DNA from: Leptolyngbyaceae cyanobacterium JSC-12
GTDB lineage: Bacteria > Cyanobacteriota > Cyanobacteriia > Leptolyngbyales > Leptolyngbyaceae
Assembly (NCBI GenBank): GCA_000309945.1
Contig: CM001633.1
Span: forward strand, 1,572,723-1,636,722
Direction: 5' to 3'
Length of the DNA: 64,000 nucleotides
Part shown: positions 1 to 64,000 of the stretch, piece by piece
Position numbering within the stretch: position 1 is the first letter of the stretch
How the letters are laid out: every line of letters starts with the position of its first letter
Translations under genes and position numbers: made by a program
The notes under the pieces: model-generated
What the model was told of the DNA's origin: nothing
The model's database searches: none
The model's input: the letters and a program-made list of their open reading frames with translations, nothing else

Positions 1-243
1 AGCTTTTTGTTGTTTGACTAGTAGTTTCAGAGCGGCGATCGCGGATGAAATAGTCACAAGCCCCCCAAGGGCAGGTAACAACAACACTGTTTGGCGGATA
101 GTGCCACTTTCAAGGATCACCGGATTCACTTGGTGAAGAGTGTGCCAGATTCCAAAGCTAGAACCTGCTGCCGCGAGTCCGCCGACCAACGCGATCGCTC
201 CACCCGCCAGCCAATAGCGATTTGTTAACTGCTTCAACCGCAT
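1..243 (-). CDS. Partial membrane protein, N-terminal 81 residues (runs off left edge)
   Basis: An open frame begins with ATG at 243 and runs to the window edge without a stop, so only the N-terminus is visible. The translation begins MRLKQLTNRYWLAGG and has two hydrophobic stretches, roughly residues 11-32 and 50-75, separated by a short polar loop. This suggests an integral membrane protein. I see no clear Shine-Dalgarno sequence before the ATG. No family is recognised; codon use, including an internal GCGATCGC, fits the genome. Confidence 0.5.
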   Translation of the reverse strand, partial: MRLKQLTNRYWLAGGAIALVGGLAAAGSSFGIWHTLHQVNPVILESGTIRQTVLLLPALGGLVTISSAIAALKLLVKQQKA

Positions 244-422
244 AGCACACCAAGAAACCACACAATAGTTAAAGAAACTCCTTCAATTCAAACAGCTAAT
301 ACAACATGACCTACACCTCTAGGATGTAAGCTTTGCCTACCAAATGCTTCACCCACCCGGATGAGTGAGGTTGGTAGATACGGTCTCATCTCGTCCTTAA
401 GAGCTTTCCATTGAGAAAGTCT

Positions 423-627
423 CTAAGATGGGCTGGAAATCTCAGACTGATCGGTGCTGATGGAATCCGTAGATTTACTGAAAAATAGTTGACGCATCCA
501 CGCAGTCAAGATGTGAGACAACAACCCTAAGGGTCCGAAGAACAAACAGAATAACAGCGAGTGCACAGTCCAAATCCCTGTACGCTGACCTTCCCAATAA
601 ATCCAGCGCCCAACGAATAAATCCATT
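423..627 (-). pseudogene. ABA4-like (DUF4281) membrane protein gene, 3' fragment cut off by IS insertion
   Basis: This is the C-terminal part of a four-helix ABA4-like protein (DUF4281, the family of the plant neoxanthin-synthesis factor ABA4). It encodes MDLFVGRWIYWEGQRTG followed by a hydrophobic segment and a Ser-rich tail. The matching 5' part is at 2120-2394 on the same strand, on the far side of an insertion sequence. Joining the parts across one copy of the 6-bp target duplication restores an uninterrupted frame of 157 codons, with FLAMD running directly into LFVGRW. That is about the usual length of the cyanobacterial family. The fragment has no start signal of its own. The family call is from motif memory and needs a profile search. 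Confidence 0.72.
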
Positions 628-699
628 CACGACTTGGCAAGTTACCCAGAAAGGAAAAAGATACACGACTTGGCAAGTTACCCAGAAAGGAAAAAGATA
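628..699 (+). repeat. Tandem 36-bp duplication of the IS left end
   Basis: The 36 bases at 628-663 are repeated exactly at 664-699, and both start with the left inverted repeat CACGACTTGG. Copy B of the same IS has only one such unit at its left end (starting 3333), so the extra unit is a secondary event. It leaves two candidate transposase-binding ends on the left of copy A. Slippage or an aberrant transposition are both possible causes. Confidence 0.9.
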
Positions 700-736
700 A
701 GCAGAAAATGTAGGAGACGTTAGCCGTAGCCGTATC

Positions 737-2077
737 ATGCTGCCCTTTGTCGCTGTGCCATCGACGATTGCTCAAGAGTTTGGGAAATATCGAGACCTGT
801 TCTGCCGAGGCGCAGGCTTTGAGCAGGTGAGTCGCTATGTGACCGGATTGCTGTTGAGTGAGAACAAAACCTTGCAAGGGATTGCCGGACAATGGGTAGC
901 AGGTGGGGAGGTCGGCGGACGAAGAGCGATGCACGCAGCGGTGTTTGAGGCGGGCTGGAGGAGTTCAGAGTTAATGTCCCATCATCGTGCTGTGATAGCC
1001 AAAGAGCATCAGGGGCGAGGGCGAGAAGTCATCAGTCTGGATTGGACGCTCAGCCATCACGATTGGGGCAAGCAGATCTTTGGGGTGAAGCGATCCTATG
1101 ATTATGTGGAACATCGGATGAGTTGCTTTCAAACGGTGGTGACGGCGACGATTGCGAACCGCCACCTAATTGATGGGATTGACGTGGTGGTGCAGTTTCC
1201 AGATTTTTCAGTGGCAGAACGGGAGTATCTGAAGGTGACGGCAAAATCCCACTATGACGATTTAGACCAAGTGCGAGAACGACTGATTGAGATGTTGCAT
1301 TATCACAAGAATCGATTGGAGTATCGCAAACGCACCGAGATTGCCGTCGAGATTGTGCGCCAAGTGGAAGCGGAAGGACAATTTCCCACCGCCGATTATG
1401 CGTTTGACAATGGGGTGTTGACTGTTGAGTTAACCACCATGATTGAGTCCGCAGGAAAACACTGGGTGAGTGAAGTTGAAAGTTCTCGCAACATCTTGTG
1501 GAATGACCAATGGCAACGGGTAGATGCGATTGGTTTAGAACTCAGAATCCATCACCCAGAGAGCTTTCGCCCGATTCAAGTCACTTGCCGCAACGGCGAA
1601 ACGAAACCGATTTGGGCATTTACCAAAGTCGTGCGCCTCAAGAAGTTTGGACGCAAGCGATTGGTCATCGTCCACGAGCAAGCAGATTTACAAGACCCAC
1701 CTCGCTTCCTGCTCACCGATGCGTTGCATTGGGAAAGTGGGCGAGTCATGCAGACTTGGAGTTATCGATGGTCCTGCGAGGTCTTTCATGAGGTGAGCAA
1801 ACAGCACACCGGGCTAGAGTCGGCTCAGGTGCGGAACGAGGAAGCGGTCAACCGTCACTTCCGTCTTAGTTGCGTGGCGCAGTCGATTCTGCAACGGACT
1901 GCCTGTTCTGGCGCACAATCTGAACGATTTGAGTTTGCTCAAGGCAAGCAAACGGTGGGACAGAAGCTCTATACCCTCACTCGTCAAGCCTTTGATGATT
2001 TGCTGCAATTCATTGTGACGCGATGTTCTCACGGACATACAAATGAACAGATTTTACAAGCTCTCCTCCCCAGTTGA
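737..2077 (+). CDS. IS4/IS701-like transposase, copy A
   Basis: This 446-residue DDE transposase would catalyse excision and insertion of the surrounding IS element. Candidate catalytic positions are Asp102 in the motif EVISLDWTLSHHDWGK, Asp220 or Asp224 in ADYAFDNG, and Glu348 in YRWSCEVFHEVSKQHTGLE. The last resembles the Y-R-E-K signature of the IS4 superfamily. The gene occupies nearly the whole element, starting about 70 bases inside the core left end and ending 42 bases before the right end. It is full length and identical in translation to copy B, so nothing visible argues against activity. No strong ribosome-binding site precedes the ATG, which is common for IS genes. Confidence 0.85.
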   Translation: MLPFVAVPSTIAQEFGKYRDLFCRGAGFEQVSRYVTGLLLSENKTLQGIAGQWVAGGEVGGRRAMHAAVFEAGWRSSELMSHHRAVIAKEHQGRGREVISLDWTLSHHDWGKQIFGVKRSYDYVEHRMSCFQTVVTATIANRHLIDGIDVVVQFPDFSVAEREYLKVTAKSHYDDLDQVRERLIEMLHYHKNRLEYRKRTEIAVEIVRQVEAEGQFPTADYAFDNGVLTVELTTMIESAGKHWVSEVESSRNILWNDQWQRVDAIGLELRIHHPESFRPIQVTCRNGETKPIWAFTKVVRLKKFGRKRLVIVHEQADLQDPPRFLLTDALHWESGRVMQTWSYRWSCEVFHEVSKQHTGLESAQVRNEEAVNRHFRLSCVAQSILQRTACSGAQSERFEFAQGKQTVGQKLYTLTRQAFDDLLQFIVTRCSHGHTNEQILQALLPS

Positions 2078-2119
2078 TTGGCGATCGTTTTTTCTACTTC
2101 GGTAACTTGCCAAGTTGTG

Positions 2120-2394
2120 TCCATTGCCAAAAAATGAGTCCAGCCAACTGCCGCAGCCCGTTCATCTGCAAAAAATCGAGCAATATCTGCCAGTTTAGGA
2201 TTTGCTAATGTTTGAGCAGCTTCTGGTGTAATGCTGGTGCTCAAGAGGAAAAGATACAACCCTGCTAACACAACAAATGGGATGAGAGACTCCATAACTC
2301 GTTTTGTGATGCTCCAGTTGGGCAGAAAAATCATCAGAGTCCAAAATGGCAACACAAACAGGTTAGAGAAGTCGAAGAGTTGAGAAATGGGCAT
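2120..2394 (-). pseudogene. ABA4-like (DUF4281) membrane protein gene, 5' fragment
   Basis: This is the N-terminal part of the interrupted DUF4281 gene. It starts at an ATG at 2394 (MPISQLFDFSNLFVLPFW) and covers two hydrophobic helices and the motif DERAAAVGWTHFLAMD, where the IS begins. After the junction the frame runs into IS sequence and stops at 2029. The start was chosen because family members begin with a short leader just before a NLFVLPFW-like segment; longer in-frame starts up to 2526 lack that similarity. A truncated product with two helices could still be made but would lack the third and fourth segments. The 3' part lies at 423-627. Confidence 0.72.
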
Positions 2395-2569
2395 ACAGAA
2401 TTGGAATGAGGTAGAGAGAGTTATCTTACGGTGATTGTAAAAGATTGGGCGCAATCGTGCTCGATCCTGAAAACAGGAAGCGTCTGTCTTCACCGATTGA
2501 ATGTTACAAATTGAAGTGTGAAACACTCATTGCGGTCAGTAGAATAGTACAAAAAATCTATCTATTGTC

Positions 2570-3064
2570 ATGGTTCAATACACGCTTGCCCAAAGTCCAG
2601 AAACGATTTTTAATGTGCCAGGGAAAGATTCCGCTAAAGCTCGCGATCGCGCGATGGATCAGCTAGTGGAATTAATGGATGCTGGCAAGCTGCCTACTGA
2701 ATTAGTCGATGGATTTAGCCCCCAACAATTTATTGAAGTGAAAGAACCCACTCCCCTCAACACTAGCGTTGATGATGATGCAATTACCCAGGCTGTTCAA
2801 GTTTTAAGTCATCTGGCAACGTTGAAACTGAAGTTGCAAGAATCTCGCACGGAAGCATTAGCAGTGCGAACTAAGATTGATGTACTGTTTAGCGATGAGC
2901 CAGTGAGCGAAGAGGAGATTGCCGCCATAAAAGATGGCTTTAAAGTGCTAAAAAGCTACGCCCAAGCTAATCTGCGCTACAAAGAGGCACGTCTGCAAGC
3001 AGAACAGGCGCGGCAAGTGCTAGATCAAGCTCTGAATTCATCAGATGCTGACACGAAGAACTAA
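2570..3064 (+). CDS. Conserved hypothetical coiled-coil protein
   Basis: This is a soluble 164-residue protein with no signal peptide or membrane segment. The N-terminal half (1-60) is globular in character, with DRAMDQLVELMDAGKLPTEL. Residues 75-160 are strongly helical and charged (LSHLATLKLKLQESRTEALAVR and ARLQAEQARQVLDQAL), which suggests a coiled coil. I recall no named domain. It sits alone on the plus strand between the two IS copies, so recombination between them would delete it. A function cannot be assigned. Confidence 0.75.
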   Translation: MVQYTLAQSPETIFNVPGKDSAKARDRAMDQLVELMDAGKLPTELVDGFSPQQFIEVKEPTPLNTSVDDDAITQAVQVLSHLATLKLKLQESRTEALAVRTKIDVLFSDEPVSEEEIAAIKDGFKVLKSYAQANLRYKEARLQAEQARQVLDQALNSSDADTKN

Positions 3065-3103
3065 ATACTGGCAGGAAGAACTAAGTGGTTTAGTCGCGAT
3101 GGT

Positions 3104-3226
3104 TTAGTCGCGATCGCTGGGTGGAAATAGGTATTGTAGCGAAACTAAGCCCGTCAGAATCAAAGTCCCGACAACGATGATCGCGATCGGTGTTGGAAAG
3201 GTGACAAATAGTAGAGGAAAAGACAT
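3104..3226 (-). CDS. Putative 40-residue single-span membrane peptide
   Basis: A short frame from ATG 3226 to TAA 3104 encodes MSFPLLFVTFPTPIAIIVVG and then TLILTGLVSLQYLFPPSDRD. It has one long hydrophobic segment and a short charged C-terminus, like the low-molecular-mass thylakoid peptides of cyanobacteria. It matches none of the Psb, Psa or Pet peptides I can recall. There is no clear Shine-Dalgarno sequence, so it may be a chance frame. It lies between the hypothetical gene ending at 3064 and IS copy B. Confidence 0.35.
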   Translation of the reverse strand: MSFPLLFVTFPTPIAIIVVGTLILTGLVSLQYLFPPSDRD

Positions 3227-3332
3227 CGGGGGATTGCTGAAAACGCTTCTTTATTATTCATTTCACATTATCAAGCTGGTTTGACGGTCTTATGAATCCC
3301 CTGTTTCAGCACGTTGACATTCAGGTTAGGTA

Positions 3333-4788
3333 CACGACTTGGCAAGTTACCCAGAAAGGAAAAAGATAAGCAGAAAATGTAGGAGACGTTAGCCGTAGCC
3401 GTATCATGCTGCCCTTTGTCGCTGTGCCATCGACGATTGCTCAAGAGTTTGGGAAATATCGAGACCTGTTCTGCCGAGGCGCAGGCTTTGAGCAGGTGAG
3501 TCGCTATGTGACCGGATTGCTGTTGAGTGAGAACAAAACCTTGCAAGGGATTGCCGGACAATGGGTAGCAGGTGGGGAGGTCGGCGGACGAAGAGCGATG
3601 CACGCAGCGGTGTTTGAGGCGGGCTGGAGGAGTTCAGAGTTAATGTCCCATCATCGTGCTGTGATAGCCAAAGAGCATCAGGGGCGAGGGCGAGAAGTCA
3701 TCAGTCTGGATTGGACGCTCAGCCATCACGATTGGGGCAAGCAGATCTTTGGGGTGAAGCGATCCTATGATTATGTGGAACATCGGATGAGTTGCTTTCA
3801 AACGGTGGTGACGGCGACGATTGCGAACCGCCACCTAATTGATGGGATTGACGTGGTGGTGCAGTTTCCAGATTTTTCAGTGGCAGAACGGGAGTATCTG
3901 AAGGTGACGGCAAAATCCCACTATGACGATTTAGACCAAGTGCGAGAACGACTGATTGAGATGTTGCATTATCACAAGAATCGATTGGAGTATCGCAAAC
4001 GCACCGAGATTGCCGTCGAGATTGTGCGCCAAGTGGAAGCGGAAGGACAATTTCCCACCGCCGATTATGCGTTTGACAATGGGGTGTTGACTGTTGAGTT
4101 AACCACCATGATTGAGTCCGCAGGAAAACACTGGGTGAGTGAAGTTGAAAGTTCTCGCAACATCTTGTGGAATGACCAATGGCAACGGGTAGATGCGATT
4201 GGTTTAGAACTCAGAATCCATCACCCAGAGAGCTTTCGCCCGATTCAAGTCACTTGCCGCAACGGCGAAACGAAACCGATTTGGGCATTTACCAAAGTCG
4301 TGCGCCTCAAGAAGTTTGGACGCAAGCGATTGGTCATCGTCCACGAGCAAGCAGATTTACAAGACCCACCTCGCTTCCTGCTCACCGATGCGTTGCATTG
4401 GGAAAGTGGGCGAGTCATGCAGACTTGGAGTTATCGATGGTCCTGCGAGGTCTTTCATGAGGTGAGCAAACAGCACACCGGGCTAGAGTCGGCTCAGGTG
4501 CGGAACGAGGAAGCGGTCAACCGTCACTTCCGTCTTAGTTGCGTGGCGCAGTCGATTCTGCAACGGACTGCCTGTTCTGGCGCACAATCTGAACGATTTG
4601 AGTTTGCTCAAGGCAAGCAAACGGTGGGACAGAAGCTCTATACCCTCACTCGTCAAGCCTTTGATGATTTGCTGCAATTCATTGTGACGCGATGTTCTCA
4701 CGGACATACAAATGAACAGATTTTACAAGCTCTCCTCCCCAGTTGATTGGCGATCGTTTTTTCTACTTCGGTAACTTGCCAAGTTGTG
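3333..4788 (+). mobile_element. IS element copy B (same IS as copy A)
   Basis: This is a 1456-bp copy with the same inverted repeats (CACGACTTGGCAAGTTACC on the left, one mismatch on the right). It is flanked by a 7-bp direct repeat TTAGGTA at 3326-3332 and 4789-4795. As far as I can compare, it is identical to the core of copy A at a constant offset of 2669 bases. It lies in the intergenic space downstream of the GTPase gene ending at 4802 and breaks no visible gene. Because each copy has its own target duplication, the two insertions were independent and do not form a composite transposon. Confidence 0.88.
3406..4746 (+). CDS. IS4/IS701-like transposase, copy B
   Basis: The 446-residue product is identical in translation to the gene at 737-2077, with the same candidate DDE residues (Asp102, Asp220/224, Glu348). 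It is full length with no frameshift. Sequence identity between the two copies implies very recent movement or gene conversion, and either copy could supply transposase for the other. Confidence 0.85.
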   Translation: MLPFVAVPSTIAQEFGKYRDLFCRGAGFEQVSRYVTGLLLSENKTLQGIAGQWVAGGEVGGRRAMHAAVFEAGWRSSELMSHHRAVIAKEHQGRGREVISLDWTLSHHDWGKQIFGVKRSYDYVEHRMSCFQTVVTATIANRHLIDGIDVVVQFPDFSVAEREYLKVTAKSHYDDLDQVRERLIEMLHYHKNRLEYRKRTEIAVEIVRQVEAEGQFPTADYAFDNGVLTVELTTMIESAGKHWVSEVESSRNILWNDQWQRVDAIGLELRIHHPESFRPIQVTCRNGETKPIWAFTKVVRLKKFGRKRLVIVHEQADLQDPPRFLLTDALHWESGRVMQTWSYRWSCEVFHEVSKQHTGLESAQVRNEEAVNRHFRLSCVAQSILQRTACSGAQSERFEFAQGKQTVGQKLYTLTRQAFDDLLQFIVTRCSHGHTNEQILQALLPS

Positions 4789-4801
4789 TTAGGTATTCAG
4801 G

Positions 4802-6235
4802 TTACGGGGAAAGTCCTAACTGGTCTGTTAGTTCCTGCCGGATGCGATACAAGATAGTAGAGCTATCCAGATGCTTGAGAATATCTTGAATCACGGTATT
4901 GGCTCCCTGCGGTCCCCAACTACAGCCATTTTCTAGATAAACCTGAACTGCACGACCCACAGAATATGCCCCCAATCCTGCAAAACTTGCCTGGGCGATC
5001 GCAGTTCCTGCATAGGCGGTCAAGCTACTAGCAGCATCGACACCAGAAGCTGCTGCTGCCGCACTTTTTCCAAGCCCCAGGATGATTCCGCTACCAATTT
5101 CAGTGAGTAATAAACTGCCAGAACTTAGCAGAATGGTTTTCCAGAGTTTGGCGGCTTCATGCCCAGTAACGGGTAAGCCGTACAACTCTGACAGTGCTCG
5201 AATCATTGCTAAATCTGACACTGTGCCACCTACCAGATCCAGCACTGCCACTGGGTTAAGTGCGATCGCGATCGCCTTATAGCGGACAAACTTCCAAATG
5301 AGTGCATCTGCCTCAGACTCGTGCACTTCCAAAATTTTGCTAGCCAGGCGCGATTCGGCTTCTCGCACTTGCATCAGTGCATTCAACGCCATCAGGGTGC
5401 GACCTTCTTGCCCCAAGATCTCCAGAATCTTTCCTTTCAAACTATCGACTTGGGGGGGTGGCGTTTCCCATTCGTAGGCTATTTGCCCATCCAGTTGTTC
5501 TACTCGCACTTGTATGGGAGCAGGCTCCGCCGCAATCAGCACAATCTCATTGGTAGAAAGCAATCGTTGCAACGGGCGGCTGTCTGCACTGGCAGTTGCA
5601 AGGCGTTGCAAGCTCTGGTAAATCGCCTGCCGACTTTGTTCAGGATACAAATCAACTTTGTTAAACACCAGCAGCAGAGGTTTTTGTGCCTGCCGCAGTT
5701 CACACAATGCCTGATACTCGGTGCGAGTAATATCCCCCGCTACCACGAAAAGAATTAAGTCTGATCGCTGTGCGATCGCCTGCGCCATTTCTGCCCGTGT
5801 TTGCCCATCAATCTCATCCAATCCAGGAGTATCAATGAGTTCAATTTGTAGATCATGTGTTTGCCGACTATCTTTGCCGTAGGGGAACCACACTACTGCT
5901 TGCGGAGTTAGCGTCACTCCATTTAGTGGCCCTGTAGGTAACACCTTTTGCCCTAACAACGCATTCAAAACAGCAGATTTACCTCGACTCACTAACCCAA
6001 ATACTGCCACTCGTGCCACATTATTTTCCAGTTTGTTGAGTGTGATAGAGAGTTGATCCATGTCTGCCCTGAGTATCTTTTGGGTTGATGCGGCGGGTGG
6101 ATGGTTTCTAGCAGCCCGAAAGTAAGCTGTATAGCGGTTCAATGTTTGCCGCAAAATCGCACGTGCCCGCTGCAAGTAAACCGTTTGTGGCTCAACCGGG
6201 ATGAAACTGGACTGGGAGGAAATGGGCTGGGTCAC
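4802..6235 (-). CDS. Membrane-associated GTPase with C-terminal DUF697-like region (gene 1 of pair)
   Basis: This 477-residue P-loop GTPase has the Era/TrmE/dynamin-like set of motifs. G1 is GLVSRGKSAVLNALLG (about residues 81-96), G3 is DTPGLDE (about 135) and G4 is FNKVDL (about 190). The C-terminal third carries hydrophobic helices (AIALNPVAVLDLVGGTVSDL and an Ala/Gly-rich span), as in DUF697-type GTPases that dock on membranes. It starts 39 bases after a second GTPase gene on the same strand (6275-7879), so the two are probably co-transcribed with this one second. The pair may form a heteromeric membrane-remodelling or trafficking device, but that is inference. IS copy B sits just beyond its 3' end. 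Confidence 0.85.
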   Translation of the reverse strand: MTQPISSQSSFIPVEPQTVYLQRARAILRQTLNRYTAYFRAARNHPPAASTQKILRADMDQLSITLNKLENNVARVAVFGLVSRGKSAVLNALLGQKVLPTGPLNGVTLTPQAVVWFPYGKDSRQTHDLQIELIDTPGLDEIDGQTRAEMAQAIAQRSDLILFVVAGDITRTEYQALCELRQAQKPLLLVFNKVDLYPEQSRQAIYQSLQRLATASADSRPLQRLLSTNEIVLIAAEPAPIQVRVEQLDGQIAYEWETPPPQVDSLKGKILEILGQEGRTLMALNALMQVREAESRLASKILEVHESEADALIWKFVRYKAIAIALNPVAVLDLVGGTVSDLAMIRALSELYGLPVTGHEAAKLWKTILLSSGSLLLTEIGSGIILGLGKSAAAAASGVDAASSLTAYAGTAIAQASFAGLGAYSVGRAVQVYLENGCSWGPQGANTVIQDILKHLDSSTILYRIRQELTDQLGLSP

Positions 6236-6274
6236 TGTAAACCATGAAGCAACATCAGGGACTCTCCTACCCTA

Positions 6275-7879
6275 TCATTCCGGTTTGGCTGGTAGCGGTT
6301 CGGCGATCGCGACTTCTGGCAATTTCAGGGGAATGGGGGATAGGGGTTGGGAGTTGGGGGTTGGGGAAGAGGAGGAAGGTGAGGAAGATGCAGTGGGAGT
6401 GGGAGTGGGAGTGGGTTTAGGGGTGAGGCGATCAAGGACTTGCCTGGTGAGGGTTTGAAAGATAGTTTGTTGTTGATCTTGTTGAAAAACTTTTGGCAAA
6501 ATCTGCCCCAAACGCTCGATTGCTAATGGTTTGGCATCTGCCATCGTGAGGTTAGGTTCTTGCGTATGGAAATACTCGATGAGGGTCAGTCCGGCAAGGC
6601 GGGTGAGGTAAGCTGCGCTGACTGCCTGAATGCAGCCCCCAGCAATATAAGTGATGGCGTTGGTTTTGAGCAGGCTGGCGATCGCCCGGGTCGAGAGTTC
6701 TACTAATCCCAGTTTAAGAATTAAGCTGCCCAGTGCCGTTACCACTTTTTGCGCCTGATCGACCGAGAAGGATTGTTGGTAAATCTTGCCTAGATCCAGA
6801 ATCATTTGGACATTGATGGCAGCGGTTGCCAGCACATCTAACGACGGGAGGGGGCTGGCGAAAGCGGTTCCAGCAGCAATCCACTGAAATTGCTCCACAA
6901 TTGGCAAGGCACGAGTCCGGCGTAAGTCATTCAAAACTGAAGCAGCCTGAGCTTTGACGGCTTGGGCACTGCCGAGGGAACTGGCCAGAACGAGTTGGCG
7001 GCTTTCAGTCTGCAAAATCGCTGTCAGGCGTTGGGTCAGGGGGGTGATATTGGGGGGTTGTTCTTCCAGCCATTCGCGTAGAGATCCGTCCGGTTGATGT
7101 TGTCGCACTTTGAGCGGTCGAGGGTCGGTGGCGATCGCAACCACATCCGCCGCCGGGAAAAAACTGCGTCCCCATGTTTGCAGTCGTGCCAGAAGGGTTT
7201 GTTGTTCATCAGGCAGGTATTGGTCTTGCTTGTTGAACACTAGAAGGGTGCGTTTGCGAGTGGCTAATTGCTTTAGGGTTTGCAGGTCCGATTCAGTTAG
7301 GTCACCTGTAACCAAAAACAGCACCAGATCGGCTGTCATGGATTGTTGCAGCGCGATCGCATCTGCTGATAACTCTGCCTCCGTGTTCAATGAAAAACTG
7401 GGGGCTTCTAACAACGTGACAGGCTTGGGAAAGTTCACCTGCCAGGATTCTTGCAAACGCTGAATCAGGCTTGTTTTACCGGACCCTTTTGCGCCCATTA
7501 CTAAAAGCCGCACTGCTTCCCGATCTAGCTCAGTCGCAATTTGGTTCACCTGGGATTGAAATAGCAATACCTGGGGCTGCATCCCTGCGACATGAGCATC
7601 AGATTCTTCCACTTCCGCCTGGAGTCGTCCAATCACCTGTTCTGCTTCTGCCAGAGTTTGTTTCACCAGAGTAGAGTCAACATACGCTGGCAGGGTGGAA
7701 TTACTCTGGCGCTGTTTTGGCGACTTCTGTACCCACCAAACTCCAGCACTCACTGCCAGCACCAACAGAGCATACACACCCCATTCACCGATAGTCTGGT
7801 TGATTAGTTCAATTAGCCCAATAGCGATCGCTAGTGTGACACTTCCGACTACGAGAGGACGTTGCAATTTATCAACCAT
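6275..7879 (-). CDS. Membrane-anchored GTPase with DUF697-like region (gene 2 of pair)
   Basis: The 534-residue product has two N-terminal membrane spans (residues about 8-25 and 32-50), then a P-loop domain with G1 MGAKGSGKTSLIQRL (about 128) and G4 FNKQDQYLP (about 213). The G3 Asp-x-x-Gly motif is not obvious: the corresponding region reads LLEAPSF, so nucleotide hydrolysis may be altered. A hydrophobic helical region (about 330-440) resembles the DUF697 part of its neighbour. The C-terminus (about 488-534) is a low-complexity Pro/Thr/Ser tail encoded by DNA of intergenic-repeat type. It is the promoter-proximal gene of the two-gene unit. Confidence 0.82.
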   Translation of the reverse strand: MVDKLQRPLVVGSVTLAIAIGLIELINQTIGEWGVYALLVLAVSAGVWWVQKSPKQRQSNSTLPAYVDSTLVKQTLAEAEQVIGRLQAEVEESDAHVAGMQPQVLLFQSQVNQIATELDREAVRLLVMGAKGSGKTSLIQRLQESWQVNFPKPVTLLEAPSFSLNTEAELSADAIALQQSMTADLVLFLVTGDLTESDLQTLKQLATRKRTLLVFNKQDQYLPDEQQTLLARLQTWGRSFFPAADVVAIATDPRPLKVRQHQPDGSLREWLEEQPPNITPLTQRLTAILQTESRQLVLASSLGSAQAVKAQAASVLNDLRRTRALPIVEQFQWIAAGTAFASPLPSLDVLATAAINVQMILDLGKIYQQSFSVDQAQKVVTALGSLILKLGLVELSTRAIASLLKTNAITYIAGGCIQAVSAAYLTRLAGLTLIEYFHTQEPNLTMADAKPLAIERLGQILPKVFQQDQQQTIFQTLTRQVLDRLTPKPTPTPTPTASSSPSSSSPTPNSQPLSPIPLKLPEVAIAEPLPAKPE

Positions 7880-7989
7880 AGTAGGCAGAGAAAGAGGTTC
7901 GGTGAAGGCATCCCCATTCTACCTGGGGGATTGACTCTATAGGGGGGTAATTGCATCGTTCCCATAGCGCGGCTTTCACTATAAAACAC

Positions 7990-8026
7990 TATAAAAAATG
8001 AAGCTCCACCTGAGCGGTAGAACTTC
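7990..8026 (-). terminator. Rho-independent terminator after tRNA-fMet
   Basis: On the minus strand the sequence forms an 11-bp stem (GAAGTTCTACC paired with GGTGGAGCTTC, two G-U pairs) with a 5-nt loop GCTCA, followed by ATTTTTTAT. It lies about 50 bases downstream of the tRNA-fMet 3' end and fits intrinsic termination of that transcript. Confidence 0.7.
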
Positions 8027-8038
8027 ACTCTCTTACCT

Positions 8039-8072
8039 GTGTTTTTACCTGTATTGTGTTTTTACCTGTATT
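8039..8072 (+). repeat. Two tandem 17-bp repeats beside tRNA-fMet
   Basis: The 17-mer GTGTTTTTACCTGTATT occurs at 8039-8055 and again at 8056-8072, directly next to the 3' end of the tRNA gene and before its terminator. No function is apparent; it looks like a slippage product. Confidence 0.85.
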
Positions 8073-8076
8073 TAAG

Positions 8077-8153
<77 letters not shown>

Positions 8154-8234
8154 GCAGCTTATCCAGTATAACGACAAACTGTAAAATGCCGCAAATAATT
8201 TTTCGCGTGTTAGAACAAGTTCAGGTTTAGGCGT

Positions 8235-8402
8235 TTACAGCATGAACTCCAACGACACCTCGCGTTTGAATGAATCTTGGGGAGTATTGGATGAGCGCTG
8301 GATAGCATTAGGGTGGGGAAGCGCTGATATGATTGCCCCAATGATTCCAAGCAATACCATCAACCGAAGCAAGACTGTTTGAGTGTTAAATTTAGGATTC
8401 AT
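8235..8402 (-). CDS. Small secreted or membrane protein, 55 residues
   Basis: ATG at 8402 is preceded by an excellent ribosome-binding site (AGGAGGAATCA, core GGAGG six bases upstream). The product starts MNPKFNTQTVLLRLMVLLGI, giving a positively charged start and a hydrophobic segment to about residue 28, then a polar tail ending EFML. This fits a signal peptide or a single-span protein. It is divergent from the protease lipoprotein gene at 8613. The family is not recognised; the translation signal makes a real gene likely. Confidence 0.6.
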   Translation of the reverse strand: MNPKFNTQTVLLRLMVLLGIIGAIISALPHPNAIQRSSNTPQDSFKREVSLEFML

Positions 8403-8612
8403 TGATTCCTCCTAGAGCGGTTGCGTCATGCAGAAACACTGACGGTTAATCTTTGGTCTTCGATCCACTCCTCGCTCCACTACCTGATAGGACGGTTCAC
8501 TGACTGGCATAGTTCCTTCACACAACATGTTTTTTCCAATGTTGTTTCAATGTCACTGGGATGGAACTCTATACCTAGACTTTATGATTCACACGTTGCC
8601 TAGGCTGGTTTT

Positions 8613-9470
8613 ATGCAAAAGCACCCGCTTATCAACTCAGCGTTCCTGCTAGTTAGCACAGGTCTCTTAGGAACTTTTGGCTGTCAATCCACTTCAACTT
8701 CGCCTTTATCGACTTCTGTTGCGCCCAGCCCCAGTATTGTGGCTTCTCCACTGCCTGATACCTCATCTCAACCCCTTAGGACAGATGAGATATATCAGTT
8801 GGCGATTAAGAAAGCGAAAAGTGCTCAAAATATTAGCCGCTCTGCATTGTCTGAGGATGATTGGAACCTGGTTACCAGCCGCTGGCAGCAGGCAATTGAT
8901 TATCTCAAGGCATTACCACCCTCAAGTCCTTACCAGGCAATGGCGAAGAAAAAGCTGGCTGAGTTTGAGAAAGAGCGGATAGCGGCTCAAAAACGGGCAG
9001 AACAGGCAAAACTAGCAATGGAGCGGAATCAATCGACTGGAGCCTTAATTACGGAGCCACTACAGGTCAACAGCGCGATCGCCAGGTCGCCAGAGACTGG
9101 CAGAGTGTTTCAAGCCAAAATCAAACGCCGAGCTGGAGGCACCCCCGTGATTGATGTAATGTTTAACGGCAAACAAACTTTTGAAATGATTGTGGATACG
9201 GGAGCGAGCGGCACCGTGATTACGCAACCAATGGCAGAGGCACTAGGGGTGCAGATTATTGGCAAAACCAAAGTCAACACGGCTAGCCAGGTAGGAGTGG
9301 AAGTCCCGCTGGCATATGTGGAATCGATCTCAGTGGGAGGGGCTGTCGTGAAAGAATTGGTTGTGGCGATCGGCAACAACGCTCTGGATATTGGTCTACT
9401 GGGTCACGACTTTTTTAGCGACTATGATGTGACGGTGAAACAAGATGTGGTGGAGTTTCGCAAGCGGTAG
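8613..9470 (+). CDS. Retropepsin-like aspartic protease, lipoprotein
   Basis: The 285-residue product begins with a lipoprotein signal peptide (hydrophobic to about residue 22, lipobox GTFGC with Cys24), so it is probably anchored at the membrane facing the periplasm. Residues about 110-140 are charged and helical. The C-terminal domain (about 165-285) is a clan AA retropepsin-like fold with the catalytic motif IVDTGASGTVITQ and a second hydrophobic motif near LDIGLLGHDFF. Such single-domain proteases act as homodimers. Its last 56 bases overlap the 3' end of the convergent permease gene. The substrate is unknown. Confidence 0.85.
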   Translation: MQKHPLINSAFLLVSTGLLGTFGCQSTSTSPLSTSVAPSPSIVASPLPDTSSQPLRTDEIYQLAIKKAKSAQNISRSALSEDDWNLVTSRWQQAIDYLKALPPSSPYQAMAKKKLAEFEKERIAAQKRAEQAKLAMERNQSTGALITEPLQVNSAIARSPETGRVFQAKIKRRAGGTPVIDVMFNGKQTFEMIVDTGASGTVITQPMAEALGVQIIGKTKVNTASQVGVEVPLAYVESISVGGAVVKELVVAIGNNALDIGLLGHDFFSDYDVTVKQDVVEFRKR

Positions 9471-10512
9471 GCTTCGCAGATTTTACTTGCAGGATCGATT
9501 CGCTCAGCCCCTGTCCTAGCAAAGCAAACAGTACTAACATTCCCTGAATTACACCAGCAAGGGCAGATTCCAGATTGAGCGCTAAAGGAAGCTGCAAACT
9601 ACCGACATTCAACGCGCTGAAGAAAAAAGCAACTGGAAGAATCAACCAGGCGTTGAGTCCAATTAACATGGCAATGAGCAACGCCAAGAAACCCAAGCCG
9701 CTAGAAATACTGGGAATCAAGCGATGGAAAACTGCAAGCACTTGCAGTGCTCCGGCGAGTCCGGCAAAACATCCACAAATGGCAAACGCACCCATCAATT
9801 GCCGCACCGAGGGAATACCCAGTACGTAGGAGGCGCGCAGATTTTGTCCTACGGCACGTAATTGCAACCCAAAATAGGTGCCTCGCAATACGAGAAGTGT
9901 TATGGCAACTGCCGCGATCGCAATCAATAGGGCGATCGGGCTAGCTTCCGTATTGCCAAAGGTGGGCAGCCACAACTTCTCTGGAAATGGCTCCGTGCCA
10001 CTCATGGATGCCACGCCTTCCTTCTTCCAGGGACCAAATATCAAGTATAGTGCCAGCCCATCAGCAACAAAGTTCAGTCCCAATCCGGCAAAAATTTCGT
10101 TAATGCGCCCATACACATTCAGCACCGCCGCTAGCAAGCCCCACACCACACCCCCCAAGCCACCGATCGCGATCGCTAGCAGCATCACTAATGTAGGCGG
10201 CAGACTATCTTGCATCAGGCGGATGATGAACGTTGCGGCAATCGCACCAACGGTAATTTGTCCCTCAATTCCCAGGTTGTAGAGTCCGGCGGTGAAGGTA
10301 AACAACAGTCCACTAGTACACAATAACAAGGGCACCAGCGTTGCCATCACTCGCCCCAGGCGATCGGGCGTGCCAAATGCACCTGTCCACATACTGAAAA
10401 TCACCTGAATCGGGTTTCCACCCGCCAGCACAATGATAATGCCGACCAGAATTAAAGACAGGATAACTGCCCCAACTTGGTAGCGAAGCATTTTAGACAA
10501 TGGCAGATTCAT
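9415..10512 (-). CDS. ABC transporter permease, nucleoside/BMP type (BPD_transp_2 family)
   Basis: This 365-residue integral membrane protein has eight or more hydrophobic helices and the family hallmark FTAGLYNLGIEGQITVGA (about residues 73-90). It resembles the YufP-type permeases that work with BMP/Med family nucleoside-binding lipoproteins. It would form half of an inner-membrane channel; the second permease, ATPase and binding protein are not adjacent. The C-terminal tail after about residue 340 (KPTACETPPHLVSPSHHSR) is polar, and its coding bases overlap the end of the convergent protease gene. It therefore looks like a read-through extension. The start overlaps the stop of the upstream 95-residue gene by four bases (ATGA). 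Confidence 0.83.
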   Translation of the reverse strand: MNLPLSKMLRYQVGAVILSLILVGIIIVLAGGNPIQVIFSMWTGAFGTPDRLGRVMATLVPLLLCTSGLLFTFTAGLYNLGIEGQITVGAIAATFIIRLMQDSLPPTLVMLLAIAIGGLGGVVWGLLAAVLNVYGRINEIFAGLGLNFVADGLALYLIFGPWKKEGVASMSGTEPFPEKLWLPTFGNTEASPIALLIAIAAVAITLLVLRGTYFGLQLRAVGQNLRASYVLGIPSVRQLMGAFAICGCFAGLAGALQVLAVFHRLIPSISSGLGFLALLIAMLIGLNAWLILPVAFFFSALNVGSLQLPLALNLESALAGVIQGMLVLFALLGQGLSESILQVKSAKPTACETPPHLVSPSHHSR

Positions 10513-10796
10513 AGATTTGGTTCTGAATTTGCTGGGGTGGAGTCTACAAAGTTTGCGGCTTCTTCTTCCAATGCTTCTTGGATAAACAAGCGGGCCAGGC
10601 GGTTGTAATTCCCAGCTCCCATGTATTTGGGAAACTTATGTTCTCGACTGTAGAGCCAAACCAGTTCATCCAGCAAGAAGATGCGAATATCTTGCGTCCA
10701 GCTTTTGCATTGAGGAATCAATGATTTTGCTGTATTTAATGCATCTGTCCAGCGCTCAAATTCTTGCTCAAAATCGCGGGTTACCACTCGAAACAT
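10509..10796 (-). CDS. Conserved hypothetical protein, 95 residues
   Basis: A small soluble acidic protein (MFRVVTRDFEQEFERW through LDELVWLYSREHKFPKYMG). It has no membrane segment and a strongly helical character. Its stop overlaps the start of the ABC permease gene by four bases, so the two are translationally coupled. That may reflect operon packing rather than shared function. I recognise no domain, although similar cyanobacterial proteins of this size are likely. Confidence 0.75.
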   Translation of the reverse strand: MFRVVTRDFEQEFERWTDALNTAKSLIPQCKSWTQDIRIFLLDELVWLYSREHKFPKYMGAGNYNRLARLFIQEALEEEAANFVDSTPANSEPNL

Positions 10797-10829
10797 TGTG
10801 TACCTTTGCCTGTGGGTGTGTTTCAGAAA

Positions 10830-11315
10830 TTATCCGCCCTTGTAGCCCTCATCGACCAATAAATCCGATTGTTTTGCCGCTGCCACTGCTAACACATCAC
10901 AACGCTCGTTTTCAAGATTGCCCGCATGTCCTCGCACCCACTTGAAAGTGACATCATGTTTCTCGCACAGTTCCAATAACTGCTCCCACAAATCAGGATT
11001 CACGGCATTCTCAGTTTTGTTGCGCTTCCAGCCGTTTGCGCGCCACTTTTTTGCCCAACCTTTTGTCATTGCATTGACCACGTATTGCGAGTCTGAGTAG
11101 AGCGTCACCTTGCAGGGAAATTTCAATGCCTGCAAGCCTGCGATCGCCCCCATGATCTCCATACGGTTATTGGTTGTCAGCCGATACCCAGCGGAAAGCT
11201 CTTTGCGATGCCCCTCACACAGCAGCACCACCCCATACCCGCCCGGTCCCGGATTGCCCAGGCACGCGCCATCGGTGTAGATTTCGACAACTTTTGTAGG
11301 TGTGGAATTGGTCAT
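10830..11315 (-). CDS. rnhA: Ribonuclease HI
   Basis: The 161-residue product is a full-length bacterial RNase HI, which cuts the RNA strand of RNA-DNA hybrids such as R-loops and lagging-strand primers in the cytoplasm. All landmarks are visible: [14 protein letters not shown] with the first catalytic Asp, [10 protein letters not shown] with the Glu, [12 protein letters not shown] with the second Asp, and [17 protein letters not shown] with the active-site His and last Asp. The basic protrusion [16 protein letters not shown] is also present. It lies 33 bases upstream of the 95-residue gene on the same strand and may head a three-gene transcript. Confidence 0.96.
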
Positions 11316-11340
11316 GGGGGAAGGGGGGAGGAGGTCAGAT

Positions 11341-11448
11341 TTATCTACTGCTAGTTAAGACTCGCCACACAATGAATAAAAGAAAGCTAATGTAGCCAAA
11401 TACCATCAGCCAATCCTGCCAGCTTGGTGGCAATCCAATGTTATCCAT
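11341..11448 (-). CDS. Putative 35-residue single-span membrane protein
   Basis: The frame from ATG 11448 to TAA 11341 encodes [20 protein letters not shown] and [15 protein letters not shown]. It has one membrane span with a basic C-terminus. The purine-rich GAGAAAAAGG lies immediately before the ATG, which is close for a ribosome-binding site. It sits 25 bases upstream of rnhA on the same strand. The amphipathic start and clean span resemble small thylakoid or membrane-complex peptides, but I cannot name it. Confidence 0.45.
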
Positions 11449-11519
11449 CCTTTTTCTCGTCTCAATCTAACCTACATTTCTGGCAGGCATGAAGTCCTAC
11501 CCCTACAGTGCCTGATGCA

Positions 11520-11774
11520 TTAATCTGGGAACGCGACTCCGGTTGCTGGGTCACGAATATATAACCCCAGCGTCAGGGTTCGCAGCACTTCATCCCAAAT
11601 GGGGGTCATGCGTTCAGCTTGGTCTGCCCAATAATCGAAAGTGATCAAACGTTACACGTTGGAGCCAAGTCCAATGCAGATTTTGTACCCAGGCTTGGAG
11701 TTCCAGCGATGATCAGCTTTTAACTCCAGGGTTTCCTTCATCCAGTTGGGAGTTCCTTTATTGCGTTTGCCCAT
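11520..11774 (-). pseudogene. Decayed small cyanobacterial protein gene (in-frame stop)
   Basis: From ATG 11774 the frame reads MGKRNKGTPNWMKETLELKA, then DHRWNSKPGYKIC, and meets TAA at codon 41. The same frame then stays open for 43 codons to the next stop, with a sensible sequence (FDYWADQAERMTPIWDEV, then LGLYIRDPATGVAFPD). The N-terminal part resembles a cyanobacterial small-protein family I recall with an ELK-DHRWK-KPGYKI motif. Around the stop another frame reads QRVTFD, so a frameshift is as likely as a single CAA-to-TAA change. It lies just downstream of the glycogen debranching gene. Confidence 0.5.
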
Positions 11775-11862
11775 GCCACATTAACCTCATGACGTTGAGA
11801 TTCCACAACTAAACTGCGAACATCATAGCGAATCGGTTAAAGTTTCCTTTTGATTGAGTCTT

Positions 11863-13878
11863 TTATCCCCTTAGCTTGTTTTCCAATTGTTCGATCGCCA
11901 TCCAGGCTCTAAGGACTTCAGCAACCGTCCATGCCTGAGCAAAGCACCCTCGTGGAGTGAATGGTGCGTCCCCGTCAAAAATTTCGCTGAGGCTGCCCAG
12001 CCCATGCGCAAATAGATGATTCATCATGGGTTCCAAAAATTCGCGGGCTCGATTTGGGTTGTTATACACACGCAGGTGTGCCAGCACAAAGGGTCCCAAA
12101 AGCCACCCCCAAACGGTGCCTTGGTGATAAGCTCCATCTCGCTGCATGGGTGAGCCAATGTATTTGCCCTGATAGGCAGAGTCATCCGGAGAGAGCGATC
12201 GCAAGCCGTGGGAAGTTAACAGCGCTTGTCCGCACACATCCACTACTCCTTTTTGTTGCACTTGCGATAGGGGACTTTCAGGCAGGGATACAGCAAAAAG
12301 CTGATTAGGGCGAAGTGAGGCATCATCCCCATCGGGACCATCTAACACGTCATAGCAATAGCCCAGATCAGGGTTCCAGAAGCGGCTAAACCGGGCAAGG
12401 GCACGATCAGCGATCGCGTCATATTCCTGATGGGGTTTGCCAATGCGGCGTGCCAGTTTGGCGATCGTGCGGAGTGCATTAAACCACAGGGCATTCACTT
12501 CTACAGGTTTGCCGATCCGCGGCGTCACCACCCAGTCACCCACTTTCGCATCCATCCAGGTAAGTTGCACCCCTGTTTCTCCGGCGTAGAGCAGTCCATC
12601 GGCTGGGTCGAGGTGAATGTTAAAGCGAGTGCCACGGCAGTGCCAATTGATAATATCTGCCAGCACAGGAAACAATTCATGGATCAGGTCGTCATCCTCA
12701 GTGACAGCATAATAGGCGCGTAACGACTCAAAGTACCAGAGCGTTGCATCCACAGTGTTATATTCTGGGATTTCACCAGCATCCGGAAAGCGGTTGGGAA
12801 TCATTCCCTGATCGACGTAACGAGCAAAGGTACGTAAAATTGAGCGTGCCACCTCCGGTCGTCCTGTTTCTAAAGTTAAACCAGGCAGGCTGATCATCGT
12901 ATCTCGACCCCAGTCACTAAACCAGGGATAACCAGCAATGATGGTCTTGCCTTGAGGGTCTTCTGCAGAAGACCGATTGACAATGAATTGATCGGCGGCG
13001 AGCACCAGACGACTTGGAAATTCTGGATTCTCTCGGACTTCCACCGCCCGGTTAGATTTCCATAAGCCCATTAGTTTTTGATCGTAGCTCCTACGAATCT
13101 TGAGGGCGTTTTCTCCATTCAACGACAGCTTGTGATCAGTACTAGCTACCACTGTCAGAGTTTCGCCTACTGTTAAGTTGACTTGGAGGGTAGCGGCATG
13201 GAGGTGATCATCGCGATCGCTCAAGCCCCGTTCTCGCTCGGCTGCCAGATCGAAGCCATAATACCAGTCATGATTGGGAATAAACTCGGCGCGATCGCTC
13301 ATCAGCAGCATTGGTATGGCTTCAGGAAATGCTGAAATGTTAACGCCCCGCTCCACGGGCAGAATCGTCATTTGCCAGCCCTGAGCTTGAGTGCGGCTGT
13401 GATAATCGCGATAGTTGACCATGGCTTTCAGGGTCAAACTAAAGGGCTGGGTTGCTCGTAGCAGATTGTAATGAATGTACGTGGTGTTAACCCCTGGTTG
13501 CATCCAGATGCGTTTTTCCAGCAAAGCATCAGCGCAGGCATAACGCCATGTAGGCACAGAGCCTTCTAGACTAAACCGTTCAATTTGACGATAACCATGG
13601 GGTCCCACTGCTCCATCTGCCCAGCGATTAGTATGCAGTGGATAGTAGCGATCGCCATACAGTACCGTGTCATCTAACTTCGCCAGCAACAAAGTTCGTC
13701 CCAGAGGTGGTTTCAGAGCTGCTACCAACAATCCGTGATAACAACGGGTTAATAATCCTGCGATTGTTCCCGCTGCGTAACCGCCAATCCCATTTGTAAC
13801 CAGCCACTCCCGCGACTCTGCCAGTTCTAACTGTCCACAAATTTCTCGTCCAAAATTGATCTCCATCGACATACCCAT
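11863..13878 (-). CDS. Amylo-alpha-1,6-glucosidase (glycogen debranching enzyme, GH133-like)
   Basis: The 671-residue protein has the two-domain layout of bacterial/archaeal glycogen debranching enzymes. The N-terminal beta-rich domain (about 1-260, with LVTNGIGGYAAGT) precedes a C-terminal (alpha/alpha)6 catalytic domain. The latter has AGYPWFSDWGRDTMISLPGL, YNTVDATLWYFES and GTVWGWLLGPFV. It hydrolyses alpha-1,6 branch points of glycogen during dark catabolism. The length is typical. ATG 13878 was chosen because GGGAG lies just before it; ATGs at 13872 and 13866 are alternatives. It is a single gene, divergent from argG. Confidence 0.9.
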   Translation of the reverse strand: MGMSMEINFGREICGQLELAESREWLVTNGIGGYAAGTIAGLLTRCYHGLLVAALKPPLGRTLLLAKLDDTVLYGDRYYPLHTNRWADGAVGPHGYRQIERFSLEGSVPTWRYACADALLEKRIWMQPGVNTTYIHYNLLRATQPFSLTLKAMVNYRDYHSRTQAQGWQMTILPVERGVNISAFPEAIPMLLMSDRAEFIPNHDWYYGFDLAAERERGLSDRDDHLHAATLQVNLTVGETLTVVASTDHKLSLNGENALKIRRSYDQKLMGLWKSNRAVEVRENPEFPSRLVLAADQFIVNRSSAEDPQGKTIIAGYPWFSDWGRDTMISLPGLTLETGRPEVARSILRTFARYVDQGMIPNRFPDAGEIPEYNTVDATLWYFESLRAYYAVTEDDDLIHELFPVLADIINWHCRGTRFNIHLDPADGLLYAGETGVQLTWMDAKVGDWVVTPRIGKPVEVNALWFNALRTIAKLARRIGKPHQEYDAIADRALARFSRFWNPDLGYCYDVLDGPDGDDASLRPNQLFAVSLPESPLSQVQQKGVVDVCGQALLTSHGLRSLSPDDSAYQGKYIGSPMQRDGAYHQGTVWGWLLGPFVLAHLRVYNNPNRAREFLEPMMNHLFAHGLGSLSEIFDGDAPFTPRGCFAQAWTVAEVLRAWMAIEQLENKLRG

Positions 13879-14071
13879 TACTCTCCCGCTGCCCTAACCG
13901 CTCATCCTAATCCATGCATCGTCTTTGATTCTCCTGTCATTGCAGAATTTCAGAATGAATTTTGAATTAGAAGAGTGAGTAGGAAAGGGAATGAATTTGT
14001 ACCTTCCCTAACATGAATCTGTGTCCATTCGCTGGATAATGATCCAGTTGTTTCAAAGAACTGAGAGCATC

Positions 14072-15274
14072 ATGGGTCGCGCCAATAAAGTTGTCCTGGC
14101 TTATTCAGGCGGAGTGGATACCTCCGTTTGTATTCCCTACCTGAAGAACGAGTGGGGAGTGCAGGAAGTCATTACCCTAGCGGCTGACCTGGGGCAGGGA
14201 GCCGATATGGAGCCAGTCCGGAAGAAAGCATTGGATTCTGGCGCTGTGGAATCATTGGTGATTAATGCCACTGCAAGCTTCGTCAAAGATTACGCCTTTC
14301 CCGCTATTCAGGCGAATGCCTTATACGAAAATCGCTATCCCCTCTCAACTGCACTGGCTCGCCCGTTGATTGCCAAGCTATTGGTAGACGCGGCAGAGAA
14401 ATACGGTGCTGATGCGGTTGCTCACGGTTGTACAGGCAAGGGGAATGACCAAGTACGGTTTGATGTGTCAATCGCTGCGTTGAATCCTAGCCTGAAAGTC
14501 CTGACACCTGCCCGTGAATGGGGCATGAGCCGTGAAGAAACAATCGCCTACGGTGAAAAATTTGGCATTCCAGCCCCAGTGAAGAAATCCTCGCCCTACA
14601 GCATTGACGAAAATTTGCTGGGTCGGGCGGTGGAAGCCGGAATTCTGGAAGATCCCTGGGCAGAGCCCCCAGAAGACATTTACACCATGACTAAAGCGAT
14701 CGCCGACACCCCCGACGAACCAGAATATGTGGAAATTGGGTTTGAGCAGGGAGTCCCTGTAAGTTTGAATGGCAACGCCCTCTCCCCAGTTGACTTAATT
14801 ACAGAAATGAACGCGATCGCAGGTAGAAATGGCGTCGGACGCATCGACATGATCGAAAACCGTCTGGTCGGCATTAAATCCCGTGAAATCTACGAAACTC
14901 CTGCACTGCTAGTTTTAATCGATGCTCACCGAGATTTAGAAAGCCTCACCCTAACTGCTGATGTTACCCAATACAAATGCGGTATCGAACAAACCTACAC
15001 TCAACTGATCTACAATGGTCTGTGGTATAGCCCTCTGAGAGATGCACTCAACGCCTTCGTGCAAAAAACTCAGGAGCGAGTCAGTGGAACCGTGCGCGTC
15101 AAACTCTTCAAAGGCACCGCCGCCATTGTTGGACGAAAAGCCGAAAAATCTTTGTATACCCCTGCCCTAGCAACCTACGGAGCTGATGATATGTTTGATC
15201 ACAAAGCTGCCGAAGGCTTCGTCTATGTGTGGGGCTTACCCACTCGTGTTTGGGCAGAGACAGGACGGAAGTAG
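14072..15274 (+). CDS. argG: Argininosuccinate synthase
   Basis: ArgG joins citrulline and aspartate with ATP to give argininosuccinate, the penultimate step of arginine synthesis. The PP-loop motif [12 protein letters not shown] starts near residue 8, and the substrate loops ([25 protein letters not shown]) are intact. The start at 14072 (MGRANKVV) gives 400 residues, the usual length. A longer in-frame start at 14021 would add 17 unconserved residues. It lies alone, facing away from the debranching gene. About 170 bases of repeat-type DNA separate it from the next gene. Confidence 0.97.
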
Positions 15275-15447
15275 CCAGAAGTAGCTGGAAGAAGATGAGG
15301 CAAAGGGGGAAGATATAAAGTCAGAAGTCAGGAGGATTGTGGATTATAGATTGTAGATTCAGACAACTACAATCCTCCAATCCCCATCCCTCCCCACTGC
15401 CCCCATCCTCAATCTTCAATCATCATTCCCCTATCTCTCTATCTCCC
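15275..15447 (+). repeat. Intergenic dispersed-repeat type sequence
   Basis: This spacer is built of motifs seen elsewhere in the window: AGTCAGAAGTCAGGAGG, GATTATAGATTGTAGATT, its near-inverse ACAATCCTCCAATCCCC, and a C/T-rich run. An open frame crosses it in phase with the following HAD gene but is compositionally repeat DNA, so I do not count it as coding. Confidence 0.5.
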
Positions 15448-16098
15448 ATGCCCTCTTCCCTTCCCCGAGTGATTTTTCTCGATGCAGTTGGCACACTGTT
15501 CGGTGTGCAAGGCAGCGTCGGTGAACAATATGCGAGAGTTGCCCACCGCTTTGGTGTGAATTTGCCGATTGAAGAAATTGATCGTGCCTTTATCAAAAGC
15601 TTCAAAGCGGCAGGAGTTCCAGCATTTGGCGACACTGATCCCTCCGAACTACAAGCAAAAGAATATACCTGGTGGCTGAATATTGCGGTTCAAACCTTCA
15701 AGGAAGCCAATGCATTTCATTGTTTCGCAGATTTTGGCGAGTTTTTTGCAGCCCTGTATGACTACTTTGAGACGGCAGACCCCTGGTTTGTCTATACCGA
15801 TGTATTTCCTATGCTGGAGCGCTGGCGGCAGTTAGGGATTCCGCTGGGAATTGTGTCGAACTTTGACTCGCGGATTTATGCAGTGTTGCGATCGCTCAAC
15901 TTAAAGCCTTACTTCTCTTCTATCACCATTTCCACCGAAGTTGGCTTTGCCAAACCCAATCCCCATGTGTTCGCGATCGCCTTACAGAAACACAACTGCT
16001 TCGCCGCAGACGCATGGCACATCGGCGATAGCTTTGACGAAGACTACCAGGCAGCCTGTGCCGCTGGGTTGCGAGGAATCTGGTTAAAGCGAAAATAA
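15448..16098 (+). CDS. HAD-superfamily hydrolase (DREG-2-like)
   Basis: This 216-residue haloacid dehalogenase-type phosphatase has motif I FLDAVGTLFG, in which the first Asp is the nucleophile and the usual second Asp is replaced by Val. Motif II is IVSNFDSR, motif III has Lys in GFAKPNPHVF, and motif IV is HIGDSFDEDY. The helical cap lies between motifs I and II. DxVGTL variants are typical of the DREG-2/HDHD3-like branch. ATG 15448 was chosen; upstream in-frame sequence is intergenic repeat. The substrate is not predictable. Confidence 0.85.
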   Translation: MPSSLPRVIFLDAVGTLFGVQGSVGEQYARVAHRFGVNLPIEEIDRAFIKSFKAAGVPAFGDTDPSELQAKEYTWWLNIAVQTFKEANAFHCFADFGEFFAALYDYFETADPWFVYTDVFPMLERWRQLGIPLGIVSNFDSRIYAVLRSLNLKPYFSSITISTEVGFAKPNPHVFAIALQKHNCFAADAWHIGDSFDEDYQAACAAGLRGIWLKRK

Positions 16099-16170
16099 AT
16101 TAGCTGAAAGAAGTGTGCATCCACAGATATGGACATGGATACGATTTCTTTATCAAGAAACTTGTAATTT

Positions 16171-16593
16171 CTATGGCTGAGAAGAGTTTGATTGAGATGA
16201 ATTGGTTGGAGGCGAAGTTGGTCTGGGTTCTTGCAAAACGGCAAATGCCAGAAACCAACCGATAACAATCCCTAAGCCGCCAAACCGCACGATTTGCCAG
16301 AAGGATTCTCTCAGACTGCCCCAGGTAAATAAACGACTTTCTAAATTCACTTCCAGTTCTTCAAGTTGAGTTTCAATCTGTGTTAGCTCTGCTTTTAATT
16401 GAGGCGTGGCGTGTTGTTTGATCTGGCGCTTCACGATTTCCTGTCGTTCCTGGAGTTGAGCTTGCGTTTCTAAATCCTGCTGAACTTGGATATATCGCTG
16501 CTTAAGTTCTTGTAGCGATCGCTCCACATTTGCCAGTTCCTGATCAAACTCCAAATCTTCAGGTTGCTGTCCATCGGTATCCCAGCGAGACAT
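16171..16593 (-). CDS. Conserved coiled-coil protein with C-terminal membrane anchor
   Basis: This 140-residue protein starts MSRWDTDGQQPEDLEFD. Residues about 20-100 form a long charged helix with heptad character (VERSLQELKQRYIQVQQDL, LKAELTQIETQLEELEVNL). One membrane span follows (FGGLGIVIGWFLAFAVL), then a Ser/Pro/Asn-rich tail. It is probably anchored with the coiled coil in the cytoplasm. ATG 16593 is preferred over 16656 because the longer form would overlap the divergent gene starting at 16640. No family name is known to me. Confidence 0.78.
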   Translation of the reverse strand: MSRWDTDGQQPEDLEFDQELANVERSLQELKQRYIQVQQDLETQAQLQERQEIVKRQIKQHATPQLKAELTQIETQLEELEVNLESRLFTWGSLRESFWQIVRFGGLGIVIGWFLAFAVLQEPRPTSPPTNSSQSNSSQP

Positions 16594-16639
16594 AGTAGAG
16601 TGAAAAAAATCAGCACTCTTAAGGATACCGCCACTTCCT

Positions 16640-16915
16640 ATGCTTAACGCTCCCATTCAATCCTCAAATTCTGCTTTGCAGCAATTCACTGCAGAAGAAC
16701 TTGCCCAGGCATTGATGCAAAAGTTAGCAATCACTGATAAAGACTGGCATCGCCTTAAAGCTAATCGTAAAGCCAGAGCCAGCGAACAAACGGCTGCCGC
16801 CCTTGTGCTCTTGCTTAAAGATCAGCCTGAAGAAGCGATCGCCCGCTTGCAACAAGCCACTGGCTGGCTTGATTGTTCCATCTCCGCACCTCCCTGTGAA
16901 ACCCATGGGAAGTAG
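16640..16915 (+). CDS. Small conserved cyanobacterial protein (DUF6439-like)
   Basis: A 91-residue soluble protein with a helical core (FTAEELAQALMQKLAITDKD, then ALVLLLKDQPEEAIARLQQA). It is typical of a small family widespread in cyanobacteria and, from memory, assigned as DUF6439. It is transcribed divergently from the coiled-coil membrane protein with about 46 bases between starts, so the two may share a promoter region. The function is unknown. Confidence 0.75.
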   Translation: MLNAPIQSSNSALQQFTAEELAQALMQKLAITDKDWHRLKANRKARASEQTAAALVLLLKDQPEEAIARLQQATGWLDCSISAPPCETHGK

Positions 16916-16971
16916 GAAATAGGGAGGGAATTGCCTAATTGGTGACAGGTGATGGGTGCCTAATTCCTTGG

Positions 16972-17253
16972 CTAACTCTCCTCTTCCTCTTTCACTTCAT
17001 CCCTGGAAGCAGGAAGCAGATGAAAAGCATTCATCGAATTAGTTGACTGACCAGATTGAGAAGCGATCGCGCTACTGGAGGTATGTGCAGTGTAGGATTG
17101 CAGGGCATGGGCAACAGGATGATACAACACTGTCAACAAGCAAGAACATCCTGCCAGCAACAACAGGTCTAACTCCTTGCTGGTGGGTTTTCGTCCCTTT
17201 GATTGATGCTTATAAAAGGGCTGAATTGTTGACACTTGCTGTATACCCTGCAT
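16972..17253 (-). CDS. Hypothetical protein with one hydrophobic segment, 93 residues
   Basis: ATG 17253 is preceded by AGAGAGGAACCC, a good ribosome-binding site. It is therefore preferred over ATG 17274, which would place that site inside the gene. The product begins MQGIQQVSTIQPFYKHQSKG, has a hydrophobic stretch LDLLLLAGCSCLLTVLYH (about 29-46), a Ser/Thr-rich middle and an acidic end (EVKEEEES). It may be a single-span membrane protein. No family is recognised, and conservation is uncertain. Confidence 0.5.
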   Translation of the reverse strand: MQGIQQVSTIQPFYKHQSKGRKPTSKELDLLLLAGCSCLLTVLYHPVAHALQSYTAHTSSSAIASQSGQSTNSMNAFHLLPASRDEVKEEEES

Positions 17254-17645
17254 GGGTTCCTCTCTTTTCATCAATGACTAAACCGTGCATTTTGAACCTG
17301 AACCATCCTAGCGCTCAATCTTCTCAACATCGCTGAAATGGTTCTTGAATTTATCTACACATGAGATCCAGACTGCCCCGAAAGATTTCAGTTCCGACAT
17401 GATGCACATGATTTATAGAGTGTTCTGCGAAAATAAGAAAGTCAGAAGTCAGAAGGTCGGGAGTCAGAAGCTAAAGAAAGGGGCAGCAGCCAGATGGATT
17501 TTAGATTGATGATTTTAGATTGGAGAAGTCAGGAGCCGGAAAGAACTCCCTTAGTCATCAATCACCAATCTTTAATTCCTTCCCTGGTTCCTAACTCCTG
17601 AACCCTCACTTTCTACTCCCGCCTATTAATTTGGAAGAGAGAAGA
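17254..17645. other. Intergenic region with dispersed-repeat motifs, upstream of ilvD
   Basis: No gene was found in these 392 bases. From about 17430 the sequence is made of repeat motifs: AAGTCAGAAGTCAGAAGG, TTTTAGATTGATGATTTTAG, and the near-inverse ATCAATCACCAATCTTTAA followed by a C/T-rich stretch. These match the style of 15275-15447, the rnpB insert and the LysC linker. The ilvD ribosome-binding site GGAAGAGAGAAG lies at the end. Confidence 0.5.
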
Positions 17646-19334
17646 ATGTCTGAGAATTGGAGAAGTAAGGTTGTAACAGAAGGGGTGCAGCGGTCACCCA
17701 ACCGCGCCATGCTGCGGGCAGTCGGCTTTAGTGACGACGATTTCAAGAAGCCGATTGTGGGAGTTGCCAGTGCCTACAGTACGATTACCCCCTGCAATAT
17801 GGGGATTGCGTCCCTAGCAGCCAAAGCTGAAGATGGCATTCGGCAGGGTGGTGGAATGCCCCAGATTTTTGGCACTATTACCGTGAGCGATGGTATTTCT
17901 ATGGGAACTGAGGGGATGAAATATTCCCTGGTATCGCGGGACGTAATTGCTGACTCGATTGAAACCGCCTGCAATGCCCAAAGTATGGATGGAGTGCTAG
18001 CAATTGGGGGCTGTGACAAAAATATGCCCGGAGCCATGATTGCCATGGCACGGATGAATATTCCAGCTATTTTTGTCTACGGTGGCACAATCAAGCCAGG
18101 ACATTTAGAAGGGGAAGATCTCACGGTTGTCAGTTCTTTTGAAGCCGTAGGGCAATATAGCGCTGGCAAAATTGATGAAGTCCGCTTGATGGCTGTGGAA
18201 CGCAATGCCTGTCCGGGGGCGGGGTCTTGCGGTGGCATGTATACGGCAAATACGATGTCCTCAGCGTTTGAAGCCATGGGCATGAGTCTGCTGTATTCCT
18301 CTACTATGGCGGCGGAGGATGAGGAAAAGGCTGATAATACCCTGTTAGCAGGCAAAGTGTTGGTAGAAGCCATTCGCAATAATCTGCGTCCACGAGATAT
18401 TATTACGCGCAAGTCGATTGAAAATGCCATTTCGGTAATTATGGCAGTGGGTGGTTCTACCAACGCAGTCCTGCACTTTTTGGCGATCGCCCATTCTGCT
18501 GGAGTGCCCCTCACGCTGGATGACTTTGAAACCATTCGCGAGCGAGTGCCCGTGTTGTGCGACCTCAAACCCTCCGGACGCTACGTGGCAACCGATTTAC
18601 ACAAAGCAGGCGGCATTCCCCAAGTCATGAAAATGTTGCTGAATCACGGCTTAATCCACGATGACTGCATTACCATTACTGGAGAAACCATTGCTGAACG
18701 GCTGAGAGATATTCCTGATGAGCCACGCCCCGACCAGGACGTGATTCGTCCCTGGAATAACCCTATGTATACCAGTGGACACCTGGCAATCCTCAAAGGT
18801 AATCTGGCAACTGAAGGTTCCGTTGCCAAAATTACCGGGGTTAAAAATCCTAAAATCACTGGACCTGCTCGTGTGTTTGACTCAGAAGAAGCCTGTCTGG
18901 ATGCAATTCTGGCGGGAAAAATTCAGTCCGGTGATGTAGTTGTAATTCGCTATGAAGGACCCAAAGGTGGTCCTGGAATGCGAGAAATGCTGGCTCCTAC
19001 TTCTGCCATTATTGGCGCAGGCTTGGGGGATTCCGTCGGCTTGATTACGGACGGACGCTTTTCTGGGGGCACCTACGGTATGGTGGTAGGGCATGTGGCA
19101 CCGGAGGCATATGTGGGAGGAACAATCGCCCTGGTTGAAGAAGGCGACTTGATCACAATAGATGCCCATGCTCGCCTGCTGCAACTGAACGTAACAGCGG
19201 AAGAACTGGAAAAGCGCCGCGCAGCCTGGACACCCCGCCCACCCCGCTACACAACGGGGGTATTGGCGAAATACGCTAGCTTAGTCTCCACTAGCAGCCT
19301 TGGTGCTGTCACTGATTTGAACCTGAAACTGTAA
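17646..19334 (+). CDS. ilvD: Dihydroxy-acid dehydratase
   Basis: IlvD dehydrates 2,3-dihydroxy acids to the 2-oxo acids of the valine, isoleucine, leucine and pantothenate pathways, using an iron-sulfur cluster. The cluster cysteines are visible in [10 protein letters not shown] and [16 protein letters not shown]. The C-terminal part has [13 protein letters not shown] and [11 protein letters not shown]. With the start at 17646 ([10 protein letters not shown]) the length is 562 residues, standard for the family, and a purine-rich ribosome-binding site precedes it. A TTG 15 bases upstream is in frame but overlaps that site. Confidence 0.97.
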
Positions 19335-19344
19335 ACCGCTTGAT

Positions 19345-19373
19345 GCGATCGCTGCTTGCCGGGAAGCGATCGC
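19345..19373 (+). terminator. HIP1-built hairpin after ilvD
   Basis: A perfect 9-bp inverted repeat (GCGATCGCT and AGCGATCGC) with an 11-nt spacer lies 10 bases after the ilvD stop and is followed by CGTCTTTG. Both arms contain a HIP1 octamer. It may act as a transcript end or 3' stabiliser, though the T-run is weak. Confidence 0.45.
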
Positions 19374-19555
19374 CGTCTTTGAAAAATTGACACGTCTTGA
19401 ACCTAAGATTCAGTGAAAGCGTTTGATTGTAGCGTTGGTATGGTTACGCTAATGTTTGTGGCACCCTACCTGCGAAGGACGTTTTTTTATTGCCGATCAC
19501 ATCATCCCATTGATAGACAGTTACAGTGAAGAGTAACTTGTGTAATGAGGGTTGT

Positions 19556-21214
19556 ATGCGGTTTCACGGGCTAAGGCGATCGCACCTGTTTTTTGTTTCT
19601 TTTTTCGCTGTCGTGGCGATCGCGCTAACCAATTGTGCCACGAATCAAACGCAAACTCCGACGGCAGGAAGCACTGCTTCATCGCCTGCCCCAGCGGGAG
19701 CGTTGGTCTTCGGGTTGGGTGGACAACCTGTAAACCTGGAACCAGGCAACATTACCGATGGCAATTCGATTTATGTGCAACAGCAGATCTATAACCGCTT
19801 GATGGAATTTAAGCCAGGGACTCCTGATCTGGAGCCTGCCCTGGCAACTGAGTGGTCATCTTCACCCGATGGCAAAACCTGGACATTCAAGTTGAGGCAA
19901 GGGGTAAAGTTTCACGATGGCACCGACTTTAACGCGGAAGCTGTGAAGTTTAACGTGGAGCGCTGGTGGGATAAGAATCATCCCAATGGTGATCGCAATG
20001 CGGGTAAGAACTATGAAATTTGGCAACAGATTTTTGGCGGCTTTAAAGATGAGCCAGCATCTGTGTTGCAGTCCGTCAGGATAGTTGATCCCTACACGAT
20101 TCAGTTTGGGCTAAAACAACCCTTCGCTGCTTTCCCCAACGCGATCGCATCAGGATTCTTTGGCATCGCCAGCCCCACTGCAATCAAAAAAGCAGGTGCC
20201 AGTTACGGCACCCCCGGATCGCTAGCAGTAGGCACCGGAGCTTATGTGTTCAAGGAATGGCGGACAGGCGATCGCGTGGTGCTCGAAAAAAATCCCAACT
20301 ATTGGGAAACAGGTTTACCCAAAACCAATCAACTGGTAATTCGCTTTATTCAAGATCCGGCGGCACGATTGGCGCAAGTTCGAGCGGGGCAGGTGGATTT
20401 CACCGTTGATTTGGCACCGGACCAGAAAAAGGAATTGGACAGTGATGCCAATTTGCAAGCCGTGGCGCGTCCCTCGTTCAATGTGGGCTATCTAGCGCTA
20501 AATCCTGCGTACAAACCACTGGCAGATGTGCGGGTGCGACAGGCGATCGCCTACGCTATCAACCGTCCCGAAATTGTCAAAGCCTTTTGGGGTGAGTTGG
20601 GGCAACACAACCCCCACTTTTTGCCAGATGCGATCAGTTGGGCAAACTCAACCAATTTACAACCCTATCCCTTTGATCCCCAAAAAGCCAGGCAGTTATT
20701 GGCAGAAGCAGGATATGGCAATGGATTTGATTTAGAACTAATGTACATGCCCGTGTCTCGCCCTTATTTTCCTACACCAAAACCGATCGCCGAAGCCTTC
20801 GCGGCTGATTTGAGTGCCATTGGTATTCGGGTGAAGCTGAACACTAAAGATTGGGCTGCCTACCTTGCTGATCGCCGCAAGCCCCCTGGCTATCAAGCCT
20901 TCATGCTGGGCTGGACAGGTGATTATGGCGACCCCGACAGCTTCTACTATCCTCACTACGGGCCTGGCTCCACCGATGATATTGGCAACTGGAAAAATGA
21001 GCGCGTGTTTCAACTATTAAACCAGGGACGAGCAACCCAAGACCAAGCAAGCCGTGCCAAGCTGTATGCCGAGATCGATGAAATTCTTTACCAGGAAGTG
21101 CTACGGTTACCGATTGTGCATTCTCAACCGTTGCTAGCCCAACGAAAAACGATCACAGGCTGGCAAACCAGCCCCCTTGGCTCAGAGCCATTCAAAGTCA
21201 TCAGCAAGCAGTAG
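19556..21214 (+). CDS. ABC transporter substrate-binding lipoprotein, peptide/nickel type (SBP family 5)
   Basis: The 552-residue protein starts MRFHGLRRSHLFF with a lipoprotein signal ending in the lipobox LTNC, so it is tethered in the periplasm. The mature part has the family 5 layout: GGQPVNLEPG near the start, LAPSLATEW-like LEPALATEWSSSPDGKTWTF, and RVRQAIAYAINRPEIV in the middle. Such proteins feed oligopeptides, nickel chelates or opines to an ABC importer; no permease or ATPase is next to it. ATG 19556 is preceded by GAGGG. An upstream in-frame GTG at 19526 would spoil the signal peptide. Confidence 0.92.
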   Translation: MRFHGLRRSHLFFVSFFAVVAIALTNCATNQTQTPTAGSTASSPAPAGALVFGLGGQPVNLEPGNITDGNSIYVQQQIYNRLMEFKPGTPDLEPALATEWSSSPDGKTWTFKLRQGVKFHDGTDFNAEAVKFNVERWWDKNHPNGDRNAGKNYEIWQQIFGGFKDEPASVLQSVRIVDPYTIQFGLKQPFAAFPNAIASGFFGIASPTAIKKAGASYGTPGSLAVGTGAYVFKEWRTGDRVVLEKNPNYWETGLPKTNQLVIRFIQDPAARLAQVRAGQVDFTVDLAPDQKKELDSDANLQAVARPSFNVGYLALNPAYKPLADVRVRQAIAYAINRPEIVKAFWGELGQHNPHFLPDAISWANSTNLQPYPFDPQKARQLLAEAGYGNGFDLELMYMPVSRPYFPTPKPIAEAFAADLSAIGIRVKLNTKDWAAYLADRRKPPGYQAFMLGWTGDYGDPDSFYYPHYGPGSTDDIGNWKNERVFQLLNQGRATQDQASRAKLYAEIDEILYQEVLRLPIVHSQPLLAQRKTITGWQTSPLGSEPFKVISKQ

Positions 21215-21273
21215 CCAAAGCGTCCACCCAGCCTGGGTTCTTAGAAAAAAGACTGGGTTAGCGTAGATAAGGC

Positions 21274-22464
21274 TCAAATCTCGTACTGATTTTCTGTAAA
21301 CACTTTCATTGCCCGTGCCAGTTCGGCAGCTACTTCTGGGCGAGAAAACTCTGGCGGCGGCAACTCTCCCCGACGCAGCATTTCGCGCACCTTCGTTCCC
21401 GACAGATGAACGCGCTCTTCCAGACTACTAGGACTGGTCTTGGTTGTTGCCATCTGCTTGGTTCGCAGGCAGTAAAAGGCGTGTTCAAACTTCAACGGCG
21501 TGATCCCCAATGCCTCTGGCTTAAACTCATCAAAAATGTACTGTGCATCATAAGTGCCGTAATAGTCGCCCACGCCCGCGTGGTCACGCCCGACGATGAA
21601 GTGGGTACAGCCATAGTTTTTCCGCACTAAGGCATGGAAGATAGCTTCTCGCGGTCCGGCATAGCGCATAGCAGCCGGATTAATCGCCAGAATCACCCGA
21701 TCCTGTGGGAAGTAGTGACGCAGCATGATCTCATAGCAGGTCATTCGCACATCCGCCGGAATGTCATCTTCCTTTGTTGCACCAACTAAAGGATGCAGAA
21801 ATAATCCATCGACAATTTCTAGCGCACACTTAATGATGTACTCGTGGGCACGGTGAATAGGGTTGCGCGTTTGGAAACCAACTACCGTTTTCCAACTCTT
21901 CTCACGGAACAATGCCCGTGATTCAGCCGGATCAATCTGGTAGGTGGGAAATTTCGGGTGGGCATCCCGTTGCAAGAGCCAAACTGGACCGGCAAGATAA
22001 ACCGATCCTTGCCGATAAACGACCGCAACTCCAGGATGTTTTTCCTCATTAGTGCGATAGACGTGCAGCGCCTCGTGAATCTTGTCATACTGATATTTCT
22101 GAGTTAGCTGCAGTACTCCTATAAAGCGACCTTTTGCATCGTCTAACCGAACTAAAGTGCCTTCTTTGAGTGGTTCGGCAAGCTCTTCATTGACGGGCAG
22201 AGTGATGGGAATTGACCAGGGTAAACCATTGCTCAAATGCATCTCGTTCACAACAGAGTTGTAGTCTGCTTGCTCCATGAAACCCGTCAACGGACTGAAT
22301 CCGCCGATCGCAATCAGTTCCAAATCCGAAACAGCCCGCTCATCTAGTTGCACAATCGGCAAGTAATCCGCTTTGTCCAAAAACTCTTGTTTTTGATCAG
22401 GAGTGGCGATGCGATTAATCAACTGCCCACCGTGCGGAGCAATGCTGTCTTGAAGGAGACTCAT
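21274..22464 (-). CDS. sat: Sulfate adenylyltransferase (ATP sulfurylase)
   Basis: Sat activates sulfate with ATP to adenosine 5'-phosphosulfate, the first step of sulfate assimilation. The 396-residue product is the monofunctional single-chain form. It shows the ATP-binding motif [13 protein letters not shown] and the region [19 protein letters not shown]; the C-terminal [19 protein letters not shown] is also typical. The start at 22464 ([15 protein letters not shown]) matches family length and has GGAG upstream; the frame stays open further upstream into a separate small gene. Confidence 0.96.
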
Positions 22465-22528
22465 AATAAAAAAACAAATATGAAGGACAACAAACGAGTA
22501 TGGGCAACCGTCGAAATTGTAGGCTCGA

Positions 22529-22687
22529 TTAGCGGCGGCGACTACTGGAACGATTGGCGCGGGCATCTTCATCTCGACGACGGCGATCGCGCCATTCTGC
22601 TGCAGTCAGGTAAGCAACCCCACCGCTTACAATCACCATTAATCCAAAAGCAAGCAGAATTAAAATGCTATACGGAGAAATTTCCAC
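22529..22687 (-). CDS. Small membrane protein, 52 residues, GTG start
   Basis: The frame starts with GTG at 22687 and ends with TAA at 22529. It encodes (M)[20 protein letters not shown], a short loop, and a highly charged tail ([20 protein letters not shown]). A hydrophobic N-terminal span with an Arg-rich cytoplasmic tail looks like a genuine small membrane protein. It lies between petN and sat, all on the minus strand. No family name is recalled. It is shorter than most automatic cut-offs and uses a non-ATG start, so it is easily missed. Confidence 0.55.
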
Positions 22688-22725
22688 AGCGCTCTAAAGC
22701 ATGAACGGTTGAAACAATTCGGATA

Positions 22726-22756
22726 GGTTGCGATCACTAACGTTCAGGTCGCAACC
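22726..22756 (-). terminator. Inverted repeat between petN and the 52-residue gene
   Basis: GGTTGCGA at 22726-22733 pairs perfectly with TCGCAACC at 22749-22756, leaving a 15-nt loop. It lies 27 bases beyond the petN stop. No T-run follows on the minus strand, so it may be a processing or stability element rather than an intrinsic terminator. Confidence 0.45.
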
Positions 22757-22782
22757 TCCAATATGCATACACAGCTTGGTCA

Positions 22783-22872
22783 TTAGAAGCCGTTGCGTGC
22801 CCAAACGACCAATGAAATGGAAAAAGTAAAAACAACCAGTAAGCCAACCCAGCCCAAGCTCAAAATATCCAT
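22783..22872 (-). CDS. petN: Cytochrome b6f complex subunit 8
   Basis: The 29-residue product begins [20 protein letters not shown] and ends LVVWARNGF. This is essentially the invariant PetN sequence of cyanobacteria and chloroplasts. PetN is a single-span peptide of the thylakoid cytochrome b6f complex, which passes electrons from plastoquinol to plastocyanin or cytochrome c6. The length, the single span and the terminal ARNGF are exact for the family. It is a stand-alone gene, as usual in cyanobacteria, and identifies the organism as an oxygenic phototroph. Confidence 0.97.
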
Positions 22873-23062
22873 AGCAGCCTGTAAACGCTCATTTCAAAAC
22901 AACTTCAAGAAAGATCATAGTTCAAAGTGGGGACTGGATGGCGAGAAATGGGGAATAGGAAATGGGGAGTAGGAAATCGGAAAAGGCTTTGCCGTAAGCC
23001 TAGTTGGAGTTGCGAAGCGTCTCTCCCTTCTGCCTCCTGCCTTCTGCCCTACAATAGCTCTT

Positions 23063-23500
23063 GGGAAGAGTAAGCGAGATGGTTGCGGGCTGCTAACCCC
23101 AGTCCGAGGAAAGTCCGGGCTTCCGAAAGACCAAACTTGCTGGCTAATCACCAGTGCGAGCGATCGCGAGGATAGTGCCACAGAAACATACCGCCCTCAG
23201 CACTGCAGATTTTGGATTGAGGATTTGAGATTCAACCATGAATCTCAAAATTCAACAATCAACAATCCCTGAGGGTAAGGGTGCAAAGGTGCGGTAAGAG
23301 CGCACCAGCAGCATCGAGAGGTGCTGGCTCGGTAAACCCCGGTTGGAAGCAAGGCAGAAGGAGCAACGGTTGGTCTTTTACCAGCTCCAGTAGGAGGCAA
23401 CTCCTGCGAGTCCGCTAGAGGTGTCTGGCAACAGCCATCCCAGACAGATAACCATCCCCCAATTGGGAGAACAGAACCCGGCTTATGTCTTGCTCTTCCC
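23063..23500 (+). ncRNA. rnpB: RNase P RNA (bacterial type A) with expanded helix
   Basis: This is the catalytic RNA of RNase P, which removes 5' leaders from tRNA precursors. Landmarks are the 5' region GAGGAAAGTCCGGGCTTCC, AGGGTGCAAAGGTGCGGTAAG, and the 3' strand AGAACCCGGCTTATG. The GGGAAGAGTAAG start pairs with CTTGCTCTTCCC at the end (helix P1), which sets the ends. Between CCCTCAG (23194-23200) and CTGAGGG (23269-23275), the place of helix P12, there is a 68-nt stretch. It contains a perfect 10-bp hairpin and resembles intergenic repeats of this genome. Ends are approximate by a few bases. Confidence 0.95.
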
Positions 23501-23715
23501 CTAACCCAATTGATTTGGCTTGAATCGACTCAACAGAAGTCTCGTTTCAACTAGCCTGGATTACACCGTTTGATGAGACTTATACCGAACGAATTGTTGC
23601 TATTTCCTGAGTGAAATGTTTGAGTCTCGTGAGTTACGGTTTAATGAATACTGACATGAAGTCCTCTAAGTTGCCTGGGATTTGATGTTCCTGTGTTAGT
23701 GGGTGAGAAAGGGTC

Positions 23716-25632
23716 ATGGCATTAGTTGTTCAGAAGTATGGGGGAACCTCCGTTGGTACAGTTGAGCGCATCCAGGCGGTTGCTCAACGGGTCAAACGCA
23801 CGGTTGATGCAGGTAATTCGGTGGTAGTAGTGGTCTCAGCAATGGGTAAGACCACTGATGGCTTGGTGAAGTTAGCCAGCGAGATCTCAACCAATCCCAG
23901 CCGCCGTGAGATGGATATGCTGCTCTCAACGGGTGAACAAGTTTCTATTGCACTATTAAGCATGGCACTGCAAGAACTGGCACAGCCCGCCATTTCCCTG
24001 ACCGGAGCGCAAGTTGGGATTGTGACGGAAGCTGAACATAGTCGTGCTCGGATCTTACGCATTGAAACTGATCGCCTGAATCGACACTTGCAGGAAGGCA
24101 AAGTGGTGGTGGTTGCTGGTTTTCAGGGCATCAGCAGCACCCATGATCTGGAAATTACGACACTGGGACGGGGTGGCTCCGATACTTCAGCCGTGGCGCT
24201 TGCGGCGGCACTCCGGGCAGATTATTGCGAGATTTACACGGATGTTCCTGGCATTCTTACAACTGACCCTCGAATTGTACCGGATGCCCGGTTGATGGCT
24301 GAAATTACCTCTGATGAAATGCTGGAGTTGGCTAGTCTGGGGGCAAAGGTGCTGCATCCCCGTGCCGTGGAGATTGCCCGAAACTTCGGTGTCCCCCTGG
24401 TGGTTCGCTCTAGTTGGTCGGAGGAGCCAGGTACCTGGGTAATTTCGGCAACGCCAAAGCCGCGATCGCTGGAAGGCTTGGAACTCAGTCGGGCAGTAGA
24501 TGCCGTTGAATTTGATACTGATCAGGCAAAGGTGTCCTTGTTGCGCGTACCAGACCAACCCGGTGTTGCTGCACGTTTATTTGGTGAAATTGCCACTCAA
24601 GATTTGAATGTGGATCTGATTATTCAATCCATTCATGAAGGCAACACGAATGACATCGCTTTTACAGTCATTAAAGACTCATTGAAGCAGGCTGAAGCAG
24701 TTGCAAATGCAATCATCCCAGCGTTATGCGGCGGCATCGCAACCAGCGGTGCTGAAGTGATGGTTGAGCAGAAAATTGCTAAAGTCTCGATCTCGGGTGC
24801 TGGAATGATTGGTCGTCCGGGAGTGGCTGCCCAGATGTTTTCGACTCTTGCAGCGGCAGGCATTAACATTCAAATGATTTCCACCTCTGAAGTGAAAGTC
24901 AGTTGTGTGGTAGATGCAGCAGATTGTGATAAAGCGATCGCAGCATTGTGTGAAGCGTTTGAATTAAAGAGTTCTCCAGTTGGGCAATCAGGAGGCAGAA
25001 TTCAGGAGGCAGATCAGAAGTCAGAAACCCGGAGGCAGGAGGCAAAAGAGATCAATCAGGGTATTGGGTATCGGACATCGGGGATAGATTCACCCCAACC
25101 CTCAACCTCTCTCCTGTCCCCTCTCCCTCCCGTTCGTGGCGTTGCCCTGGATTTGAAGCAAGCTCGTCTGGCAATTCGGCACATTCCTGATAAACCAGGG
25201 ATGGCGGCGAGGGTGTTTCAGCTTTTAGCATCCCGGAATATTAGCGTAGATATGATCATTCAGTCGCAGCGTTGCCGGGTGGTGAATGGTATAACCACAC
25301 GAGATATTGCATTCACTGTGGCGCAGATGGATGCAGAAGCAGCTCGTCAGACATTACAACAAGCAGTTCCAGAACTGGGTTGTGGCGAAATCGTGGTTGA
25401 TCCGGCGATCGCAAAAGTCAGTATTGTCGGTGCCGGAATGGTGAATCAGCCAGGGGTCGCTGCTCGTATGTTTGCAGCACTGGCTCAGGAAAAAATTAAC
25501 ATTCAAATGATTGCAACCTCAGAAATTAAAATCAGTTGCGTAGTGGCTGAAGAAGACGGAGCGCGGGCACTTCAGATAATTCATACTGCCTTTGAGCTAT
25601 CTGGTAACGAAAAGATTCAAGTCCCTGCTTAA
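23716..25632 (+). CDS. lysC: Aspartate kinase with four ACT domains
   Basis: LysC phosphorylates aspartate, the committed step to lysine, threonine and methionine. The kinase domain (about 1-235) shows [16 protein letters not shown] and [16 protein letters not shown]. Two ACT domains follow (about 270-420), then a second ACT pair (about 475-630); each contains a VSIxGAGM-like motif. Four regulatory domains are usual in cyanobacteria and mediate feedback inhibition. The linker between the pairs (about residues 424-472, bases 24985-25130) is odd. It is Gln/Glu/Arg-rich then Ser/Pro-rich and is encoded by DNA of the intergenic-repeat kind, kept in frame. A good ribosome-binding site precedes ATG 23716. 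Confidence 0.95.
24985..25130 (+). repeat. In-frame repeat-like insertion inside lysC
   Basis: This stretch carries the motifs CAGGAGGCAGA, CAGAAGTCAGAAACC and AGGCAGGAGGCAAAAG, a GGGTATTGGGTATCGG run and a long C/T-rich stretch. All are typical of the dispersed intergenic sequences at 15275-15447 and 17430-17640. It separates the two ACT-domain pairs and keeps the frame open. The edges are approximate. Confidence 0.55.
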
Positions 25633-25723
25633 TTCCGCTCCTGTTTTGTGGAATTCTGATACCAGGGTGGTCATCATCCTATGCTTTTTCATTTTCATAT
25701 ATTTTTTTTATTTGCCTGAATCA

Positions 25724-26743
25724 ATGTTCAATAACGAGTCGAATGCGAACGATCAGTCTGGTGCTCAAGATAAACTTCCATCTTTAGCCAAACTTTGGGG
25801 AAAGCGCTACGTTCAAAGCTTAATCAGTTACTCTCATTTATTGAGCAATCGCGATCGCAATCGCTTTAGTGAAGTATCCTCACTGGATGGTCGTGCCCAA
25901 ACTGCCAAAAAGCTCTCCGACTCGCTTAAATTTGCTAGTGCTCAAGCCTGGAGCAAAACAGAATCATTGTTGAGTGCAGAAGTACAGCGCCACGGCATTA
26001 ATCCCCGATTGATCGACCCGTGGCATATTGCCCGTAACTCCCATCAATTATTTGAAAAAGTTCTAGAGGTTTATCATCAGGGGCATGCTCCTCAAAGTTT
26101 AGCAACTGTCATTGGTCCAGCCTGCGGTCGGGTGCGTGCTGAAATTGCAGCAAATGATCCCCGAATTTTGGGATTTATGAGTATGCAAATTCACTACACC
26201 GGGCAAAAATTATTAGAATCCCTCTCTCAGGCAGAACGGGTTTTAATCGAAGACTACTTTAAGGTGCTGGATGATCATCTTTACATGCCCTTACAGCGAG
26301 CTTATGAAGCAGCAGCATCCCATAGTGCTCAGTCCCAATCTCTTGTTGCAGTACAAGCACTCTTGCCACAAAGTAGCAGCATTGCCCAAGATATTTGCCA
26401 GTATGTAATTCAAAAATTTGGTAGCTATGCTTCTCTTAGTGGTGTATTGGCAGATGAAACCGTATTGATATCGAGCATTCGAGATGCTGAAATGTTTCAG
26501 ATTTATTTATGTGTTTGCACGTTAGAGAATAGTTTAGCCGCCTTTCAGGAAGAACTTTTTCCCTTGTGTTTGATGCTCTATCCACCGCTGAAAGTTGAAT
26601 GGTGGCTGGTGCGATCGCTAGTAGAGCAGTTAGCCGAGCAACTCAGACTACGATTAAGCACTCAACCTCAACACATAAACTGTTTCCGTCCCTATCTTTC
26701 AGCCATGCAAGAGTTATTCTCAGCCGAAGTTATTGGTGCTTAG
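25724..26743 (+). CDS. Conserved hypothetical protein, 339 residues
   Basis: A soluble, largely helical protein starting MFNNESNANDQSGAQDK. The frame is open further upstream to 25592 through an AT-rich stretch (translating to IILCFFIFIYFFYL), but that part overlaps the end of lysC. The ATG at 25724 is therefore preferred. No catalytic motif is obvious; conserved-looking parts are ACGRVRAEIAANDPRILGFM and MQIHYTGQKLLESLSQAER. It may be a cyanobacterial family of unknown role. It follows lysC by about 90 bases on the same strand. Confidence 0.72.
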   Translation: MFNNESNANDQSGAQDKLPSLAKLWGKRYVQSLISYSHLLSNRDRNRFSEVSSLDGRAQTAKKLSDSLKFASAQAWSKTESLLSAEVQRHGINPRLIDPWHIARNSHQLFEKVLEVYHQGHAPQSLATVIGPACGRVRAEIAANDPRILGFMSMQIHYTGQKLLESLSQAERVLIEDYFKVLDDHLYMPLQRAYEAAASHSAQSQSLVAVQALLPQSSSIAQDICQYVIQKFGSYASLSGVLADETVLISSIRDAEMFQIYLCVCTLENSLAAFQEELFPLCLMLYPPLKVEWWLVRSLVEQLAEQLRLRLSTQPQHINCFRPYLSAMQELFSAEVIGA

Positions 26744-27134
26744 GGCTGGTGAGTAAGGTCAAGATTGCTTTTTTACCTTCTTCGAGATTATGTATACCCA
26801 GGATATTTACCAGAGGTGGAACAACTGATTAACAGATATGTCGGTTAACGGCAATGGTATCCGAGATCGGCATGGGTGCTTCAGATTAGTCGAACCACTG
26901 TCGGTTATGGAGCGTATAAACGGCATATTGACCCAGCCTTTCATATCCTTGATAAGGTAAATGCTTAAGCGGTCGAGCGCAAGCGTTGGACCTTACACAC
27001 TAGAATTAAGCGCCTGGCTTGCAATGGGAACCTCCAGATCGTGCCATTGCCCGGTTTTCGCAGGCAAGAGATGGAAATTGCAGTCTGGCGCTTCAGGCGA
27101 TAGGGTTAGACAGAGGAAGACCGTGGAGTGGAAC
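26744..27134. other. Intergenic region upstream of cobK, nothing recognised
   Basis: I see no gene, RNA or cobalamin-riboswitch core in these 391 bases. A frame from 26961 is open in phase with cobK but has no similarity to the family and is not counted. The motif GTCGGTTA occurs twice near 26839 and 26909; its meaning is unclear. Confidence 0.4.
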
Positions 27135-27899
27135 ATGACCAATCGCAAGCGCGTGCTAATCCTGGGTGGAACTGGGGATGCAACAGCACTAGCGGCTCGC
27201 ATTGCCAAAATTCCTGGAGTGGAAGTCATCACGTCGCTGGCAGGTCGCACTCGTCAGCCTGTTATGCCGTCTGAAAATACCCGGATTGGTGGGTTTGGTG
27301 GCGTGGCAGGACTCATAGAGTATTTACGCAAACAACAGATTGATGGGCTGATTGATGCCACTCATCCATTTGCGGCTCAAATTTCGTTCAATGCGGCTGA
27401 TGCTGCTACAAAGATAGGCATTCCTCACTTAATGCTGATTCGTCCAGCATGGAAACGCACAGCGGGCGATCGCTGGATTGAAGTGGACAGCTATGCAGCA
27501 GCGGCAACGGTATTACCAGGACTTGCCCAGCGCATTTTTCTGACGATTGGACGGCAAGAACTGGCTGCCTTTGCTCACCTGCAAGATCTCTGGTTCCTGA
27601 TGCGAATGATTGATCCACCCCTGCTGAATGCGGCTGTCCCCCCCGGAAAGCTCCTCCTGGAACAGGGACCGTTTTCATTGGATGAGGAGCGATCGCTGTT
27701 GCAACGGTACGAGATTGGGGCGATCGTCAGCAAAAATAGCGGCGGGGATGCCACCTATGCCAAAATCATTGCCGCACGAGAGCTAGGAATTCCAGTTGTG
27801 ATGATACAACGTCCACCCATTCCACCAGGAGATATGGTTGCAGATATAGAGAGTGCCCTAGTATGGCTTAAAAAAAGATTGTTGCAACTAGACGAATAA
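27135..27899 (+). CDS. cobK: Precorrin-6A reductase (CobK/CbiJ)
   Basis: The 254-residue enzyme reduces precorrin-6A (or cobalt-precorrin-6A) with NAD(P)H during corrin ring synthesis for cobalamin. It shows the N-terminal nucleotide-binding motif ILGGTGDATALAARI, the family signature DATHPFAAQISFNAADA (about 70-86), and the C-terminal KNSGGDATYAKIIAARELG. ATG 27135 (MTNRKRVLILGG) was chosen because upstream frame sequence is not conserved. It is isolated from other cobalamin genes here. Confidence 0.92.
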   Translation: MTNRKRVLILGGTGDATALAARIAKIPGVEVITSLAGRTRQPVMPSENTRIGGFGGVAGLIEYLRKQQIDGLIDATHPFAAQISFNAADAATKIGIPHLMLIRPAWKRTAGDRWIEVDSYAAAATVLPGLAQRIFLTIGRQELAAFAHLQDLWFLMRMIDPPLLNAAVPPGKLLLEQGPFSLDEERSLLQRYEIGAIVSKNSGGDATYAKIIAARELGIPVVMIQRPPIPPGDMVADIESALVWLKKRLLQLDE

Positions 27900-28207
27900 C
27901 CAGCTAGCGTTCCTAGTTTTGCTGCGATCAGTTGCTTCTATGGCAACCGACTACGCCATTTTTTCGGGTCTTGAGACCAATGAAAAACAGGGAACCAGTA
28001 CAGACTGCGTCAAACGGCAATACATTGGTAATCTCGGGAAGAAAAAAATGGCATCGTCGCAGTCACAGCCTATGGCTTTTGTTGATGGGATGATTTTGCC
28101 ATTGACCTTTGAACATTACAAACTAAGAGAACGGCTCAAGGATAAAGCGCAATCTCTCATACTATTTGCAACGCTACATCAGGAACTTTTACTTTAGCTG
28201 ACTTAAA
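27900..28207. other. Intergenic region, only a doubtful 92-codon frame
   Basis: An open frame at 27919-28197 has no recognisable similarity, no clear ribosome-binding site and an ordinary amino-acid mixture. I do not call it a gene. Nothing else was found before tRNA-Phe. Confidence 0.4.
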
Positions 28208-28280
<73 letters not shown>

Positions 28281-28464
28281 TAGGGAGCATTTTTGACGCT
28301 TAACTAATGTAACAAACCAGTGCGACTCTATGCAATAGATTTTTTGGAAATGCTGGAACCAGCCAGAAGACATCCCAGACAAAGTGAAGAACAATTCCTT
28401 ACGGCACAATAGGGATTGAGCATAACAGCTACAACTCTTCTCTTTCATTCCTCCGGAACGTTTT

Positions 28465-29271
28465 ATGGATTGGCAAGAACTTTACGGAAATTGGGTTTTA
28501 GTTCCTGATCGCCCTACGGCGGTGATTCATTTTCTGGGAGGAGCTTTTGTGGCAACTGCCCCTCAAGTTACGTATCGCCGTTTATTGGAGCGCCTAGCAC
28601 TTGAGGGTTATGCAATTGTGGCAACACCTTTTGTGAACACATTTGACCACAGCGCGATCGCTCAGGTTGTGTACCGCAACTTCAACCGTGCCCTGGAAAC
28701 CTTGTTTGAAACTCAGCTCCGCCGCCGCTATTTGCCGATTTATGGTATCGGGCACAGTATGGGTTGCAAGCTGCATCTTTTAATTGGCAGTCAATTTGAG
28801 GTGGAGCGAGCAGGCAATATTCTGATTTCCTTTAATAACTACGCTGCACGGGATGCAGTACCGCTTGTGGAACAAGTTTCTTCAGTGTTTTCGCAGGTTT
28901 CATCCTTATTTTCGAGCGTGACGCCAGCTTTTGAGGTGGAATTTACCCCTTCTCCACTTGAAACGACTCAAATGATTTCCAGAAACTATCAGGTGCAGCG
29001 GAATTTGCTAATCAAGTTCACTAATGACACGATTGACCAAACCAGTGGATTAGCAGATGTGTTGCGCAATCGATTCCCAGGCATGGTTGTTACGCAAACT
29101 CTGTCAGGAACCCATCTCACACCGTTAGGACCAGATATGAAGTGGCAGGTTGGAGATTCGTTTGCTCCGTGGGATGCGATCGCTCAATGGATGCGCCAAG
29201 AAGTATACCGAGATCTTCACCAACTAGAGCGCAATATCTTGCGTTGGCTGAATCCGTTAACCAACCATTAA
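28465..29271 (+). CDS. DUF1350 family alpha/beta-hydrolase-like protein
   Basis: This 268-residue protein is found across cyanobacteria and plastids (DUF1350). It has alpha/beta-hydrolase traits: HFLGGAFVATAPQVTYRRLL near the start (an oxyanion-like turn), and a nucleophile-elbow-like GIGHSMGCKLHLLIGS near residue 97, in which Ser sits in GHSMG. There is no signal peptide. The substrate is unknown. It begins after tRNA-Phe on the opposite strand, with GGAACG before the ATG. Confidence 0.85.
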   Translation: MDWQELYGNWVLVPDRPTAVIHFLGGAFVATAPQVTYRRLLERLALEGYAIVATPFVNTFDHSAIAQVVYRNFNRALETLFETQLRRRYLPIYGIGHSMGCKLHLLIGSQFEVERAGNILISFNNYAARDAVPLVEQVSSVFSQVSSLFSSVTPAFEVEFTPSPLETTQMISRNYQVQRNLLIKFTNDTIDQTSGLADVLRNRFPGMVVTQTLSGTHLTPLGPDMKWQVGDSFAPWDAIAQWMRQEVYRDLHQLERNILRWLNPLTNH

Positions 29272-29497
29272 TCTTTCAATGGCTAAATCACCAGTCTGGT
29301 GAAATCCTCTCTTGACGTTGTCTCCTGAATTCAGCAGAGAAAGCGTGTAGGAGTAGAGTATAGATTTGCTTGAATCAGCCAACAAGGCGATTCGCGATCG
29401 TCCCCATAGACCGTATCCTAGTGAGCAACTTAATTGTTCTCTATAATACTGTTTACCCCAACTTAATCTGCGACATCCGTTCCTGGCAGGATTAGTT

Positions 29498-29680
29498 ATG
29501 ATGCGATACTTTAACGTTGCCATTCTCGGTCTTTCCCTTTTCACCTTGACCTGTATTCTCTGCGGGGTAACAGGAGTTTTATTGCAACTTAGCCCTCTAC
29601 TAGGATTTGCGTTTTTAATTTTTGGAGCACTAGGAGTTGTGCTAACCGTAGATATCCTGCAAGCAACTCTTTTTGGGTAA
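29498..29680 (+). CDS. Small two-span membrane protein, 60 residues
   Basis: ATG 29498 (a second ATG follows at 29501) is preceded by GGCAGGATTAGTT, which includes an AGGA ribosome-binding site. The product is almost entirely hydrophobic, with two spans (about 7-27 and 31-56) and a short end ATLFG. This fits a small integral membrane protein. It lies 57 bases before the next gene on the same strand. No family is recognised. Confidence 0.5.
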   Translation: MMRYFNVAILGLSLFTLTCILCGVTGVLLQLSPLLGFAFLIFGALGVVLTVDILQATLFG

Positions 29681-29736
29681 CCGTTTTCCCGCTTATGTTA
29701 AGATTGGCGAGTCCAATCTTGATATTGTGTAAGTCT

Positions 29737-30087
29737 ATGGAGTTCGAATCGGGGAGTGAATCAACCGGATTAATGGACATTGAGGCTGTGCAACGTGCAC
29801 TCAACCGCTCCAGAGCCTCTGTTTATCGTTACGCTAACACTGACCCCAACCAGCTTAATCCCCCGTACGATGCCAAGCGCTTGAATCCAGAACTTAGAAC
29901 AAACAAGGATGACATTCTTATGTTTCATCCCAACGAAGTGGCACGGTTTGCTAGAGATGTCCTGAAAATTAAGCAAGTGACAATCGAAGTACAAGAAGTT
30001 CCTAAAACGCAGACTCAAGAAGTTTTGGAAGCCATCCTGGCAGAATTGCAAAGCATTCATCAGCTTCTGAAGGAGCAATGTCGCTGA
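29737..30087 (+). CDS. Small helix-turn-helix-like protein, 116 residues
   Basis: The product begins MEFESGSESTGLMDIEAVQR. The segment VQRALNRSRASVYRYANTD (about 17-35) looks like a recognition helix of a MerR/excisionase-like winged helix, followed by a basic, Pro- and Asn-rich stretch and a helical C-terminus (EVLEAILAELQSIHQLLKEQ). This suggests a small DNA-binding or adaptor protein that dimerises through its C-terminus. ATG 29737 is preferred over 29695, which would add an unrelated hydrophobic leader. The assignment is by eye only. Confidence 0.65.
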   Translation: MEFESGSESTGLMDIEAVQRALNRSRASVYRYANTDPNQLNPPYDAKRLNPELRTNKDDILMFHPNEVARFARDVLKIKQVTIEVQEVPKTQTQEVLEAILAELQSIHQLLKEQCR

Positions 30088-30313
30088 ATCTACGATTCTT
30101 CGCACGAAGCACGAAGAATCAGTTGGTTTTCTAAGGTATCCAGGATGCATGTTAACGTCTTGAACTGAGGAGCTTCCAAGAGTTTCGTGTTGAGCATGAT
30201 TACTTGAAACCATGATAAGCTAGGAAAGTTGTCAAATTCCGCACATTCAGGACTTCGGGTGGCTCTTAGAGCTGCTCCTGGATGGAGGATGAACCCGAAA
30301 GGAGAATCAAACA

Positions 30314-31102
30314 ATGCCAGTTGTCTCATTGGCTCAGTTGCTTGAGTCAGGGGTTCACTTTGGACACCAGACTCGCCGCTGGAACCCCAAAATGGATCCC
30401 TACATCTACACTGCTCGGAACGGCGTCCATATTATCGATCTGGTACAAACTGCCAAGTTGATGGACGATGCTTATAACTACGTCCGTAATGCTTCTGAAC
30501 AAGGTAAAAAGTTTTTATTTATTGGCACTAAACGGCAGGCGGCTGGAATTGTAGCTCAAGAAGCCAGTCGTTGTGGAGCTTACTATGTAAACCAACGTTG
30601 GCTAGGTGGAATGCTTACCAACTGGGCAACTATTAAAACCCGGGTCGATCGCCTTAAAGAACTTGAACGTCGAGAAGAAACAGGGGCACTGGATCTGTTG
30701 CCCAAAAAAGAAGCATCCGTGCTGCGACGCGAACTAGAAAAGTTGCAAAAGTATCTAGGTGGCATCAAAGCCATGCGGAAAGTTCCCGACATCGTCGTAA
30801 TTGTGGACCAACGTCGCGAATATAACGCTGTGCAGGAATGCCAGAAATTGAATATTCCCATCGTGTCATTGCTAGATACCAACTGCGACCCCGACGTGGT
30901 AGATATTCCGATTCCTGCGAATGATGATGCCATCCGTTCAATTAAGCTAATAGTAAGCAAGCTGGCAGATGCGATCTACGAAGGTCGGCACGGACAGCTT
31001 GAAGTAGAAGACGACTACGAAGATTACGAAGGCGCTGAAGAGGAATACGACTACGACGATAGCGATTCCTTTGCCGACGATGATGACGAAACCGAAGAGT
31101 AG
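30314..31102 (+). CDS. rpsB: 30S ribosomal protein S2
   Basis: S2 is a small-subunit ribosomal protein. The 262-residue sequence shows [34 protein letters not shown] and [19 protein letters not shown]. The C-terminal tail is unusually acidic (residues about 230-262, rich in Asp, Glu and Tyr). AAGGAG lies eight bases before the ATG. It forms the usual rpsB-tsf pair with the next gene, although about 190 bases separate them. Confidence 0.98.
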
Positions 31103-31289
31103 AAATGGTCAGGAGTGAAGAGGTGAATCAATGAATTGGTGAAACAATCGAGGAATCAGAAATGGGAATTCGTTCTCTGCTAAGTTCTTTAATTTTTCAC
31201 AGTTTCATCTTTCTACCTCTTTACTCCTCGAGCTTCTTGCCTCTTCACTCTCACAGTGTACGTTTGACCAGCTAGGAGCACAGGGAAAC

Positions 31290-32096
31290 ATGGCGGAAAT
31301 ATCAGCAAAGGCAGTGAAGGAACTGCGCGAAAAGACTGGCGCAGGCATGATGGATTGCAAAAAAGCCCTCCAGGAAACGGATGGCAACCTTGAGAAAGCA
31401 GCGGAATGGTTGCGAAAAAAGGGGATTGCATCGGCTGAGAAGAAGGCTGGTAAGATTGCGGCTGAAGGATTAGTTGATAGCTATATTCACATCGGTGGAC
31501 GTATCGGAGTACTGGTAGAAGTCAACTGTCAGACGGATTTTGTTGCTCGAAATGAAGACTTCAAAACATTAGTCAAAGATATTGCCAAGCAGATCGCCGC
31601 TTATTCCAACGTTGAATACGTGAAAGTGAGCGACATTCCAGCCGAGATTGTTGAGAAAGAAAAATCCATTGAGATGGGTAAAGAAGACTTGGCTGGCAAA
31701 CCTGACAACATCAAAGAAAAAATTGTGCAGGGACGGATTGATAAACGCCTGAAGGAAATGTGCTTGCTAGACCAGCCTTACATTAAGGACTCTACGATTA
31801 CGGTTGAAGAACTGGTTAAACAGCATGTTGCTAAACTTGGCGAAAACATTCAGGTGCGTCGGTTTGTGCGCTTCACATTAGGCGAAGGTATTGAGAAAGA
31901 AGAAACAGACTTTGCAGCAGAAGTTGCGGCACAAATGGGTGTAGCAACTCCCCCAGTAGAACCACCGAAGGAAGAACCCGCCAAAGCGGAAACTGCTAAG
32001 GAAGAACCCACCAAAGCGGAAACTGTTAAGGAAGAACCTGCTAAGGCAGAACCCAAAGCAGAAAAGAAAGAGGGCAAGAAAAAAGGCAAGAAGTAA
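31290..32096 (+). CDS. tsf: Translation elongation factor Ts
   Basis: EF-Ts recycles EF-Tu by exchanging GDP for GTP. The N-terminal UBA-like part and [20 protein letters not shown] are intact, as is [15 protein letters not shown] in the core. The last 45 residues or so are a Lys/Glu/Ala/Pro repeat (units like [10 protein letters not shown], three in a row) ending in a basic run [10 protein letters not shown]. This extension goes beyond the core family. The gene pairs with rpsB upstream. Confidence 0.97.
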
Positions 32097-32129
32097 ACGT
32101 TTGCTGAATGCCTAGAAGTAAAAGGGGCA

Positions 32130-32173
32130 GTCTATTGGGCTGTCTCTTCTTGTCTATTGGACTGTCTCTTCTT
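32130..32173 (+). repeat. Tandem 22-bp repeat after tsf, possible terminator
   Basis: The 22-mer starting GTCTATTGGGCTGTCTC at 32130 recurs at 32152 with one change (A for G). The first unit together with the preceding GGGGCAG can fold into a short stem (GGGCAG with CTGTCT) followed by a T-rich run. This may be the tsf terminator, duplicated by slippage. Confidence 0.6.
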
Positions 32174-32304
32174 ATTTTGCATGTAGGTTATTAGGTAAAG
32201 CATTTGCAGGGTACCAATCACGGTAGATTAGATATCTGAAAGTAGATTTTTACAAAGAAGATTTAATCAACTGCGATAAACCGTAACGTTGGCAGGGATT
32301 GGGG

Positions 32305-33828
32305 ATGTTCACAGCAATTACTGAGGATTTGACCATATTGACCGTTGCCTTTGGTGTACTAATTCTGGCATGGGGCTTTTTCCGTGCTAGACCCTATGGC
32401 AAATTGGGAATTCTTGCCTGGCTGCAATCTGTGACACTGATGCTTCCCTGGCTCCTGGTGTTTGGTCTGGCATCTTCTGGTGTGATGCTGAACTTGGCGG
32501 TGATCTTGTTGCTGTTGGTTGTTTCTACGGCGGTTTACATCGTTTTGGGTAATCGGGTACGCTCTCTCCGGCAAGAAGCAACCATTGCCCGTCGTGCTAG
32601 TGCGATCGCCCAATCCCAACAGCCAGAATCTCCAACTACCAATGTTGAGGGTTCCGAGAATTCTGTATCCGCTACACCGCCATCCTCTGCCACTGTTGTA
32701 GAAGAACCTGATATTGTTCCCATTCCGGCTGAAGACCTGAGTGCGATTCAGGGTATCTTCGGCATTGATACTTTTTTTGCAACAGAAACAATTCCTTATC
32801 AAGAGGGGGCAATCTTTCGTGGCAACCTTCGGGCAGAAGCCGATGAAGCCTATGCCAAACTGGCTGAAAACTTGAAGGAACGAGTAGGCGATCGCTATCG
32901 CTTATTTTTGATCGAAAACCAGGATGGTAAACCAGTGGTCATCGTTCTGCCGAGCAGCCGTGACCCACAACCTATGACGATTCCCCAAAAGATCCTGGCT
33001 GTGGTGTTAGTTCTGGTTACCATTTCCACTTGCCTAGAAAGTGCTGGACTGATGTTGGGGTTTGACTTTTATGCAGAGCCTGCAAGGGTAACTGAAACGT
33101 TGCCATTAGCTGCCGGAATTATCACCATCCTCACCGTTCATGAAATTGCCCACTGGGTTTTAGCACAGCGCTATCACGTTCGTCTGAGTCTTCCGTTCTT
33201 CATTCCCACGTTGCAACTGGGATCTTTTGGTGCTCTAACCCGAATCCAATCCATATTACCTAATCGCAATGTTCTATTCGATATCGCCTTTGCTGGTCCC
33301 GCGGCTGGAGGTATCGTTTCGTTTGGGATGCTGATGACCGGATTGCTGTTGTCTCACAAAGGCAGTCTGTTTCAGTTACCATCCCAATTTTTCCAAGGCT
33401 CGATTTTAGTAGGAACCCTGGCACGAGTTGTTCTGAGTGAATCTCTGCAAGACCCAATTGTAGATGTTAACCCGCTAGTGGTACTGGGATGGTTAGGGCT
33501 GGTCATCACTGCTTTAAACTTGCTCCCAGCCGGGCAGCTAGATGGTGGAAGAATTGTGCAATCTATCTATGGTCGTAAGGTTGCAGCACGTACCACTATT
33601 GGCACCTTGATTCTTTTAGGATTCGCTTCATTAGTGAATCAATTGGCTCTGTATTGGGCAATTTTAATTCTGTTTCTTCAACGAGATTTAGAACGTCCCT
33701 GTTCAAATGAACTAACAGAACCCGATGATGCTCGTGCTGCTCTCGGGTTGTTAGTCCTCTTTTTAATGATCGTGACTCTACTACCGCTCACCCCCAGCCT
33801 GGCAGGGCGGTTGGGAATTGGAATGTAA
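32305..33828 (+). CDS. Site-2-protease-type membrane metalloprotease (M50, EGY-like)
   Basis: The 507-residue membrane protein has two N-terminal spans, then a soluble domain (about 90-215) and a multi-span catalytic core. The zinc motif is HEIAHW in LTVHEIAHWVLAQRY (about 275), and the second metal site is LLPAGQLDGGRI (about 411). This is the layout of chloroplast EGY and cyanobacterial S2P homologues, which cut membrane-bound regulators or process proteins within the bilayer. ATG 32305 follows a GGGATTGGGG stretch. It is transcribed after tsf but about 200 bases away. Confidence 0.9.
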   Translation: MFTAITEDLTILTVAFGVLILAWGFFRARPYGKLGILAWLQSVTLMLPWLLVFGLASSGVMLNLAVILLLLVVSTAVYIVLGNRVRSLRQEATIARRASAIAQSQQPESPTTNVEGSENSVSATPPSSATVVEEPDIVPIPAEDLSAIQGIFGIDTFFATETIPYQEGAIFRGNLRAEADEAYAKLAENLKERVGDRYRLFLIENQDGKPVVIVLPSSRDPQPMTIPQKILAVVLVLVTISTCLESAGLMLGFDFYAEPARVTETLPLAAGIITILTVHEIAHWVLAQRYHVRLSLPFFIPTLQLGSFGALTRIQSILPNRNVLFDIAFAGPAAGGIVSFGMLMTGLLLSHKGSLFQLPSQFFQGSILVGTLARVVLSESLQDPIVDVNPLVVLGWLGLVITALNLLPAGQLDGGRIVQSIYGRKVAARTTIGTLILLGFASLVNQLALYWAILILFLQRDLERPCSNELTEPDDARAALGLLVLFLMIVTLLPLTPSLAGRLGIGM

Positions 33829-33888
33829 TTACTCCACGCAAAAAATTACTATTGAGTCGACTATTGCAAGTGTGTTGTTGCGCAACTG

Positions 33889-35652
33889 TTATGCAACGGT
33901 CGTAGTCGCAGTCGCAGTCGCGACTGTACTTGATGGTTGTGTGGGTTGAGTCGTGGTGGGTGACGTGGTGGGTGTTGTCGAAGTGGTGGTTGTCGCGGTC
34001 GTTATCGCTGTGGGCTGGGATAGAGTGGATTGAGTCGTGGTGGGCGTTGTTGAAGTGGTGGTTGTCGCGGTCGTTATCGCTGTGGGCTGGGATAGAGTGG
34101 ATTGAGTCGTGGTGGGCGTTGTTGAAGTGGTGGTTGTCGCGGTCGTTATCGCTGTGGGCTGGGATAGAGTGGATTGAGTCGTGGTGGGTGACGTGGTGGG
34201 TGATGGGGCATTGATACCCGCGATCGCATAGCCACTGTCTGCTAGCATGGCGTAATCTAATACAGTTGGAGCAGATAGGGTGTACATCCAGCCGTAAGAC
34301 ATCATAGATTGGACTGAAAAAGCAGGGTGCCAATAATCGTATGTGCCTGTCACAGGATTGGGACCATCTTGTGATTGCAACGGAATAAACTTGCCGCCGT
34401 TGACAGCAGTTGAATAAGCACCTTTGAAGACAGCGGTTTGAGGCGTCGTTAAATCTTGCTGCAAGAAGCCTGCCCAGTTTAATCCGACCAGTCCCAGAGT
34501 ATGCCCAATTTCATGAGAAACTGCATTGTATAGGTAGCGATCGCCAACTGCCGGATCAATGGCAATTTGCCCAACTCGTGGCATTAAGTCAGGAGACGTT
34601 AGCCAACCACCAATTTCATATTCAGGACCACCATAGCCTCCCGCCGTTCCATTGGTGTTGATGGTGTTGACAAACACCAAGAGATCATCAACGTACTGCT
34701 TGGTCGAAAAGGTTTGCGCCGTGTAATTCCCGTCATTACCGATTTTGCTGATGGAATGGTTAAGCTGAATGCCTGTCCATTCACTGATAATCTGGTAGCC
34801 TAAATCAACTCGATAAACCCAATCATCCGCTGCTTTTTGAGCGATCGCTCGCCGCTCTTTGGTCCAAAAGCCCGTGGTGTCATTACGAAAATCTAATTCA
34901 ATATTGAAACGAGTAGTATCCGGGGCATAGGTATTTTTAATTGGACCAATATCAAAGGTGCCGGTCGTGATTGTGCCACTGTTGTTGACCGCATAGGCAA
35001 TCGTATTGCCAGTTAACCGATCCGTGCTTACCCCATCTTTTTCTGCAATAAACCACACCGTGCGGGGCTGACTCCAATCTGTCGGAGTGAATGTAATCGT
35101 GTTCTGGGTTCCATTTGCCAGATTATTGTCGGCATCAACTACCAAGAAGTTGCCTGGAGCCAGGGTCAAAGTCACCGAAGATGTGGGTGCCTGAGCTAAG
35201 TTAAGTCTTACCTGAAAGGTTCCCGTGGACCCTTCGGTGCCGTCAAAAACCAGATTACTGAAATCCACAACTCCTGGCACTGTAGCACCTGTAGAACTCC
35301 TAGGCGAGGTAGGCGTACGAGGAGTGGGGCGAGTACCAACTAGTGTGGTGGTACTTGGCATGGTAGTTGTTGGTGTACTACCAGAACTAACAAATGGGTG
35401 AGCAGGGTGGCTACTCCCTGTCGTCGTTGTTGCAGTTGTAGTTGTAGTTGTTAAGTTCGGTGTTGAGATAGATGTACGACTATCAGGACTAATACTTGGT
35501 CTAAAAGAACGACAAAAGCGACTGCCCAGATCAACATCATCTACCCAACAAGGCATAGCGATCGCATATTTGGATTGGTTATCCAAGCTACCCGTATCTG
35601 TCATTAATATGCATTTGTCGAATTGAGAGAAATCTTTCACCATGAGGGACAT
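33889..35652 (-). CDS. Thr-rich repeat protein with metzincin-like HExxH domain
   Basis: The 587-residue protein has no obvious signal peptide. Residues about 65-125 are Thr/Ser/Pro-rich, then come a Calx-beta-like region (about 129-240) and a metalloprotease-like domain (about 250-470). The C-terminus (about 490-587) is Thr-rich with 24-residue repeats. The zinc motif reads SHEIGHTLGLVGLN: the first two His and the Glu are present, but the expected third ligand position (HExxHxxGxxH/D) is Gly. A Met-turn-like SMMSYGWMY follows. It may be exported by a C-terminal or type I route. Activity is uncertain. Confidence 0.8.
   Translation of the reverse strand: MSLMVKDFSQFDKCILMTDTGSLDNQSKYAIAMPCWVDDVDLGSRFCRSFRPSISPDSRTSISTPNLTTTTTTATTTTGSSHPAHPFVSSGSTPTTTMPSTTTLVGTRPTPRTPTSPRSSTGATVPGVVDFSNLVFDGTEGSTGTFQVRLNLAQAPTSSVTLTLAPGNFLVVDADNNLANGTQNTITFTPTDWSQPRTVWFIAEKDGVSTDRLTGNTIAYAVNNSGTITTGTFDIGPIKNTYAPDTTRFNIELDFRNDTTGFWTKERRAIAQKAADDWVYRVDLGYQIISEWTGIQLNHSISKIGNDGNYTAQTFSTKQYVDDLLVFVNTINTNGTAGGYGGPEYEIGGWLTSPDLMPRVGQIAIDPAVGDRYLYNAVSHEIGHTLGLVGLNWAGFLQQDLTTPQTAVFKGAYSTAVNGGKFIPLQSQDGPNPVTGTYDYWHPAFSVQSMMSYGWMYTLSAPTVLDYAMLADSGYAIAGINAPSPTTSPTTTQSTLSQPTAITTATTTTSTTPTTTQSTLSQPTAITTATTTTSTTPTTTQSTLSQPTAITTATTTTSTTPTTSPTTTQPTQPSSTVATATATTTVA
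33964..34176 (-). repeat. Three 72-bp tandem repeats coding a Thr-rich tail
   Basis: A 72-bp unit coding for QSTLSQPTAITTATTTTSTT plus PTTT (24 residues) is repeated three times in phase, the last missing one codon before the tail diverges. Copies look almost identical at the base level, so recent expansion is likely and copy number may vary between strains. Ser/Thr density suggests a spacer or glycosylated stalk. Confidence 0.9.
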
Positions 35653-36277
35653 GTTCTATCAATAGTTCAGTGAAACTTCGTGAAACAACTTAAAAACTAG
35701 ACCCAGGAATTCTTGTTCAGGGGTTTGAAATACATTAATTACCTGTGGCTAATGATTATTTCCAACAAAGTGGAATGTAGTAATTAGCACTCTAGGATGT
35801 TACATAGAAACTCGGTAAAGAAAATTACCTTGATGAACTCTTGATAAAAGCCCCTGGAAAGTACGTAAATCCTTAAGCAAATCGAAAATCCAGGTATAAA
35901 CCTCAGTTCTTTGTATACGGAAATCCTAAAGAAAAAGCTACAGACTTCTTTCAGAATACGGACAAAGAACCAAAAGGCGTGGAGAACTGTTGGTAGATAA
36001 GCACCATTCCAGACACTACCAAGATGCAGGCCAACCCTGAATAGAACTCAAGAAAATTTATGGAATTGTGAGATTTTTGGAGATGCGAGATCTTGTTTGG
36101 AGGGATAGAGAGCCTGAGCAATAACAACTCAGAAGATTTACCTAATGCAAGCGTCAATAATACTAGGTTATAGCGAAAATCGCAACGAGCGTCTATGCTA
36201 AACCCACATTGAAGCCCCAAGCGATTGAATCTTTATCAGAATTTCAAATAAGTATCACCCAAGCTTTGTAAAAGCCT
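35653..36277. other. AT-rich intergenic region, no supported gene
   Basis: These 625 bases are AT-rich compared with the coding DNA around them. A minus-strand frame at 35951-36220 ends in a hydrophobic segment (SGLACILVVSGMVLIYQQF), but its first 50 residues look random and no ribosome-binding site is seen. A short real membrane peptide there cannot be excluded. Nothing else was recognised. Confidence 0.4.
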
Positions 36278-37459
36278 ATGCGAACGATCGCCGACATCAA
36301 TGACAAAATCAGACGCAAATCCGTTGTGGTTTGGACTGTAGAACAAGCCAAAGCACGAATTGCGGAAATTGGAGTGACACAGGCTGCCAAAGAAGTGGAC
36401 GTAATTACTACAGGCACCTTTGAGCCGATGGAATCATCTGGTGCAATTATTAACCTGGGACATACCGATCCACCAATTAAGATTCGTCAATGCTGGATCG
36501 ATGGAGTCCCTGCTTATTCAGGCTTTGGTGCAGTTGATCTGTATCTGGGTGCTGCTCATGCTGGTGAGTCAACCGAAGGCGAAGAAATGCGAGAACGAGG
36601 TGGCGGACATGTGATTGCTGAACTGGTTGCGGGTAAAACCGTTCACCTTCGAGCTTTAGGGCAAGTTACAGATTGTTATCCTCGTGCTTCCTTTGAAACA
36701 ACCATCACCAAAGACACTATCAATCAGTTTTATTTGTTCAATCCACGTAATCTATACCAAAATTTTATTGTTGGGGTAAATGGCGGCGATCGCTCTCTTC
36801 ATACCTACTTGGGACCCCTCCAACCACGCCTTGGAAATGCGGTCTATTCCAACCCAGGCGCGATCGCCCCTCTGCTGAATGACCCTGACTTGCAACTGGT
36901 TGGTGTTGGCACCCGGATTTTTTTAGGAGGCGGAATTGGCTATGTTGCCTGGGAAGGAACTCAACACTTTCCTTTACAAAAACGCCTACCCAACCGTACA
37001 CCTATTGGACCTGCGGCAACGCTTGCACTCATCGGGGATGCTAAACAAATGGATGCTCGGTGGGTACGCGGTTGCTATTTCAAAAGCTACGGTCCCTCCT
37101 TGATGTTAGGAGTTGGCATTCCATTACCTGTGCTTACTGAAGCAGCGATCGCCCATTGTGCTGTTCAAGATCAGGACCTCGTTGCCCCCATCGTTGATTT
37201 TTCGATTCCCAGACGAGTACGCCCTACATTTGGACTGGTAAGCTATGCTCAATTAAAATCTGGACGCATCGTCATCGACGGTAAGCCTGTAAGAGTTGCC
37301 CCTCTTGCCAGCATTTATTTGTCCCGCCAAGTCGCGCTCGAATTGAAGCAATGGATCGAAACTGGAAAGTTTTATCTAACTGAGCCAGTCGCCGCGATTT
37401 CTAGCGATCGTGCCTTTCTACCGCAGAATGTATGGGGTTCTCAGCTCACGATGGATTAA
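36278..37459 (+). CDS. DUF39 family protein (homocysteine biosynthesis, HcyBio)
   Basis: This 393-residue protein belongs to the DUF39/HcyBio family. Members, with a ferredoxin-like partner, convert aspartate semialdehyde and sulfide towards homocysteine in methanogens; the role in cyanobacteria is less certain. Family traits are NLGHTDPPIKIRQCWIDGVP with a Cys near residue 71, and RGGGHVIAELVAGK. There is no C-terminal NIL or 4Fe-4S domain, so any electron donor must be separate. It overlaps the convergent gene at 37456 by four bases. A link to sulfur assimilation (sat is in the same window) is inference. Confidence 0.85.
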   Translation: MRTIADINDKIRRKSVVVWTVEQAKARIAEIGVTQAAKEVDVITTGTFEPMESSGAIINLGHTDPPIKIRQCWIDGVPAYSGFGAVDLYLGAAHAGESTEGEEMRERGGGHVIAELVAGKTVHLRALGQVTDCYPRASFETTITKDTINQFYLFNPRNLYQNFIVGVNGGDRSLHTYLGPLQPRLGNAVYSNPGAIAPLLNDPDLQLVGVGTRIFLGGGIGYVAWEGTQHFPLQKRLPNRTPIGPAATLALIGDAKQMDARWVRGCYFKSYGPSLMLGVGIPLPVLTEAAIAHCAVQDQDLVAPIVDFSIPRRVRPTFGLVSYAQLKSGRIVIDGKPVRVAPLASIYLSRQVALELKQWIETGKFYLTEPVAAISSDRAFLPQNVWGSQLTMD

Positions 37460-38619
37460 TCATCACTTTTGGGAGGCTGTTCAGAACGCTTGATAGGCTT
37501 AGACGCAGGCTCGCGAGACGGGCGGGAACCACCGGGTCTTGCAGTTTTGCCAATCGCAGGCTTTCCTCGTCCAAAAGAAGGCTTTTTGGGACGTGCTTTC
37601 CCTAAGAAATCTTTGCTGCGCTTCTTTGGCGGAGCCAAACCCACGCAGGTTCCATCTATAACCACCAGCGAGTTGTCTTGACGCTGAATGTGAAGATCCC
37701 AGAAATATCCTACTGTTTTGGGGTTTTCCAACTCACCCTGCAAACTCAACTTAAACGCTTTTGCCTTCTGAGAACTCTTACGAGGGGTTTGCTGAATTTT
37801 GACAACAATGTGTTTCTCTTCAGGAGATATGAAAACGATTTCTCCCCGAATTGAAAAGTAATCATCTTTGACGCGAGGGTCGATGAAACTTCCTGCCAGT
37901 GATCCATCCCCAGAGCCATCTTCCTCACCCAGTTCACCCTTCTTCAGGGTTTCCGGCTCCCAAACACCAACAATTTGTAGATGAAGCTCTTTGTCTCCCT
38001 CACGCGTGCGGGGATAAACAACCCACAGATGCTCTTTCTGCAAGTCGATATGATTTTTCACCAGACTCATCACACGACCCAGAAGTACTGCTTTGAGATC
38101 TGAACCATCTGCCGCTTTGAAGTCTCCCCGGGTAAATTCCTCTTCAGATGGAGTATACAATCCACGGACTAAGCCAATCGCTCGGTATTGCTTTGGCTCA
38201 CTAGGCGGTGGAATAGGTTGTTGCCTCAAAGCAGCTTGAGCGGCCTGATCTTCTTGGCTAGAGGCTTGATCTGACACCGAAGCAGTTGAGGCGGTTGAGA
38301 CAGAGACAATTTCCAACTTAGGCGAGATCGGCTTTGCCACCCCATCGGGTGTGCTTACAGACTGCGTTGTTGAAGCAGTTGAGTTGGGTTTACTGGTAGG
38401 CGGAGAAACTGGAGGCTGAGGACGGACAGGCCGCATCGGTGGCTTCCGAAGAACTGGAGTATCCACCTTAGACACAGTAGAGTCAGACGGATGGTCTAAA
38501 CCAGCCGCAGAAGTCCTGGTCTCCTCTTGAGAATCAGGCTTTATCACTTCCTCCGCTTGATTGGCTTCAGTAGAGGAGGGACTTGAGGATTGGGGGGACA
38601 AATCGGGCGAGGAACTCAT
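37456..38619 (-). CDS. Pro/Ser-rich conserved cyanobacterial protein with basic tail
   Basis: In this 387-residue protein, residues 1-140 are low-complexity (Ser, Pro, Thr, Glu). A folded domain follows (about 145-325, starting YRAIGLVRGLYTPSEEEFTR, with HLQIVGVWEP and YFSIRGEIVFISPEEKHIVV). The last 60 residues are a Lys/Arg/Gly/Pro-rich basic tail (KRSKDFLGKARPKKPSFGRG). The domain is beta-rich and could be OB-like, and the tail suggests nucleic-acid binding; both are inference. It converges on the DUF39 gene with a 4-base overlap. Confidence 0.75.
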   Translation of the reverse strand: MSSSPDLSPQSSSPSSTEANQAEEVIKPDSQEETRTSAAGLDHPSDSTVSKVDTPVLRKPPMRPVRPQPPVSPPTSKPNSTASTTQSVSTPDGVAKPISPKLEIVSVSTASTASVSDQASSQEDQAAQAALRQQPIPPPSEPKQYRAIGLVRGLYTPSEEEFTRGDFKAADGSDLKAVLLGRVMSLVKNHIDLQKEHLWVVYPRTREGDKELHLQIVGVWEPETLKKGELGEEDGSGDGSLAGSFIDPRVKDDYFSIRGEIVFISPEEKHIVVKIQQTPRKSSQKAKAFKLSLQGELENPKTVGYFWDLHIQRQDNSLVVIDGTCVGLAPPKKRSKDFLGKARPKKPSFGRGKPAIGKTARPGGSRPSREPASKPIKRSEQPPKSDD

Positions 38620-39084
38620 AGGCGCTAGTTGGAGGCTGGATGCGAGAAGGCTTCGGTCAGGTTATTTTACTGTCTGCGATAGGGTTCAAACGAATCAGAA
38701 AATTTTGTGCAAATTTCACACAGAAAAAATCTTGAGTGATCTCAATTTCTCAATTTTCTGATGAGTTTGGCAGGATGAAAGCTCAACAACAGCTTTCAAC
38801 TCATTACGTGCGGTTTCAGGATTCAACCTAAAGCATAGAAGCCATTGCAACGCACTTCAATGAAAATTGCGGCAACGTCATGCACGTAGTAGAGATTTCA
38901 TTCTTAACACTTGAAGCCTCAGGCAGCAAGATCGTATCAACCATCATATCCAAAAGCTAACAACAAGCTCGTGATGAGGCGATCGCAAAAGCAGTAATTA
39001 TTTCAAAATGTTCAACAATTACTGAACGGAAAATATTAAATTATGTTACATTAGCAGGTAAGAAGGGAGCCCTAAATGAAGTGA
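38620..39084. other. Intergenic region upstream of the regulator-exporter operon
   Basis: No gene was found. The last 80 bases are AT-rich (AATATTAAATTATGTTACATT) and contain a short inverted repeat at 39010-39027. They probably hold the promoter of the 39-43 kb operon. AGAAGGGAG at 39062-39069 is the ribosome-binding site for an ATG at 39076 discussed under the regulator gene. Confidence 0.45.
39010..39027 (+). promoter_or_regulatory. Candidate operator (inverted repeat) before the GbsR-type regulator
   Basis: GTTCA and TGAAC are separated by eight bases about 50 bases before the ribosome-binding site of the regulator gene. The symmetry and position fit autoregulation by a MarR/GbsR-type dimer, but arms of five bases are short and could arise by chance. 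Confidence 0.3.
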
Positions 39085-39663
39085 GTGTTGGTAGAAAACG
39101 TGATTAATAGCAATCCCAGTCAACGTCAACAGCAAGAAGCCGAACAAAAACAGTTTGTGGAGGAAGTTGGGCTTTTGTTCGAAACCATTGGGTTTCCTCG
39201 AATGGCGGGTCGCGTTTTTGGCTGGTTATTGATTTCCAACCCTCCCTATCAATCGCCCAGTGAACTTGCTGACATTTTGCAAGCAAGCAAAGGCTCAATC
39301 AGCACCATGACTCGTTTGCTCGAGCAAATTGGCTTAATTGAACGAGTTAGCCTACCTGGGCAGCGCCGTGACTACTTCCGCATCAAGCTTAATGCCTGGT
39401 CAGAAATGTCCAAGCGCCGACTTGCTCAAATCACAGCATTTCGGAAACTGGCTGAACGTGGACTAGACCTAATGAAAGAAGCAACACCTGAACTAAGTGA
39501 ACGCTTACGAGAAATGCATGATATCCATGCCTTCTTTGAGGCTGAACTGCCTCGTATGATTGAGCGCTGGCAAGAGCATCGCACCGTGCAAAACCCTGAT
39601 TCCAGTCAGCTAGGAAAGATCAGTTACTCTGTTCCCTCCCTATCCTCTTCCTCTTCTCCTTGA
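39085..39663 (+). CDS. GbsR/MarR-type transcriptional regulator
   Basis: This winged-helix regulator of about 192 residues has a DNA-binding region SPSELADILQASKGSISTMT (about 57-76) and a wing LPGQRRDYFRIK. A helical dimerisation region and a Ser-rich tail follow. It probably controls the exporter genes that follow on the same strand. The start is unusual. ATG 39076, with AGAAGGGAG ideally spaced before it, is in frame but followed at codon 3 by TGA, immediately before GTG 39085. The gene is therefore annotated from GTG 39085, with TTG 39088 and GTG 39100 as alternatives. Confidence 0.82.
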   Translation: MLVENVINSNPSQRQQQEAEQKQFVEEVGLLFETIGFPRMAGRVFGWLLISNPPYQSPSELADILQASKGSISTMTRLLEQIGLIERVSLPGQRRDYFRIKLNAWSEMSKRRLAQITAFRKLAERGLDLMKEATPELSERLREMHDIHAFFEAELPRMIERWQEHRTVQNPDSSQLGKISYSVPSLSSSSSP

Positions 39664-39708
39664 GCAGTCTTTTTGCCCCGTCTAACCCTCTTTATCCCTT
39701 AAAAATCT

Positions 39709-41058
39709 ATGCAACTTCCCATCCTTGACAAGGTTACCCAAAAATCAAATCCCTGGCTCCTGGGATTGCTCGCAGCGGGGCTGGTTGGTATTCCTGCGGC
39801 TGCATTTGTTGCAATTCGGGGCAACACTCCACAAGCTAATGTTCAGGACTACACAGTGCCAGTGACTCAGAAAAGTGTCACAGTTCGCATCACGGCGAAT
39901 GGCGAAGTAATTCCGGTACAACGATTGAACCTGAACCCTAAAACAGCAGGTCGTCTGGCAGAACTGTATGTAGAACAGGGCGATCGCGTCCAGCAAGGAC
40001 AGATTATTGCCCGGATGGACAGCCGCGAACTGGAAGCTCAGCGACAAAAAGCAGTAGCAGATTTAGCACGGGCAGAAGCCAATTTAGCCTTGCTAAAGGC
40101 AGGCAGTCGCCCGGAAGCAATTGGGCGAGCAGAAGCAGGTGTGAACCAGGCACAGGCGGAGATGGCGGCTGCCCAAACCCGATTAGATCTGGCAACGCAA
40201 CGTGCTCAGCGAAATCAAGTATTGGCAGCAGAAGGGGCGATTAGCCGTGATCGTCTGGATGAAGTCATGAACGAGCAGCGTAGCGCCCAGGCGAATCTAG
40301 AACAGGCAAAAGCTCGTTACAACAGTGCAGTAGAGCAACTGCGGCAGGAGCGCAACGGCTCCCGCAGGGAAGACATTGCGCAAGCTGCTGCTCAGGTAGA
40401 AGCCGCACGGGCAAGCCTACAAGCGATCGAAACCCAGGTAGAAGACACCATTATTCGCGCTCCCTTCGCAGGCATCATTACCCAGAAGAATGCAACAGAA
40501 GGTGATTTTGTCACCCCGACGAGTTTTGCTTCTAGCACATCCTCAGCAACATCAATTGTGACCCTGGCCAATGATTTGGAAATCCTAGCAAAAGTACCCG
40601 AAGTGGATATTGGGCAAATCAAATCGGGGCAGGAAGTAGAAATCAAGGTAGATGCATACCCCGATCAAGTGTTCAAAGGAGTCGTGCGTCTGGTTTCCCC
40701 CGAAGCAAAAGAAGATCCTGCTCAGCGTGGGGTGATTACCTTCGAAGTGCGCGTTCGTATGATCACGGGCAGAGACAAATTGCGCTCTGGCATGACAGCA
40801 GATCTAGCATTTTTGGGACAGCGAGTGGATAACGCTCTCATGGTACCTACGGTGGCGATTATCACCAACAAGGGGCAAACGGGCGTACTTGTCCCTGATC
40901 GCAACAACAAACCCAAATTCCAACCAGTCACCATCGGTCCCAATATTGGCAACGAAACCAAGATTATGGACGGTGTCCAGTCTGGGGATCTGGTTTTTGT
41001 GGAACTGCCCGAAGGACAAAAGCTGGAAAACATTATCAAGGGCATGGAGAAGCAGTAA
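39709..41058 (+). CDS. MacA/HlyD-type periplasmic adaptor subunit
   Basis: This 449-residue membrane-fusion protein has an N-terminal membrane anchor (about 17-36) and a split biotinyl-lipoyl domain: LAELYVEQGDRVQQGQIIAR, then DTIIRAPFAGIITQKNATEG. Between the halves is a long coiled-coil hairpin (about 110-240). It would link an inner-membrane ABC transporter to an outer-membrane channel. It overlaps the next gene by one base and shares an operon with the GbsR-type regulator upstream and the permease and ATPase downstream. Together they form a MacAB-like exporter; the cargo is unknown. Confidence 0.92.
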   Translation: MQLPILDKVTQKSNPWLLGLLAAGLVGIPAAAFVAIRGNTPQANVQDYTVPVTQKSVTVRITANGEVIPVQRLNLNPKTAGRLAELYVEQGDRVQQGQIIARMDSRELEAQRQKAVADLARAEANLALLKAGSRPEAIGRAEAGVNQAQAEMAAAQTRLDLATQRAQRNQVLAAEGAISRDRLDEVMNEQRSAQANLEQAKARYNSAVEQLRQERNGSRREDIAQAAAQVEAARASLQAIETQVEDTIIRAPFAGIITQKNATEGDFVTPTSFASSTSSATSIVTLANDLEILAKVPEVDIGQIKSGQEVEIKVDAYPDQVFKGVVRLVSPEAKEDPAQRGVITFEVRVRMITGRDKLRSGMTADLAFLGQRVDNALMVPTVAIITNKGQTGVLVPDRNNKPKFQPVTIGPNIGNETKIMDGVQSGDLVFVELPEGQKLENIIKGMEKQ

Positions 41059-42275
41059 TGGATCTGTTTGAAAGTACCCGAATGGCAGTCAAAACCCTGA
41101 CTGCGAACAAACTACGCAGTACCCTGACGATGCTTGGCATCATTATTGGGAATGCCTCCGTAATTGCCATGATTGGGATTGGACAAGGAGCTCAAAAGCT
41201 GGCGTCTGAGCAATTTGAGTCACTGGGACCGAATGTGTTATTCGTTTCGCCAGGCAGTCGCCAGATGCGAAACCGCACGTTTGATTTGCCCAGAACTCTT
41301 GTTTGGGATGATGCTAAGGCGATCGCTGCACAGGTTCCTTCCGTAAAAGAAGTGGCTCCTCAGCGTCAAAGTCAACTTCCAATTGTGTATCGCAACCTCA
41401 ATACCAGTTCTCTGGTGGTGGGTACCACGCCCGAATTCCTATCAGTTCGAAGCTTTGACATGGAACGGGGACGGTTTATTAGCAATCAAGATGTGGAGCG
41501 TAACACACAGGTCGCAGCTCTAGGCTCAGACATCGCGACTCGCTTTTTCGGCAATCGTGATCCGATTGGTCAAGAAATCCGAATTCGTGGGATCACCTTT
41601 CGAGTAATTGGGGTGCTGCAGTCAAAAGGTGCCTTTTTGGGAAACAACCAGGATGATGCAGTGTACGTGCCGCTCACGACGCTGGCAAACCGCCTGACTG
41701 GACGGACTTCTCCCTACGGATTAGATCTCACTTTTATCTCGATTTCTGCTAAGGATGAAGCCAGCATCCCCGCCGCCGAATTTCAGGTCACAAACCTGTT
41801 GCGTCTGCGCCATAAAGTTACGACCGAAGATGACTTCACTGTGCAAACTCAGAAGGATGTGCTGCAGATCGTCGGGACAATTACCGGAGGGTTGACGATT
41901 ATGCTTGCAGCGATCGCGGCAATTTCCCTTGTGGTAGGCGGCATTGGGATTATGAACATCATGCTAGTGTCGGTGACTGAACGAACCCAGGAGATTGGGT
42001 TACGTAAAGCGATCGGGGCCTCTCAGCAAGACATCTTAATTCAGTTTATGATTGAAGCCGTTATTCTCTCGGCAGCAGGTGGACTGTTGGGAACAGCGAT
42101 CGGTGTGGGTGGTGTAGTCCTGGTAGGCACGTTGACCCCCCTGCAAGCTGGAGTATCACCCGTTGCGATCGCAATTGCCACAGGTGTTTCTGGCGGTATT
42201 GGTTTGTTCTTTGGTGTGGTTCCTGCACGGCAGGCGGCTAAACTTGACCCCATCGTTGCGCTCCGGAGTGCATAA
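41058..42275 (+). CDS. MacB/FtsX-type ABC transporter permease
   Basis: The 405-residue product has one N-terminal span (KLRSTLTMLGIIIGNASVIA), a large periplasmic MacB_PCD domain (about 50-270) and three C-terminal spans of the FtsX type. The latter include the signature VTERTQEIGLRKAIGASQQD (about 313-332). It works without a fused ATPase; the separate ATPase follows two bases downstream. Such transporters act mechanically on the adaptor and outer channel rather than moving cargo through the bilayer. Confidence 0.93.
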   Translation: MDLFESTRMAVKTLTANKLRSTLTMLGIIIGNASVIAMIGIGQGAQKLASEQFESLGPNVLFVSPGSRQMRNRTFDLPRTLVWDDAKAIAAQVPSVKEVAPQRQSQLPIVYRNLNTSSLVVGTTPEFLSVRSFDMERGRFISNQDVERNTQVAALGSDIATRFFGNRDPIGQEIRIRGITFRVIGVLQSKGAFLGNNQDDAVYVPLTTLANRLTGRTSPYGLDLTFISISAKDEASIPAAEFQVTNLLRLRHKVTTEDDFTVQTQKDVLQIVGTITGGLTIMLAAIAAISLVVGGIGIMNIMLVSVTERTQEIGLRKAIGASQQDILIQFMIEAVILSAAGGLLGTAIGVGGVVLVGTLTPLQAGVSPVAIAIATGVSGGIGLFFGVVPARQAAKLDPIVALRSA

Positions 42276-42277
42276 TT

Positions 42278-43000
42278 ATGCCTTCTACAACCATCGTTCG
42301 GCTTGAAGATATTCACAAAATCTATGGCTCCGGCGAAACCGAAGTGAGAGCACTAGACGGCGTGAATCTGGTGATCGAACAAGGGGAGTTTTGCTCCATT
42401 ATGGGGGCTTCCGGTTCTGGTAAGTCCACCATGATGAACATCATCGGTTGCCTGGATAAGCCCACCTCTGGACGCTATTATCTAGACAACGTAGATGTAT
42501 CGCACCTAGATGACACGACTCTGGCACATGTGCGAAACCGCAAACTGGGTTTTGTATTTCAGCAGTTCCACCTATTGCCCCAGCTCTCGGCAATGGAAAA
42601 TGTTATGCTGCCACTGGTGTATGCCAATATTCCTGAACGCGATCGCCGAGAGCGGGCTGTAGAAGCCCTGACCCGTGTAGGCTTGGCGCATCGTCTACAT
42701 AACAAACCCAATCAGCTTTCGGGAGGGCAACAGCAGCGGGTTGCCATTGCGCGAGCGATTGTTGGTCGTCCCGTGTTACTACTAGCGGATGAGCCAACGG
42801 GAGCATTGGATTCTCGCACAACCGTTGAAATTCTCAACATCTTTGCTGAACTCAACGCTAGCGGCATGACTGTAGTAATGGTAACCCACGAACCCGATGT
42901 TGCCCGTTCCACCCGCCGCATTATTTGGTTTAAAGATGGCAAAGTGATGAATCCCAACCTCACGCCGGACGAAATGAATCATCTGATGGCAGCCGCTTAA
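42278..43000 (+). CDS. MacB/LolD-type ABC transporter ATPase
   Basis: The 240-residue ATPase shows Walker A GASGSGKSTMMNI, Q-loop FVFQQFHLLPQ, signature LSGGQQQRVAIARAI, Walker B LLLADEPTGALDS and the switch His in VTHEPDVA. It powers the permease encoded just upstream and closes the four-gene regulator-adaptor-permease-ATPase unit. The order adaptor-permease-ATPase is typical of cyanobacterial DevBCA-like exporters, to which this set is related. The next gene is convergent, eight bases away. Confidence 0.95.
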   Translation: MPSTTIVRLEDIHKIYGSGETEVRALDGVNLVIEQGEFCSIMGASGSGKSTMMNIIGCLDKPTSGRYYLDNVDVSHLDDTTLAHVRNRKLGFVFQQFHLLPQLSAMENVMLPLVYANIPERDRRERAVEALTRVGLAHRLHNKPNQLSGGQQQRVAIARAIVGRPVLLLADEPTGALDSRTTVEILNIFAELNASGMTVVMVTHEPDVARSTRRIIWFKDGKVMNPNLTPDEMNHLMAAA

Positions 43001-43007
43001 TGAAAAA

Positions 43008-43691
43008 CTAGCGCGCCCATCCGCTACTCTTCCACAGGTAAAAGAAAAGAACCGCTGCGACTAAAGCACCTAAACTCCACTTGATAGCATTCTTCCAGAG
43101 GTTAGAGGTTTGCCCGGAAGCCTCTCCCTGAGCTTGAGTTTGCAACTGAGCTCGAACTGTTTTAATTCGTGCCTGGATTTGAGCTTTCACTGCTTCAGGG
43201 TTATTGGGATCAACTGACACTCCTAAACCACTGAGTTGAGTGGCTAATTGTTTCAACTGTTCAGGGTTGCTACGAGCTAGTTGATCTTCTAATTGCTTCA
43301 ATTGCGTGAGTCGCTGATCCAATTGCTTATTAACTGCTTCTTGAGCTTGCGTATTGACGCTAAAGGTTTGCAGAAAAACAGGCGGAATCATCAGCAAAAA
43401 CACCACTGCTAACACTAGACTCAGCCAGGACAAAATCCGCAGCCAAATTTTTTCAGCATTCTTGCGCCCGTAATATTCTCCAAAAAACACCAATGTAAAC
43501 CCTAGAATAGGCACAACCACCCGTTCTACAAACTGTCCAATTGTTGATAGAACCCAAGTTGGCTGCTCTGTGTTCAATGTCAACAAAATGTGGATAGTAT
43601 CAATCAGCGCGAATACTAGAAACCCATATCCGATCCAGCGAAATCGATACGCTGTCAAATTTTCACTGGCTTCACCGGATGAAATCGCCAT
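43008..43691 (-). CDS. HpsJ-like membrane protein
   Basis: The 227-residue protein has three N-terminal membrane spans (about 18-36, 55-72 and 82-105), then a coiled coil (NKQLDQRLTQLKQLEDQLAR) and a further helical region. A last span near 207-222 precedes the C-terminus SGWAR. The arrangement matches the HpsJ family, first known from the hormogonium polysaccharide locus of filamentous cyanobacteria. It lies on the same strand as, and downstream of, the cyanoexosortase A genes. This ties it to export or anchoring of surface material. The name is by layout and motif memory. Confidence 0.72.
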   Translation of the reverse strand: MAISSGEASENLTAYRFRWIGYGFLVFALIDTIHILLTLNTEQPTWVLSTIGQFVERVVVPILGFTLVFFGEYYGRKNAEKIWLRILSWLSLVLAVVFLLMIPPVFLQTFSVNTQAQEAVNKQLDQRLTQLKQLEDQLARSNPEQLKQLATQLSGLGVSVDPNNPEAVKAQIQARIKTVRAQLQTQAQGEASGQTSNLWKNAIKWSLGALVAAVLFFYLWKSSGWAR

Positions 43692-43732
43692 AACGGTTGG
43701 CTCCTTTTGCGAAATAGTTAAGGGATGTGGGG

Positions 43733-44416
43733 CTATCGAGATGGGGGAAAGTTAGCTTGCCACCATTGATGCCAGGAAAACCAGGCGTCTTCCAAATTTT
43801 TATAGGCTTTTTCCTCTGCCACAAGGGCATCAGACTTAGAGCCTTGCTTGAGTGAAATCGACATTAATGTCCACAAACAACGGTAGTCGATCAGTGACTC
43901 TTGCCCCAATAACCACGGTGCGATGCGGGAAAGTTGCAAATCGCTAGCATAGCGATTTTGGGTAAATTGAGACTCCGTTACCGTACTGCTTCCGCGGGGA
44001 TTAATGCAAGCACTCAGATAGGCATTTCCGTCATGGGTGATTAAGCTGTAATGACCAACTTCCGGTTTGAATTTTACCTTCATGCTGGCGTTGGCTGTCT
44101 TAACGGGGGAATGCACAAATAAGTATCGACTAACATTGCCATCACTTACCATGTAATACTGTTCTGCATTCAGCGTTGTATTCCCTTGTTGAAAGCGATA
44201 GCGTCGTCCGGTTCTCGCCTCGGTGTTGGTGGTAATCGGTTCAGTATTCACCAACTGCCAGCCTGGCAGAGGAACGGTCGCTGACAAGGTGTTTGCTTCT
44301 TGCTTCGCCGTGTCTGGTTTGGGAGAGGTTGTCAATTTTGCTAATGTCAGCAGGGTGCCGCCAAAAGCGATCGCCAGGATAGATAGCCGAATGGGTTGCC
44401 AGCTTGATTTAAGCAT
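43733..44416 (-). CDS. Cyanoexosortase A system-associated protein (EpsI-like)
   Basis: The 227-residue product has an N-terminal membrane anchor (about 8-26) and a periplasmic domain with LPGWQLVNTEPITT and RRYRFQQGNTTLNAEQYYMV. It resembles the EpsI-type partners found beside exosortases. The gene starts at ATG 44416, inside the last eight bases of the cyanoexosortase gene, with AGGG as ribosome-binding site, so the two are translationally coupled. It probably assists the exosortase or the polysaccharide attached to its substrates. Confidence 0.8.
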   Translation of the reverse strand: MLKSSWQPIRLSILAIAFGGTLLTLAKLTTSPKPDTAKQEANTLSATVPLPGWQLVNTEPITTNTEARTGRRYRFQQGNTTLNAEQYYMVSDGNVSRYLFVHSPVKTANASMKVKFKPEVGHYSLITHDGNAYLSACINPRGSSTVTESQFTQNRYASDLQLSRIAPWLLGQESLIDYRCLWTLMSISLKQGSKSDALVAEEKAYKNLEDAWFSWHQWWQANFPPSR

Positions 44417-45269
44417 TTCCCTGCGCTCCTGAATCTGGTTTCTGCCCAGATTTACGCAAGAAGGCAAACCAGCAAAAACTGCCAAAGATTAAAACTGCGA
44501 TCGCTGAAAAAATGAGCGATCCAGTCCCTTCATGCCAGTAGTCAAAAGCATTTTTATCGCCTGCATTGTTCAAAATGGCCATCAATGCCACCCGCGCCGC
44601 ATTCACCACAAAGGCAATCACCACTGCCGCAACTACCGTGAGCACTCGTTGCCAACGAGACCGCAGCGGAAACATTAGGAGAAACAACACAGAAATGCAG
44701 AGTAGCTGCAAAATACTTTGAATTCCTGAACAAGCTCCGTACACTTCTACTCGGCTGGTGGGTAAAACCAAAAATACACCCTGTCGCTGTACGGGAAATC
44801 CTAGATAGGAAAGATTAAATGACGCGGCTATTGCAGTCAGTTCTGACAAATCAATAGCTTGTAGAGTGAGCTGCAGGAGGGGATAGATTGCCAGTAGCCC
44901 AAAAATTGTTAACTCTTTCCAGAATTGCCGCAATCCCTTAAAGCCTGCGGCTAAAAGTCCTAATCCCAAGGTTGCAACAAACGGCAATGCCCAGGCAGAG
45001 GAAACAGAGTCTGGCGAGAACGCGCTTCGCAACAATACCAGTGCCAGGATCAAAAATCCAATTATGCTGGCGACCCATCCACTTTCCAAATTGAAGGTTT
45101 CGTGGTTATCCCAAATCAGGGAGCCGACCGCTAACCAGAACAAAACACTAGTTGCAAAAATATCAGAATTGTCTAACCGACTCAGGAGACTGAGATGAAT
45201 AACAACAATCGCCGCTGCGATCGCTAGCAGCCAAAATTTAGGCTCTTGAAGGGTTTTTGACCAATCCAT
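44409..45269 (-). CDS. crtA: Cyanoexosortase A
   Basis: This 286-residue polytopic membrane protein has about eight spans. The exosortase catalytic residues are visible: Cys in VYGACSGIQSIL (about 179), Arg in VNAARVALMAIL (about 224) and His in DYWHEGTGSLIF (about 244). Exosortases cut a C-terminal PEP-type sorting tail from exported proteins and probably pass them to surface polysaccharide. Type A is restricted to cyanobacteria. No substrate with a PEP-CTERM tail was seen in this window. The coupled downstream gene is its usual partner. Confidence 0.88.
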   Translation of the reverse strand: MDWSKTLQEPKFWLLAIAAAIVVIHLSLLSRLDNSDIFATSVLFWLAVGSLIWDNHETFNLESGWVASIIGFLILALVLLRSAFSPDSVSSAWALPFVATLGLGLLAAGFKGLRQFWKELTIFGLLAIYPLLQLTLQAIDLSELTAIAASFNLSYLGFPVQRQGVFLVLPTSRVEVYGACSGIQSILQLLCISVLFLLMFPLRSRWQRVLTVVAAVVIAFVVNAARVALMAILNNAGDKNAFDYWHEGTGSLIFSAIAVLIFGSFCWFAFLRKSGQKPDSGAQGNA

Positions 45270-45795
45270 TTGCTTATTAACTCAGCAACGTCAAAATTTA
45301 GTTGGGGCATCACCTTAATACTTTAAAGAGTTCCCTGCTTCGCTGGATCTGTAAACCCTCACTTCAAAACTTAGCTAAAAGTTAAACGATGTCCATCCGA
45401 AAATTGGAGGTTTCTCGACGGACAAACTATGGATTTGGACATGGACAAGGTTTCATTCTGAATGACTGATTGACTGACACAACTGAAACCGCCCTCACCC
45501 CAACCTCTCTCTCAGAGCAGCAGGCGAGGGGGTTTTGATCGAGGATTTGGGTTTGTAGTCCCTTCTCCCACTAAGAGGAAAAGGGATTTAGGGATGAGGG
45601 GAAAAGATTTGTCAGTCAACCAGTTTCGAATGGATAAAAGCTGGATGCTTGCCACCAAGGGGTTGAGGCTGGTGAGGGAAGTGGTTCGTGTAATAGTTGC
45701 TGAGTCACCATAAATCGTTAAGAAGTAAGTGTTTCCTTGCCAAATTGAGTTTGTGGATGATAATGGAGTGGCATTAATGAGTTCAAGGCAGTTTT
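45270..45795. other. Intergenic region with repeat-type sequences
   Basis: No gene was found in these 526 bases. It contains a segment at 45401-45460 with a diverged partner at 50596-50655. It also has a CCCTCACCCCAACCTCTCTC motif with a G-rich complement downstream (AGGCGAGGGGGTTTT) that can form a hairpin common between cyanobacterial genes. The TPR gene start is GTG at 45796. Confidence 0.45.
45401..45460 (+). repeat. Dispersed 60-bp element, copy 1
   Basis: This segment shares AGATTTGGAC/GGATTTGGAC, TGGACAAGGTTTC and GAGGTTTCTC-like blocks in the same order with 50596-50655. Similarity is roughly three quarters by eye. Both lie in intergenic DNA at the end of genes, which suggests a diverged dispersed repeat. 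Confidence 0.5.
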
Positions 45796-46695
45796 GTGAG
45801 TGAAAAGCGCAATCGCTGGATTGTCAGTGTAGTAATGGGGTTGGCGTTTCTTGCCTTTGTCGGCATTTCTGTTGCCCCTCTTTTAAGTGGGTTCTTCCAG
45901 GCTGGTCCTTCAACTGCTACAAACTCTCCGGCACCTACAACGAATGCAAGTCCTGCTGCCAGAAAGGCTGAGTTAGAAGCACAAGCAAAAGGCTATGAGC
46001 TGGTGTTGCAACGAGAACCCGAAAATCCCACTGCGTTACGAGGGTTGTTAGAAGCTCGGCTAGCGTTAAATGATGTGCGAGGGGCGATCGCACCGTTAGA
46101 AAAACTGGTCAAGTTAAACCCGAATGAATCCTTGTATGCAGTCTTGTTAGCACAGGCAAAACAACAAACGGGCGATCACGAAGGAGCAGCCCAAACCTAT
46201 CGGGAAGTTTTGAAAACCAAACCAGGAGATACAAACGCCCTCAGCGGTTTAGTCGTCTTGCTTGTGCAACAAAACCGTCCAGAAGCCGCGATTTCATTGC
46301 TGCAAGACACTCTGAAGACAGCAACACAAGCTAATCAAGTCCAACCCAATAGTATTGATGTGGCAACTGTCCAAATGTTGTTGTCGGATGTGTATGTGAG
46401 CCAGAAACGGTATGACGAAGCCGTTGCAATTTACGACGAAGTTGCCAAAGTGAACAAACAGGACTTTCGCCCAGTGGTAGGGAAAGCTATGGTCTTAAAG
46501 CAGCAAGGCAAAGTGGAGGAAGCCAAATCTTTGTTTACCAAAGCGGCTGAATTAGCTCCTGCCAAGTATAAGGATCAAATTAATCAGTTAGCGTCCAACA
46601 CTGCTCCAGGTAATGCTCCTGGCGGAGTTACTCCAGGGTCTACGCTACCAGCCCCTCCGCCCGTAGCGCAGCCCAGTCCAGCACCAGCTAATTAG
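45796..46695 (+). CDS. TPR protein with N-terminal membrane anchor
   Basis: The 299-residue product has one N-terminal span (WIVSVVMGLAFLAFVGISVA) and a Ser/Thr/Pro-rich linker. TPR-type helical repeats follow (about 65-255, for example PLEKLVKLNPNESLYAVLLA and YDEAVAIYDEVAKVNKQDF), and the tail is Pro/Gly-rich. Such proteins usually scaffold complexes at the thylakoid or plasma membrane. The start is GTG at 45796, since GTG AGT GAA AAG gives the short basic leader before the span. A clear terminator follows the gene. Confidence 0.85.
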   Translation: MSEKRNRWIVSVVMGLAFLAFVGISVAPLLSGFFQAGPSTATNSPAPTTNASPAARKAELEAQAKGYELVLQREPENPTALRGLLEARLALNDVRGAIAPLEKLVKLNPNESLYAVLLAQAKQQTGDHEGAAQTYREVLKTKPGDTNALSGLVVLLVQQNRPEAAISLLQDTLKTATQANQVQPNSIDVATVQMLLSDVYVSQKRYDEAVAIYDEVAKVNKQDFRPVVGKAMVLKQQGKVEEAKSLFTKAAELAPAKYKDQINQLASNTAPGNAPGGVTPGSTLPAPPPVAQPSPAPAN

Positions 46696-46722
46696 TTTCT
46701 GGCAATTCATTGTTTCTGAGAG

Positions 46723-46746
46723 GGCGCTTTCTGAGAGCGCCTTTTT
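46723..46746 (+). terminator. Rho-independent terminator of the TPR gene
   Basis: GGCGCT and AGCGCC form a 6-bp perfect stem with a 7-nt loop, followed directly by TTTTT. It lies 28 bases after the TPR stop codon. The convergent manganese exporter gene ends just beyond it. Confidence 0.8.
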
Positions 46747-46761
46747 GTCTTGGAAAAATTT

Positions 46762-47379
46762 TCACTTTCCCTGAACTCCAGCAACAATGCCAAAGATGAT
46801 AAATAAAACGCCACCCAGCGCTGTTACAAGTCGTTCCGAAATGCGTCCAGCGACTAAGCGTCCAGCCAGAACCGCGATCGCTGCACAGGCAGCATGTCCC
46901 AGTGTTGCTCCAATTGCAACTCCCCAGGGATGATTCGATGCAGCCAGGGCTATTGTGGCAAATTGGGTGCGATCGCCCCATTCCGCAACAAAGGTCAGCG
47001 CAAAGGCTTGCAGCATGATTGAGTAATTTGCCCCAGGTCCAGAAGCTTGAAAATTCGCCTGTTCAACTGCTTCTTGCGCTTCTTCCAATTCATCACAGGC
47101 AGAATAGGCAGGCATACGGTAAGCGTCATATAGGAGTTTCAAGCCAAATCCAATGAACAGGGCAATTTCGGCATACCAAATGTAAGTTTTGGGGAGAAAG
47201 GCAGCTACCTGTCCCATTAAGACGGATAACAATGTCATCGCCGCTAAGGCCGCAATTACGCCTGCAAACACTAGGCGGCGAGAATGGCGCATCGCCAGAA
47301 TCATCGCAATACAGAATGTTTTATCGCCCAGTTCCGAAATCGTAATCAGCAATAAGCCTGCTGTAAAAGCTGTCAGCAT
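46762..47379 (-). CDS. mnx: UPF0016/GDT1 family manganese exporter
   Basis: The 205-residue membrane protein has six spans in two halves, each with the family motif: ELGDKTF (about 16-22) and EWGDRTQ (about 135-141). The acidic residues of these motifs bind the cation. In Synechocystis the homologue Mnx exports manganese from the cytoplasm to the thylakoid lumen or out of the cell, which prevents toxicity and supplies photosystem II. The leader upstream looks like a manganese riboswitch, which supports this substrate. AAGG precedes the ATG. The symbol is by orthology to Mnx. Confidence 0.88.
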   Translation of the reverse strand: MLTAFTAGLLLITISELGDKTFCIAMILAMRHSRRLVFAGVIAALAAMTLLSVLMGQVAAFLPKTYIWYAEIALFIGFGLKLLYDAYRMPAYSACDELEEAQEAVEQANFQASGPGANYSIMLQAFALTFVAEWGDRTQFATIALAASNHPWGVAIGATLGHAACAAIAVLAGRLVAGRISERLVTALGGVLFIIFGIVAGVQGK

Positions 47380-47464
47380 CCTTCAAGTCCTCAGAATCGG
47401 CAGTGAATATTCTGAGTGGCTTGACAAGTGCGATCGCCTCACCAAGCTCACCCAGAGTGAACTC

Positions 47465-47632
47465 AGTAAAGGTCTCGCTTGCAAGTAGCTATCAGCGTTG
47501 CCTTTCAGCAATCAACTGGTCATAGTTAATCGTCCTGGCAAATAGCTTGAAGCATCTTGTCATCTGAACCAGGTTCATCACCAGTATGTTGATTCAGATG
47601 GGCTGGCTGTGCCAGCAGCTACTCCCCTTCAA
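47465..47632 (-). promoter_or_regulatory. yybP-ykoY-type manganese riboswitch upstream of mnx
   Basis: Read on the minus strand, the leader begins GAAGGGGAGTAGCTGCTGGC, the strongly conserved 5' strand of the yybP-ykoY aptamer. It later contains GCGAGACCTTTACTGAG, the matching 3' strand in which GACC/CCTT close the junction. Two hairpins lie between them. These RNAs bind Mn2+ and often control UPF0016-type exporters, which is the gene that follows. The expression platform is probably between 47380 and 47465. A covariance search is needed for exact borders. Confidence 0.8.
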
Positions 47633-47641
47633 ACATTCTGC

Positions 47642-47647
47642 ATTATA
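47642..47647 (-). promoter_or_regulatory. -10 box (TATAAT) of the mnx leader
   Basis: A perfect TATAAT on the minus strand lies 9 bases before the start of the riboswitch-like aptamer, as expected if transcription begins at about 47634. No good -35 hexamer is seen at 17 bases, so an activator or a weak -35 may be involved. Confidence 0.55.
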
Positions 47648-47696
47648 CAGGGTTACTGCCAGAGTTTGATAGTAACGAGAAAATCCACCCATGCCC

Positions 47697-48014
47697 CTAA
47701 GAAATTGACCGAGCAAACTTACGCAGTTGATAGGCATTCGATTCCACGATTTTGTAAGTGCCTTCTCCCACCTGTTGAGCAAATGCTTGCTCTGTGTTTT
47801 CCAACACATCCGCCGGAATTGATTTCCAGGCATCTAAACTTTCCCACTGAATCACAAAGATCACTTCATCAGGTTTATCTGTTGTGAGCCACACTTCCTT
47901 CCCCATGAATCCTGGATACTTTGCCAGTGCCGCTGTCCAAATCTCCTCATCTTTTTGGACAAACGTTTCGCGTAGTGTTTCAGCAACCTGAAACTTTAAC
48001 CATTCAATGACCAT
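47697..48014 (-). CDS. Antibiotic-biosynthesis-monooxygenase-like small protein (TIGR03792 type)
   Basis: The 105-residue product begins MVIEWLKFQVAETLRETFVQ and contains EIWTAALAKYPGFMGKEVWL and VIFVIQWESLDAWKSIP. This is the ferredoxin-like dimeric alpha+beta barrel (ABM fold) of the cyanobacterial TIGR03792 type. The function is unknown; such folds often bind haem or small aromatics. ATG 48014 was chosen because the open frame further upstream is unconserved and overlaps a divergent gene. Confidence 0.82.
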   Translation of the reverse strand: MVIEWLKFQVAETLRETFVQKDEEIWTAALAKYPGFMGKEVWLTTDKPDEVIFVIQWESLDAWKSIPADVLENTEQAFAQQVGEGTYKIVESNAYQLRKFARSIS

Positions 48015-48183
48015 AGCTATTGGTTGTTGGGAATAAATGTGCGGTGAGCCGTACTGACCCACACCTCCTCTATTTAAGTAAATCTGACAGAATAGGGGAG
48101 TGTTCACTGGGACATTGCTGGTTTTTTTCCAGGTTTTGCAGGGCGATCGCTCCCAGATTTTCGTTCGATTGCAGGAAGGCAGC

Positions 48184-48507
48184 ATGGATAATAACGATTG
48201 GCTGACACAGCTTTTGATGTTTGGGGTGGGAACCACATCGCTGGTGGCTGAAAAGATGCGGGAAGTCAGCGATGAACTGGTGAAAAACGGTAAGCTGAAC
48301 CCCGACCAGGCAAAAGCTGTAATGGATGACTTGCTGCAAAAGATGAAGAGTGAGCAAGGGAATCTGGAAACTCAAATGCAGCGCCAGCTCCGCAATCTCC
48401 TACAAGACATTGGCGTACCTCGCCAGGCAGAAATGGATGAGCTACGCGGACGGATTGATCGTTTAGAACGACAGGTGAGAGATTTAGAAAACAAACTCTG
48501 GCGCTAG
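48184..48507 (+). CDS. Phasin-like coiled-coil protein, 107 residues
   Basis: The product starts MDNNDWLTQLLMFGVGTTSL and has a long amphipathic helix with VSDELVKNGKLNPDQAKAVM, then a leucine-zipper-like end (MDELRGRIDRLERQVRDLEN). This is the pattern of PhaF/phasin-like proteins, which coat polyhydroxyalkanoate granules or act as small regulators. CAGGAAGG before the ATG is a good ribosome-binding site and favours 48184 over the longer frame from 48100. The next gene starts six bases after the stop, so the two are co-transcribed. Confidence 0.8.
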   Translation: MDNNDWLTQLLMFGVGTTSLVAEKMREVSDELVKNGKLNPDQAKAVMDDLLQKMKSEQGNLETQMQRQLRNLLQDIGVPRQAEMDELRGRIDRLERQVRDLENKLWR

Positions 48508-48512
48508 ATTTG

Positions 48513-49409
48513 ATGATGATTCCTCCTGGTTTTTGCCAACGCTCCGTCCTCACTTCGTTGGGCAGAATGGTGTATTACACAGCGGGAGCGATCGCTGAGC
48601 AATCCGTCGGTGATTCAGAGGCGCTACCATCCCTCATGTTTTTGCATGGGTTTGGTGGTGGGTCGTCTGCCTATGAATGGTCACAAGTGTATCCGGCGTT
48701 TGCCTTTAGCCATCGTGTCTTAGCACCGGATCTGATTGGGTGGGGGCGCTCTGACCATCCAGCCCTTAATTATCGGGTGGAAGATTACATTACGACGATT
48801 ACGGAGTTTCTGGAGCAAACCTGTACCGAACCTGTCCCAGTGGTGGCATCCTCGCTAACAGCAGCCATGACAATCCGAGTCGCGATCGCCCGTCCAGAGT
48901 TATTCAAATGCCTTATTTTAACAACCCCTGCCGGATTGTCTGATTTTGGTGAAAACTATTCACGCAGCCTGTTCGCGAATATTGTCAAAACACCGGTTTT
49001 GGACCGACTGATTTACAGCGTTGGCATTGCCAGTCGGGAAGGGGTTCGCACTTTTTTAGAGCAACGTCAGTTTGCTCGCCCAGAACGCATCTTTCCCGAA
49101 ATTGTGGAAGCGTATTTAGAGTCTGCTCAACAGCCTAATGCAGAATATGCAGCCCTGTCATTTGTGCGGGGTGATCTGTGTTTTGACCTGTCGTTGTATA
49201 TGCCGCAACTCACTGTCCCAACAGCAATTATTTGGGGACAGCAATCTCAATTTACTGGTCCTGATATTGGCAAACGGCTCGCAGAACTGAATCCACAAGC
49301 TGTCAAAGCTTTTCAACTCTTGGATGATGTGGGGCTAACGCCCCAACTGGAACAACCCGCAATTGCGATCGCCCTGATCCAGCGCTATCTACGACTTCTT
49401 GTCGTCTAA
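48513..49409 (+). CDS. Alpha/beta hydrolase
   Basis: This 298-residue alpha/beta hydrolase has the oxyanion motif FLHGFGGGSSAYEW (about 45) and APDLIGWGRSDHP. The nucleophile-elbow region reads VPVVASSLTAAMTIRVA, with Ser in a less common ASSLTA context, and a late region LDDVGLTPQLEQP stands where the catalytic His is usually found but has no His. It may therefore be catalytically altered. It is co-transcribed with the phasin-like gene. Its 3' end overlaps that of the convergent DUF4330 gene by 21 bases. Confidence 0.82.
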   Translation: MMIPPGFCQRSVLTSLGRMVYYTAGAIAEQSVGDSEALPSLMFLHGFGGGSSAYEWSQVYPAFAFSHRVLAPDLIGWGRSDHPALNYRVEDYITTITEFLEQTCTEPVPVVASSLTAAMTIRVAIARPELFKCLILTTPAGLSDFGENYSRSLFANIVKTPVLDRLIYSVGIASREGVRTFLEQRQFARPERIFPEIVEAYLESAQQPNAEYAALSFVRGDLCFDLSLYMPQLTVPTAIIWGQQSQFTGPDIGKRLAELNPQAVKAFQLLDDVGLTPQLEQPAIAIALIQRYLRLLVV

Positions 49410-49922
49410 TATCCGAATATCGCGCACGTTCAAATTCGTGAAATTATAGGTAAACCCTTCCAGTTCAATCGGAGTCCCAATCTTAATTTTGTTATTCCCC
49501 AACACGGGACCATTCTTAGTGATCTGAGCATTCCCTTCCAAAACGACTAACAGATTTTTGCTCAACGCTACTTCGGGACGGGGATCGGGCGTGGCTTTAA
49601 CGCTACCATTCTCCAGCGGAACATAGACTGTATCAGGTAGCTCTTTTACCGACTTAATTTTGACTTCTCCGTAGGGCTGGTTGCGAATGATCACACTCGT
49701 CTTTTCACCCGGTTTTAGCAATCCCTCCGTATTTTGAGCCGCCACTCGCACAACCACCTCAACTTCAACAGGTTTTGTAGGGGTATTCACCTGAGCAACA
49801 GACCCTGACGCCCCTGGATAAATAAAGATGCCAAACAAAACCAGCAGAATTACCAGGGCAGCGCCAATGTCTAGAATGCTGACCTTACCAAACAGGCGCC
49901 CTTGGGAATCTACAACAGCCAT
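49389..49922 (-). CDS. DUF4330 family membrane-anchored protein
   Basis: The 177-residue protein has a short cytoplasmic start (MAVVDSQGRLFGKVSILD), one span (about 19-36) and a beta-rich exoplasmic domain. It has the features of DUF4330, a family common in cyanobacteria and firmicutes of unknown function. Visible motifs are IRNQPYGEVKIKSVKELP and NNKIKIGTPIELEGFTYNF. It overlaps the convergent hydrolase gene at the 3' ends. Confidence 0.83.
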   Translation of the reverse strand: MAVVDSQGRLFGKVSILDIGAALVILLVLFGIFIYPGASGSVAQVNTPTKPVEVEVVVRVAAQNTEGLLKPGEKTSVIIRNQPYGEVKIKSVKELPDTVYVPLENGSVKATPDPRPEVALSKNLLVVLEGNAQITKNGPVLGNNKIKIGTPIELEGFTYNFTNLNVRDIRILDDKKS

Positions 49923-50153
49923 GAAATCTACCTCAAGTCTGAAAATTAGGATGGTTGAGTGCTATCCAGTCTAGCGAAACTGTTTGTTACCGAACAAAAA
50001 ACATCCAGAATCCTGTGACAGGTTACCACGACTTGAGTAAATAGTGGCAAAATGCGATCGCCTAAAGGTAAAGTGTTTTTTTACAAACCTAGAGTTTTAT
50101 CCAGAGATTGATAAATTCTAATTCAGCACTGTGATCGACTGAGGAGATTAATC

Positions 50154-50564
50154 ATGAATCGTGTTATGCCTGTCGTTGCATTCCAGGTTGTTCTATGGTC
50201 TGCACTAGGGTTAAGCGTCTTCCCAGTGAATGCTCAACCTGCTGCAGACTTCTCGGAATGCGCCACCAAGGCAATCAACAGTGATAACGCGGCAGCGAAA
50301 ATTACGGCACTGGGTCGAGCGAGAAACCTGGCACGGCAAGCAGCCGAGGCAGCGAATGGTGGCTTAGAAGTATATCGAGCGGATGCATCCATACATGGGA
50401 GAATATCAGATGCTCCTTGTGTGGATAATGGCGACGGTAGCTGGACGTTTACAGTAAAAGGTGGAACGCCAGGATTTACAACTCCTACAAAAGAAACCGT
50501 TGTCACCGTTAATAGCAATGGCTGGACAGTAAAAGTAGACTATAACGGTCCAATCCGGTCTTAA
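50154..50564 (+). CDS. Secreted hypothetical protein, 136 residues
   Basis: The product begins MNRVMPVVAFQVVLWSALGL and has a signal peptide ending near VNAQPAA (about residue 27). The mature part has two cysteines (SECATKAIN and DAPCVDNGDG, likely a disulfide) and a beta-rich end (WTFTVKGGTPGFTTPTKETV). GAGGAG lies eight bases before the ATG. It is probably periplasmic or extracellular; no family is recognised. Confidence 0.7.
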   Translation: MNRVMPVVAFQVVLWSALGLSVFPVNAQPAADFSECATKAINSDNAAAKITALGRARNLARQAAEAANGGLEVYRADASIHGRISDAPCVDNGDGSWTFTVKGGTPGFTTPTKETVVTVNSNGWTVKVDYNGPIRS

Positions 50565-50595
50565 ACAATCTCCAACTCACAATCTGCAACTTGAA

Positions 50596-50655
50596 GACTG
50601 GAAATTTCTCAAAGGCAAAACTACAGATTTGGACGTGTGGACAAGGTTTCGTTCA
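50596..50655 (+). repeat. Dispersed 60-bp element, copy 2
   Basis: This is the partner of 45401-45460. It contains TGGAAATTTCTC, ACAGATTTGGAC and TGTGGACAAGGTTTCG in the same order. It lies between the 3' ends of two convergent genes and reaches into the last codon or two of the minus-strand gene. Confidence 0.5.
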
Positions 50656-52821
50656 CGATACCTGTGTTACCAGATTCACCAGCGGCAATAACACTCCAGT
50701 TTGCTCTTGACCGCTGGTTGCCAAATCGCTGTGACACAAATAAACCCGCTCACTTGCTCGTCCCAATAGATCGAGCAAAATTCGTCGTAGCCGTTGTTCA
50801 TTCGCCTTGAGCGTATCTGCGCCTGTCCAGGTATGCCCTGACCAATCATGCAAAAACAGGTGGGCAGCAAACAGTGCATCAATTCCACTGAGCCAGCGAG
50901 AGGAACCAGCATCTAGCCAGAATTGCCAGCGGTGAGCACCTCGATTAGACCGATATTGAAACACTGTTGCCAGGGTGACAGCGTTGCTTTCTGGACCGAT
51001 GGGGCGCACAGGGTAAGGGTTAGCCGTAATTGTTCCAGTTTGCAGCAGTTGAATAAAGCGGGTGAGGATGGCTGAGGCGGGCAAGTCACTACGTTGCTCT
51101 TTGCGCAGGCGAGTATTAACTTCCCAATAATGTTGGATGGTTTCGATCAGTTGGCGGATAGCAGCGAGTTGATTGTAGGGCAAGGTTCCGCCACCGAGGA
51201 AAAAATGTTGAATGGCACGATCGCATAGTGCTACTGGATTGGGAATCAGGTGTTGGTCTAATTGCCCCTGTTGCCTTTCGATCCAGTGCAGAATGCTTTG
51301 ATAAGCCTCCGATGCCTGATAGCCCAACCGATTCCAGCGAGGAAAAGTTGTGGGTGATAAGAGGCGGGGGCGATTAGGATGGGGGGCAAAGCAGTAGTCA
51401 GCTAGCAAGCCAGCACGCACCGGATCAATCAAAGAGGAGAAAATTGGCACTTGGGAATCTATATCTGGTGTTGCTGAGTAATGTTTTTTGGGGCTTAAAA
51501 CGACAAGCATTTCGGCGATCGCGTCCCGATCTACCAAGCGCCCCAAACCTGGATAAACCAGCGCCAGGAGAGTAAGCAGTGCACGAATTATCGGAAAACT
51601 ATTGAGTGGTCGCTGCTCATTGAGGGAGGCGATGTAAATCTTGTGTTTGCTAAGAATATCCATAAAGGCATAACGGGCGATCGCATCCAAGCCAGGGGCA
51701 ATGATGGCAATCTCTCGTGGCTCTATCTGCTGGGTTTCAACCGCTTCAATAATGACATCTGCGGTGCGGCGCAACAGTTCTGCTCGGGACGGAGTTTGGA
51801 TAGTTCGTACAGCTTCTGGCAGCGCCACAAATGCCAGCGGGTTCATGACAAATTCAGCGATCGCCGCTCCCCACTCAGTTTCTAACGCTGGAACAGGTCG
51901 CTCTCTTAGGGTCTCAATCTGGCACCGGTGTGCTAATTCTGCCAGATAGTTGGGGTCTGCACCCAACCCTAACCGCACTGCTCCATCAGGATTAAAGGTA
52001 AAAGCAGCCTGAATCCCCTGATTAATCAAGACCTCAAACAGGGAGCGAGTAATCGCAGGATATTCATCCACATCATCGGCTAATAGTATTTGAAAGCGGC
52101 GTGCCAGGTGCTGCTGATAGGTGGGATTTGGCAACAGGTATTGCCAATACAACCCTGCCATTAGCCCAAAGGAAAGCAACCCCCGTTCTAGGCACCATTG
52201 CTGCCAGCGGTTAAGCAACATAGCGACTTGCTCAAATGGCAAGGGTAGCTCGGTTTCCTGCCCTTCCAGACCTTGTAGCAAAATTGTTGGCAGTTCATCG
52301 ATGGTAATTCCTGCCAGTGCAGACAACTGTAACAAGTCAAGCATGCGCCGCACTAGACGGTCTGAATTAACAGCAGATTGCTGACTGATAACAGCATCGA
52401 GTTCGGGTTGCCAGAGTTGGGTTGCCAGTTCCTGTTCATTCTCAGGATTGAGCCGGAGTGGAAACTGGGCACTGACTCCTATCTGTTGCACTAACAACGG
52501 ATAGAATAACGTGATTTCGTCCTGAAAGAAGCCAAGCGGTGTGGTGGAATAAACTGAACACTTACCGTGGGTTGCAACAGCCAGGCGATCGCTCAGGTCA
52601 ATCCGATTATCACCAATGGCTGAAAAGACTAATGCATTAGGAGGAGTGGCAGCAGCAACCGATTTCTCAGCCAGAGGCAGTTCTTGGGGCAAAGGGGCTA
52701 GCTGGGATGCGGAAAATGAAGGCGTTTCAATCTGCATCCAGGTACAAAATTGGCGAATTAGGCGAGTGGTCTTTCCACTGCGGCTAGCTCCTGTAATCCA
52801 AATAAGTGCAGGGTCAACCAA
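50653..52821 (-). CDS. SF1-helicase-like / recombinase-type ATPase
   Basis: The 722-residue protein starts with a P-loop ITGASRSGKTTRLIRQF (about 9-25). It has a Walker B-like ILLADDVDEYPAITRS (about 250) and a C-terminal motif VTLATVFQYRSNRGAHRWQF followed by WLDAGS. These are traits of UvrD/AddB-like SF1 helicases. A cyanobacterial branch is annotated as recombinase-family proteins. No nuclease motif or Fe-S cysteine cluster was seen. The start is a TTG at 52821; no in-frame ATG lies upstream before a stop, so the exact N-terminus is uncertain. It is divergent from pcxA. Confidence 0.72.
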   Translation of the reverse strand: MVDPALIWITGASRSGKTTRLIRQFCTWMQIETPSFSASQLAPLPQELPLAEKSVAAATPPNALVFSAIGDNRIDLSDRLAVATHGKCSVYSTTPLGFFQDEITLFYPLLVQQIGVSAQFPLRLNPENEQELATQLWQPELDAVISQQSAVNSDRLVRRMLDLLQLSALAGITIDELPTILLQGLEGQETELPLPFEQVAMLLNRWQQWCLERGLLSFGLMAGLYWQYLLPNPTYQQHLARRFQILLADDVDEYPAITRSLFEVLINQGIQAAFTFNPDGAVRLGLGADPNYLAELAHRCQIETLRERPVPALETEWGAAIAEFVMNPLAFVALPEAVRTIQTPSRAELLRRTADVIIEAVETQQIEPREIAIIAPGLDAIARYAFMDILSKHKIYIASLNEQRPLNSFPIIRALLTLLALVYPGLGRLVDRDAIAEMLVVLSPKKHYSATPDIDSQVPIFSSLIDPVRAGLLADYCFAPHPNRPRLLSPTTFPRWNRLGYQASEAYQSILHWIERQQGQLDQHLIPNPVALCDRAIQHFFLGGGTLPYNQLAAIRQLIETIQHYWEVNTRLRKEQRSDLPASAILTRFIQLLQTGTITANPYPVRPIGPESNAVTLATVFQYRSNRGAHRWQFWLDAGSSRWLSGIDALFAAHLFLHDWSGHTWTGADTLKANEQRLRRILLDLLGRASERVYLCHSDLATSGQEQTGVLLPLVNLVTQVS

Positions 52822-52976
52822 TCGTACTCCGATGATTTTGTTAAAATCGCTTCGTACTCTTACTCTACCGCTCTAAGATCTTTTTGTTTCTGAAGATTTG
52901 ATCCGTCTAGACTCTCAAGACTGAACAATTACAGTCGGTTATCTGAATTCTTGGATTCCCTCAACTGCTACATAAC

Positions 52977-54320
52977 ATGACATCCTTCCTAACGTCTATT
53001 GGTCGCTTGTTGAGACATGCAAATCGATGGTTGATTCAAACGCCTGACAGAGCGCTCGATCAAGCCTATGATGCGGCATTGATGATTAAAGCAATCGAAG
53101 ATCAACATTTTCATGGCGAGAAAATATCTAATCGCTCGGGTGCTCACAGCGATCGCATTCTTAGCTATTTTCAAACTGAGTTGCGGAAATATTTGCAACT
53201 GATAGATGTTCGGTTAACAGAGTTTAAAGCCAGTCGGTTTATCGTTGATTCAACCAACTCCACCCTCTATAACCGCTCACCGTCTGCCAGTGGCGCTCGC
53301 GATCGCGCAGATGAAATCCTGGGCAAACTCAGTTTTATTGATGAAGTTGTTGCACGCTACAAAACGGAACCTCAAAAATCAAAAGCGATTGTTCCTGTCA
53401 CAACAGGAAAAACTAATCTCCCATCTCGTCCCACTCTGACCAGTAATGACAATGGCTTTGTTGACGCCAACAATGATGACTTGAGGTTTAGTGGAGATGA
53501 CAATAGTATATTAGACAAAACAGGAGTGCTACCTCGATCAATTTTAGGCACTCTTAGCCGAATTAAACGAGATTTAGATCCGAATGCGGAAGAGCAAGTT
53601 ATTCAAACCTTTCGCAACTCTAAAGTTAAAACCTTAATTTCAATTCGGCTAATTCTCCTCCTGGTTATTGTTCCGCTTCTGGTTCAGCAGTTATCCAAGT
53701 CCTTTGTTGTCGGTCCAATCGTAGATCATTTTTGGAAACCATCCGAGACTGGCATTTTCCTCAACTATGAACTTGAAGAAGAAGCACTCAAAGAATTTAA
53801 TACTTTCAGAGAGCGACTAGAGTTTGAGAAATTCTTGGGAGTTGCTCCATCGATTTCAGAGAAATCAGAAGAAAGTACGCAAGAACTCTTGCAAGCCAAA
53901 GCAGAAGAAATTGCTCAAAGCTATGCAGGAATTAGTGCTAATGCAATTAAGAATGTTTTTTCTGACTTAATTTCTGTAATCGCATTCGTCGTTGTTTTAA
54001 TGACGAATCGAGAAGGACTGGAAATTCTCAAATCATTCATTGATGAAACCGTTTATGGCTTGAGCGATAGTGCTAAAGCATTCATTATTATTCTCTTCAC
54101 AGATATGTTTGTGGGCTTCCACTCGCCTCATGGCTGGGAAGTTTTGCTGGAGGGACTGGCAAAGCATCTGGGATTGCCAGCCAACCGTAACTTTATTTTT
54201 CTGTTCATCGCCACATTTCCGGTCATTCTGGATACGATCTTTAAGTATTGGATTTTCCGCTACTTAAATCGTATTTCTCCATCCGCTGTTGCTACTTATA
54301 AGAACATGAATGAAACTTGA
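52977..54320 (+). CDS. pcxA: Proton extrusion protein PcxA (CemA family)
   Basis: The 447-residue membrane protein has a long polar N-terminal part (1-215) and a C-terminal CemA domain with four spans (LISIRLILLLVIVPLLVQQL, FSDLISVIAFVVVLMT, AFIIILFTDMFVGFHSPHGW and FIFLFIATFPVILDTIFKYW). In cyanobacteria PcxA drives light-induced proton extrusion and pH balance; in plastids the homologue is CemA. The HSPHGWE motif is typical. ATG 52977 gives the usual N-terminal start MTSFLTSIGRLLR. Confidence 0.93.
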   Translation: MTSFLTSIGRLLRHANRWLIQTPDRALDQAYDAALMIKAIEDQHFHGEKISNRSGAHSDRILSYFQTELRKYLQLIDVRLTEFKASRFIVDSTNSTLYNRSPSASGARDRADEILGKLSFIDEVVARYKTEPQKSKAIVPVTTGKTNLPSRPTLTSNDNGFVDANNDDLRFSGDDNSILDKTGVLPRSILGTLSRIKRDLDPNAEEQVIQTFRNSKVKTLISIRLILLLVIVPLLVQQLSKSFVVGPIVDHFWKPSETGIFLNYELEEEALKEFNTFRERLEFEKFLGVAPSISEKSEESTQELLQAKAEEIAQSYAGISANAIKNVFSDLISVIAFVVVLMTNREGLEILKSFIDETVYGLSDSAKAFIIILFTDMFVGFHSPHGWEVLLEGLAKHLGLPANRNFIFLFIATFPVILDTIFKYWIFRYLNRISPSAVATYKNMNET

Positions 54321-54334
54321 TAGGGTGAAGTCGT

Positions 54335-54976
54335 TTAGTACAATCCTCTCACTGGAGCAGGAGCAGGAGCAGGAGCAGGAGTAGGAACTGGCGTTGGGGC
54401 AGGGGCAACAGGTGCCGGAGCTAATGTTTCTGGCGTGATTAAAGAGGGTTGGTCAGCCGTGTAAGGAATGAAGGTGGGATCGACATCACGTGGGAAGAAG
54501 CCTTCATCGTTACAAGAGGCTAAAGCTGCTGTCACAACGTCAGATGCTCCCCGGCTTACTCCCACTACACAATTGGCATATCGCACGGGTAAAAGGCTAC
54601 GACGGCAATTGTCTAAGACTTCAGGCGCAGCCGAATCTTTCAGTGTTCTGCGAATTGAAGATACACAGGATGCCATTTCTTCTGGTTGACGTACTTGGCG
54701 GCAGGCATTTAGTGCATCTGGAGCAGCATATCCATTGCGGGTGACATTTGTGACACAGTTCCACAACCCTTGAGGGTTAAAGGCTCTGGAACATGCAGAA
54801 ATGACTTCTTCTTGAGGAAGTTCTAACCGTGCTAAGTTTGCCGAGCATCGTCTGAAATCGTCTCGAGAGTCGTTTGCCGCGATCGCAGGAGTGCCTGGGA
54901 GGGCGGCAGCAACCAGCCCACTCAAAAACACAATGCCCGTTGAGAGGTGAATTAAGCGACCAAAGTGCCAATTCAT
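54335..54976 (-). CDS. Secreted protein with four two-Cys repeats
   Basis: The product (213 residues from ATG 54976) has a signal peptide (MNWHFGRLIHLSTG to about AIAA). About four tandem units of around 30 residues follow, each with two cysteines: a Cys, 17-18 residues, a Cys, then 11 residues to the next. Examples are CRQVRQPEEMASC and CRRSLLPVRYANC. A Pro/Ala-rich tail ends in RGLY. Spaced Cys pairs suggest disulfide-linked helical hairpins outside the cytoplasm. ATG 55018 is an alternative start. It converges on pcxA with 14 bases between stops. The family is unknown. Confidence 0.75.
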   Translation of the reverse strand: MNWHFGRLIHLSTGIVFLSGLVAAALPGTPAIAANDSRDDFRRCSANLARLELPQEEVISACSRAFNPQGLWNCVTNVTRNGYAAPDALNACRQVRQPEEMASCVSSIRRTLKDSAAPEVLDNCRRSLLPVRYANCVVGVSRGASDVVTAALASCNDEGFFPRDVDPTFIPYTADQPSLITPETLAPAPVAPAPTPVPTPAPAPAPAPVRGLY

Positions 54977-55313
54977 GTTCGGAGCCGATTCAACTTGATG
55001 ATGCTTCAATCCGTTCATATCTAACACCACAAAACATCCATTTAGCTTGTGCCAATGTTTTCTATCAGTGCCAATGTAACTGATAGAAGACGGTAACCAG
55101 TAAAAGGTCTTGCACATTCTCGCACATTTGCCCAAAACTGAGCGGGTTAAGCGGCGATCGCTCCATAAAAGGTGACGCTTTCTTATAAAGAAAAGCTAAT
55201 TTTTGCTGCACAATTGATACTAAAAAACCTTAATTGTTACCCGAATTCACAGCCATTAATCTACTACGCTGTTAAGAGTAGATGAATTCACTGATACACC
55301 GAGGATTCCGGGT

Positions 55314-57224
55314 ATGCATTTGAGTGAGCTAACACACCCTAACCAGTTACATAGTCTGTCTACCTACCAGCTTCAACAGATTGCCCGCCAAATCCGGGAG
55401 AAACACCTGGAAACGGTTGCGGCAACTGGTGGACATTTGGGACCAGGTTTAGGTGTGGTTGAATTAACAATTGCTTTGTACTATACCCTTGATCTCGATC
55501 AAGACAAAGTGATCTGGGATGTGGGGCATCAGGCGTATCCTCACAAAATGCTGACTGGACGTTATTCTCGCTTCCACACCCTGCGTCAAAAAGATGGCAT
55601 CGCGGGCTACCTCAAACGTAGCGAAAGTAAATTTGATCATTTCGGTGCAGGGCACGCTTCCACCAGCATTTCAGCCGCTTTGGGGATGGCACTTGCCCGC
55701 GATTTGAAGGGTGAAAAGTTCAAAGTGGTAGCGGTGATTGGAGACGGCGCATTAACTGGTGGTATGGCGCTGGAAGCAATTAACCATGCTGGACACCTGC
55801 CGAAGACCAACCTACTCGTTGTGCTCAACGATAACGAAATGTCGATTTCTCCTAACGTTGGAGCTATCCCTCGATACCTGAACAAACTTCGCCTTAGCCC
55901 ACCCGTTCAGTTTCTCAGCGATAACTTGGAAGAACAACTCAAGCATTTACCCTTTGTTGGCGAATCGCTTTCTCCCGATCTCAATCGCCTCAAGGAAGGC
56001 ATGAAACGGCTGGCAGTGCCCAAAGTTGGTGCAGTATTTGAAGAACTCGGTTTTACCTACATGGGACCGATCGATGGGCACAACCTGGAAGAACTAATTG
56101 CCACCTTCCAGCAAGCACACAAAACGCCGGGACCTGTTTTAGTGCATGTCGCAACTGTGAAAGGCAAGGGGTATGAAGTTGCTGAACAAGATCAGGTTGG
56201 TTATCACGCCCAAAATCCATTCAACATAGCCACTGGGAAAGCGATTCCTTCTACCAAACCCAAACCTCCTGGCTATTCCAAAGTGTTTGGCGAGACCTTG
56301 ACTAAAATTGCCGAAAACAATCCTAAAGTCATTGGCATTACCGCCGCAATGGCAACTGGAACTGGACTCGACATTTTGCAAAAGCGCTTGCCAGATCAAT
56401 ACATTGATGTGGGTATTGCGGAGCAACACGCGGTCACACTCGCTGCTGGGCTTGCCTGCGAAGGGATGCGCCCCGTTGCCGCGATTTACTCGACCTTTTT
56501 GCAACGCGCCTTCGATCAGATTGTTCATGACGTTTGTATTCAAAAACTGCCTGTTTTCTTCTGTCTTGATCGGGCTGGAATTGTCGGAGCTGATGGTCCC
56601 ACCCATCAGGGTATGTACGACATCGCCTACCTGCGTTGCATTCCCAATATGGTGTTGATGGCTCCAAAAGATGAAGCCGAACTGCAACGCATGATTGTTA
56701 CTGGAATTGAGTACACAGATGGGGCGATCGCGCTTCGTTACCCACGGGGCAATGGCTACGGTGTGCCGCTGATGGAAGAAGGCTGGGAACCGCTGGAAAT
56801 TGGCAAGGGCGAGATCCTGCGCACGGGTGATGATGTATTGCTGGTTGCTTACGGCTCAATGGTGTATCCTTCGATGCAGACATCTGAAATTCTGCACGAA
56901 CATGGCATCGAAGCGACGGTTGTCAATGCTCGCTTTGCCAAACCTCTGGATACGGAATTGATTTTGCCGCTGGCTGAAAAAATTGGACGTGTGGTGACGC
57001 TAGAAGAAGGCTGCCTTCCTGGCGGATTTGGCTCTGCCGTTGCCGAGGCGTTGCTAGATGCTGATATCAGTGTTTCGCTGACTCGCATTGGTGTTCCTGA
57101 TATTCTGGTTGATCATGCCAGTCCCGATCAATCGAAAGCATCTTTAGGACTCACTCCCGCCCAAATGGCAGAACGAATTTTGACCAAATTCTTCAGTCAG
57201 CAACAAGCCACTGCTAACGTCTAA
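55314..57224 (+). CDS. dxs: 1-Deoxy-D-xylulose-5-phosphate synthase
   Basis: Dxs condenses pyruvate and glyceraldehyde-3-phosphate with thiamine diphosphate, the entry step of the MEP pathway to isoprenoids, carotenoids and the phytyl tail of chlorophyll. The 636-residue protein shows [16 protein letters not shown], the ThDP motif [15 protein letters not shown], the Glu of [16 protein letters not shown], and [16 protein letters not shown]. The length and domain order are standard. It stands alone; the following gene is convergent. Confidence 0.98.
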
Positions 57225-57380
57225 AGGTTCGGTGGGGTGGGCGATCGCTCACCCTGCGGCTGCCCTCCACGATGCCTCCTGTGCAATGGCAATCAGACGT
57301 TGATGAATTGGGAAAGCAGAATCTATTTACAGGTTTTCAACTTAGAGCGATCGCCGAATCTTTAGAATTCGGTGAGAGAG

Positions 57381-58979
57381 TTAACTCAATTGCACAACGG
57401 GCTGATCCTCGACGAGGGTTTTCAGTGCCAGCAAGTCTTCAACAGTGATGCGAAGGAAGCGCTGTTCATCAATTCGAAATTGCACCCGAATGCGATCGCT
57501 ACCAGGCTGTCCTGGTGGGTCAAGTTTAGCAATGCTTCGAGAGCCTTCTCGATCATTCAATGGTTGGACTTGAGTTTGGCTCACTCCAATCCGGCGGGTA
57601 ACAAGGCGATCGCCATCGAAATAGACCTCCGTTTGGTCAGCCTCAGTACCCAGTTCGCCCACAATTAATTCGATGCTAGGCTGGTTTTCTAAAGAGGCTC
57701 CCAGAAGTAACTCAACCGAGTTTTCCATGGGATAGGGTTGCCCAGCTTTGATGATGGGATGCCAATTGTGGCAGTTGTTGCGCCGATCCCAGTAGCGAAT
57801 ACCGTAGCTATGATACAAAAAGTCTTTCAGTTGTACGCCCTGGCTGAGTTGCAATGCACCCTGCGCGATCGCTTCAAACGGTTTTTCACAGCGAATTTTG
57901 CTGACATCAAAATATTGCTGCACCCAGGTTTGCACGGCTGGAATTTGTGCGGTTCCACCCACAAGCAGCACTGCATCAATATCATCGACTTCTACCCCCT
58001 GTCGGCGAGCTTGTTGCAATACTTGCGTCATGCAATCGTCTAACCGTTCAAAAAACTGGTGCTGCTTCAAGATGGCTTCAAACTGGTCGCGGGTTAGTTG
58101 CAGGTCGTAGCTCTCAAACGTTTCATCGTTAAAGTAAACTTCCTGCGCCTGGGGTTGCAGCGATAGTTGAATTTTCAGGCGTTCTGCCAATCGAACTGTG
58201 AGGGGACTGGCGGTAAGCCCTTGAGTCGCCGCGAAATGGTCAACTAACCAGTTATCAATGTCAGATCCACCCAGGTTTTGCCCAGCTTTTGCCAGCACCC
58301 GTGCAACTTTGGGTGTTTGTCCCGACTGTTCAGCAAAATTCTTTTGTCCCCATTTGAGGATGAATCCAATGGGCTTTCCAGTTTGCGGGCTGCTGTTAAG
58401 CCGCACCAAGGACAAGTCAAGTGTTCCTCCACCAAAGTCAACAACGAGTAGGGTTTTGCGATCGCCCAAGCCATAGCCCAGAGCGGCTGCCGTAGGTTCA
58501 TCCAGCATGCGCACCTGCTCAACTTGCAAGGACTGGCACACCTGTCCTAACCACAACCGATAAGTTTCAAAGCTATCCACTGGAACTGTAAACACCAGTG
58601 ATTGCGTTACTTCCGGGTCAGTTACTTTTAACTGCTGAATGATGTTCGTTAAAAACCAGTGCCCCACCTGTTCAAATCGAATCGTGCATCCATCCAGTTC
58701 TGGCAAAAAACCTTGCACCTGCGCCCCGATGCCACGCTTGAAGTTACGAAAAAAACGTTGATCATTCGTAAGATCCAAGGCACGGTCGCGGACTGCTTGC
58801 CCAACAATGACATGATTTTGGCTGGCATTTTCCACATACACCAGACTAGGAATCAATGGTGGATTTTGCGCCGTTTTCCAGGTGATCCCTGGCAATGAAA
58901 GGGTTTCAGGTTGTTGGGTCACCCGGTTCCAGCGGGCGATTACAGTGTTACTGGTACCAAAGTCAATCGCGATTCCCAT
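57381..58979 (-). CDS. Hsp70-like (DnaK-type) ATPase without a full substrate domain
   Basis: The 532-residue protein has the actin-like ATPase fold of Hsp70. The phosphate loops are IDFGTSNTVIARW (start) and LLVVDFGGGTLDLSLVRL (about 190), with the adenosine motif LLVGGTAQIPAVQ (about 335). After about residue 385 only a short beta-rich region remains, smaller than the DnaK substrate-binding domain and with no lid or EEVD-like tail. Such truncated relatives occur widely in cyanobacteria and may work with DnaJ-type or kinase partners; none is adjacent. Confidence 0.88.
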   Translation of the reverse strand: MGIAIDFGTSNTVIARWNRVTQQPETLSLPGITWKTAQNPPLIPSLVYVENASQNHVIVGQAVRDRALDLTNDQRFFRNFKRGIGAQVQGFLPELDGCTIRFEQVGHWFLTNIIQQLKVTDPEVTQSLVFTVPVDSFETYRLWLGQVCQSLQVEQVRMLDEPTAAALGYGLGDRKTLLVVDFGGGTLDLSLVRLNSSPQTGKPIGFILKWGQKNFAEQSGQTPKVARVLAKAGQNLGGSDIDNWLVDHFAATQGLTASPLTVRLAERLKIQLSLQPQAQEVYFNDETFESYDLQLTRDQFEAILKQHQFFERLDDCMTQVLQQARRQGVEVDDIDAVLLVGGTAQIPAVQTWVQQYFDVSKIRCEKPFEAIAQGALQLSQGVQLKDFLYHSYGIRYWDRRNNCHNWHPIIKAGQPYPMENSVELLLGASLENQPSIELIVGELGTEADQTEVYFDGDRLVTRRIGVSQTQVQPLNDREGSRSIAKLDPPGQPGSDRIRVQFRIDEQRFLRITVEDLLALKTLVEDQPVVQLS

Positions 58980-59110
58980 GCTTAATCAGTAGCCTGGATA
59001 ACTCTTTTATTGAGCGTAACAAGCATCTACCCCCAGCGGTAGCTGTTTGAGCAAGAATCTTACTCAGACAGTGAATCCTTCAATTTGCAGCACTCAACGT
59101 GCTGAAAGCT

Positions 59111-60172
59111 TTAAACCAGACATTTGTCTTGTAATGTCTGTCGCAAGTTGGCAGGGGCGATCGCTCCATACTCGGTAATAATTGCCGCAATCAAGTTGGC
59201 AGGGGTCACATCGAATGCAGGATTGTAAAATTCTGCCCCTCTGGGACACAGTTGTGTTTCACCAACCTGATAAATCTCGCTAGGATGACGTTCCTCGATG
59301 GGAATTTGGGAGCCATCAGCGATCGCAAAATCAATGGTAGACAAAGGAGCCGCCACAAAAAATGGAATGCTATGGGCTTTTGCAGCGAGTGCAACACTGT
59401 AGGTACCAATTTTGTTTGCCGTGTCACCATTAGCAGCGATCCGGTCTGCACCAACAACGACACCATCGATCATGCCCAGCTTCATGCAGTGAGCTGCCAT
59501 ATTGTCTGTAATGACCGTAACTGGAATTCCTTCCTGCACACATTCCCATGCGGTGAGCTTGGCTCCCTGCAACCGGGGGCGGGTTTCATCTGCATATACG
59601 CGCTCTAACCGCCCATCTCGCCATGCCGATCGCACCACACCTAACGCCGTTCCATACCCCGCTGTTGCCAATGCTCCCGCATTACAGTGGGTCAAAAGTC
59701 GTAGCTTTTCAGGACTGGTGGGTAATACGCTTAACCCATGATCACCAATTTGCTGACAGGTGCGGATATCGTCTGCATTAATCGTCTGTGCCGTTTCCAG
59801 TAACATCTGTTTAAGATAATCTACCGAGCCGAGGGTTTGATGCGCTACCTTTATCATCCGGTCGATCGCCCAGAATAAATTCACCGCTGTTGGACGAGTT
59901 GTTCGCAAACGTTCCGCAACTTTTTCTAGTTGCGTCAAAAATTCAGTGCGATCGCGAGTTGCGATATCTCGTGCTCCCAGGTAAACACCATAAGCCGCCG
60001 CCACCCCAATAGCAGGTGCACCCCGTACAATCATGGTTTCAATTGCCGTTGCCATATCTTCGTAACGGCGAATTTCTACCCAATCAAACTCATTTGGCAA
60101 GCGAGTTTGGTCAATCAACCGCACATGATTGTCATACCAAATAACCGGATAAACATGACTAGCTTGAGACAT
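59111..60172 (-). CDS. mtnA: S-methyl-5-thioribose-1-phosphate isomerase
   Basis: MtnA converts 5-methylthioribose-1-phosphate to the ribulose form in the methionine salvage pathway. The 353-residue sequence shows [37 protein letters not shown] with the catalytic Cys, and the Asp-containing [20 protein letters not shown]. The length and start ([15 protein letters not shown]) are normal. The other mtn genes are not in the window, and it stands alone on the minus strand. Confidence 0.96.
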
Positions 60173-60272
60173 GGCAATTGTGAATTAAGGACTAGGAATG
60201 ATTAATGATTATCGATGAAGATGTTCCAAAAGTTTGTAGCAGCCAGCGATTAATCATTCCGTCATCCTCCGC

Positions 60273-60530
60273 CTAGCTCTGCTTCAGGGCTTCTTCCACA
60301 GTCGAGAGCGCTAATCCTGGTAATACTTTCGACACCTGAACGCCCCCACTCCAGCGATTGTCAATTTGGAAGGCAACGAGTTCAACATCTGCAACGTTTA
60401 ATTCCCAGTATTCGAACACTCCTAATTCTTCATACAAACGCCACAACCGTTTCTCAACTTAACTTTTATCCAGGTATCGGTGGCAGTAGGTTGAGAACTG
60501 GAAAGGATTCTGGTCACTAAGAGGCTAGCC
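60273..60530 (-). pseudogene. Uma2-family (DUF820) nuclease gene remnant
   Basis: On the minus strand one frame ends with VEKRLWRLYEELGVFEYWEL and NRWSGGVQVSKVLPGLAL, then STVEEALKQS. That is the C-terminal part of a Uma2 (DUF820) endonuclease-like protein. The preceding part, SLLVTRILSSSQPTATDTWI, is in a different frame, so a frameshift separates them near 60459, where a TAA also lies in the C-terminal frame. No start codon with the N-terminal half of the family is present. Uma2 genes are multi-copy and often decayed in cyanobacteria. Confidence 0.6.
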
Positions 60531-60611
60531 ACAGTTCGTTCGCTTTAGTGTATTGTTACGATAACAAGATGGGAGGTTGTTTGTCGAAGCTTCTGTCTGT
60601 CAAAGCTTACA

Positions 60612-60643
60612 ACAAAAATAAAGGGTCAGCACGGTGCTCACCC
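60612..60643 (-). terminator. Rho-independent terminator of the 56-residue membrane protein gene
   Basis: On the minus strand GGGTGAGCACCGTGCTGACCC forms a stem with a GCAC/GTGC core and outer GGGT/ACCC pairs, followed by TTTATTTTTGTT. It lies about 40 bases after the stop of the small gene at 60684-60854. Confidence 0.75.
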
Positions 60644-60644
60644 C

Positions 60645-60678
60645 TATTAAGTGTTAGGTCTTATTAAGTGTTAGGTCT
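60645..60678 (+). repeat. Tandem 17-bp repeat
   Basis: TATTAAGTGTTAGGTCT occurs at 60645-60661 and again, identical, at 60662-60678, between the 3' end of the small gene and its terminator. This is the same position and size class as the repeat beside tRNA-fMet. Confidence 0.85.
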
Positions 60679-60683
60679 GAAAT

Positions 60684-60854
60684 TTAGAATGCGGCTAAAA
60701 CCATCGCCACTGTGAACAAACAGAAAACAGCCCCAATGACCAGGAAAATGGTGAAATACGGGGCATGATTAATTCGATCCAAATAAGCGTTTCGCTTACG
60801 ATCCTCGTCCGTTAGAGGGGTGAAGCGCATCCCTCTCATTTCTCGAATACTCAT
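60684..60854 (-). CDS. Small single-span membrane protein, 56 residues
   Basis: ATG 60854 is preceded by GGAGGTGACTGT, a near-perfect ribosome-binding site. The product begins MSIREMRGMRFTPLTDEDRK and has a charged N-terminal half, then one span (PYFTIFLVIGAVFCLFTVAM) close to the C-terminus. A terminator follows. The strong translation signal and complete transcription unit suggest a well-expressed gene, perhaps a thylakoid-associated small protein. I cannot assign it to a named photosystem or NDH subunit. Confidence 0.7.
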   Translation of the reverse strand: MSIREMRGMRFTPLTDEDRKRNAYLDRINHAPYFTIFLVIGAVFCLFTVAMVLAAF

Positions 60855-61183
60855 ACAGTCACCTCCATTATGGATGATGAAGTGTGATACTCCACTTGAG
60901 TAGAGTATCTATCTACCTTACAGCCTAAAGGAATTTGCAGTATTTGATGAGAAGCTGTTAAAGAACAATACGTTTATTCAAATTCCGCAGTAATCCCAGT
61001 GAAGACACAATTTATAACTATAAATTTATAGTTTGTGATAAATCCCGCTATTTTTCCAACTTTTACAACTAAGCGATAAAGTTGTCCTTCGTCTCTGAGA
61101 ATAATGCTAGATTGGTGCGCGAAAAAATGCGTTTGAACCTTAAATTTACGGCAGACGCTATTGCTTGAAATTTATCAACAATG
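60855..61183. other. AT-rich intergenic region
   Basis: No gene or RNA was recognised in these 329 bases. The part near 60860-60960 probably holds the promoter of the 56-residue gene. An inverted pair ACTATAAATTTATAGT lies at about 61017-61032, a 16-base perfect palindrome of unknown use. Confidence 0.45.
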
Positions 61184-61441
61184 TTAGCAATTGGAAGAAA
61201 TTAAAAGATTGAGCTTTACGAATCGATGGTTAAGCATTAACCCATGTAAATCGTAGCGGTGAGCTAATAGACAAAATCTCCACTGGTTGTACCAGGACTT
61301 GCGCCATTGTTTCATCTGATCGATTTCTGCTTGTTGAGATGTCAAAATTGCAGTTACCAGTTGCCGAATTTCAGGTCGTTTGGATTTAGTGAGTGTTTCG
61401 CTGGAGCAAGATCGATTGTGTAAGTCATTTCCTCGTACCAA
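61184..61441 (-). pseudogene. DUF305 protein gene remnant
   Basis: The central part of this minus-strand frame (KRPEIRQLVTAILTSQQAEI and DQMKQWRKSWY) matches the end of DUF305 proteins, which normally have a signal peptide and a MMxPHHQ metal-like motif upstream. That part is missing. The sequence before and after the match is unrelated (ending in LNLLISSNC), so the fragment is probably decayed. It could be expressed as an 85-residue orphan, but no ribosome-binding site is clear. Confidence 0.5.
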
Positions 61442-61512
61442 GAGTTATTAACGAATTGGCAACCTTAAACTGTTAAGGTGAGTGGTGATGATTTTGCCAC
61501 GAGGATTGATTG

Positions 61513-62631
61513 ATGATGCGATCGCCCCTTGCCTTTTCTCTGATTTTCAGTACCTTCAGCATCCCTGTTTTATCAGCATCCATCCAGGCACAGGTTCGGG
61601 CAAAAGGTACGTTTACTGCCACGAAAGCATGTCCGGCACAGCGAGCAATTGATGGTGAAAATCCAGGAAATGTGATGCTGACTGTGGGCGATCGCTATGA
61701 AACAGTTGGGTTTAACAGCGCCCGGCGCACTCATGTTCAGTTAGTCATTGTAGGCGCAACGCCGAATCGACGCTGGGTGAGCGTGGAGTGTGGCACATTT
61801 GAGCCAGCCGAACCCGCCTCGGATCGAGTACCGGATCGCCCATCGAATGGACGTCCATCGAAGCATCGGCAGCGAGAAGTTGCCCTCTTTCCCTTCTTCG
61901 ATACTCAACGCAACCCAATTCCCGTTGATAATGACTCAATCCCTAGAGACATCAGCCCACTGCCCCCCAAGCTAGAACCCTTTGACCGCAAAATCTTGCA
62001 ACTCTGTGGCAGTAGTTTTAATGCGCCCGTGAGTGAGAGTGACTTTAAACGATTGTTAACCTTCTACCCGGATGTAGTGCGCAAGCTGAAGCAGGCAACC
62101 AATGGAGAACTGAAGCCCAATCGCCGCTCTGATGCGCAATTTATTGATGATTTAGGAGCAATTTGGTTTGGGCAAAAAGGATTTAAGCATATCTTTTGTG
62201 GGGAACTTGACAAAGGTAATAGCATTGGTGGATTGCATTTTTATGGACGTTATCTGGAATTTCAGGAAAAGGGGATTGCTGGACGAGTTGATCGCTTGTC
62301 TGATGGACGCGATGCCAAAGCTGAGGTGATCGACGGCTCAGTGTATTCCTTTGGCACAGCAATCAAACAAGGCGATCGCATCATTGCCCAACATCCCATC
62401 AAAGGTTATTCCTATGTCAGCAATGCCCAAGAAATGTTAATTGACGCAACGCGTGCATTTAAGTTGTTCAACGTACCAGATTCACCCGAATCTCAGGCTT
62501 GCCTGATTACCATCACCGACCCAAATGCCCAACCATTTCGAGCAGTATTTGTCAAAAAAGCAGGAGCCATTCGCACCTTCTATCCTGATGCAACGCCGGA
62601 TGAAGACAACACACCTCCCTGCGATCGCTAA
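61513..62631 (+). CDS. Secreted EndoU-type endoribonuclease-like protein
   Basis: The 372-residue product has a signal peptide (MMRSPLAFSLIFSTFSIPVL to about IQAQ). An N-terminal region of about 70 residues has two cysteines, followed by a linker and a C-terminal EndoU-like domain (about 155-365). Within it, FKHIFCGELDKG, GGLHFYGRYLEFQEKG and VFVKKAGAIRTFYPD fit the two His and one Lys/Tyr-type sites of bacterial EndoU nucleases. Such domains cut RNA and often serve as toxins. No immunity gene is obvious next to it. GAGGA precedes ATG 61513. Confidence 0.8.
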   Translation: MMRSPLAFSLIFSTFSIPVLSASIQAQVRAKGTFTATKACPAQRAIDGENPGNVMLTVGDRYETVGFNSARRTHVQLVIVGATPNRRWVSVECGTFEPAEPASDRVPDRPSNGRPSKHRQREVALFPFFDTQRNPIPVDNDSIPRDISPLPPKLEPFDRKILQLCGSSFNAPVSESDFKRLLTFYPDVVRKLKQATNGELKPNRRSDAQFIDDLGAIWFGQKGFKHIFCGELDKGNSIGGLHFYGRYLEFQEKGIAGRVDRLSDGRDAKAEVIDGSVYSFGTAIKQGDRIIAQHPIKGYSYVSNAQEMLIDATRAFKLFNVPDSPESQACLITITDPNAQPFRAVFVKKAGAIRTFYPDATPDEDNTPPCDR

Positions 62632-62820
62632 CCCCTATAGCATTCCAATAATTTGCTAGGCTAAATTTTAATCGCAGATTTAGAACAGGTGTTTGCCATG
62701 TTCTTTGTTCCGCATCCCACTCTAGCAGTTCCCCAAGATTCCACTGTTGAAGATAAGGTTCCCTTACCACCCTGCGTTTTTTGTATCGATTAGAACATTA
62801 TCTAACTCACCACCTCCATC

Positions 62821-63690
62821 ATGACTGACTCTTACCAACCACCAAATCGTGAATGGTGGGCACAACGCTGGATCGAAGTTCTGGAATCCTTTGGTTGGAT
62901 TCGTCGGCTAGCCCGGGCACGGGTTTATGCACGAGAAGGCAATGTCAAAAGCCTGGAATTTAAAGGACATAAAGTCATTGCCAAAGTTCAAGGAACAGCA
63001 CCTGAACCCTACAAAGTGACCTTATCGCTTGACCCCTTCACGGATGAACAGTGGGGCTATGTGATTGAATCTATGTCGCAGCAGGCACTTTTCTCTGCTA
63101 AGCTGCTATCTGGTGAGATGCCCGTGTCGATTGAGAAAGTGTTTACTGAAAATGGGCTGAGTCTCTTTCCTTTTACTAAGTTTGACATTCACAGCCGTTG
63201 CTCGTGCCCTGACCCCGCCAACCCCTGTAAGCACATTGGAGCCGTATATTACCTGTTGGGTGATCGCTTCAGTGAAGACCCCTTCGTTTTATTCCAACTA
63301 CGCGGTCGCACGAAGGAACAAATATTAGAAGCCCTGCGCCAGAGTCGAAGTCAGAGTCGTAAACATGAGCCAGATATAAGAAGTTTGGAGTTGAAGGGAT
63401 CACCGGACTCTCAAACTTATCCCCAAGCATCTATCTCCCTGAGTCCAGAGCAATTCTGGCAATACACCGAGCAACTGGAACCGTCTCTCGTGGTAATTGC
63501 ACCTCCGCCCAGCAGTGAAACCGTATTAGATGTGCTAGGCGCTATCCCATTAAAACCAGACATTGCAGAAGACGGTTCAATGGTTCAAGACTCGTCTCAA
63601 GCAGCGATGGATTATTTAAAGTCTGTCTATCAAGCCGTTAGCCAACAGGCAATATTAACAGGCATGAATGTTGGGGCAGAAAGCGAGTAA
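62821..63690 (+). CDS. SWIM zinc-finger protein
   Basis: The 289-residue protein has a SWIM zinc finger, CSCPDPANPCKHIGAVYYLL (about residues 127-146), with the CxC...CxH pattern. Helical flanks include EWWAQRWIEVLESFGWIRRL at the start. In many bacteria this gene stands beside an SNF2-type helicase and binds DNA or protein with it. The helicase would have to lie elsewhere: the gene upstream is the EndoU gene, and only a small gene follows before the window ends. Confidence 0.9.
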   Translation: MTDSYQPPNREWWAQRWIEVLESFGWIRRLARARVYAREGNVKSLEFKGHKVIAKVQGTAPEPYKVTLSLDPFTDEQWGYVIESMSQQALFSAKLLSGEMPVSIEKVFTENGLSLFPFTKFDIHSRCSCPDPANPCKHIGAVYYLLGDRFSEDPFVLFQLRGRTKEQILEALRQSRSQSRKHEPDIRSLELKGSPDSQTYPQASISLSPEQFWQYTEQLEPSLVVIAPPPSSETVLDVLGAIPLKPDIAEDGSMVQDSSQAAMDYLKSVYQAVSQQAILTGMNVGAESE

Positions 63691-63777
63691 CGCCTATTGC
63701 CAAATACAACACACTTTGAATATGAAGATATGTAACAATATAAATGAATGTCCCATGCAGTTACGGCTCTCTCTCTT

Positions 63778-63921
63778 ATGGCAACAATCGACGATCGCAA
63801 GAAGCGCATTATGGAGCATCTCGCTCGTAGTACCGGAGAGTTTACTAAAAAATCTATCGTGAACTCTGCGGAGCGGAAACAGCAAATCCTGGATCACGTT
63901 CGTCGCACAAAAGGCGAATAG
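63778..63921 (+). CDS. Small basic helical protein, 47 residues
   Basis: The frame from ATG 63778 to TAG 63921 encodes MATIDDRKKRIMEHLARSTG and a second basic part, ERKQQILDHVRRTKGE. The halves look like a duplicated (R/K)KxxIxxHxxR-(S/T)-x-G motif, which suggests two similar helices. The charge pattern fits a nucleic-acid-associated or structural small protein. A clear terminator follows at 63960. I believe small proteins of this kind are conserved in cyanobacteria, but I cannot name one. Confidence 0.65.
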   Translation: MATIDDRKKRIMEHLARSTGEFTKKSIVNSAERKQQILDHVRRTKGE

Positions 63922-63959
63922 ATGATCGGTTAGACCATCACTCCATCACCATCGACAAG

Positions 63960-63993
63960 CCTCCTTTTCGTCTTTGAAGAGGAGGTTTTGTTC
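63960..63993 (+). terminator. Rho-independent terminator of the 47-residue gene
   Basis: CCTCCTTTTC pairs with GAAGAGGAGG (10 bp, one G-U pair) around a 6-nt loop and is followed by TTTTGTTCT. It lies 39 bases after the stop codon. Confidence 0.8.
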
Positions 63994-64000
63994 TAAAAAT

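Follow-up and report, generated by a model that had tools for sequence, protein, structure and literature searches.

The leader of a GDT1/UPF0016 gene in the 64,000-nucleotide stretch of DNA from Leptolyngbyaceae cyanobacterium JSC-12 analysed here (the window) contains an aptamer of the Mn2+-responsive yybP-ykoY family, at 47634..47462 on the minus strand, between a TATAAT hexamer and the gene, and is probably a riboswitch by which Mn2+ turns on the synthesis of an Mnx-type manganese exporter. This interpretation, advanced in the initial annotation, is supported by the L1 and L3 sequences, by compensatory changes, by cross-recognition with Escherichia coli members and by the family of the downstream gene; direct sensing of Mn2+ and a link to photosystem II, which formed part of the same proposal, would follow by analogy with the families concerned. 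The element combines a known aptamer family with a lineage-specific expression platform.

The leader is approximately 260 nt long and lies 5' of the gene on the minus strand (Table 1). The gene product matches PF01169 in two stretches (157.9 bits), and its two repeats both carry the E-x-G-D-[KR]-[ST] motif, as ELGDKT and EWGDRT in the translation. A UPF0016 gene had been annotated downstream of the leader, and this match bears it out; the exporter role is suggested by sequence similarity, the gene belonging to the same family as Synechocystis Mnx, from which Mn2+ export and a location in the thylakoid or plasma membrane may be predicted. The TATAAT described ahead of the aptamer is likewise present, and the RNA would be expected to start about 7 nt downstream of it, although a promoter scan found no -35/-10 pair, and hence no -35 partner, at this hexamer. 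Among 105 distinct leaders holding GGAGTAG, a -10-like hexamer occurs at -24 to -20 relative to that motif in 86, and a perfect TATAAT falls inside a search window of -42 to -8 in 31, as against 15 of 525 random windows. Elsewhere in the window, an RNase P RNA of class A scores 240 bits at 23067-23500 (+) and has a long insert after model position 136.

Table 1. Features of the leader and its gene, in the order in which they are transcribed (window coordinates).
Feature	Position	Strand	Evidence
TATAAT -10 box	47642..47647	-	Sequence
P1 5' strand UGAAGG (switch helix; P1.1 in the literature)	47626..47631	-	RNAalifold of 32 leaders; R1 match
L1 5' side GGAGUA	47620..47625	-	Invariant in alignment A1
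P2 hairpin GCUGGC/GCCAGC	47602..47616	-	Three compensatory pairs; minimum free energy (MFE) fold
P3 arm with L3 (UCAACAUACUGG ... CCUGG)	47561..47600	-	Nine P3 pairs with compensatory changes
P4, variable arm	47482..47559	-	Single-sequence folds, MFE; no covariation shown
Aptamer 3' strand: AGC, L1 GAGA, P1 CCUUUA	47467..47479	-	Alignment, RNAalifold, R1 match
Relay strand A (aptamer 3' side and extension), partner B	47456..47474	-	Duplex tests, 62 representatives
Relay strand B (GGUGAGCUUGGUGAGG), partner A or C	47437..47452	-	Duplex tests, folds
Relay strand C (UCAAGCCACUCAGAAU), partner B or D	47409..47424	-	Duplex tests, folds
Relay strand D (AUUCUGAGGACUUGA)	47383..47397	-	C:D median z -3.2 against shuffles; paired in window MFE fold
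Two-repeat GDT1/UPF0016 gene, Mnx-like, 205 aa	46762..47379	-	Open reading frame; ATG at 47379

Both conserved strands of the yybP-ykoY aptamer that had been noted in the leader were located, GAAGGGGAGTAGC at 47630..47618 (-) and GCGAGACCTTTACTG at 47478..47464 (-). A default Rfam scan reported no riboswitch in the window, because the aptamer scores 26.7 bits against the RF00080 gathering score of 45 bits; the covariance search that the initial annotation had suggested as a check nevertheless returned a match when run permissively (47640..47510 (-), E 1.7e-5, in a 501-base search), albeit under the curated cut-off. According to its structure line the RF00080 model ends at the P4 helix, short of the GAGACC 3' strand, and the window alignment accordingly stops at 47510; the match to E. 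coli mntP likewise ends ahead of GAGACC. Of two E. coli control leaders, mntP scores 41.6 bits, also under gathering, and alx yields no listed match at E <= 1. As both members fail to reach it, the gathering score is treated as an annotation threshold rather than a defining one, the sub-threshold score of the window aptamer is not counter-evidence, and the reading of a low Rfam score as absence of the aptamer can be ruled out. Among 97 relatives, RF00080 matches at E <= 0.001 were obtained in 49, with scores of 22-43 bits, none reaching 45.

A second covariance model, R1, was built from an alignment of 32 cyanobacterial leaders only. It matches the window at 47634..47462 (-), with the 3' strand included, and the score of 122.2 bits is high by construction, since the window copy is among the 32 sequences. 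R1 also recognises both E. coli leaders, which lie outside its training set: mntP with 34.3 bits (E 1.1e-6) and alx with 22.6 bits (E 6.3e-4), the latter chiefly through the P1/L1 strands. That the likeness arose by chance, or that a conserved leader here serves another role, such as a protein-binding site or a small RNA, is exceedingly improbable; the Rfam score, being only sub-threshold, would permit it, but this cross-detection with E. coli members, the compensatory changes and the coupling to one gene family already disfavour it. The original observation of a yybP-ykoY-family aptamer is thereby confirmed, and a coherent group within a known riboswitch family is shown to lie hidden under the Rfam cut-off.

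The 32 leaders, the window copy among them, were cut at conserved motifs and aligned. RNAalifold predicted 26 pairs, 12 of which are altered at both positions in one or more sequences, comprising three compensatory pairs in P2 and nine in P3; P1 is predicted but nearly invariant. The resulting four-way junction of P1 to P4 is therefore backed by covariation in P2 and P3, while P4 comes from single-sequence folds only. The aptamer is 99-221 nt long across leaders, with P4 the chief source of variation. The P4 arms of two leaders (L014 and L017) contain seven-base tandem repeats, for instance CTGACTG in L014, as if this arm tolerates repeat insertions without breaking the aptamer.

The L1 (GGGGAGUAG / GAGACC) and L3 (CAACAUACU) sequences of the family are both present, and L3 together with L1 would be expected, by analogy with the roles described for these loops in the Mn2+ aptamer (PMC6754395, in part), to form the Mn2+ site. 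In the 105 distinct leaders holding GGAGTAG, AAGGGGAGTAGC was found in 98, a count favoured by the choice of those leaders for one of the motifs, and AGCGAGACCTT in 83. L3 reads TCAACATACTGG in 82 of them, TCAACATGCTGG in eight, TCAACACACTGG in eight and other variants in seven. This variation is what could be cited for the view that the aptamer fold has been kept for another divalent ion, or that the leader only tunes mRNA stability. Such a change of function is very unlikely, given that the L1 and L3 cores match those of E. coli mntP, that the gene family includes manganese exporters and that the known yybP-ykoY family is described as sensing Mn2+ (in the relevant part of PMC6754395).

The association with two-repeat GDT1 genes is close. 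R1 matched 64 places in 60 of the 97 relatives, all of which were fetched, and 63 of these precede a two-repeat GDT1 gene; none of the 64 precedes a single-repeat (Hmx-type) gene. The remaining place (L136:1201-1332, 33.7 bits) is a decayed orphan copy that no transporter gene follows. The similarity to the window protein extends over both repeats at all 166 GDT1 loci when pieces of a match are joined, an approach under which frameshifts are possible. In two riboswitch-preceded GDT1 genes (L127 and L053) the first repeat seems to contain a frameshift, and at another locus (L117:201-347) the riboswitch stands before a GDT1-like protein with ELPDKT in place of ELGDKT as its first motif. A second riboswitch copy in the genome of the window (L002, G000:C1:4318268-4318395), with an L3 of CAACATGC, precedes a second two-repeat GDT1 gene.

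Similarly, in a set of loci from named records collected by protein similarity, the aptamer precedes the gene in 23 of 23; these include Leptolyngbyaceae, Dolichospermum, Anabaena, Sphaerospermopsis and Aphanizomenon, several being metagenome assemblies, and at least three (L034, L051 and L054) seem common to this set and the R1-surveyed one. In a sample of the phylum, R1 found 65 places in 63 of 386 genomes, a lower bound given the coarser first look, and all but eight of the 65 were fetched. Three weak R1 matches were obtained outside the class, in high-GC genomes: one precedes a TerC gene (L150, PF03741), one a Na/Ca-exchanger gene (L170, PF01699) and one a gene that, as read, resembles the latter (L169).

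The element is patchily distributed. Both R1 and Rfam found no riboswitch before at least 13 two-repeat GDT1 genes in the 97 relatives, these loci having been fetched on purpose; two-repeat genes of this type were recorded at L137-L149, L177 and L178, of which the last two represent two genomes of a genus in which another member has the riboswitch. In four genomes of Synechocystis, the element was found in one (G178), two have the two-repeat gene without it (G106 and G167) and one has two GDT1 matches, both in short single-repeat frames (G163). The patchiness reflects repeated loss or gain.

Downstream of the aptamer, the cyanobacterial leaders share a set of four strands that could pair successively, A with B, B with C and C with D. 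Recurrent strand A, GACCUUCACURAGUUCAC, starts within the 3' strand of the aptamer itself and is followed by B, GUGAGCUUGGUGARG, C, CUCAUCAAGCUCAC, and D, GGAGCUUGAUGAG, which covers the Shine-Dalgarno region; in the window the Shine-Dalgarno sequence is likely GAGG at 47392..47389 (-), inside D. Strand C can pair with either B or D because B imitates D. The letters change jointly in many Nostocales, where B reads GUGUGGAGUUCAGUGAG and C CUCAUUGAUACUCCACAC.

These pairings were assessed on leaders drawn from 120 distinct GDT1 leaders, of which 13 were skipped (12 without an aptamer, and L116) and 107 kept; three more were taken out because the leader was long or the start uncertain, leaving 104, represented by 62 at less than 85% identity. 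Ten further aptamer-bearing GDT1 loci, whose protein lies outside the N-terminal pattern, were read by eye and left out. Across the 62 representatives, the mean duplex energy of A:B was -22.9, against -9.2 for shuffled strands and -21.2 for strands of other genomes; the corresponding values were -22.3, -12.3 and -19.6 for B:C, and -16.6, -9.2 and -13.0 for C:D. The leader's own duplex was better than the swapped mean in 48, 44 and 49 of the 62 for A:B, B:C and C:D respectively, and had a lower energy than every one of its 30 shuffles in 61, 47 and 35. The first A:B value is partly circular, because B was defined as the partner of A in a fold; when B was replaced by simply the 45 bases that follow A, the energies were -23.9 against -9.3 shuffled and -22.2 swapped, with the own duplex better in 47 of 62 and below all shuffles in 62 of 62. 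By contrast with these, the unused pairings were flat relative to shuffled strands, at -6.1 (-5.4) for A:C, -6.4 (-6.6) for A:D and -7.2 (-6.6) for B:D, the own pairing being better in 29, 26 and 30 of the 62. The A:B, B:C and C:D helices thus share strands and are shown to be maintained across cyanobacteria.

In the unconstrained full-length fold of the window leader, A:B and C:D are both paired (z -4.2), representing the OFF form. A simple two-state thermodynamic switch can be ruled out, as full-length equilibrium folds stay OFF when the P1-held part of A is masked: over 104 leaders the mean exposure of the Shine-Dalgarno sequence moved from 0.19 to 0.22, rising in 15, falling in two and staying the same in 87, and in shuffled controls under the same masking it moved from 0.30 to 0.32, rising in 51, falling in 30 and staying the same in 229 of 310. 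Switching would consequently have to be co-transcriptional. When the transcript was stopped just before the Shine-Dalgarno sequence, the average occupancy of B:C went up from 0.28 to 0.80 on masking A, compared with 0.04 to 0.35 for shuffled tails and 0.16 to 0.64 for swapped ones. Occupancies above 0.6 in the truncated and masked state were reached by 89% of real leaders (n=62), 8% of shuffled (n=248) and 58% of swapped (n=246), whereas a rise above 0.3 on masking occurred in 69%, 52% and 72% respectively; because the rise is similar in the controls it is not specific, and it is the strength of B:C that is. When the stop point was varied, the difference exceeded 0.3 in 60 of 104 leaders and the reverse occurred in 0 of 104, a result biased by the choice of the best end. 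In the truncated window leader, B:C is dominant with or without masking, at 0.90 in both, which counts against the proposed switch. A different ON helix, CUGAGU:ACUCAG, was considered and dropped because many relatives were seen by eye to have CUAAGU.

Since the equilibrium folds show no switch, a kinetic decision is proposed. Without Mn2+, A would pair with B, and C would be available to D, concealing the ribosome-binding site. When Mn2+ is bound, P1 of the aptamer would hold the first half of A, such that the last part of B is left as an open toehold; C could then invade B during RNA synthesis, leaving D open to the ribosome and permitting translation at high Mn2+. The decision would be kinetic and co-transcriptional, and taken before D is transcribed.

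The same Mn2+ aptamer could instead have a transcriptional output, with A:B acting as an intrinsic or Rho-linked terminator that Mn2+ prevents and C:D being secondary. A:B is indeed the strongest of the helices, 29 of the 104 leaders, and 14 of the 62 representatives, have four or more U residues after B, and a terminator-type precedent is described for Lactococcus lactis in part of PMC11087558, but such a U run is absent from 75 of the 104, that of the window included, and the maintenance of C:D at the start codon fits poorly with it. As a general account a terminator is unlikely, although the U runs mean that some lineages may use it. In the window leader itself an intrinsic terminator is ruled out, the scan finding none and there being no U tract.

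The nearest counterparts of the element are known RF00080 members (E. coli mntP and alx, and those of L. lactis and X. oryzae), which resemble the cyanobacterial leaders in their L1/L3 sequences, P1, P2 and P3 helices and P4 arm, in the reuse of the P1 3' strand in a competing hairpin and in the transporter genes downstream; the cyanobacterial aptamer differs in being followed by the conserved four-strand relay. The E. coli mntP leader shares UCAACAUACU in the P3/L3 arm, but precedes another gene family; in the account given in part of PMC11647493 it is translational, and is turned on by Mn2+ through uncovering of the ribosome-binding site. In L. lactis, the section of PMC11087558 on the ligand-free state has the 3' segment of P1.1 moving into a competing hairpin. 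The pairing of a yybP-ykoY element with a UPF0016/GDT1 gene is likewise found in Vibrio mneA (as excerpted from PMC13274385), although Vibrio is not a cyanobacterium, and UPF0016 genes under yybP-ykoY are reported outside cyanobacteria in 328 of 333 screened strains in part of PMC7380456.

Manganese-dependent control of a transporter in cyanobacteria is otherwise represented by ManS/ManR, which, unlike the leader, is protein-based and in Synechocystis acts as a repressor of the mntCAB importer operon (parts of PMC7020235 and PMC11649195). Passages of these papers call it the only identified transcriptional regulator (PMC7020235, 2019) and the only identified regulator (PMC11649195, 2024) of cyanobacterial manganese homeostasis. 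An excerpt of PMC11649195 also reports that the mnx transcript is unchanged under excess manganese in wild-type Synechocystis PCC 6803, a strain that may be with or without the element, and this is counted against the Mn-ON riboswitch reading. In the relevant portion of a 2007 metagenome survey, none of 11 yybP-ykoY matches was assigned to cyanobacteria, and the origin of seven was unknown (PMC2211319). A survey of cyanobacterial RNA motifs calls yybP-ykoY widely distributed in a passage that leaves open whether the carriers include cyanobacteria (PMC3766115), and the presence of the family in cyanobacteria may consequently already be tabulated. Among the best-ranked literature matches, in a search with most subscription journals outside its coverage, no title or abstract named a cyanobacterial manganese riboswitch. 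The more specific proposition, of an overlooked RNA sensor of manganese on the exporter side in cyanobacteria, operating as a kinetic strand-displacement relay such that Mnx would be made only at high cytosolic manganese, is put forward tentatively, at a little under an even chance; if correct, it would have been overlooked because the sensor scores below the Rfam cut-off.

The matter bears directly on cyanobacterial physiology. Photosystem II imposes a high demand for manganese, an excess of which is toxic to cyanobacterial cells. An RNA sensor before the exporter gene, if the interpretation is true, would represent a cytosolic manganese sensor for cyanobacteria, the sensing of which could be tested with a reporter and which would provide a natural manganese-responsive part.
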